A stretch of 24,933 nucleotides of DNA, taken from a virus. The position numbers and the translations under genes are program-made. Positions 1 to 24,933 of this stretch are shown here, one piece after another (position 1 is the stretch's first letter; every line of letters begins with the position of its first letter). The notes under the pieces were generated by a model, which was given only the letters and a program-made list of their open reading frames with translations, ran no database searches and had not been told where the DNA came from. The DNA lies in the IMG/VR virus record IMGVR_UViG_3300036406_000646, positions 1-24,933 of that record. One strand, written 5' to 3'.

Positions 1-187
1 GAAATTCGAAGTGTGGCTCACATGGTAGGAACGAATCAATCTCGAAATAGATTGCCTTGTCTCCAATAGAGAACTCACCCTTCTTTACCACGACGTTCCA
101 ACCGAGGACGGTAGCGACTTCGATTGCGTCTGCATTTTGAATAGGACGGATGTCCTTGATTGTTTGAAGTGTTACTAGCTTACGCAT
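1..187 (-). CDS. RNA ligase, DRB0094/Rnl5-like (N-terminal part only)
   Basis: The gene begins at ATG 187 and runs off the left edge, so only about 62 N-terminal residues are visible. They read MRKLVTLQTIKDIRPIQNAD, then a VLGWNVVVKKGEF stretch and a YFEIDSFLP stretch. This is the pattern of the N-terminal OB-type domain of RNA ligases of the DRB0094 family (Deinococcus Rnl5 type). The nucleotidyltransferase domain with the catalytic lysine would lie outside the window. An AAGGA ribosome site precedes the start. The DNA ligase lies upstream with a 20-base gap, so the two are probably co-transcribed. Family members seal nicks in RNA or RNA/DNA duplexes. With rnlA and pseT nearby this would be a third nucleic-acid ligase in the window. 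The assignment rests on the N-terminus only. Confidence 0.8.
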   Translation of the reverse strand, partial: MRKLVTLQTIKDIRPIQNADAIEVATVLGWNVVVKKGEFSIGDKAIYFEIDSFLPCEPHFEF

Positions 188-207
188 TGTTTGTTTCCTT
201 GTATTTT

Positions 208-1296
208 TTACTCGTATGATTCACGGTCGATTTGGATAGCAACACCGAACCTCGGAATACCATCGGGAGTCTCTTGGAAATACTTGATAGTAGCCGTCTT
301 ACCAATCAACTTCTTACGGTTCTCCAATACCGAACGAACCCATTGACGTGAACCACGTAGTGTAGCACCGAATGTACGACCATCACCAAGTTCAAGAATC
401 AAATTACCAGCAGTACCGGCACGGTTCCCCTTACCCTCTTCAACGTCAACAATCGTGAACTCACCATCGTAAAAGTCCTTCTTCTTCAAAAGTTGCTTTG
501 AACGTTTGTTCTCATACGGTGCAATATCAACACGAATGATTGAACCTTCGTAACCTTCTTCGAGGAATTGTTCGTGATACTTTTGGATGTCTTCTTCTGA
601 ATGAACTTGGTATGTAGGTACAACCTTTATCATCTTGTTCTTCAAGGACTTTACCACCTTCTTCAATTCAGCATACCGTTCAGAGAATACACCATCCCAT
701 TCAGGTAAATCGTATGCCCAAAACTCCATAACAGATTGACATTCTTCAATATCTTCTTCCGTTGGTTTTGTCTTCTTCACGAGTGAAACAATCTTGTTGA
801 AGTCATCACTATAATCGTGTGCGTACAATTCACCGTCGAGAATCGTAACATCTTGTGTCAAGTGGTCAACCGTAACAAACGGCTTACCATTACGTGACAT
901 CATCGTACCATCAGAATTGATACAACGGAGACCGTCCAACTTTGGTTGAATAAAGGTAGGATTGACAAAACATAGGTCTGAATACTTCTCATACTTTTGT
1001 GCCAACATTGGTTCAAAAAACTTCTTTGTCTTTGTGAGTTTCTCATTGTAACCCTTGTCTAACTTCTTTTGGAATTTTGATTGTGCTTCACGGAGAGCTT
1101 GTTCGGATGCGGTTGTTTCATTAGAACGACCGATGTTCTTACCGATACAAACCGTTGGTTCCGACTTTGTTAGTTTACCACCCTTTACACCTTCAATAGT
1201 CCAAAACTTGTTGTTGTGAACTTCGATAGTCCACTCTTGAACAAGACCACGAGAATCGTACTTGTAAACCGTTGGGAATGTTGTTTTGTTAGCCAC
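208..1296 (-). CDS. ATP-dependent DNA ligase
   Basis: This is an ATP-dependent DNA ligase of about 362 residues that seals nicks during phage replication and repair. Nucleotidyltransferase motifs are visible in order: motif I KLDGLRC with the AMP-accepting lysine near residue 119, motif III LDGELYAHD, motif IIIa EFWAYDLP, motif IV EGYEGSIIR, and motif V around LLKKKDF. A C-terminal OB-like part follows. The first 90 residues form a WGR-like domain (VYKYDSRG, then VQEWTIEV, then KNIGRSNETT) as in other phage ligases. I choose GTG 1296: it has AAGG about 8 bases upstream. The longer frame from TTG 1335 would start inside the -10 box of the promoter at 1335-1364. Confidence 0.9.
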   Translation of the reverse strand: MANKTTFPTVYKYDSRGLVQEWTIEVHNNKFWTIEGVKGGKLTKSEPTVCIGKNIGRSNETTASEQALREAQSKFQKKLDKGYNEKLTKTKKFFEPMLAQKYEKYSDLCFVNPTFIQPKLDGLRCINSDGTMMSRNGKPFVTVDHLTQDVTILDGELYAHDYSDDFNKIVSLVKKTKPTEEDIEECQSVMEFWAYDLPEWDGVFSERYAELKKVVKSLKNKMIKVVPTYQVHSEEDIQKYHEQFLEEGYEGSIIRVDIAPYENKRSKQLLKKKDFYDGEFTIVDVEEGKGNRAGTAGNLILELGDGRTFGATLRGSRQWVRSVLENRKKLIGKTATIKYFQETPDGIPRFGVAIQIDRESYE

Positions 1297-1334
1297 GACG
1301 AAACCTTGATGTATGTGAATTTTCAGACAATACA

Positions 1335-1364
1335 AACCTACGGAATTTTTCTGTAATTTCCAAA
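1335..1364 (-). promoter_or_regulatory. Promoter for DNA ligase and RNA ligase (early/middle type)
   Basis: On the minus strand TTTGGAAAT (1356-1364) is followed by TAGGTTTG (-10 hexamer at 1335-1340), with 17 bases between the TTGGAA and TAGGTT hexamers. The same architecture recurs at six other clear sites. TAGGTTTG fits the Bacteroidota -7 consensus TAnnTTTG. A consensus DnaA box abuts it upstream. Confidence 0.7.
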
Positions 1365-1367
1365 CTA

Positions 1368-1376
1368 TGTGGATAA
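1368..1376 (-). promoter_or_regulatory. Consensus DnaA box TTATCCACA
   Basis: The minus strand reads AAGTTATCCACATA, containing a perfect consensus DnaA box 3 bases upstream of the -35 box of the ligase promoter. The same 14 bases recur at 8581-8594 in the opposite orientation. DnaA binding is inferred from the consensus alone. Confidence 0.5.
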
Positions 1377-1382
1377 CTTTTT

Positions 1383-1405
1383 AAGTCCTTGAAAATAAAG
1401 GACTT
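1383..1405 (-). terminator. Hairpin after the leader-protein gene
   Basis: AAGTCCTT and AAGGACTT form a perfect 8-bp stem around a 7-base loop, overlapping the stop codon of the gene ending at 1404. There is no U-tract on the minus strand, so it may be a weak terminator or a processing site. The same stem sequence (GTAAGTCC type) occurs at 8553-8632. Confidence 0.5.
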
Positions 1406-2003
1406 ACTTCTTGTAGAGAATGTTGTTTATGGAAAAAGCCATACGTCCAAAGTTAGTTTCTGGGATAAGAGACCCTTCAAACATGAATGGAGTTGGATTA
1501 CCACCACGAAGATTTGAGTATGCTTGAGCAATCTTGCCGATTGAGAAGTCTGTTCCAATCTTTGTTGAATCACCGTTCTTGAAGTAAAGATGAACACCTT
1601 CACCTTGAAGTCCGATAATTACGGCATCTTGATTGAACTTCTTTGCAATATCAACACACATCTGTATAAACTCTTCACGGGAAACTGATTCAGGACGAAC
1701 AAAAAGTACACTTTCTTCTGTAATGTCTTGAAGTTGCTCAGGACTTGCATCCTTCCAATCTGTTCCATCAGGAGCTTCTTGCCAGTGACCTACTAACATA
1801 TAACCGCCCATTTTCTTACCTTGTAACATATTGAACAGTTCCTTGTTACGTTGGCGATTTTGATTCTTTGTGAAATTTGAGCGGAACGCGGTAGCAATAC
1901 AAAAATCCTTTGTCTGTATCATTGAGACAAGACGAGATAAACTAGCTTCGCTAATTGTTCCAAACTCTGTTAGAGATTCTGATACTATATCCTTCAATTT
2001 CAT
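1404..2003 (-). CDS. DUF3293-like protein with predicted capsid-targeting leader
   Basis: The protein is about 199 residues, of unknown function. Residues after about 35 resemble DUF3293: an ATAF motif, then NQNRQRNKEL, a WQEAP segment, and near the end FNQDAVIIG, GVHLYF. The N-terminus MKLKDIVSESLTEFGTISEA matches the leader shared by the other proteins flagged here, with an ISE|A site at residues 17-20. ATG 2003 is preferred over ATG 2015 (METK) because it gives the family leader and has GGAAAC just upstream. A TATTTATA late-type box lies 35 bases upstream. DUF3293 is my recognition by pattern, not a search result. I infer that it is packaged in the prohead and injected. Confidence 0.65.
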   Translation of the reverse strand: MKLKDIVSESLTEFGTISEASLSRLVSMIQTKDFCIATAFRSNFTKNQNRQRNKELFNMLQGKKMGGYMLVGHWQEAPDGTDWKDASPEQLQDITEESVLFVRPESVSREEFIQMCVDIAKKFNQDAVIIGLQGEGVHLYFKNGDSTKIGTDFSIGKIAQAYSNLRGGNPTPFMFEGSLIPETNFGRMAFSINNILYKK

Positions 2004-2037
2004 TTTTGTTTCCATAATTGTTGTAGATTCACTCTAC

Positions 2038-2045
2038 TATAAATA
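2038..2045 (-). promoter_or_regulatory. TATTTATA late-type box
   Basis: The minus strand reads ATATTTATAG about 35 bases before the leader gene starting at 2003. It is one of twelve such boxes (nine exact, three variant) found upstream of leader genes, homing endonucleases or the H1-like gene. Confidence 0.55.
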
Positions 2046-2055
2046 TAAGAAAAAA

Positions 2056-2949
2056 TTATTGTAATTCCAACCACTTTCTTAAATCTACCGTTGGTTTCCA
2101 ATGTAGATGAGTTTGAATCTTGGTTACATCAGCAAGAGTTTCCCAAGCTTCACCTTCTCGTTTAGAGACAAATGTAATATCATTGCCAATCATTCTTGCC
2201 AATTCAATTACAGAATGATTTATACCTGTTCCAACGTTTATTATCTCACCAACGATTTTCTTATTCTCTAAATTAGAGGCAAGAATATTTGCCTGAACGA
2301 TGTCTGATACGTGTGTGAAATCTCTTCTTTGTTCGCCATTTCCAACAACAGTCATTGGTTCTCCATTCCTAACTTGTTTCAGGAATCTACCAACAACAGG
2401 AGCATATTGTCCTTTCGTTGGTTCACGTTCACCATAGACGTTGAAGTATCTGAAGATTACGGTTTCCAATCCCCACATCGTGTGATATAACTTACAAAGG
2501 TCTTCGGCCGATTTCTTTGAAGCACAATATGAATTCAAACAATCTGTTGTCATATCTTCACGAAGTGGTGGTGTATTTTTTAGACCATAAGTAGAAGATG
2601 TAGAAGAATAAATAACACGTTTGATATTGTGTGTTCGTGAAGCTTCAAGAACATTACACGTACCGAGAACGTTTACTTCCACGGCCAGTCTTGGGTTGTT
2701 TATAATTGGTTGTATTCTAGCTTCTGCCGCAAGATGATATACAATGTGGACACCTTCAAAAAGTGGAAGTATAGATTGAAAATCTCGGATGTCAATGTGA
2801 TGATAGGTTGCTTTATCGTTGAAGTAAAACTGTTCATTGGATTCGGCTGACAAATTATCTATCACTATAACTTCATGTCCTTCGTCAATAAGACGGTCAA
2901 CTAAATTAGAACCAATAAAACCACAACCACCTGTAACTAAATGTTTCAT
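2056..2949 (-). CDS. NAD-dependent sugar-nucleotide epimerase/dehydratase
   Basis: This 297-residue protein is an extended short-chain dehydrogenase of the UDP-glucose 4-epimerase/dehydratase type. It shows the NAD-binding GxxGxxG motif (TGGCGFIGS, residues 6-14), an acidic residue ending beta-2 (VIDNLS), the HLAAEA segment, a serine-rich YSSTSSTYG strand and the catalytic YxxxK (Y141, K145). FRYFNVYGE and [10 protein letters not shown] are typical of the substrate-binding half. Length is close to the family's usual 300-330. The exact sugar cannot be told; a role in modifying host or virion glycans is an inference. GGAGA lies at a good distance from ATG 2949. The neighbouring tRNA array ends 21 bases upstream. 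Confidence 0.9.
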
Positions 2950-2970
2950 AACTTCTCCTATATTATTTTG

Positions 2971-3042
2971 TACAGCATACGGGAATTGAACCCGTGTTAC
3001 CGCCGTGAAAGGGCGGTGTCCTGACCCCTAGACGAATGCTGC
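2971..3042 (-). tRNA. tRNA-Glu(TTC)
   Basis: A full cloverleaf is visible: acceptor GCAGCAT with ATGCTGT, T-loop TTCAATT, and anticodon loop CTTTCAC between CCGCC and GGCGG. A73 is present; CCA is not encoded. Confidence 0.93.
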
Positions 3043-3049
3043 GTCTGTG

Positions 3050-3121
3050 AGCGGAAGACGAGACTCGAACTCGCAACCAACAGCTTGGAAGGCTGTGACT
3101 CTACCATTGAGTTACTTCCGC
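3050..3121 (-). tRNA. tRNA-Gly(TCC)
   Basis: Acceptor GCGGAAG pairs with CTTCCGC. The anticodon loop CTTCCAA lies in an ACAGC/GCTGT stem. T-arm loop is TTCGAGT; U73; no encoded CCA. Confidence 0.93.
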
Positions 3122-3127
3122 ATTGTG

Positions 3128-3209
3128 TACCCGAAGAGGGACTTGAACCCCCACGCATCTCTGCATCAGATCCTAAATCTGACGTGTATTCCAATTTCAC
3201 CATTCGGGC
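3128..3209 (-). tRNA. tRNA-Leu(TAG)
   Basis: This is a class II tRNA with a long variable arm. Acceptor GCCCGAA pairs with TTCGGGT, and the anticodon loop TTTAGGA lies in a TCAGA/TCTGA stem. A73 as expected for Leu. Confidence 0.92.
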
Positions 3210-3212
3210 ATT

Positions 3213-3297
3213 TGGCGGAGGAAGAGAGACTCGAACTCCCACAACCTTTCGGTCGGCTGTTTTCAAGACAGCTGCAATACCATTATGCGATTCCTCC
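3213..3297 (-). tRNA. tRNA-Ser(TGA), CCA encoded
   Basis: This is a class II tRNA with a long variable arm (CCGACCGAAAGG). Acceptor GGAGGAA pairs with TTCCTCC; G73 is followed by an encoded CCA. The anticodon loop CTTGAAA lies in GCTGT/ACAGC. Only this tRNA and tRNA-Ala carry CCA in this array. Confidence 0.93.
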
Positions 3298-3304
3298 ATT
3301 TGTG

Positions 3305-3377
3305 AGCCACTTATCGGAATTGAACCAATGACCTACTGATTACAAATCAGTTGCTCTACCAGCTGAGCTAAAGTGGC
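3305..3377 (-). tRNA. tRNA-Thr(TGT)
   Basis: Acceptor GCCACTT pairs with AAGTGGC; D-stem GCTC/GAGC; anticodon loop TTTGTAA in ACTGA/TCAGT; T-loop TTCAATT. No encoded CCA. Confidence 0.94.
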
Positions 3378-3381
3378 AAAC

Positions 3382-3455
3382 ACAATTCAGCGTAAAGAGT
3401 ACCCGTTGACTTTACATTCGTAGGAACGTTCAGATTTGCTTCCTAACTGAATTGT
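3382..3455 (-). ncRNA. Structured RNA element of tRNA size, three-way junction, unknown
   Basis: A 74-base stretch between tRNA-Pro and tRNA-Thr is not a tRNA but folds compactly. The ends pair over 9 bp (ACAATTCAG with CTGAATTGT). Inside are two hairpins, TAGGAA/TTCCTA (3421-3445) and GTAAAG/CTTTAC (3392-3415). No T-loop or anticodon arm is recognisable. Its size and place between tRNAs suggest a stable RNA released by tRNA processing, comparable in position to the unassigned stable RNAs of the T4 tRNA cluster. Function unknown. Confidence 0.5.
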
Positions 3456-3458
3456 TTG

Positions 3459-3532
3459 TAGGGGATGCGGGATTTGAACCCACGACCTCTCGCTCCCAAA
3501 GCGAGCGCTATACCGGACTAAGCCAATCCCCT
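3459..3532 (-). tRNA. tRNA-Pro(TGG), first copy
   Basis: Acceptor AGGGGAT pairs with ATCCCCT; anticodon loop TTTGGGA in CTCGC/GCGAG, with the G37 normal for tRNA-Pro; T-loop TTCAAAT. No encoded CCA. A second TGG tRNA lies at 7429-7502. Confidence 0.93.
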
Positions 3533-3540
3533 ATAAATAC

Positions 3541-3693
3541 CAAACATTGAATTACCCGTAACGGAGTCGAACCGTTCCCTGTCTCAATCATCACTGAGAC
3601 CGTGCGTCATATATCTTCTTTCCGGAGTGAAGATTCTGTTCAAGCCCACCGAGGTATGTCTACCATAAACACTCACGGGCAATTCAATGTTTG
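3541..3693 (-). ncRNA. tRNA-like structured RNA with 19-bp closing stem, unknown
   Basis: The ends of this 153-base segment form a 19-bp stem (3541-3559 with 3675-3693). The only non-Watson-Crick pair becomes G-U in the minus transcript but A-C in the plus transcript, which supports a minus-strand RNA. Inside on the 3' side is a T-arm-like hairpin (AACGG, loop TTCGACT, CCGTT). On the 5' side is a D-arm-like loop with GG (TGT, TTATGGTAG, ACA). In place of a normal anticodon arm are about 85 bases with two hairpins: ATCTTC/GAAGAT and GTCTCA/TGAGAC. A strong promoter (3706-3738) lies just upstream, so this is the first RNA of that transcript. It may be a tRNA-derived RNA or an interrupted tRNA. 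Confidence 0.5.
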
Positions 3694-3705
3694 ATTTTCA
3701 ATACA

Positions 3706-3738
3706 TACAATATACGAAATGTTTTTGACATTTCCAAA
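3706..3738 (-). promoter_or_regulatory. Promoter for the tRNA-like RNA and distal tRNA block
   Basis: TTTGGAAAT (3730-3738) and TATATTGTA (3706-3714) are separated by the standard spacing (17 bases between TTGGAA and TATATT). The predicted start near 3700 is just before the 19-bp stem at 3693. Confidence 0.7.
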
Positions 3739-3747
3739 TTGTTTTTG

Positions 3748-3818
3748 AGCTAGATGGTGGATTTGCACCACCGTATGAACTTTTGCAGAGTTCCGCCTGA
3801 CTACTCGACCAATCTAGC
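3748..3818 (-). tRNA. tRNA-Cys(GCA)
   Basis: Acceptor GCTAGAT pairs with ATCTAGC, U73 as usual for Cys; anticodon loop CTGCAAA in GAACT/AGTTC; T-arm GGTGG, loop TGCAAAT, CCACC. Confidence 0.92.
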
Positions 3819-3823
3819 GTTTG

Positions 3824-3896
3824 TCCGCCTTCCCCGACTTGAACGGGAATCACTGCGTTATCAGCACAGCATTCTAACCAATTGAACTAAAGGCGA
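3824..3896 (-). tRNA. tRNA-Ile(GAT)
   Basis: Acceptor TCGCCTT pairs with AAGGCGG; U8-A9 present; anticodon loop CTGATAA in CTGTG/CGCAG; T-loop TTCAAGT; A73. No encoded CCA. Confidence 0.92.
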
Positions 3897-3902
3897 TTGT
3901 TG

Positions 3903-3976
3903 CATAGGTGGTAGGACTTGAACCCACAACTGACCCAGTTTTGGAGACTGGCGCTCTACCATTGAGCTACACCCAT
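3903..3976 (-). tRNA. tRNA-Trp(CCA)
   Basis: Acceptor ATGGGTG pairs with CACCTAT; D-stem GCTC/GAGC; anticodon loop CTCCAAA in CCAGT/ACTGG; G73 as in bacterial tRNA-Trp. Its first ten bases overlap the 3' end of the homing endonuclease gene, whose TAG stop is formed by U8, A9 and G10 of this tRNA. Confidence 0.94.
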
Positions 3977-4638
3977 GTAAGATATTGTATCAATTCTTCT
4001 ACTTTTTTGGATATAAACTTTTTGTGGCTTGTAAAATCTTCAACCACAATAAGTTCGATACCTAACGTCTCGCACTCTTTTCGTTTGAGTGAATCCGAAT
4101 CTTGTATCTTATTCAATTTTCCATTCACATCTTTGTAGTGATATATCCCATTCCATTCTATGGCAACTTTCTGATTTGGAAAAAAGAAGTCAAGTTCTTT
4201 ACCCGATGGTAAAATCGTCCTATCATTTATTGTAAAAGTAAAACCAGCTTCTAAAAAGCGACTTTCTGCATAAATTTCTGCCTTACTTCTACTACCTCTT
4301 TGATTTGGATTTAGATGTATATTCCTACACGTAGTTGAACAGTATTTTCTTTTTTTATATTCACTAGGTATAAGTAATAACTCCTTACCACAAATACAAC
4401 ACACCCATAATTTTCTACGATTTAGTGAGTTTTGTTTCAACGACTGTATGGATTTTTCAGAGGCACCGTTGATTGTTGGAACAAGACGACCTTCTGTAAT
4501 AGCAGACTTTACAGATATTCTTATTTTTTCACGGGTTTCTGTTGAAATAGTTCTTCGGATATTATTATATGAAGCACTACAAGAACTCGAACAGAATTTT
4601 GGATTGATTGTATCAGTATCACAGTTTAGACATTTCAT
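3967..4638 (-). CDS. VSR-like homing endonuclease with two zinc fingers
   Basis: The 223-residue protein has two cysteine-pair zinc-finger-like segments near residues 3-25 (CLNC, then CSSSC) and 80-105 (CCIC, then CSTTC). They are followed by a very-short-patch-repair-like nuclease domain: SKAEIYAESRF, LDFFFPNQKVAIEWNG, and a late IELIVVEDF strand. This layout fits free-standing phage homing endonucleases of the VSR/EDxHD group. It sits inside the tRNA array, between tRNA-Trp and tRNA-Met, and its stop codon lies within tRNA-Trp, so insertion next to that tRNA is likely. GAGGAG precedes ATG 4638 and a TATTTATT late-type box lies 22 bases further up, as for T4 homing genes expressed late. Confidence 0.8.
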   Translation of the reverse strand: MKCLNCDTDTINPKFCSSSCSASYNNIRRTISTETREKIRISVKSAITEGRLVPTINGASEKSIQSLKQNSLNRRKLWVCCICGKELLLIPSEYKKRKYCSTTCRNIHLNPNQRGSRSKAEIYAESRFLEAGFTFTINDRTILPSGKELDFFFPNQKVAIEWNGIYHYKDVNGKLNKIQDSDSLKRKECETLGIELIVVEDFTSHKKFISKKVEELIQYLTWV

Positions 4639-4660
4639 AATTCAAACTCCTCTATGTCTA

Positions 4661-4668
4661 AATAAATA
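4661..4668 (-). promoter_or_regulatory. TATTTATT late-type box (variant)
   Basis: The minus strand reads CATATTTATTTAG about 22 bases before the homing endonuclease start. It differs in the last base from the nine TATTTATA boxes. Confidence 0.4.
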
Positions 4669-4710
4669 TGTACTTGAACCTCCAAAAAACAAGTTTGACA
4701 ATAAAAACTG

Positions 4711-4781
4711 TACCGATACGTGGAATCGAACCACGTTGTGTTCCTTATGAGAGAACTGTTCTACCATTGAACTATATCGGT
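4711..4781 (-). tRNA. tRNA-Met(CAT), elongator-type
   Basis: Acceptor ACCGATA pairs with TATCGGT; D-stem GTTC/GAAC; anticodon loop CTCATAA in GTTCT/GGAAC; T-loop TTCGATT. A1-U72 is paired and the anticodon stem lacks three G-C pairs, so it is not an initiator. A lysidine-modified tRNA-Ile cannot be excluded from sequence alone. Confidence 0.88.
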
Positions 4782-4785
4782 ATTG

Positions 4786-4860
4786 TATTCTTGGAAGGAC
4801 TCGAACCCTCAACCTTCTCGTTCGTAGCGAGACACTCTAATCCAGTTGAGCTACAAGAAC
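4786..4860 (-). tRNA. tRNA-Arg(ACG)
   Basis: Acceptor GTTCTTG pairs with CAAGAAT; D-stem GCTC/GAGT; anticodon loop CTACGAA in TCTCG/CGAGA; T-loop TTCGAGT. A34 implies inosine modification by a TadA-type enzyme. Confidence 0.93.
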
Positions 4861-4865
4861 ATTTG

Positions 4866-4938
4866 GGTGGCTAACGGGAATCGAACCCGTATCTACTCGG
4901 TCACAACGAGTGGTGTTTACCGTTACACCATAGTCACC
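4866..4938 (-). tRNA. tRNA-His(GTG)
   Basis: Acceptor GTGACTA pairs with TAGCCAC with one A-C mismatch. A G precedes position 1 and C73 is present, the His identity pair. Anticodon loop TTGTGAC in ACTCG/CGAGT; T-loop TTCGATT. Confidence 0.92.
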
Positions 4939-4945
4939 ATATAAG

Positions 4946-5018
4946 TTGTGGAGACAGGGCTCGAACCTGTACTTTTCTCGTTCAAAGCGAGATGCCTTAC
5001 CAATTTGGCCACTCCACA
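4946..5018 (-). tRNA. tRNA-Gln(TTG)
   Basis: Acceptor TGTGGAG pairs with CTCCACA; anticodon loop CTTTGAA in TCTCG/CGAGA; T-loop TTCGAGC; A73. It is the first tRNA after pseT. Confidence 0.93.
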
Positions 5019-5023
5019 GTATT

Positions 5024-5041
5024 GCCCGACTTTCATCGGGC
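5024..5041 (-). other. Hairpin between pseT and tRNA-Gln
   Basis: GCCCGA and TCGGGC pair around a 6-base loop in the 28 bases between the pseT stop and tRNA-Gln. No U-tract follows, so an RNA-processing or stability element is more likely than a terminator. Confidence 0.4.
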
Positions 5042-5046
5042 GTATT

Positions 5047-5898
5047 TCAGAAATCTCCCCAATCTACCTGCAAACACGTCAGTCCTAAATCGTTTCGCCA
5101 CATATCTACAACTTGGTCTCGGTCATCCAACACGAAGTCGATGTAAAACTTGTTACGAACATGAGTATCGAACAATTCACGTTTGACGATAGAATCTTTA
5201 CGCATATCGCCTTCTGGTCTCATGAACAAATGAAAGTGTGTCAAACGAACATTATCCTTCAACCATACCAACGTTTCTTCTCGGCAAACAGAATCACGTC
5301 CTGACATAAAGATGATGTTATGTGTAGTGGCAAACCTACGAACGATGTCAATAATTGGTGGATTTGGTTTGTCTTCACCAACTCTATCCCAATCAAAGGC
5401 ACCACGCCCATCCATCTTTGCAACAGTACCGTCGATGTCAACAATGATTGCTTGTACCAAAGACGTCTCTTGAATCATTGGAGTTACCTTTGGACGAATC
5501 CAATCGTTGAACATCTTACGAATAACACGTTCACCTACCGACCGAGTTCGTTTCAGGTCTCGTTCGATTGCAACATCAACGTCAATGTGAAACCACTTGA
5601 CTTCAACACTTGCTCCAAATTCCTTCCCAATCTCTCGAATACGGTCTTCGTGTTTTGGGTTCAAGTTTGTATCATCAACGATAATACTGAATCCTTCACC
5701 CAACCATTGACGAATGAGAGTATCACGGGTTTTCAGAATTTGACGTTCCATCTTACCAGACCAATCGCCACCTTGAACCATAGAACGCAAATCATCTTTG
5801 TTTACCCTCTTCCAATTCCGATTCAGTGCAACGAAGTCAGAGGCCCACGTTGACTTACCAGAAGCTGGAAGTCCTTTACACATTATGATTTTAGGCAT
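5047..5898 (-). CDS. pseT: T4-type polynucleotide 5'-kinase/3'-phosphatase
   Basis: The 283-residue protein has the T4 Pnkp layout. The N-terminal kinase has the P-loop GLPASGKST (residues 9-17) and an NKDDLR segment with the likely catalytic aspartate at 35. The C-terminal HAD phosphatase has DIDGT (D154, D156) and later MSGRD and DDRDQVVDMW. It phosphorylates 5'-OH ends and removes 3' phosphates and 2',3'-cyclic phosphates, preparing cleaved RNA for ligation. T4 Pnkp is about 301 residues, so this is full length. Its start overlaps the end of the upstream RNA ligase by 8 bases, implying coupled translation, and tRNAs follow directly. That fits tRNA repair after anticodon-nuclease cleavage. 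Confidence 0.95.
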   Translation of the reverse strand: MPKIIMCKGLPASGKSTWASDFVALNRNWKRVNKDDLRSMVQGGDWSGKMERQILKTRDTLIRQWLGEGFSIIVDDTNLNPKHEDRIREIGKEFGASVEVKWFHIDVDVAIERDLKRTRSVGERVIRKMFNDWIRPKVTPMIQETSLVQAIIVDIDGTVAKMDGRGAFDWDRVGEDKPNPPIIDIVRRFATTHNIIFMSGRDSVCREETLVWLKDNVRLTHFHLFMRPEGDMRKDSIVKRELFDTHVRNKFYIDFVLDDRDQVVDMWRNDLGLTCLQVDWGDF

Positions 5899-6997
5899 CG
5901 TCTCTATCCTTTTGATAAAATGGTTTTTGATATTGTGGACGAACCATGTCCCATATCATCTTTGAATAATCTTTACCATCCAACACTGAAAACAATATAG
6001 ACGATAGGTTCTTGTGGTTTTCCAGCAAGTACAACGCGATTTCTTTTCGTGTTGAATCTTTCATGTTGTACACGATGTGATTGTGAACACCACCAACAAC
6101 ACTCAAGATTTCGTCATACTTTTCTTGGAGACCCGAAATAATCTTGCTCACCCAATCGTAGAATTCGTCTGGAACGTTCTGTAAGATTTCTTCGAGTTCA
6201 TCTCCATTTTTCAGGGCTTCCCAAATAGAAACATTCGAGACGTTCGTCAGAATACGATGTAAACGCACATACTCATCAAGCTTTACCTTCATCGTGAATC
6301 CAGATGGATAGAATCGAACAACGTATCCTTCAAAGTTATTCTTATCATGTGACAAAAGTTCTTTAATATCAGATACATCGAAATACTCCACTGCTCTCAT
6401 TGAAGTTTCCTTTGATATTATTGAATCTTGTGATTGAATAATACCACCAGTTATATTTTCAACACCACCCAAGAAAATTAAACCTTCAAAATCACCATAG
6501 TCCACGACGATTCGATTATTTTTGTAAATAATCTCAAACAAGTATGTACATTGCCAGTTTTGAAATCGAATTAATACGTCCAATGGAGTTTGACCAAACT
6601 TATTTGTATTTTCACGTAACCAATTCGTTGCCCAAATTGCCTGATCGGAAGTGAATGAACCACGAGTAGCAATATAGACTTCATCATCTTCGCCAAGATA
6701 TGCAATACCCAACGAACCGTCTACCTTTTCCGATACTGTAAACTCTTCGTGCCACGGAATTTCCTTGTTGCTGTGTTCTTGAATGTTAAAGAACTTCTTG
6801 AAAGGACGAGAAATAATCTCACCATTACTATTCAAAATAAGTCCACGAGCTTGAATTGTTGCTTCATTCCACATCTTTTCAAACTGAGTGGTTTGGGTGT
6901 AGTTGTAGATATAGTAGTCAAAGGTGGGGTGTTTCTGTACGGAAACATAACCTTTTTCAACCATTTCTATCAGCAAATCATAGTGTTCGTATTTCAT
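5891..6997 (-). CDS. rnlA: T4 Rnl1-type RNA ligase
   Basis: The 368-residue protein matches T4 RNA ligase 1, which joins 3'-OH and 5'-phosphate RNA ends with ATP. Motif I is EKVDGS with the AMP-accepting lysine at 91 (K99 in T4). Motif III-like YLFEIIY, motif IV EGYVVRF and motif V MKVKLDEYVRLH follow, then a helical C-terminal domain like that of Rnl1, which contacts tRNA. AAGG lies 8 bases before ATG 6997. It overlaps pseT by 8 bases; in T4 the two genes are separate. It is probably the second half of a tRNA-repair operon. Confidence 0.95.
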   Translation of the reverse strand: MKYEHYDLLIEMVEKGYVSVQKHPTFDYYIYNYTQTTQFEKMWNEATIQARGLILNSNGEIISRPFKKFFNIQEHSNKEIPWHEEFTVSEKVDGSLGIAYLGEDDEVYIATRGSFTSDQAIWATNWLRENTNKFGQTPLDVLIRFQNWQCTYLFEIIYKNNRIVVDYGDFEGLIFLGGVENITGGIIQSQDSIISKETSMRAVEYFDVSDIKELLSHDKNNFEGYVVRFYPSGFTMKVKLDEYVRLHRILTNVSNVSIWEALKNGDELEEILQNVPDEFYDWVSKIISGLQEKYDEILSVVGGVHNHIVYNMKDSTRKEIALYLLENHKNLSSILFSVLDGKDYSKMIWDMVRPQYQKPFYQKDRDDA

Positions 6998-7007
6998 TTT
7001 GAAAACC

Positions 7008-7394
7008 TTAGAAAAGAAGTGATGAAGTTGCTAACAGAGTCAAGGCATGGATGAATTGGTCAAGACCCATGACCGCGAATGTGGCGTATTCTTGTTTGTT
7101 AGACCACAATCGTTTGACCTCACGTGATGTCAAAAAGTCGGTAATGAAGTGAAGAACAAAATTCACACCACCATAGATGAGAATACTTTGAATTTCAAAT
7201 CGGTTGGCAAAGTTTGTGAAGTTACCAATCATCAACATACCAATCAAAACGAGTGTGTATGTTCCAACGTGGTAAAACAACTGAATTGAATCTTCGTGTT
7301 TGTTGTTTCCTTGTTTACGCGTCTGACAAAGGTAATCTCCAATGTAGTGTGTAAACAAAATGAATACAACGAATGTTAGTGTAACCATATCCAT
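7008..7394 (-). CDS. DUF3307-like membrane protein
   Basis: The protein is about 128 residues with roughly four hydrophobic segments. THYIGDYLCQ near the start, HFITDFLTSR in the middle and GLDQFIH near the end recall DUF3307, a small membrane family found in phages and bacteria with no defined role. The start is chosen at ATG 7394, with GGAAAG seven bases upstream; ATG 7409 is possible. Any longer reading runs into tRNA-Pro at 7429-7502 and is not credible. It ends 10 bases before rnlA and probably shares its transcript. Confidence 0.75.
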   Translation of the reverse strand: MDMVTLTFVVFILFTHYIGDYLCQTRKQGNNKHEDSIQLFYHVGTYTLVLIGMLMIGNFTNFANRFEIQSILIYGGVNFVLHFITDFLTSREVKRLWSNKQEYATFAVMGLDQFIHALTLLATSSLLF

Positions 7395-7428
7395 AATCCA
7401 TCTTTCCATTTGTAAAACTGTTGTAAAG

Positions 7429-7502
7429 TCAGGGTGACAGGACTCGAACCTGCATATTCTTCGTTCCAAACGAAGCCCGTAACCAATTCCGGACACACCC
7501 TG
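7429..7502 (-). tRNA. tRNA-Pro(TGG), second copy
   Basis: Acceptor CAGGGTG pairs with CACCCTG, C1-G72 with A73, the usual Pro end. Anticodon loop TTTGGAA in CTTCG/CGAAG gives TGG. A37 replaces the G37 almost always found in tRNA-Pro. No encoded CCA. Confidence 0.87.
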
Positions 7503-7513
7503 ATAATTCAAAT

Positions 7514-7840
7514 TTATGAGGCAATTCCTTCATCCCACGAGTATGTATTCGGACCATCTTCGCCATTACAAAAGTCTGAAACAAATTGTAGATACTCGTC
7601 TGATGGGTTTCCAGTTACCACTCTGTATTCCAAACAGCCGTTATCCCATTTAGCAAGTTTAACTATAACAGGGGTGTTTTTCAACACTCTACATACTTGG
7701 TCTATTGCCCAAGCTTTGTGGTGTTCTCCATCTTCTTGTCCATAAGCCGCAAAATAAAGTGCCCAATCGGTTGTACCATAATTCGCAAATTTAGTATTGG
7801 AAAGGTCTTCGACCAAAGTTTCGCCCAAATACCCAGTCAT
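7514..7840 (-). CDS. Hypothetical protein, 108 residues
   Basis: I do not recognise this protein. It is acidic and soluble-looking, with tryptophans and histidines in the middle (GEHHKAWAIDQVCRVL) and an acidic end (NGEDGPNTYSWDEG). There is no signal peptide or membrane segment. ATG 7840 has AGGGTGA upstream. It sits alone between tRNA-Thr and the second tRNA-Pro, within the tRNA transcript. Confidence 0.7.
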   Translation of the reverse strand: MTGYLGETLVEDLSNTKFANYGTTDWALYFAAYGQEDGEHHKAWAIDQVCRVLKNTPVIVKLAKWDNGCLEYRVVTGNPSDEYLQFVSDFCNGEDGPNTYSWDEGIAS

Positions 7841-7874
7841 ATATCACCCTGTGTTTAGTGTTTATTTACATTTG

Positions 7875-7945
7875 CTTGGTATGTGGGAATCGAACCCACT
7901 ACTTCCGAGTTACCACTCGGACGCTTATCCAACTGCTCATACCAA
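7875..7945 (-). tRNA. tRNA-Thr(GGT), irregular anticodon loop
   Basis: Acceptor TTGGTAT pairs with ATACCAA and the T-arm GTGGG, loop TTCGATT, CCCAC is good. The D-stem is weak and U8 is replaced by G. The anticodon arm is TCCGA and TCGGA around an 8-base loop GTGGTAAC, or a 6-bp stem with a 6-base loop if the closing G and C pair. Reading U33 then GGT gives Thr. It could be degenerate. Confidence 0.65.
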
Positions 7946-8040
7946 AACACCGATAACAATTTGCCAGAACTGATAACGATGTGAACACAACAGAGATAAG
8001 AAGTTACTGGCATAACAGATTATACTCTGGCCGTGTTTTG
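7943..8040 (-). ncRNA. Structured RNA element between tRNA-Thr and tRNA-Asn, unknown
   Basis: The ends pair over 8 bp (CAAAACAC with GTGTTTTG). Inside are GCCAG/CTGGC (7963-7967 with 8007-8011), extended by AACT/AGTT, and CAGA/TCTG (8016-8029). No tRNA arms are recognisable. It is the third spacer of the array closed by its own end-to-end stem. Confidence 0.4.
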
Positions 8041-8112
8041 CTCACACGGTAGGACTCGAACCTACAACCAATCGGTTAACAGCCGAACGCTCCACCATTG
8101 AGCTACGTGTGA
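8041..8112 (-). tRNA. tRNA-Asn(GTT)
   Basis: Acceptor TCACACG pairs with CGTGTGA; D-stem GCTC/GAGC; anticodon loop CTGTTAA in TTCGG/CCGAT; T-loop TTCGAGT; G73 as in tRNA-Asn. Confidence 0.94.
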
Positions 8113-8119
8113 ATGATTG

Positions 8120-8192
8120 TTGCGGAGGTGAGATTCGAACTCACGATCTTCGGGTTATGAGCCCGACGGGTTAGCCACTTCCCTACCCCGCG
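8120..8192 (-). tRNA. Initiator-type tRNA-fMet(CAT)
   Basis: Anticodon loop CTCATAA. Two initiator hallmarks are present: an unpaired C1 and A72 at the acceptor end (CGCGGGG with CTCCGCA) and three consecutive G-C pairs closing the anticodon stem (TCGGG/CCCGA). T-arm GTGAG, loop TTCGAAT, CTCAC. The unpaired 1-72 end is needed for formylation, so this tRNA is predicted to start translation. Confidence 0.92.
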
Positions 8193-8199
8193 ATGTTTG

Positions 8200-8271
8200 T
8201 GCCGAAACGTGGAATCGAACCACGGCTACCAGTGCTTCAAACTGGCGCTCTACCAACTGAGCTATCTCGGC
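8200..8271 (-). tRNA. tRNA-Phe(GAA)
   Basis: Acceptor GCCGAGA pairs with TTTCGGC; D-stem GCTC/GAGC; anticodon loop TTGAAGC in CCAGT/ACTGG; T-loop TTCGATT; A73. Confidence 0.92.
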
Positions 8272-8275
8272 ATTA

Positions 8276-8350
8276 TGGTGGACCAGGAGGGAATCGAACC
8301 CTCAATTCAGGTTTGCAAAACCCGTGTGTTCCCGTTAGCACTACCAGCCC
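8276..8350 (-). tRNA. tRNA-Ala(TGC), CCA encoded
   Basis: Acceptor GGGCTGG pairs with CTGGTCC and includes the G3-U70 wobble pair that identifies tRNA-Ala. Anticodon loop TTTGCAA in CGGGT/ACCTG; A73 followed by an encoded CCA. Confidence 0.93.
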
Positions 8351-8359
8351 ATAATTTTG

Positions 8360-8443
8360 TGCCGCGTGTAGGATTCGCACCTACTCATCTGAATAGAATC
8401 GGTTTTACAGACCGATGTGCCTCTCTAACTGCACCGACGCGGC
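8360..8443 (-). tRNA. tRNA-Tyr(GTA)
   Basis: This is a class II tRNA with a long variable arm. Acceptor GCCGCGT pairs with ACGCGGC; anticodon loop CTGTAAA in TCGGT/ACCGA; T-loop TGCGAAT. It is the first tRNA after the promoter at 8490-8521. Confidence 0.92.
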
Positions 8444-8489
8444 TTGGCGTAATAAGTTTTCAATGAACGTCCTTCCGAAGAAGGAGACA

Positions 8490-8521
8490 CAAACCTATGG
8501 AATTTTTCCGATATATCCAAA
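8490..8521 (-). promoter_or_regulatory. Promoter of the main tRNA transcript
   Basis: TTTGGATAT (8513-8521) and TAGGTTTG (8490-8497) have the standard spacing and match the DNA ligase promoter closely, including GGAAAAATTCC in the spacer. It drives tRNA-Tyr and downstream tRNAs. Confidence 0.7.
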
Positions 8522-8545
8522 TTAATTTTTTGTCATAATTTGGAT
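8515..8545. repeat. 10-bp inverted repeat over the tRNA promoter -35
   Basis: ATCCAAATTA (8515-8524) and TAATTTGGAT (8536-8545) are perfect inverted copies separated by 11 bases. One copy covers the -35 box, so this could be an operator or a second, outward-facing -35. Confidence 0.45.
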
Positions 8546-8552
8546 TTTCACC

Positions 8553-8579
8553 GTAAGTCTTTGAAATCAAAGGACTTAC
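8553..8579 (-). other. GTAAGTCC-type hairpin
   Basis: GTAAGTCTTTG pairs with CAAAGGACTTAC with one bulged base around a tiny loop. It shares its stem sequence with the hairpins at 1383 and 8601 and lies beside the DnaA box. Confidence 0.45.
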
Positions 8580-8583
8580 AAAG

Positions 8584-8592
8584 TTATCCACA
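8584..8592 (+). promoter_or_regulatory. Consensus DnaA box TTATCCACA, second copy
   Basis: The perfect box lies inside AAGTTATCCACATA, identical over 14 bases to the copy at 1368-1376 but in the opposite orientation. It lies between two hairpins. Confidence 0.5.
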
Positions 8593-8593
8593 T

Positions 8594-8632
8594 AAACAAA
8601 AAGGACTTACAAGTTTTATCCTGTAAGTCCTT
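8594..8632 (-). terminator. Rho-independent-type terminator of the 46-residue gene
   Basis: On the minus strand AAGGACTTACA and TGTAAGTCCTT form an 11-bp stem with a 10-base loop, followed by TTTGTTT. It lies just downstream of the small gene ending at 8655 and upstream of the tRNA promoter. Confidence 0.7.
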
Positions 8633-8654
8633 CTGAACTGGTGTGTCTTTTTGA

Positions 8655-8795
8655 TTAGGTCATAGACAACTTACAGGATTTTGATGTTGGGAGATACTCA
8701 CTATTAAATGTGATACCACAAAAAATGGCTCCTTTGCGAGTGACTTGTTGTGTCATCGCCGGATATGATTGCCATGTATGTAGTGAGTTGTTCAT
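8655..8795 (-). CDS. Small protein, 46 residues
   Basis: This short reading frame starts with MNNSLHTWQSYPAMTQQVTR and contains KGAIFCGITFNSEYLP. I do not recognise it. It is supported by context: its own promoter (8850-8882), an AGGAAA ribosome site 5 bases before ATG 8795, and a terminator 23 bases after the stop. No membrane segment or signal peptide is seen. It stands alone between the tRNA promoter and the next gene, so it is a compact early/middle gene of unknown role. Confidence 0.6.
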   Translation of the reverse strand: MNNSLHTWQSYPAMTQQVTRKGAIFCGITFNSEYLPTSKSCKLSMT

Positions 8796-8849
8796 CGAAT
8801 TTCCTGTCCTAAAAGTTATGTCTAAATCCATTCTATATCAATAAGTATG

Positions 8850-8882
8850 TACAATATACTAAAAAGATTCCACAATTCCAAA
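8850..8882 (-). promoter_or_regulatory. Promoter of the 46-residue gene
   Basis: TTTGGAATT (8874-8882) and TATATTGTA (8850-8858), 17 bases between the TTGGAA and TATATT hexamers. Confidence 0.65.
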
Positions 8883-8892
8883 TTTATTTTTC

Positions 8893-9192
8893 TTACCGAA
8901 TAAAATTATCTACTTTATCATACATCTTCTTTGTTTTCCAACCGTAGTTAAATACAAACCAACCTGCAACTTCCTTTGCAATATACTTTGGTTCACGGAA
9001 TGTCTTTACATATTCGTCAATGAACCACTTTGTAAAATCAACATCTTCTTCAAGAGTCCATTCACGTTTAGTAAACCAATAAGGTTGTTGAGCGAACTCT
9101 TCGTCATATCCTTCAAATCCAACACGACGGAACATTTCGTCAAGTGCTTTCATTTGAAATTCGTCAATTTTCTTTTGTTTTCTCGGTGTCAT
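8893..9192 (-). CDS. Hypothetical protein, 99 residues
   Basis: The protein is unrecognised. It starts MTPRKQKKIDEFQMKALDEM and has aromatic stretches (QQPYWFTKREW, EVAGWFVFNYGWKT). It is charged and probably soluble. Start ATG 9192 is chosen because the longer reading upstream covers the promoter at 9219-9250. The ribosome site is weak. It is a single-gene transcript under an early/middle-type promoter. Confidence 0.7.
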   Translation of the reverse strand: MTPRKQKKIDEFQMKALDEMFRRVGFEGYDEEFAQQPYWFTKREWTLEEDVDFTKWFIDEYVKTFREPKYIAKEVAGWFVFNYGWKTKKMYDKVDNFIR

Positions 9193-9218
9193 TTTATTAA
9201 CTTGTAATTGATTGAATA

Positions 9219-9250
9219 CAAGTATACGAAAAAAATCTGACATTTCCAAA
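9219..9250 (-). promoter_or_regulatory. Promoter of the 99-residue gene
   Basis: TTTGGAAAT (9242-9250) and TATACTTG (9219-9226) with the standard 17-base hexamer spacing. It sits immediately after a terminator. Confidence 0.65.
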
Positions 9251-9251
9251 T

Positions 9252-9287
9252 AAAAAAGTCTCACACCAAGAAAATGTGAGACTTTTT
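9252..9287 (-). terminator. Bidirectional-looking terminator
   Basis: GTCTCACA and TGTGAGAC form an 8-bp stem with A and T tracts on both sides. It ends the transcript of the leader gene stopping at 9307. Confidence 0.8.
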
Positions 9288-9306
9288 GAACTGGTGTGTA
9301 ATTTTC

Positions 9307-9654
9307 TTAAAGTGCCGAATAAATAGCGGCGTATTCTTTCACATTGAATCTTTGTTTTGCCTTGGCTAACATCTCTGTCATCAATTCATTTTCATACTGT
9401 TGAATACCATAAGGCATAGTTCCAGCAATCTTTCTGATTTCAGCAGTGTGGTCAAGTATCTTTGAATACTTTTGTTCTGCTAGAAGTTTAGCGAGTTCAA
9501 ATAAAGCCTCTGAACGATTTGCCTTCTTTGTGGCTTCTCTCATTCTCTTTACAGAGTTTTCAACTTTTTGGCTAATCTTTTCTTCAGCTTCACGAAGTGA
9601 TTGAAGTGTTTGAGATGCCTCGCTAAGTAATTGTTTTCTTGACGATAATTTCAT
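9307..9654 (-). CDS. Leader protein, predicted capsid-targeted, 115 residues
   Basis: The start MKLSSRKQLLSEASQTL is nearly identical to those of the proteins starting at 21069, 21960 and 22371. It carries LSE|A at residues 10-13, the T4 prohead-protease pattern. The rest is a charged helical protein, probably coiled-coil (REAEEKISQKVENSVKRMRE), with no recognised domain. ATG 9654 is chosen for the shared leader and a GGAG six bases upstream. It follows the leader gene at 9672 by 17 bases, so the two form an operon under the late-type box at 10088. I infer that it is a packaged internal protein. Confidence 0.75.
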   Translation of the reverse strand: MKLSSRKQLLSEASQTLQSLREAEEKISQKVENSVKRMREATKKANRSEALFELAKLLAEQKYSKILDHTAEIRKIAGTMPYGIQQYENELMTEMLAKAKQRFNVKEYAAIYSAL

Positions 9655-9671
9655 TTCATGCTCCGATTGTA

Positions 9672-10055
9672 TTAGTCCCACCAAATTCGGTATAGACCTG
9701 GTTCTACTTCATCAAGTTCATCCGCCTTCAAAGAAGCTTTACTTGGTTTTGTATTCGTCTTTACATAAAGACAAACACTATATTCACGACCAAGTTGAAT
9801 CTTTGCATCTGCTGGTAATTTGTCAATCAATTCAGCAGTGAATTCATTATAACCATCAGGAAGAGCTTGTTTCATAATGTTCATTGCATCTTTCTTACTG
9901 AACATTGTTGTGTCTTTCCACATCATGTTATTTCCATCATATTCCTTGGCAAACTTCTTTGGATCTTTACCAAAATTTACTTCCTTTACTGCCTCATTGA
10001 TAGATTCAGTCAAAAGACCAGCAAGTTTCATCATTCGTTGTTTATTCAGTTCCAT
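9672..10055 (-). CDS. Leader protein, predicted capsid-targeted, 127 residues
   Basis: The N-terminus MELNKQRMMKLAGLLTESIN is followed by EA, so that INE|A (residues 19-22) forms a consensus prohead-protease site, with LTE|S just before it. The mature part (about 106 residues) is unrecognised; it ends ELDEVEPGLYRIWWD. ATG 10055 gives GGA at 7 bases; ATG 10058 is also possible. A TATTTATA box lies about 33 bases upstream, inside the end of the preceding gene. Confidence 0.7.
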   Translation of the reverse strand: MELNKQRMMKLAGLLTESINEAVKEVNFGKDPKKFAKEYDGNNMMWKDTTMFSKKDAMNIMKQALPDGYNEFTAELIDKLPADAKIQLGREYSVCLYVKTNTKPSKASLKADELDEVEPGLYRIWWD

Positions 10056-10086
10056 CATATATTCCAAAAAATACTATGGTTATATT

Positions 10087-10314
10087 CTATAAATATGATT
10101 CAGGTTTTGTTTTCTTACGGGAAAGTAAGAAATAAAATCCAAAAAATAACAGCGCAACCCCATAGAAGATAACGTCTGTAATCCAGTAGCTTCCTGTCAA
10201 TTTCATCACGAAGGAAAATGCTGCATCGAAGCCCAGTGGATTGAAGAATGTTCCTAAAACCAAACAAGTTTTTGCGAGGTTGTCTCGTAGTTTTTGTCTT
10301 TTTACTATTGCCAT
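10087..10314 (-). CDS. Small membrane protein, 75 residues
   Basis: A basic N-terminus (MAIVKRQKLRDNLAK) is followed by two hydrophobic segments (about residues 17-38 and 45-65) and a basic tail. This suggests a two-span inner-membrane protein with both ends inside. GGAAG lies 5 bases before ATG 10314. Its last codons and TAG stop overlap the TATTTATA box of the next gene, giving the C-terminal SYL. Function unknown. Confidence 0.65.
   Translation of the reverse strand: MAIVKRQKLRDNLAKTCLVLGTFFNPLGFDAAFSFVMKLTGSYWITDVIFYGVALLFFGFYFLLSRKKTKPESYL
10088..10095 (-). promoter_or_regulatory. TATTTATA late-type box
   Basis: TCATATTTATAG overlaps the stop of the membrane-protein gene and precedes the leader operon 10055 to 9307 by about 33 bases. 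Confidence 0.5.
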
Positions 10315-10353
10315 CCGAACTTCCCATGTATTTACCTTGTGGTGGGCAATCTG

Positions 10354-10461
10354 TTATTTAGTATAGAACTTTACATATTCAGTATATGTAGCGAATTCAA
10401 CTGCAATCGTTATCGGGTTGGAGTATTTTTTACCAAAATGTAGAATTTCTTTTTCATCCAT
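10354..10461 (-). pseudogene. Relic of a third R-S-E ADP-ribosyltransferase (C-terminus)
   Basis: A 35-codon frame begins at ATG 10461, overlapping the stop of the preceding gene by 8 bases, and encodes MDEKEILHFGKKYSNP, then ITIAVEF. This matches the ExE-containing C-terminus of the two ADP-ribosyltransferases here (ENEILHFGKKYSKP at 11490-12224; EDEILHFGNKYSEE at 18835-19539). The arginine and STS parts are missing. It is most likely what remains after the rest of a duplicated gene was replaced. The overlap would allow coupled translation, so an expressed peptide is possible. Confidence 0.7.
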
Positions 10462-11452
10462 TCTCTTGTTCGGAGTTTTCCTTTGCCTTTTGGATAATGA
10501 ACGGAATCATCTTATCCGGAGTGATTTTATTCTTACGACCTTCTTGATAAATACGAATCAAAATATCACGGGCAATAGACCCCATCTTTCTTTTTGCGTT
10601 ATGTATCTCGGAATCTATTACAGATTTAGCATCCATCCCTCCAAAAGTCAGTCTCATATTCCATAACTTACTTTCATATTCTTTCCAACCAGATTCTATG
10701 TAATCCTTATATGTTCCATACTTCCCACGATCATCCGGTTCCATCTGTAACATTCTGCTGTTGAAATCTTTCTCAGCTGTTTGATTTGACATGAAGATAG
10801 TATTTAGTTCTTCCTTTGATATACCGACGACTTGTGCGATATAAACCAACCTATCTAATCTTTCAGGATTAGGTGGCATGGAAACATATGGACTTTCATT
10901 CGGGTCAATTGGTTGTCTCAAAGAATCCGCTATTTCTTTTGTCACAAGTTCTCCGTCTCTACCCAATTGAAACTTCTTTTCATTTCTGAATAGAAAACAT
11001 TGGATGTTTGCTTTTAGGCAGGCATCCATTACAGCCGTCAATTGAGTCATATTACTCCTGTATACAAAGGCATTTAGGAACAAGTCCACACGTTTGATGT
11101 AATTCTTTGCATTAGGAATTGTTGGTTCATTGGAAAACAAACGGTCTTCGTATTCCGTACCTTGTGGTCCCATCTGCCAGTAATCTATCGCACCACCCTT
11201 ATATCGTTGTGATAACTTTCTCCCGTCCAACTCAAGACGGCAATCATATGATTTACCATAACCACCCCACTTTTGGCGAGCGGTTGAAAGGTAGTATTGT
11301 TTATTACCACCAAACTTTGATATATCTGCACCACTCACTATGCTCAACTCAAACTTGTTTTGCTCTATTATCTTCTTAGCAGCTTGGGGTGATGTGAAGT
11401 GCCAGACTATATCTGATAGTGCCTCTGTTAATATGTGTTTTAGTTTTATCAT
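10454..11452 (-). CDS. Leader protein with possible ADP-ribosyltransferase-like fold
   Basis: The 332-residue protein starts MIKLKHILTEALSD, sharing its leader with the two ADP-ribosyltransferases and having LTE|A at residues 8-11. Just after comes DIVWHFTSPQAAKKIIEQNK, then YYLSTARQ, RLELDGRKLSQRY and TEYEDRLFS. An HFT...YYLS...E arrangement recalls H-Y-E-type ADP-ribosyltransferase folds, but this is a weak reading and no function is assigned. The C-terminal third is helical and charged. A TATTTATA box ends only four bases before ATG 11452. The gene looks inserted between the leader and the C-terminal relic of a duplicated ADP-ribosyltransferase. Confidence 0.7.
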   Translation of the reverse strand: MIKLKHILTEALSDIVWHFTSPQAAKKIIEQNKFELSIVSGADISKFGGNKQYYLSTARQKWGGYGKSYDCRLELDGRKLSQRYKGGAIDYWQMGPQGTEYEDRLFSNEPTIPNAKNYIKRVDLFLNAFVYRSNMTQLTAVMDACLKANIQCFLFRNEKKFQLGRDGELVTKEIADSLRQPIDPNESPYVSMPPNPERLDRLVYIAQVVGISKEELNTIFMSNQTAEKDFNSRMLQMEPDDRGKYGTYKDYIESGWKEYESKLWNMRLTFGGMDAKSVIDSEIHNAKRKMGSIARDILIRIYQEGRKNKITPDKMIPFIIQKAKENSEQENG

Positions 11453-11456
11453 TACC

Positions 11457-11464
11457 TATAAATA
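11457..11464 (-). promoter_or_regulatory. TATTTATA late-type box abutting the start codon
   Basis: The minus strand reads CATATTTATAGGTAATG, so a promoter here would give a nearly leaderless mRNA. The preceding 30 bases match the 3' end of the gene at 12228-12437. Confidence 0.5.
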
Positions 11465-11489
11465 TGAAACTACGGGGAATATCGTCCGT

Positions 11490-12224
11490 CTATAAGTCAT
11501 CATCGTCCGGTTCAATGTAGTTGGACAATCTGTTAGGCAATCTGTCCATAATGTTCTCCCAAAATAGTTCTGAACTTACCGCTATGAATACAGGTTTGGA
11601 ATACTTTTTTCCAAAATGAAGTATTTCGTTTTCTTTTCCGTTACCACTGGTGAATGAAAACAAATAATTCATTACCTTTTGATTGAAAAAATACTCATCA
11701 TTTTGTTCTGAAATAAGTATACCATGGTCTCCAAATCTTTTAGATACATTTATATTAGACGTCCAACTTTGAACATCTCGGTGTGGTTTATACGATATTG
11801 GTTTATCATATCTATAAAATACTTCTTTTCCGATTTTTAATTTAGTATAATCATTATAGTCAGATTTTTCTCTTAGAGGAGAAATAATATTCTTCGAAAT
11901 ATCTTGTAAACCTCGATAGACTTCTGTACCATTCGGGGTTTCTGGTTTAAATATAGATGGAAATTTAGTTTTTGCATTTTTCAACAAGTCTTTATTTTTA
12001 TACAAATTGTTTGAAATAGTTCCATCAGGAGTGCGTACCCATTGTAATATGTATGACAATATCTGTTTTTCTATTTTCGTATTCTTTTCAGAACCAGTTT
12101 TTCCCTGTAACTTAACGAGTTTTTTAAAGAAATCATCTTGACTTATATCACCAAACACAATATCACCAAACGCCTTTTTCGGGTCTGTGTCTGTTTCAGA
12201 TAATATGTCTTTGAGTTTTATCAT
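11490..12224 (-). CDS. R-S-E class ADP-ribosyltransferase, Alt-like, with capsid-targeting leader
   Basis: The 244-residue protein shows all three elements of arginine-specific ADP-ribosyltransferases. The arginine is in VYRGL (R104), the STS-like motif is SWTS (153-156), and the ExE motif is ENEILHF (E198, E200). It would transfer ADP-ribose from NAD to host proteins. The N-terminus MIKLKDILSETDTDPKKAFG carries LSE at residues 8-10, like the T4 Alt/internal-protein leaders cut by the prohead protease. T4 Alt is packaged, injected and modifies RNA polymerase; a similar role is inferred. A paralog lies at 18835-19539 and a relic at 10354-10461. A TATTTATA box ends four bases before the start. 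Confidence 0.85.
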   Translation of the reverse strand: MIKLKDILSETDTDPKKAFGDIVFGDISQDDFFKKLVKLQGKTGSEKNTKIEKQILSYILQWVRTPDGTISNNLYKNKDLLKNAKTKFPSIFKPETPNGTEVYRGLQDISKNIISPLREKSDYNDYTKLKIGKEVFYRYDKPISYKPHRDVQSWTSNINVSKRFGDHGILISEQNDEYFFNQKVMNYLFSFTSGNGKENEILHFGKKYSKPVFIAVSSELFWENIMDRLPNRLSNYIEPDDDDL

Positions 12225-12227
12225 TAC

Positions 12228-12437
12228 CTATAAATATGAAACGACGGGTAATTTCGTCCAACCATCCATTTCAAAGATTTCCATAAACATCCCATAGTAA
12301 TATACGAAACACGTACCACCTGTGATAAAAACGTTGGAAATAAATATCTCATCTCCACGTCTAACAATAATCTTTTTATCCTTCAGATGTGTTGGTTGTG
12401 TTATCTTCGGATCTACCTCGTTCTCTAATCGCAACAT
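12228..12437 (-). CDS. Hypothetical protein, 69 residues
   Basis: The protein is small and unrecognised: KDKKIIVRRGDEIFISNVFI, then aromatic YYYGMFMEIF. AGGGGG lies 7 bases before ATG 12437, a strong ribosome site that supports it although its first 62 bases overlap the end of the DUF5522-like gene. Its end (PVVSYL, TAG) is formed by the late-type box of the ADP-ribosyltransferase gene. A damaged copy of this 3' end lies at 11460-11489, showing that it was duplicated together with the transferase. Confidence 0.6.
   Translation of the reverse strand: MLRLENEVDPKITQPTHLKDKKIIVRRGDEIFISNVFITGGTCFVYYYGMFMEIFEMDGWTKLPVVSYL
12229..12236 (-). promoter_or_regulatory. TATTTATA late-type box abutting the start codon
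   Basis: CATATTTATAGGTAATG precedes the ADP-ribosyltransferase start with only four bases between box and ATG, as at 11457. Confidence 0.5.
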
Positions 12438-12576
12438 TCGTTACCCCCTTTGTATGTTTTGGTTCATACGGGCAGTGAAGACATCCCGACCCGCAACAAA
12501 ATGAACGGCAAAGGTGGTACTCTTCTGTGAATACCACCTTCCCGTTTTCGTTTATGTAATAATCTTCCTCTTTCAT
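12376..12576 (-). CDS. DUF5522-like small cysteine protein
   Basis: The first 45 residues match the DUF5522 pattern: YYINENGKVVFTEEYHL, then SFCCGSGCLHCPY. The five cysteines and histidines could bind metal, but no function is known. The remaining 20 residues are low-complexity and overlap the start of the next gene. It begins 5 bases after the stop of the H1-like gene, so the two are one operon. The ribosome site is weak. DUF5522 is frequent in Bacteroidota, a mild host hint. Confidence 0.75.
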   Translation of the reverse strand: MKEEDYYINENGKVVFTEEYHLCRSFCCGSGCLHCPYEPKHTKGVTNVAIRERGRSEDNTTNTSEG

Positions 12577-12581
12577 TTGAT

Positions 12582-12758
12582 TTACTTGGACTCTTTGCCT
12601 TCAGACACAGATGCCTTGTTGTAAGGTGTGATCAACTTCTTGATTGCACCTAACGCCTTACGAGCGTCTCCTGCACCTTTCTTGAACTTTGAATTGTGTC
12701 CGACGGTAAACTCATTGAACAGATTTGTAATTTGTTCGTATAGTTCTTGCTTTGTCAT
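12582..12758 (-). CDS. Small basic histone-H1-like protein, 58 residues
   Basis: The protein reads MTKQELYEQITNLFNEFT, then KFKKGAGDARKALGAIKKL, and ends KASVSEGKESK. Lysine-rich content, the ELYEQI start, the ARKALGAIKKL core and the KASVSE end resemble the small histone-H1/Hc1-like proteins of Bacteroidota. This is my recognition by pattern. A DNA-binding or virion-DNA role is plausible. GGAG lies 7 bases before ATG 12758, with a TATTTATT late-type box about 45 bases upstream. Confidence 0.7.
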   Translation of the reverse strand: MTKQELYEQITNLFNEFTVGHNSKFKKGAGDARKALGAIKKLITPYNKASVSEGKESK

Positions 12759-12802
12759 AACGTTCTCCTGTTTGTATAATAGTCGGGATTAGTTCCCTGT
12801 TA

Positions 12803-12810
12803 AATAAATA
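12803..12810 (-). promoter_or_regulatory. TATTTATT late-type box (variant)
   Basis: CTATATTTATTTAA lies between the ribonucleotide reductase stop and the H1-like gene. Confidence 0.4.
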
Positions 12811-12822
12811 TAGATACCACCG

Positions 12823-14676
12823 TTATATTAGACACGCGCCGCCTGCACACGCAGCTTCTTGTGCCAATTCTGTGTTGTCATCATACTCCACAACGTTCTT
12901 TAAATCAATTTCATGGAGTGTTGACATCAATCTTTCGTATTCTTCTTTTGTAATATCCTCGAAGGGACTTTGTTTATAACTGCCCCCATCGTAATTGAGG
13001 ACTGAAAGACCGTTGTAAAAATCCTTATTTTCCCACATCCAATTACCTACTGCATCCCATTCATGTTCACGGATAGATACCGTTGCCGAAATGTTGTGAG
13101 TATTCATACCCGAACGATGACCTGGCTTTATCCATTGTTGGCTAAACCACTTCACACGTTCAAGAAGTTGAATTGGAGATTCAGTTCTCATAATAGCATG
13201 GTCTGGTGCCTTTTGTGGGACACCAACGACGGCGGTATCATGTGGACGGAAGTATTCATCTTCAACCAATTGTGGGTGATTTTGGATAAGATAGTTGTAT
13301 AGTGCCTCATTCTTACCAATACGGATTCTACGGATATAGTAGTCATTGTGCCATGCATGAATACCTGAACTCGTACCGAGAACACATGATGTTGTTCCTG
13401 ATGGTTTGATACAAGTTACTCTTGCGGCTTTATTGATACCGAGAAGATTTGCAACTCTTTCGTTTTCTTCCTTTGCAATTTTTGCACTTGTTTTGACATC
13501 CAACTTCTGAACAACGCCCGAACCAATACCAGTCATACCGATTCCAAGAAGCGCATCCTTCTCACAAGTTCTTTGCCAAATTGGACGAAGGTAGTGGAAC
13601 TCGGTGTATGATGCTTGGAGTGTTCCGATAAATGCGGCAGCACGAACTCGGTCTTCTAAATCTTGTTGGTCCACCACATCTGATGCGTTTACTTCACACA
13701 GATTACACATTTGGAATGGACGAAGTGCAATTTCACAACATGGATTTGTTCCCCAATCCTTATCGTTTGAGAAGTAAATTCCTGGTTCACCTGCGTTTGA
13801 AAGTTCAATCTTCTTCCACAACTCCTTGAAGAACTCTTCGGTAATCTTACTGCGAAGTAATACTGCTGAGTTATTTGCACGTCCACGTTGAGGATTCAAT
13901 TCCCACCATGCACCAAACTTACACGAAATCATTTCGTTATCATCAGCAGAGAAAAGAGAGATAAGAGCAGCACGACGAATACCACCGGCAAGAACCGCAT
14001 CTGCAATATGACAGATAATATCGTGGACTTCTAATGGAGTTAGATTTTCACCATCGTGCTTTAGTTCAAGGATAGATCGAATCTTTTCAATACAAATACG
14101 AAGCGGTTCTGGTCCTGGTGCCTTACCACCTGATGTGATGAGACGAGTTCCCTTTGGACGAATGTCTGAATAGTCAAAACGAAGTGATGAACCGCTGAAA
14201 AAGTATGACTTTACAACTGCTTTGATTGCATCAGCCCAACCTTCAATAGAATCACCGACGAGGAATCTACGTTCGCGGTCTTTCTTTGGTTTGTGAATTG
14301 GTGGTAGCTTTTCAACGTGATGTTTTTGAACGGAGAAACCTACACCAGTTCCACCGAGAAGAAGAAACATTACTTCACCAAAGGCGCGCCAGTCGTCAAT
14401 CGGTAAATAAGAACAGTTATAGATTCTTGATGGATTGATTTCAATTGGCTTACCACCAAATTGAAGTGATCGCATGGACGGAAGAACCTTCTTATCGTAG
14501 ACAAACTTATACGCAGATTCAATTTCATCATGAAGTTGTGGGTATTTATTTTGGTGCATTTCTTTATTTCTTGTCACCAACTCTTCCCACGTCTCTCTCC
14601 GATTCAGTTCGGGTAAGTATTTCGCGTATTTTTGGAATACAGTAATATCCGAAAGAATTCGGTTGCTAATATCCAT
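12823..14676 (-). CDS. nrdJ: Adenosylcobalamin-dependent (class II, monomeric) ribonucleotide reductase
   Basis: The 617-residue enzyme reduces ribonucleotides to deoxyribonucleotides for phage DNA synthesis using a B12 radical. It resembles the monomeric Lactobacillus leichmannii type. NPCCEI (311-316) supplies the N, C and E of the active site. NCSY (C88) and MCNLCE (C324/C327) supply the reducing cysteine pair region. ACAGGACLI at the C-terminus has the C-x4-C redox pair. It is shorter than the roughly 740-residue Lactobacillus enzyme. There is no intein and no class I subunit nearby. GGAGAC precedes ATG 14676. Class II enzymes need no oxygen but need cobalamin from the host. Confidence 0.93.
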   Translation of the reverse strand: MDISNRILSDITVFQKYAKYLPELNRRETWEELVTRNKEMHQNKYPQLHDEIESAYKFVYDKKVLPSMRSLQFGGKPIEINPSRIYNCSYLPIDDWRAFGEVMFLLLGGTGVGFSVQKHHVEKLPPIHKPKKDRERRFLVGDSIEGWADAIKAVVKSYFFSGSSLRFDYSDIRPKGTRLITSGGKAPGPEPLRICIEKIRSILELKHDGENLTPLEVHDIICHIADAVLAGGIRRAALISLFSADDNEMISCKFGAWWELNPQRGRANNSAVLLRSKITEEFFKELWKKIELSNAGEPGIYFSNDKDWGTNPCCEIALRPFQMCNLCEVNASDVVDQQDLEDRVRAAAFIGTLQASYTEFHYLRPIWQRTCEKDALLGIGMTGIGSGVVQKLDVKTSAKIAKEENERVANLLGINKAARVTCIKPSGTTSCVLGTSSGIHAWHNDYYIRRIRIGKNEALYNYLIQNHPQLVEDEYFRPHDTAVVGVPQKAPDHAIMRTESPIQLLERVKWFSQQWIKPGHRSGMNTHNISATVSIREHEWDAVGNWMWENKDFYNGLSVLNYDGGSYKQSPFEDITKEEYERLMSTLHEIDLKNVVEYDDNTELAQEAACAGGACLI

Positions 14677-14696
14677 AGTTGTCTCCGATTATTTTT

Positions 14697-14726
14697 TTTC
14701 TAAAAACGTTTATTTTTGATTCCAAA
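14697..14726 (-). promoter_or_regulatory. Possible early/middle promoter of nrdJ
   Basis: TTTGGAATC (14718-14726) and TAGAAA (14697-14702) have the same 17-base spacing as the other promoters, but the -10 is poor. Confidence 0.35.
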
Positions 14727-14760
14727 GTTGAATCGTATAGAGATAAGTATGAAGTTTGAA

Positions 14761-14781
14761 AGAAAAAATCGGTGATTTTCT
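14761..14781 (-). terminator. Short hairpin after the 191-residue gene
   Basis: AGAAAATC and GATTTTTTCT pair around a 3-base loop and end in a T-rich run on the minus strand, just after the stop at 14785. Confidence 0.45.
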
Positions 14782-14784
14782 GAA

Positions 14785-15360
14785 TTATTTTTTTACCCAT
14801 TTTTCCCCATCCCACCATTCAAAGTTAGGATAGTTTGCCTTGAAATTGAACTGTTCATACCATTCACTAATATACAAATAAGGGTACGAATGTCCAAGTA
14901 GTTTATGGATGAAGTAATAACAAGTTAGGGGAGTTATTCCATTTTTCTTCATTCTACCACCGACTACGGTTGAGAAGAATGGAATATCATCAAACCAATT
15001 TAGAACCGCAAACACAGAGTCATCAAAGTAATAAATCTCGTGGTTGAATGAAAGGCAAGTTCTGATATAATCTTCTTGGTAATCGGGGTAAAGAAACTTA
15101 CTTTCTTCAAATATCTTTTCCCAATCACCTTCATTTGATACCTTCAACTTTCTAACTTCATACCGACGAGTTCCTGATAACTCATCTATCTTTACACGAG
15201 AAGAACGGGATTGATACCATTCTCCGTTTTTTGTTGGTAGCCATCCTTTTTCAAAAAGTTCTTTGTAGGTTTCATCTTCGGGTGTTCCAAACACTTCACA
15301 AAGGTCTGCACCTGTTTCATTATCATACTTTCCGTTTAGATGGCTTATCCGTATTTTCAT
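14785..15360 (-). CDS. Unknown protein, possibly GNAT/arginyltransferase-like
   Basis: The 191-residue protein is not firmly recognised. The segment YPYLYISEWYEQFNFKANYP followed by EWWDGEKW resembles the C-terminal pattern of arginyl-tRNA-protein transferases and related GNAT-fold aminoacyl transferases (YLYLGY ... YK ... F P ... W). This is only suggestive. The protein is acidic and soluble. Its start overlaps the end of the upstream gene by 38 bases, so translation is likely coupled. With a tRNA-rich phage, an aminoacyl-tRNA-using enzyme would make sense, but this is an inference. Confidence 0.65.
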   Translation of the reverse strand: MKIRISHLNGKYDNETGADLCEVFGTPEDETYKELFEKGWLPTKNGEWYQSRSSRVKIDELSGTRRYEVRKLKVSNEGDWEKIFEESKFLYPDYQEDYIRTCLSFNHEIYYFDDSVFAVLNWFDDIPFFSTVVGGRMKKNGITPLTCYYFIHKLLGHSYPYLYISEWYEQFNFKANYPNFEWWDGEKWVKK

Positions 15361-16045
15361 TTAGTTTCTCATCATACTCTTTTGACCTTTTTTCATTTGA
15401 CTCACCAGCTTCTAAATCGGTGTGGTCATACTGCATATTATCCGTTTCAGGAGTTACCCATCTTGGATTTCTTTCAGCAGTCCAAAGAGTGTTATTATAC
15501 ATTCTGTTTATTACCACGTCTTCTTTTGTTGTGAATGAAGGGTCGTGGAGTAAAAGACGATTGTTTGGTTGTATCGCAAAGTTTCCATTGTCCATCGCAA
15601 GAACGTGGCCACACTTATGTTGAGACGGGTATTCAGAGAATAAAAAGTCTGTATCACCTGAATCTGTTGATGCACCCCAATCTAATGTGAACAAGTATCT
15701 TCCCTTGTATTTTTCTCTCCGACGGGAAATGAATGTCATATTCCTGTTTTTGAGATAAGGGAATTGAGTTGCTGCAACGTGATACGAGAATGAGTCCCAT
15801 AAGACTAACTCATCAAGTGGTTGTTCTATTGCATCTTCTTTCCAAGAGAAAGCGTGTATTGGCATCCTCCACCAAAGTCCACCGTCTTGCATAACAAAGT
15901 GAAAGAGTGGGGCTTGTGCTGGAATTGATGCCATTCCAAAAATGATACAGGGGAACTTCTTATCGTGTGAGTCCCGTTGGTCTCGTAAGAAATTCCCACG
16001 TACCATTGCGTCTATTGGTGGGATTGGTATATTTAGGTAGGACAT
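15323..16045 (-). CDS. Hypothetical protein, 240 residues
   Basis: I do not recognise a domain. The N-terminus (MSYLNIPIPPIDAMVRGNFL) and the central part are rich in aromatic residues (LFHFVMQDGGLWWRMPIHAF). The last 40 residues are highly charged and probably disordered. There is no signal peptide. AGGAAA precedes ATG 16045. It overlaps the next gene by 38 bases, and a strong terminator lies just upstream at 16062. Confidence 0.7.
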   Translation of the reverse strand: MSYLNIPIPPIDAMVRGNFLRDQRDSHDKKFPCIIFGMASIPAQAPLFHFVMQDGGLWWRMPIHAFSWKEDAIEQPLDELVLWDSFSYHVAATQFPYLKNRNMTFISRRREKYKGRYLFTLDWGASTDSGDTDFLFSEYPSQHKCGHVLAMDNGNFAIQPNNRLLLHDPSFTTKEDVVINRMYNNTLWTAERNPRWVTPETDNMQYDHTDLEAGESNEKRSKEYDEKLNENTDKPSKRKV

Positions 16046-16061
16046 AACTTTTCCTTTTATG

Positions 16062-16086
16062 AAAAAGGGAACCGAAGTTCCCTTTA
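16062..16086 (-). terminator. UUCG-loop terminator, copy 1
   Basis: On the minus strand GGGAAC, TTCG, GTTCCC, then TTTTT: a perfect 6-bp stem with a stable tetraloop and U-tract, ending the leader gene at 16107. Confidence 0.9.
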
Positions 16087-16106
16087 TTATTTTCTATGTT
16101 GACACA

Positions 16107-16460
16107 TTAGATTATGCTACCATACTTCTTATATGCTCGAAGTACCATATCTTCCACTGACTTTTGATTTGCAAAAACCTTAGTGAAATAATTTTTATTC
16201 ATGGAGAGTTTCTGTACTTCAGCATCCATAGCGTCAACAAAATCGCCAGTTAACTTGTTGGAAATTGATCTAGGTAAATTACCATAAGTATTGTGAAAAT
16301 CACTTGGCATTTTTGTTTTCCATTTATTCCAAGCTATGTCAGCAATCTGCTTTATAATCTTCATGTCTTCACCAGTTGGTGTGGCTTCATTGATGTTCTC
16401 ACCAACATTCTTCTTGAATGCTTCTTGTATCTTTCTGCCTTCTTGTATTAGGTCTTTCAT
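16107..16460 (-). CDS. Leader protein, predicted capsid-targeted, 117 residues
   Basis: MKDLIQEGRKIQEAFKKNVG is followed by ENINEA, giving three consensus prohead-protease sites: IQE|G (5-8), IQE|A (11-14) and INE|A (23-26). The leader matches that of the protein at 22528-23250. The mature part, about 92 residues, is unrecognised; it is basic and helical. GGAGTCGAAG precedes ATG 16460, and a TATTTATA box lies about 39 bases upstream. A terminator follows. I infer that it is a packaged internal protein. Confidence 0.75.
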   Translation of the reverse strand: MKDLIQEGRKIQEAFKKNVGENINEATPTGEDMKIIKQIADIAWNKWKTKMPSDFHNTYGNLPRSISNKLTGDFVDAMDAEVQKLSMNKNYFTKVFANQKSVEDMVLRAYKKYGSII

Positions 16461-16498
16461 CTTCGACTCCAAAAAAAAAAATAATTTGGTTTATATGA

Positions 16499-16506
16499 TA
16501 TAAATA
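16499..16506 (-). promoter_or_regulatory. TATTTATA late-type box
   Basis: TATATTTATATCATATAAACC is the extended form, shared with the boxes at 21109, 22406 and 23286, and is followed by an A/T-run and GGAGTC before the ATG. Confidence 0.6.
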
Positions 16507-16516
16507 TAGACCAACA

Positions 16517-17869
16517 TTAGAAACCTTCAAGTTCTTTGAACTTTTGTGAAAGAGCTTTCTTTACCATACCTTCACCGGTCATAGATTGTGAAACAGATTT
16601 ACCGATGTCAGAGTTAGGTTCAAAGATTTCAATATGTCCCGTCATTGTATTTATCTTACTTGGGAATGTCATACCATCAGGGCCGAATCGGTTCTTGATA
16701 ATGTGCCATCGTCCTGTTCCACCAATCTTATCATTCAACTTACGAGAGAGGGACATAACAAAATCCGCAATCATAATTTTATTGTAAGATTCAGATACCT
16801 TGTTTCCTTCAATTACTTCGTCGTCGGTGGATGAGCGTGAAGATTGAGATGCAGTCCAAATTGGAATATCATACTCACCAGCAACACCACGTAGGTCTTC
16901 ATAGATGTCATTTAGTTCCAATCTTTTATCACTAGCTTTTGCAGGACGGATAAGATCGGCATAATCAAGAACAATCATATCTGGTTTTTGTCCCTGATCT
17001 ATACATTTTTGAATATGAGAGGTCAGAGTCGTTATTGATGCGGTTCGTGTTGGGTAATACTTGATAATGAGATTACCTTCAAGTCCTTCCATCACTTCTT
17101 GGATTCTCTCGCGAGAATGTTCTTCTCCGAGATTCTGAAATGGTATCTTTGTGAGATACGCATCAATACGTCTACCAACATAATAAGCATTCAATTCAAG
17201 AGTATAGTAAATAACGGTTTTTCCCTGTTTTACGGCATTTGCAGCAAGATTGATTAGACCCCAACTCTTACCACCACCGGCAGGAGCGACCAAAACGCCT
17301 AATTCTCCACCCGCCAAACCTCCCGTCATTATATCGTTTATTACGCCCCAGTTTGTGGCAACACAAGTTCTTGCACCTTCACTATATCTCTCTTCAACGT
17401 GAAGTTTGAAGACGTGTCCTATGTCCTTATCACTACCAGCCTTCAATGCCGAATCAATTTTTTTCTTTATCTGTTCAAACTTACCATTCTTCAGCAAATC
17501 AACCGATTCCAAAATCGCACACTTCATACGCTGATTTTTCGAGAACTCTATCACTTCACTCTTGACATATTCCAAGTCAGGTGAATTTTGAAGTTTATAC
17601 GCCTCTTTGAGATTGTCTACAATTCCAGTACGGAGTAGTTTATCTTCAATCGGAACGAGAAGAGATTTGAAAACTTCTTGGGTTGGTTGAGATTTGAACT
17701 TACGATGGTAATCTAAAATACGTTCTACTATCCAGTTATTGGATTGGGATTCAAAGTATCCAGGTTCTAATAAATCACTGACTTGTCCCAAGAACGCCTT
17801 ATCACTGATAAGACAGGAAATAACTTTTGTTTGAAACGTATGTCCGTATTCCGAAAGTGTATCTTGCAT
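16517..17869 (-). CDS. Replicative DNA helicase, DnaB/gp41-like
   Basis: The 450-residue RecA-fold helicase has a DnaB-like N-terminal helical domain, a linker near 140-165 and a Walker A motif APAGGGKS (195-202). Later come IYYTLELNAY (the strand with a catalytic glutamate), MIVLDYADLI (Walker B), IWTASQSSRSS (sensor) and KNRFGPDG (arginine-finger region). It would unwind DNA at the phage fork like T4 gp41. It is read from its own promoter at 17905-17937. The ribosome site is weak. Confidence 0.92.
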   Translation of the reverse strand: MQDTLSEYGHTFQTKVISCLISDKAFLGQVSDLLEPGYFESQSNNWIVERILDYHRKFKSQPTQEVFKSLLVPIEDKLLRTGIVDNLKEAYKLQNSPDLEYVKSEVIEFSKNQRMKCAILESVDLLKNGKFEQIKKKIDSALKAGSDKDIGHVFKLHVEERYSEGARTCVATNWGVINDIMTGGLAGGELGVLVAPAGGGKSWGLINLAANAVKQGKTVIYYTLELNAYYVGRRIDAYLTKIPFQNLGEEHSRERIQEVMEGLEGNLIIKYYPTRTASITTLTSHIQKCIDQGQKPDMIVLDYADLIRPAKASDKRLELNDIYEDLRGVAGEYDIPIWTASQSSRSSTDDEVIEGNKVSESYNKIMIADFVMSLSRKLNDKIGGTGRWHIIKNRFGPDGMTFPSKINTMTGHIEIFEPNSDIGKSVSQSMTGEGMVKKALSQKFKELEGF

Positions 17870-17904
17870 TTGTTATCGTTCGTATATGTTGGTTTAGTTA
17901 TGAC

Positions 17905-17937
17905 TACAATATACGAAAGTGAATTGAATTTACCAAA
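17905..17937 (-). promoter_or_regulatory. Promoter of the helicase gene
   Basis: TTTGGTAAA (17929-17937) and TATATTGTA (17905-17913), standard spacing. The -35 directly abuts the stop codon of the homing endonuclease. Confidence 0.7.
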
Positions 17938-18699
17938 TCAAAGTTCGTGTTCCCATTTGAAAAAATTTCCACGAATACCTTTTTTGTATTCCCGACCTGA
18001 AAGATGTGCCGATATACATGATGGGAAAGTGTCTAACGTCTCTGTCCATTCACGAATTGATTTACGTTGGCCAACATACTGTCCCGAAACACAAATAACA
18101 TATCCTTTGAATCTTGAATTTTTTTCTCCCGTATGTAATTCACGCAATTTTTGTCTTCCCTCATCAGAGAATTGAATTTGACGTTTCACACCAATTCTTT
18201 TTGACGCGCGTTCTTCTGAATGTTTCACACCACGAAGGGACTCTGCTATTTTTTTACGAGTTTCCGGATTGTGTTTCTTCCCATAGAAGTGATGTTTTTC
18301 ACCAAGTTGAGCAACCTTCATCTTTTGTATGCTTTCTTCGGAGTGTTTCTTTCCTTTACGGGATTGAGTCAATTTTTCTTTGTGTTCTGGACTAAGCTTC
18401 TTTCCAAAATTATAGTGGTTTACACCCCTTGCTGAAAACCCTACACTTCTATTGTGCATATTGTAGAAATTGGGATTATTACCTGCATCATAATAATTCA
18501 ACCAATACTCTTCCCTCTCCATAAGTTGTTCAAAAGAAGAACACTCTTCAAGTATTTCTTTCTTGAAGTTTTCTTTCCCATACTTATTGATTGCATTTTT
18601 TATACAAATACCCGAACCAAGATAATTTGGGTTGTTGCGACCATCTCTACCAATGTATTGTTTACCATTCACCAAATTGGTGGTCTTATAGATGACCAT
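17938..18699 (-). CDS. GIY-YIG homing endonuclease with NUMOD3 repeats
   Basis: The 253-residue protein starts VIYKTTNLVNGKQYIGRD, the GIY-YIG catalytic strand pair, with EREEYWLNYY carrying the likely metal-binding glutamate region. Repeated NUMOD3-type DNA-binding motifs follow (HYNFGKKLSPEHKEKL, GKKHSEESIQKM, YGKKHNPETRKKI, GVKHSEERASK), then a C-terminal helix-turn-helix-like part. It is a free-standing mobile gene between an ADP-ribosyltransferase and the helicase. GGAGAACGTT gives a strong ribosome site before ATG 18699. A late-type box (variant) and an inverted repeat lie upstream. Confidence 0.9.
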   Translation of the reverse strand: MVIYKTTNLVNGKQYIGRDGRNNPNYLGSGICIKNAINKYGKENFKKEILEECSSFEQLMEREEYWLNYYDAGNNPNFYNMHNRSVGFSARGVNHYNFGKKLSPEHKEKLTQSRKGKKHSEESIQKMKVAQLGEKHHFYGKKHNPETRKKIAESLRGVKHSEERASKRIGVKRQIQFSDEGRQKLRELHTGEKNSRFKGYVICVSGQYVGQRKSIREWTETLDTFPSCISAHLSGREYKKGIRGNFFKWEHEL

Positions 18700-18710
18700 A
18701 ACGTTCTCCT

Positions 18711-18824
18711 ATTCATTTGATATGTAGTTGTTTCTCTACTAATAAATATCAAATTGAAAAACAAAAGCCGTGGATTCGGAGCGATTGTGTAGGAGTCGAG
18801 AAACAAACTACGAATCAAATGAAT
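18711..18824. repeat. Imperfect 29-bp inverted repeat upstream of the homing endonuclease
   Basis: 18711-18739 and 18795-18824 are inverted copies: both arms read ATTCATTTGAT, GTAGTT, GTTTCTC with a few changes (about 25 of 29 matching). The 55-base centre holds the late-type box and half of the terminator hairpin at 18760-18833. Confidence 0.6.
18741..18748 (-). promoter_or_regulatory. TATTTATT late-type box (variant)
   Basis: GATATTTATTAG lies 41 bases before the GIY-YIG endonuclease start. Confidence 0.4.
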
Positions 18825-18833
18825 TCCACGGCT
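18760..18833 (-). terminator. Long-stem terminator after the second ADP-ribosyltransferase
   Basis: AGCCGTGG pairs with CCACGGCT at the base of a hairpin (with a second stem GATTCG/CGAATC inside), followed on the minus strand by TTTTGTTTTT. Confidence 0.65.
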
Positions 18834-18834
18834 A

Positions 18835-19539
18835 TTATTTAGATACAAGACCGTTATATGATGTTTCCGGTATTGCGATGAAAACTTCTTCTGAATATTT
18901 ATTTCCAAAATGTAGTATTTCATCTTCTTTTGATTCACCGAAAAGTAAATTCATTACCTTTTGGTTAAAAAGGTATTCGTCATTTTGTTTAGATATTAGA
19001 ATACCCCCATTGTACCCCCAAACACCATCCTTACTTGATAATTTACTACCAAATTCGTGAGCAACTGTTTTAGATGTAGTCCAGCTCTGAATTTCCAAAT
19101 GAGGTGTGTATTGTATTGGTTTCATACATTTTACATATTGGATTGAGCCAAATTTTATTTTTTTCCAATCTTTTGGTGAAGTTTTTTTCAATTTCAAAAT
19201 TGTTTTTTCGTTTACAACTCGAATTCCGCGGTATATTGTTGTGCCATCTGGTGTTGTTGGTTTGAAAATGGAAGGAAATACTTTAGCAGCGTTTTTGAAT
19301 AAATCCTCATAAGAATATAGATTATTTACAACCTTTTTATTATTAGAACCAACCCATTTCAAAAGAATTTTGAGTATTATCTCCTCATCTTTTGTATTTT
19401 GTTCAGAACCAGTTTTACCCTGCAAATTAACAATTTTGTTATAAAACTTATTATGTTTTTTATCACCAAATACAATATCACCAAACACTTTTTTGGGGTC
19501 TGTATCTAATTCCAATAATATGTCTTTCAGTTTTATCAT
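18835..19539 (-). CDS. R-S-E class ADP-ribosyltransferase, second copy, with capsid-targeting leader
   Basis: This 234-residue paralog of the protein at 11490-12224 keeps the three motifs: arginine in IYRGI (R104), SWTTS (152-156) and EDEILHF (E205, E207). It also keeps the N-terminal block MIKLKDILLELDTDPKKVFG. The leader site is LLE followed by L, weaker than in the other copy. Divergence between the copies is large, suggesting different target proteins. Start ATG 19539 matches its paralog; it lies 11 bases after the 5' nuclease stop, and those bases contain a TATTTATA box. I infer that it is packaged and injected like T4 Alt. Confidence 0.84.
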   Translation of the reverse strand: MIKLKDILLELDTDPKKVFGDIVFGDKKHNKFYNKIVNLQGKTGSEQNTKDEEIILKILLKWVGSNNKKVVNNLYSYEDLFKNAAKVFPSIFKPTTPDGTTIYRGIRVVNEKTILKLKKTSPKDWKKIKFGSIQYVKCMKPIQYTPHLEIQSWTTSKTVAHEFGSKLSSKDGVWGYNGGILISKQNDEYLFNQKVMNLLFGESKEDEILHFGNKYSEEVFIAIPETSYNGLVSK

Positions 19540-19542
19540 ACA

Positions 19543-19550
19543 TATAAATA
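19543..19550 (-). promoter_or_regulatory. TATTTATA late-type box abutting the start codon
   Basis: TGATATTTATATGTATG: the box starts right after the upstream gene's TGA stop and ends three bases before ATG 19539. Confidence 0.5.
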
Positions 19551-20600
19551 TCACTCCCGAATCTTTTGTCTAAATCCATCCAGTGAATTGAAGTTATTGA
19601 CGAGCCACTCATCCCAATTCGTTATTACACCACGAAGTTTATCTTGAAGACACATTGTTTCAAGTTGAATCTTATTTAGACCACCAATCTCTCCATCAAC
19701 CATATGGCGTATGTTTGACTTTGTTGAAGATGGAATATCAACGTCTAACAATTGCATCAACTTATAATTTCTTTCTAGGTTAGGAATGTTTTGTTTTAGT
19801 TCTGTCATAACTTTGGCTTTACCATCATACAATTTACAACTTTCTATGAACTCTTCCAAAGGAATTCTTCTTGGTTCTGCTAATTGTGGAAAGTGTTTTT
19901 GAATTGTCTTGTCTCCCATACCACGGATTCCTGGAATGGAATCGGAGTTATCACCAAGTAGAGCTTTGTAGATGGTGAAGTTTTCACACGATACTCCGTA
20001 ATCCTCAAGTAAGTTATCTGGCTTATACATTTTTTTCTTTGTGGGAACATAAACATTTACATTCTCTGAAACCAATTGGAGAAAATCTCGGTCATTGGAT
20101 AGGATGTAAACCTTTTCCTTGAAGTAGGATGCCAAATAAGCGATAACATCATCAGCTTCAATATGGTCAACCACGATTGTTGTGAGTGGAAGATTTTGGA
20201 GGTATTCGTAAAGACGAACCATCTGCCATTTCATGGATGCCTGTTCGTCAGCTAAATCTTCAAATCCAACTGCACGATTGAGACGGGACTTGATTGCCCG
20301 ACGTTCCTTGTAGTTATCAAAGATTTTACGTCTACGATGTGAACCACCCTTACCATCAAAGACAACTACAACTCTCGTAGGTTTTACCATACGAATTGTG
20401 GCACCAAGTGATTTCATAAACCCTGAAAGTCCGCCAACGTGTTGACCATCTTCGTTGAGTGTTGGAATTGCGGAGAATACACGGATGAAAAGATTGGTTC
20501 CATCTACTACGAGAACCCTACTATCTCGGTGGAGATTATCTGCGTTTTTATGTTCTTCTTCTACTTCTTTGAGTAGGTCTTTGTATTTCCGAATCATCAT
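19551..20600 (-). CDS. 5'-3' exonuclease / flap endonuclease (RNase H-like)
   Basis: The 349-residue FEN-family nuclease probably removes RNA primers and flaps, like T4 RNase H. Metal-binding motifs occur in order: VVDGTN (D33), VVVFDG, HIEADDVIAYLAS, ILSNDRDFLQLV, and the helix-hairpin-helix region DNSDSIPGIRGMGDKTI. The N-terminal extension of about 27 residues before the first strand (KYKDLLKEVEEEH) vaguely resembles the leaders, but its site LKE followed by V is poor. GGA lies 7 bases before ATG 20600. It has its own early/middle promoter, consistent with a replication role. Confidence 0.92.
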   Translation of the reverse strand: MMIRKYKDLLKEVEEEHKNADNLHRDSRVLVVDGTNLFIRVFSAIPTLNEDGQHVGGLSGFMKSLGATIRMVKPTRVVVVFDGKGGSHRRRKIFDNYKERRAIKSRLNRAVGFEDLADEQASMKWQMVRLYEYLQNLPLTTIVVDHIEADDVIAYLASYFKEKVYILSNDRDFLQLVSENVNVYVPTKKKMYKPDNLLEDYGVSCENFTIYKALLGDNSDSIPGIRGMGDKTIQKHFPQLAEPRRIPLEEFIESCKLYDGKAKVMTELKQNIPNLERNYKLMQLLDVDIPSSTKSNIRHMVDGEIGGLNKIQLETMCLQDKLRGVITNWDEWLVNNFNSLDGFRQKIRE

Positions 20601-20628
20601 AATGTATTCCGTGTGAATTTGAATGGAC

Positions 20629-20661
20629 TACAATATATGAAATTTTCGGGAGATTTCCAAA
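20629..20661 (-). promoter_or_regulatory. Promoter of the 5' nuclease gene
   Basis: TTTGGAAAT (20653-20661) and TATATTGTA (20629-20637), standard spacing, directly after a terminator. Confidence 0.7.
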
Positions 20662-20663
20662 TG

Positions 20664-20688
20664 AAAAAGGGAACCGAAGTTCCCTTTT
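20664..20688 (-). terminator. UUCG-loop terminator, copy 2
   Basis: Same GGGAAC, TTCG, GTTCCC hairpin and T-run as at 16062; it ends the leader gene stopping at 20719. Confidence 0.9.
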
Positions 20689-20718
20689 GTTATTTCATCT
20701 TTTTCAAGTCGTTCAATT

Positions 20719-21069
20719 TTATCTACCAATCATTTTTAAAAGTCTTTCGGTTTCTTTCATTAGTTTACCTATGGATTTTCCTTGTCTGTTTATTCCAAAT
20801 ACACCTTTAACAAATTCTGACATTTGTGAATTTGTCAATGAATTTCCACCTTCACTATCTTCCAAAGATGCTCTCATTTTCTTTATAGTTGATGAAGAAG
20901 TGTTCAGTTCTTCAATTGAATCTTCTGTTAAATTGAGTATAACACCGATCAATTGCTTTATTCTATTTACTTCTTCTGTGGTATAGACATAGTTAGAACC
21001 CTGTTTCTTGAATTCTTTTAATACCTTTGATGCTTCGGCGAGCAATTCTTTTCTAGTTGATAATTTCAT
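20719..21069 (-). CDS. Leader protein, predicted capsid-targeted, 116 residues
   Basis: MKLSTRKELLAEASKVLKEF carries LAE|A at residues 10-13. The rest is a charged helical protein with a likely coiled coil (EEVNRIKQLIGVILNLTED) and no recognised domain. ATG 21069 is chosen because it gives the family leader and has GGAGTCCAAA directly upstream. It is a single gene between a late-type box and a terminator. Confidence 0.75.
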   Translation of the reverse strand: MKLSTRKELLAEASKVLKEFKKQGSNYVYTTEEVNRIKQLIGVILNLTEDSIEELNTSSSTIKKMRASLEDSEGGNSLTNSQMSEFVKGVFGINRQGKSIGKLMKETERLLKMIGR

Positions 21070-21108
21070 TTTGGACTCCAAAAAAAAAAAATACTTTGGT
21101 TTATATGA

Positions 21109-21116
21109 TATAAATA
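21109..21116 (-). promoter_or_regulatory. TATTTATA late-type box
   Basis: Extended form TATATTTATATCATATAAACC, 40 bases before ATG 21069. Confidence 0.6.
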
Positions 21117-21162
21117 TGGTACACAAAAAAAAAATAACAAATTTTCGGGAGATTTCCAAATG

Positions 21163-21186
21163 AAAAAGGGAACCGAAGTTCCCTTT
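21163..21186 (-). terminator. UUCG-loop terminator, copy 3
   Basis: GGGAAC, TTCG, GTTCCC, TTTTT on the minus strand, only 7 bases after the gene ending at 21193. Confidence 0.9.
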
Positions 21187-21192
21187 GAAGTT

Positions 21193-21960
21193 TTACAGAA
21201 GATTGTGTCTCTTCCTTATGGACTCTTCCATTTTTTTAGCATCTTTGTTGATAGAATCTATTTCAGCATCGGATACATAGATTGCCCCAGCTATTCTATC
21301 TTTCACTATACGCTTGTAATAATCTGGACTCAATTCGCCTGCATATGAATATGGATCAATATTGAACATGGCCTTTACAAATTTTTCGTTCCCACCGTAT
21401 TTGTTCATTACAGTATTTATTCTAGCTTTTATTTTTTTGTTTATCTCATATACCTGCAATTCTAGCTCCGCCTTCTTTTTATTCAATTCTTTACGAATAT
21501 CTGGGGCACCTCTGCTTCCTTTTTTTACAGATGCGTGATCGGCTTCTATTTTTCGTATCTCATCATTTATCTTTTTTATGTTGATCGCATGATTATAGAG
21601 TGGCTTGTCTTGTGAAACAGCTCGCATCATTTCATCAATTATTGGTTGTAGTTCTTTATCGAAAAATCTGTTTTGAAAATATTTCCTCAAAAAAACATCA
21701 ATACCCATTCCAGCACCGGCGGCGGCAATTGCAGCGAATAAAAACAATGAAAGGCCAGGATATTCCGATGCATTCCCTGACCTACCAAGACCAGCCATCA
21801 ATACACCAATCGTTCCTGCTGCAAATGGTAATTTGTCTGCAATCTTTGACCAAATACTGTATAACAAACCTTCGTTCAGATTTTGTTTATTTTCATTACG
21901 AATCTGACGTAATACGTCGTCGGCTTCTTTCAGTAGTTGTTTTCTACTTGATAATTTCAT
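21193..21960 (-). CDS. Leader protein with hydrophobic segments, predicted packaged, 255 residues
   Basis: MKLSSRKQLLKEADDVLRQI begins a 30-residue leader with LKE|A (10-13) and LNE|G (28-31), the second a perfect prohead-protease consensus. After it come hydrophobic segments near 46-58 and 69-90 (FAAGTIGVLMAGL; LFLFAAIAAAGAGMG). A charged helical region follows, and a C-terminal helix KDAKKMEESIRK. It is a paralog of the protein at 22528-23250, matching in NEG(L/F)LY, the segment around KYFQNRFFDKELQPI and the end. A membrane-active internal protein is an inference. It lies 12 bases after the leader gene at 21973, so the two share a transcript. Confidence 0.75.
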   Translation of the reverse strand: MKLSSRKQLLKEADDVLRQIRNENKQNLNEGLLYSIWSKIADKLPFAAGTIGVLMAGLGRSGNASEYPGLSLFLFAAIAAAGAGMGIDVFLRKYFQNRFFDKELQPIIDEMMRAVSQDKPLYNHAINIKKINDEIRKIEADHASVKKGSRGAPDIRKELNKKKAELELQVYEINKKIKARINTVMNKYGGNEKFVKAMFNIDPYSYAGELSPDYYKRIVKDRIAGAIYVSDAEIDSINKDAKKMEESIRKRHNLL

Positions 21961-21972
21961 TTTGGACTCCGA

Positions 21973-22371
21973 TTACTTCATCTTTTTGATGTCAGATTCA
22001 ACTGCCCTGATAATTCTTTCAATTTCAGGAAGTACCGATTCCAATTGTTTGAGTTCACGAATAGTCGCCTTTACGTTTGAAATTACAAGACGTAATGGAT
22101 AGATTGACTCATCAGCAGCTTTTGCAAACTTCTTTGCATCCTTTGGCGGCGCGCCGTGTTGTATTTCAAGATAGCGGAAGAAATTTTCAACGTCATCATC
22201 ATACTTTTCGAGCAAATCTTCATGAATTACAATTGCAATGGCATCTTCCATCCAATGTTTTACTTTTTCAACATCACGTTGTGGAACAGCAGCTTCATTT
22301 AGTGATTTTCTGATTTCTGTAAGTTTCATTTCTGATTCTTTCAGAAGTTCTTTTCTACTTGATAATTTCAT
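21973..22371 (-). CDS. Leader protein, predicted capsid-targeted, 132 residues
   Basis: MKLSSRKELLKESEMKLTEI is followed by RKSLNEAAV, giving LKE|S (10-13) and LNE|A (24-27). The mature part (about 106 residues) is acidic to mixed and helical (HEDLLEKYDDDVENFFRYLE), with no recognised domain. ATG 22371 has GGAGTCCAAA upstream and the late-type box at 22406. It is the first gene of a two-gene operon with the hydrophobic protein at 21193. Confidence 0.75.
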   Translation of the reverse strand: MKLSSRKELLKESEMKLTEIRKSLNEAAVPQRDVEKVKHWMEDAIAIVIHEDLLEKYDDDVENFFRYLEIQHGAPPKDAKKFAKAADESIYPLRLVISNVKATIRELKQLESVLPEIERIIRAVESDIKKMK

Positions 22372-22405
22372 TTTGGACTCCAAAAAAAATACTTTGGTTA
22401 TATGA

Positions 22406-22413
22406 TATAAATA
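22406..22413 (-). promoter_or_regulatory. TATTTATA late-type box
   Basis: Extended form (TATATTTATATCATATAACC), 35 bases before ATG 22371. Confidence 0.6.
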
Positions 22414-22458
22414 TGGTACACAAAAAAAAATAACAAATTTTCGGGAGATTTCCAAATG

Positions 22459-22483
22459 AAAAAGGGAACCGAAGTTCCCCTTT
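22459..22483 (-). terminator. UUCG-loop terminator, copy 4
   Basis: GGGAAC, TTCG, GTTCCC and T-run on the minus strand; ends the gene stopping at 22528. Confidence 0.9.
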
Positions 22484-22527
22484 GTTATTTAATCACATTT
22501 GTTTTTGAATGTGTGTACTGACACCAA

Positions 22528-23250
22528 TTAGTTGCCTAGACGGATAGATTCTGTCATTTCTTTTGCGTCATTTTGTAGTGTAGTATATTCTTCTGGGTAT
22601 GCTGTCATGTAAAATGTTATACGTCTTTTTACCCAATCTTTTAGTTCTTGATCGGAATAATCTTTGCTTGGAGAAGAACGTCCACTCCCCCGTATGTTGC
22701 CTTTGAATGAATCGCGGTTCGCAGCCATCTTTCTCAACAATGGTATCATAGATGGGTCGTCCAATGTTTTAGATACCGATGTTTGAATGATGCCATCTAA
22801 TTTTTTTCCAATAGTTTCTATTTCGGATTGAATTTTTGCGTATTCACTCGTATTTCGATTGGCACTACGTTGCTGAGTCAATGTCATTAACATTTTCAAA
22901 AGACGTTGCACCTCCGTGTTTTTCACAATCTGTGAGATACATTTGTCAAAAACTGGCTTTATATCTTTATCATAGTGTTTATTTGACAGGTATTTTTCAA
23001 AGAACGCCATAATATCACCGAATCGCATACCCGCCGTCAAGATTCCTACCGCCACTGGAATAGACAAAGGAGTCGAAGCTCCTATTAGGGTCGAGGCTGC
23101 CAGTATTCCTAGATGTCCACCAGTTGTATCCAACTTTGTTTCGATCTTATTGAGCATATTATAAAGAAAACCTTCGTTAATTTTATCTTTTGCAACAGTT
23201 TTCTTGAATGTTTCTTGTATTCGCCTACCTTCTTGTATCAGGTCTTTCAT
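22528..23250 (-). CDS. Leader protein with hydrophobic segment, predicted packaged, 240 residues
   Basis: MKDLIQEGRRIQETFKKTVA is followed by KDKINEGFLY, giving IQE|G (5-8) and a consensus INE|G (24-27). The mature protein begins GFLYNML and has a hydrophobic stretch at about 47-75 (LGILAASTLIGAS; IPVAVGILTAG). The segment FFEKYLSNKHYDKDIKPVFD aligns with its paralog at 21193-21960, as does the end NDAKEMTESIR. Its leader is closer to the gene at 16107, so leader and body have been shuffled. It has a TATTTATA box about 36 bases upstream and a UUCG terminator downstream. Confidence 0.75.
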   Translation of the reverse strand: MKDLIQEGRRIQETFKKTVAKDKINEGFLYNMLNKIETKLDTTGGHLGILAASTLIGASTPLSIPVAVGILTAGMRFGDIMAFFEKYLSNKHYDKDIKPVFDKCISQIVKNTEVQRLLKMLMTLTQQRSANRNTSEYAKIQSEIETIGKKLDGIIQTSVSKTLDDPSMIPLLRKMAANRDSFKGNIRGSGRSSPSKDYSDQELKDWVKRRITFYMTAYPEEYTTLQNDAKEMTESIRLGN

Positions 23251-23285
23251 TTTTTACTCCAAAAAAAATACTTTGGTTTATATGA

Positions 23286-23293
23286 TATAAATA
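23286..23293 (-). promoter_or_regulatory. TATTTATA late-type box
   Basis: Extended form TATATTTATATCATATAAACC just after the recA terminator hairpin, 36 bases before ATG 23250. Confidence 0.6.
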
Positions 23294-23294
23294 T

Positions 23295-23320
23295 GGGGTG
23301 AAGATTTTTTTCTTCACCCC
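23295..23320 (-). terminator. Terminator after recA/uvsX
   Basis: GGGGTGAAGA and TCTTCACCCC form a perfect 10-bp stem with a 6-base loop. The following minus-strand bases are AT-rich and are the late-type box. Confidence 0.75.
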
Positions 23321-23328
23321 ATACTAAA

Positions 23329-24474
23329 TCAAACCTCGTCTAACAGCGGTTCGTCCGTAATTGATACATCATCAATTCTGACTTCATCTGTTTTCTGGTA
23401 TTGCATCACCACCTTTTCGGCGATGGAATCGTAGACCACTTCTTTGTATTCAGGGTTACTGATTATCTTTGATACAAAGTCCTTACTTTGGAACTTGATA
23501 ATCTCTCCTGTTGTTTGGTCTGTCCATTCATACCAAGCACCGCTTTGTCTCACCAGATTATAATCCTTCATTGTTTCCAACCAAGAACCATAATCATCTA
23601 TACCGCTATCAAAATAGACGGCATATTCAGCCTCTCTTAAAGGGGGCCCGCAACGATTTTTTACGAGCTTTGCCTTTACTCGTGAACCCACGATTGTATC
23701 TTGTCCGTTCACCTTTGCCTTGATGGCACCGATGGATGATAGACGGATTCGTACCGAGGCGTGGAATGGAATTCCCTTACCACCAGGAGTAGTCCACGGG
23801 TCAGAGAAAGCCGGTGCATTCAACTTTTGACGAAGTTGGTTTGTAAAGATAAGGCAGATACGTTCACGACCAATCAAGTTCGTAATCTTTCTCATCGCCT
23901 TTGAGATGATGAGTGCCTTTGCAGTTGCATAACCATCCTTATCAAAGTCAGCCGCCATCTCTGTCTTTGTTGAAGCTCCTGCAATAGAGTCAACAACGAT
24001 AGTCACAAGTCGGTTCTTATCTGATGAACGAACCTTCTCAATGATTGTCTCTACCGTTTCAAAGATGTCTTCCACCGTTTCAAGTGGGATGTATAACATC
24101 TCTTTTAGATTGAGACCGATGGCTGAAAGAAACTCTGTTGAAAGGGCATTTTCTGTGTCAATGTAGACAGCAAGACCACCCTTCTTTTGAGTGTTGAGTA
24201 GGGTGTGAGCGGCAAGTAGTGACTTACCGCTCTGTTCCAACCCTGTTATTTCACAAACACGACCAACGGGAAATCCACCATTCTTTCTGTTTGAGATGGC
24301 AAGGTCAAGGATAGTTGACCCAGTAGATACCCATTCCTTCACTATGGTTGGTGCATCATCGTCACCTTCCAAGAAGTAAGCCGTTTTGAGATTTTGAGAT
24401 TTGAATTGCTTGTTGATAGTTTCAGCAATCACCCCACCGAGTTCATCGGTGAGTTCCATTTTGTTTTTTGCCAT
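23329..24474 (-). CDS. uvsX: RecA/UvsX-like recombinase
   Basis: The 381-residue recombinase forms filaments on ssDNA for recombination and recombination-dependent replication. Walker A is GLEQSGKS (78-85), then YIDTENALS, Walker B-like VTIVVDSIAGAS, and the L2-region TNQLRQKL followed by TTPGGKGIPFHASVRIRL. The C-terminus is acidic (DDVSITDEPLLDEV), a common autoregulatory feature of RecA. AGGAGT lies before ATG 24474. It follows the ssDNA-binding protein gene by 12 bases, so the two partner proteins share an operon. Confidence 0.94.
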   Translation of the reverse strand: MAKNKMELTDELGGVIAETINKQFKSQNLKTAYFLEGDDDAPTIVKEWVSTGSTILDLAISNRKNGGFPVGRVCEITGLEQSGKSLLAAHTLLNTQKKGGLAVYIDTENALSTEFLSAIGLNLKEMLYIPLETVEDIFETVETIIEKVRSSDKNRLVTIVVDSIAGASTKTEMAADFDKDGYATAKALIISKAMRKITNLIGRERICLIFTNQLRQKLNAPAFSDPWTTPGGKGIPFHASVRIRLSSIGAIKAKVNGQDTIVGSRVKAKLVKNRCGPPLREAEYAVYFDSGIDDYGSWLETMKDYNLVRQSGAWYEWTDQTTGEIIKFQSKDFVSKIISNPEYKEVVYDSIAEKVVMQYQKTDEVRIDDVSITDEPLLDEV

Positions 24475-24486
24475 GATTGACTCCTA

Positions 24487-24933
24487 TTAGTTGAATAGGT
24501 CGTCAAATGCGTCTTCAACTTCTGTCTTTGTTACTGTTTGCTTTGGGGCTTCAGCTGGCTTCTTGTATTCAACTTCTTCACTTTGTGATTCAGCTTCACC
24601 CAACCAAGACTGAAGATATGACTTTAGCTCTTGATATGTTGGTTCTGGATAAAGTTCTGTGATTGAAGGTTGTTCCTTAATCTTCTCGATAACGTCAGGA
24701 TTGTCTGTTGCCGGTGTTTGCTTTGGCTTGATACGGATTGTTGTTTCTGCAAAGTTCTTACCAGCTTCTTCTGCCGACTTTACAGTTACTACAACATCAC
24801 GACCTTCCTTCAGATCTGTAATATCACCGTAGTCAGGATCTGCGATAAAGGAAAGGATTTCTTGGTAAAGTTGCTTACCGAATCCCCAAAACTTTACACC
24901 TTCATTTTCTTGACCACGAACGATAACAGGAAC
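24487..24933 (-). CDS. ssDNA-binding protein, gp32-like (C-terminal part only)
   Basis: The gene enters from the right edge; the last 148 residues are visible. The segment VIVRGQENEGVKFWGFGKQL and the following YGDITDLKEGRDVVV match the OB-fold part of T4-like gp32 proteins. A proline/acid-rich linker follows, then the acidic tail EVEDAFDDLFN, the type used to contact other replication proteins. It coats ssDNA during replication and recombination. Position directly upstream of uvsX supports the call. Confidence 0.85.
   Translation of the reverse strand, partial: VPVIVRGQENEGVKFWGFGKQLYQEILSFIADPDYGDITDLKEGRDVVVTVKSAEEAGKNFAETTIRIKPKQTPATDNPDVIEKIKEQPSITELYPEPTYQELKSYLQSWLGEAESQSEEVEYKKPAEAPKQTVTKTEVEDAFDDLFN

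Follow-up and report, generated by a model that had tools for sequence, protein, structure and literature searches.

Small stable RNAs and extended acceptor helices in phage tRNA clusters

The tRNA cluster of phage T4 encodes two small stable RNAs, rnaC (species 1 RNA, 139 nt) and rnaD (species 2 RNA), which have been validated by Northern blotting and whose function was described as yet unknown (RNAC and RNAD in PMC9697503). The rnaC/rnaD stretch is kept in hundreds of T4-like genomes, and rnaC itself is 97–99% conserved in T6, RB3 and DalCa. When folded, rnaC is closed by an acceptor-like stem and shows a perfect T-arm (CCGGG-UUCGAAU-CCCGG) with a hairpin directly 5′ of it; the middle is of unrelated sequence. 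To our knowledge, both RNAs still lack a function although they have been known for decades.

Acceptor helices of unusual length occur in KVP40-like Vibrio phages, which carry two elements per genome (e1 and e2) with acceptor helices of 20–22 bp that are annotated as tRNA-OTHER or left unannotated. In Vibrio phage phi-pp2, our scanner found two elements whose acceptor helices are extended by 13–14 bp and which are annotated only as tRNA-OTHER. Across 16 distinct e1/e2 sequences, the structure was 99.2% paired, with changes on both sides in 30 of the 40 pairs compared with 14.5 in shuffles, so that the pairing is maintained by compensatory change. In the extended helix, it is the pairing that is conserved and not the sequence.

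An oversized tRNA-like RNA in a viral tRNA array

We analyzed IMG/VR record IMGVR_UViG_3300036406_000646, a virus record of 24,933 bases whose full length is referred to as the window. Its minus strand has 20 tRNA genes, and this array is adjoined by genes for a T4-type polynucleotide kinase/phosphatase (Pnkp, 5047–5898) and a T4-type RNA ligase 1 (Rnl1, 5891–6997). A predicted oversized tRNA-like RNA, hereafter RNA1, and its promoter have the following features:

3709–3737, minus strand: promoter, TTGGAA (3737–3732), 17 nt, TATATT (3714–3709); start expected about 8–9 nt before RNA1
3541–3693, minus strand: RNA1, oversized tRNA-like RNA, 153 nt
3682–3693, minus strand: 5′ strand of the 12-bp acceptor-helix extension, CAAACATTGAAT
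3675–3681, minus strand: acceptor-like 5′ strand, TGCCCGT
3656–3672, minus strand: D-arm-like hairpin, GTGT-TTATGGTAG-ACAT (ensemble probability only about 0.3)
3577–3655, minus strand: foreign middle of 79 nt, replacing the anticodon arm
3613–3634, minus strand: middle hairpin 1, ATCTTC-ACTCCGGAAA-GAAGAT (pair probability 0.83–0.92)
3581–3600, minus strand: middle hairpin 2, GTCTCA-GTGATGAT-TGAGAC, directly before the T-arm (pair probability 0.99–1.0)
3560–3576, minus strand: T-arm, AACGG-TTCGACT-CCGTT (ensemble probability 0.3–0.56)
3553–3559, minus strand: acceptor-like 3′ strand, ACGGGTA, which holds the G-U partner
3541–3552, minus strand: 3′ strand of the 12-bp acceptor-helix extension, ATTCAATGTTTG

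Read along the minus strand from 3693 to 3541, RNA1 is CAAACATTGAAT-TGCCCGT-GA-GTGT-TTATGGTAG-ACAT-(79 nt)-AACGG-TTCGACT-CCGTT-ACGGGTA-ATTCAATGTTTG. As the original prediction had proposed, its ends close in a 19-bp helix (3541–3559 with 3675–3693) of 18 Watson–Crick pairs and one G-U pair; the latter would be an A-C mismatch on the plus strand, so that the single wobble pair indeed favors the minus-strand RNA. The T-arm-like hairpin (3576–3560, minus strand) and the D-arm-like loop (3672–3656, minus strand) were likewise found. As RNA, the T-arm is AACGG-UUCGACU-CCGUU, with a loop that fits TTCRANY, and adjoins the acceptor strand (ACGGGUA) without a gap, giving RNA1 the tRNA (RF00005) trait of a TTCRANY T-arm against the acceptor stem. 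The D-arm-like hairpin is GUGU-UUAUGGUAG-ACAU, with GG in its loop. The anticodon arm is absent, and the foreign middle that was said to take its place is present, at 79 nt rather than about 85 nt. Asp, Lys and Val tRNAs, whose lack had been brought up in the same context, are absent from the window as claimed; as the record is a fragment of only 24.9 kb, we left this argument out of account. No ORF fits a protein-coding reading of the RNA1 locus.

Folding stability and chance expectation

The whole of RNA1 folded at −55.1 kcal/mol (z = −4.7), and none of 200 shuffles was as good. The 115-nt interior left after removal of the closing helix was not unusually stable compared with shuffles (z = +0.56); in these predicted folds, the excess stability of RNA1 comes only from the closing helix. 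Within the Boltzmann ensemble, the middle hairpins were firm (0.83–1.0), and the T-stem (0.3–0.56) and D-stem (about 0.3) were only partly populated because GGGCUUGAAC in the middle can pair with GUUCGACUCC of the T-arm. Since the stability signal is uneven in this way, the tRNA likeness of RNA1 rests on geometry, namely the consensus-loop T-arm exactly at the acceptor, the distance of the D-arm and the extension.

A geometric scan for an acceptor stem with D-arm and T-arm, a span of at least 100 and an extension of at least 5 bp gave 0 matches in 2.8 million strand-bases of shuffled sequence. Among the ordinary tRNAs of the arrays examined (about 136), the contiguous extension was at most 3 bp. 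The closing structure of RNA1 is thereby confirmed as real, with a geometry far beyond chance.

Comparison with T4 rnaC and the Vibrio phage elements

Judged by its architecture, rnaC would be the closest experimentally known relative in kind to RNA1. The two are of similar length, lie in phage tRNA clusters that also hold a homing endonuclease gene, and have a hairpin directly before the T-arm; RNA1 thus shows what characterizes the rnaC type, a T-arm and an acceptor-like stem around a foreign middle within a phage tRNA cluster. However, a D-arm is present only in RNA1, whose closing stem runs for 19 continuous bp; that of rnaC is short and interrupted. Moreover, the production of rnaC is proven and its conservation genus-wide, neither of which holds for RNA1. 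A blastn search of RNA1 against 50,697 phage records gave no match to the T4 tRNA cluster and no sequence homology to rnaC.

The e1/e2 elements resemble RNA1 in their acceptor extension of 13–15 bp, their D-arm and T-arm, a 45–50 nt insert in the anticodon arm and their position in a tRNA cluster. RNA1 shows a combination of features that marks these Vibrio elements, an acceptor extension of more than 10 bp (12–14 bp in RNA1) together with a D-arm and a T-arm. A covariance model of e1/e2 run against window positions 2900–8900 placed it at the top with 35.2 bits over its full length, a small lead over the ordinary tRNAs (at most 32.5 bits) that was obtained with the insert skipped and unaligned. 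The inserts themselves differ: that of e1/e2 consists of a hairpin, 4 nt and CNGCA between the halves of an anticodon stem, and RNA1 has neither. The pairing of e1/e2 is also backed by covariation, whereas that of RNA1 rests on one sequence.

We tentatively read RNA1 as a small stable RNA built on a tRNA scaffold and broadly comparable in kind to T4 rnaC, an interpretation to which we give slightly less than an even chance. The earlier idea of a tRNA mimic gains support from the anatomy of RNA1, from the null scan and from the parallels in T4 rnaC and the two elements per genome of KVP40-like phages. The stable-RNA reading further draws on the recurrent promoter motif next to RNA1, on its first rank in the e1/e2 model and on the lack of a fitting ORF. 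Weighing against it are the ordinary interior (z = +0.56), the partial T- and D-stems, the small lead in the e1/e2 model and the broken copy in a relative described below.

Relatives of RNA1 and its promoter context

By its ribonucleotide reductase, the nearest isolated relative was Microcystis phage Mel-JY01 (69%), in which 41.8 kb of genome were scanned and held no extended-stem tRNA-like element. Protein and DNA-pattern searches led back to the same phage and to a single close relative, L003. Hunts through viral and genome contigs with exact patterns of the 5′ part, hairpin 1 and the T-arm/acceptor revealed no intact relative of RNA1, the matches being the same phage, the broken L003 copy, an ordinary tRNA-Glu (L135), a site in an Alistipes genome that is not a tRNA, and chance matches. 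Nor did 79 Rnl1-bearing viral loci (1.35 Mb) hold an extended-stem element anywhere except in the same phage. The Pnkp of L003 is 90% identical to that of the window and its Rnl1 63% (window 5891–6997, L003 8926–10005), and these identities suggest that the ligase gene was replaced by recombination.

In L003, the −10 region is retained together with the beginning of RNA1, 42 nt in all at 95% identity. Beyond this point the sequences part, and L003 has lost the T-arm, the 3′ strand and tRNA-Pro but keeps the operon. The original prediction had named loss of pairing in related phages as a refuting result, and in the sole relative found the pairing is indeed lost. As the 5′ strand is left without a partner in L003, the comparison suggests a loss in L003 rather than a gain in the window phage. 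Because L003 lost the T-arm and the 3′ strand, RNA1 is at least dispensable or lineage-specific. We also considered and rejected a mobile DNA element, as the inverted repeat flanks a single copy in the record and L003 has no clean empty site.

Such losses would agree with RNA1 being a relic, a former tRNA gene now in decay after an insertion into its anticodon arm and with no function of its own. The missing anticodon arm, the still greater damage to the L003 copy and an interior without exceptional stability could all be explained in this way, as could the presence of the exact RNA1 T-arm and 3′ acceptor sequence in the ordinary phage tRNA-Glu (L135). However, a perfect 12-bp extension, an intact T-arm and a D-arm are unexpected in a decaying gene, and the extension is both the least tRNA-like and the best-paired part of RNA1. 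We regard a relic as rather unlikely.

The promoter-like site ends 15 nt upstream of RNA1. Its bare sigma-70 match of 9/12 is not significant alone; it is credible because variants of a longer motif, TTTGGAAATGTCA...TTTCGTATATTG, recur upstream of other units of the window (at 8881, 9231, 17918 and 20660). The claim that RNA1 is the first RNA after a promoter thus holds, and it is followed by tRNA-Pro, a structured spacer termed RNA2 (3378–3457) and further tRNAs. This order is also what one would see if the locus served the tRNA operon as its leader or as a processing hairpin, with tRNA-like parts left over from a tRNA gene and a 19-bp helix acting in cis, either as a shield for the 5′ end of the polycistronic precursor of the tRNAs or as a site for a double-strand nuclease. 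All of the excess stability lies in the closing helix, and L003 retains exactly the promoter-proximal part, which further agrees with a leader. Yet a leader would not need a canonical T-arm at the acceptor, the L003 operon persists although the 3′ strand is lost, and RNA2, on the same transcript, has a closing stem too. A leader is, in our estimation, unlikely; both it and the decaying relic nevertheless remain serious alternatives to the stable-RNA reading.

Tests against introns, tmRNA and nuclease decoys

RNA1 had no match to RF00005 in Rfam, either at the gathering score or at E ≤ 10, and no ARAGORN call; with introns allowed, ARAGORN called it with a partly mismatched anticodon stem. An interrupted tRNA had been among the original suggestions, and we scored every possible excision. 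The best (ARAGORN score 112.8) had a non-canonical anticodon loop and was equalled by 6 of 60 shuffled inserts, so that no excision did better than shuffled inserts in restoring an anticodon stem, and a spliced tRNA was rejected as not significant.

Inserts that do have a common core occur in the Vibrio elements and also in the environmental contigs L053 and L054; here a 5-bp hairpin is followed by exactly 4 nt and CNGCA. Run over the complete KVP40 genome, a 25-position model of this core (R2) matched at five sites, each within an oversized tRNA; a further 1.16 Mb of DNA from other phages gave no significant match. At 3541–3693 it gave no match even at E ≤ 10 with filters off; by eye there is only a loose resemblance (hairpin, 5 nt, ACGCA), and we rejected membership of the RNA1 insert in this Vibrio-phage family. 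Once its insert is excised, KVP40 2906–3017 (L034) becomes a perfect tRNA-Asn(GUU).

An intron-bearing tRNA of the KVP40-like kind, from which the insert is excised and whose exons are sealed by the neighboring Pnkp and Rnl1, would account for the overall plan common to RNA1 and the Vibrio elements and for the position of both genes (5047–5898 and 5891–6997) next to the array. We consider it improbable, as R2, which marks this family almost without false matches, is absent at E up to 10, and as the best excision is no better than shuffled inserts (6/60). With the Vibrio insert motif missing as well, the suggestion of an interrupted tRNA was not borne out.

Phage tRNAs with group I introns (for example L003 13943–14247) are, like RNA1, interrupted in the anticodon arm within an array; the RNA1 insert, however, is 79 nt long and has no group I match in Rfam, and this class was rejected since the RF00028 core was not found. 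Similarly, tmRNA and other tRNA-like domains have a T-arm and an acceptor around a non-tRNA middle, but RNA1 is far too short and has no tag reading frame. A tmRNA (RF00023) was called by neither ARAGORN nor Rfam, with just a 17-nt T-arm fragment at 5 bits, and was likewise rejected.

A decoy for anticodon nucleases, also raised originally, now appears unlikely: the anticodon nuclease PrrC reads the anticodon stem-loop (PMC3014915), and the absence of this arm from RNA1 makes it the least likely version of a decoy. Defense enzymes directed at tRNAs could instead read the tRNA elbow or the acceptor end, and a decoy for these might keep the T- and D-arm and lose the anticodon arm, as is the case for RNA1. 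Phage tRNAs are known to counter tRNA-cutting defenses (PMC10264068; PMC11555353). However, the need of anticodon nucleases for the anticodon stem-loop, as in PrrC (PMC3014915), and the expectation that a 19-bp helix without a CCA end would be no normal substrate for tail cutters make such a decoy highly improbable. Like the intron-bearing tRNA, the nuclease decoy is a weak alternative.

Proposed mode of action and wider class

If RNA1 is such a tRNA-scaffolded small stable RNA, its own phage promoter would make it the first unit of the transcript, before tRNA-Pro and the other tRNAs of the array. Together with the 19-bp acceptor helix, the T-arm and D-arm would give a tRNA-like end in which the two termini are held shut and shielded. 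A helix of this length should prevent RNase P/CCA maturation of the ordinary type as well as aminoacylation, and a double-strand nuclease may trim it. The 79-nt middle with its two firm hairpins would then be a payload that touches an RNA or protein target during infection. We infer that RNA1 accumulates, that its ends are processed as proposed and that its middle is functional.

More broadly, unrelated large phages might independently use a tRNA end (T-arm, D-arm and acceptor) lengthened to a 19–22 bp helix as a protective clamp for a small RNA payload, which takes the place of the anticodon arm or divides it. RNA1, e1/e2 and, in reduced form, T4 rnaC would then make up one unrecognized class of phage regulatory or anti-defense RNAs, which we see as possible but doubtful. 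Engineered tRNA scaffolds are used to stabilize foreign RNAs; were the clamp-plus-payload plan general, it would be their natural counterpart, and some of the 'pseudo-tRNAs' annotated in phages would be functional RNAs. RNA1 and the covarying Vibrio clamps could serve as comparative material on what rnaC/rnaD-like RNAs do. As a mere relic, or as a leader of the operon, RNA1 would be ordinary.

Other features of the tRNA arrays

RNA2 (3378–3457, minus strand) separates tRNA-Pro from tRNA-Thr and is a structured spacer closed by a 10-bp stem. In L003 it has 96.7% identity over 90 nt, a conservation equal to that of the better tRNAs, and it is possibly a second small RNA. The spacer between tRNA-Asn and a tRNA of undetermined type (RNA3, 7946–8039, minus strand) folds into two long hairpins and is 90–91% conserved in L003. 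A tRNA at 7874–7945 (minus strand) has a non-canonical anticodon loop and was typed '???' by ARAGORN (31 bits in Rfam); the syntenic gene of L003 was called Ser(tga). The interrupted tRNA at L003 13943–14247 carries a group I intron (RF00028, 79.8 bits); its exons, joined by eye, could give CUUUUAA and thus Lys(UUU), and the ARAGORN call was Ser.

Two protein-coding genes on the minus strand of the window were also recorded. An HNH/homing endonuclease gene (3967–4638) with tRNA-Met and tRNA-Trp on either side is missing in L003, where both tRNAs are adjacent, and is a free-standing endonuclease insertion. A small protein encoded at 1404–2015 matched Pfam S-AdoMet_lyase with 41.6 bits (cut-off 28), a type of phage anti-restriction enzyme.

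KVP40-like Vibrio phages and the two environmental contigs, which measure 148 and 208 kb, have oversized tRNA genes with anticodon-arm inserts of roughly 40–60 nt, at the following places:

L034, 2906–3017 and 4572–5442: insert-bearing oversized tRNAs
L027, 1409–2279: insert-bearing oversized tRNAs
L036–L046: insert-bearing oversized tRNAs
L053, 30–420: insert-bearing oversized tRNAs
L054, 936–1326 and 6439–6851: insert-bearing oversized tRNAs

Some of these genes have been termed pseudo forms in the literature. Judged by sequence, the inserts look like small phage introns in tRNA genes, of a family not described before. In the Vibrio phages L042, L043, L045 and L046, a gene annotated as 'RNA ligase' or 'RNA ligase/cyclic nucleotide phosphodiesterase' lies close upstream of the insert-bearing tRNAs, and its product could contribute to sealing or to end healing. 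One insert-bearing tRNA, at L054 1066–1192, was called with the anticodon TTA (tRNA-Stop in ARAGORN); it may be a suppressor, or the call may stem from wrongly chosen splice sites.
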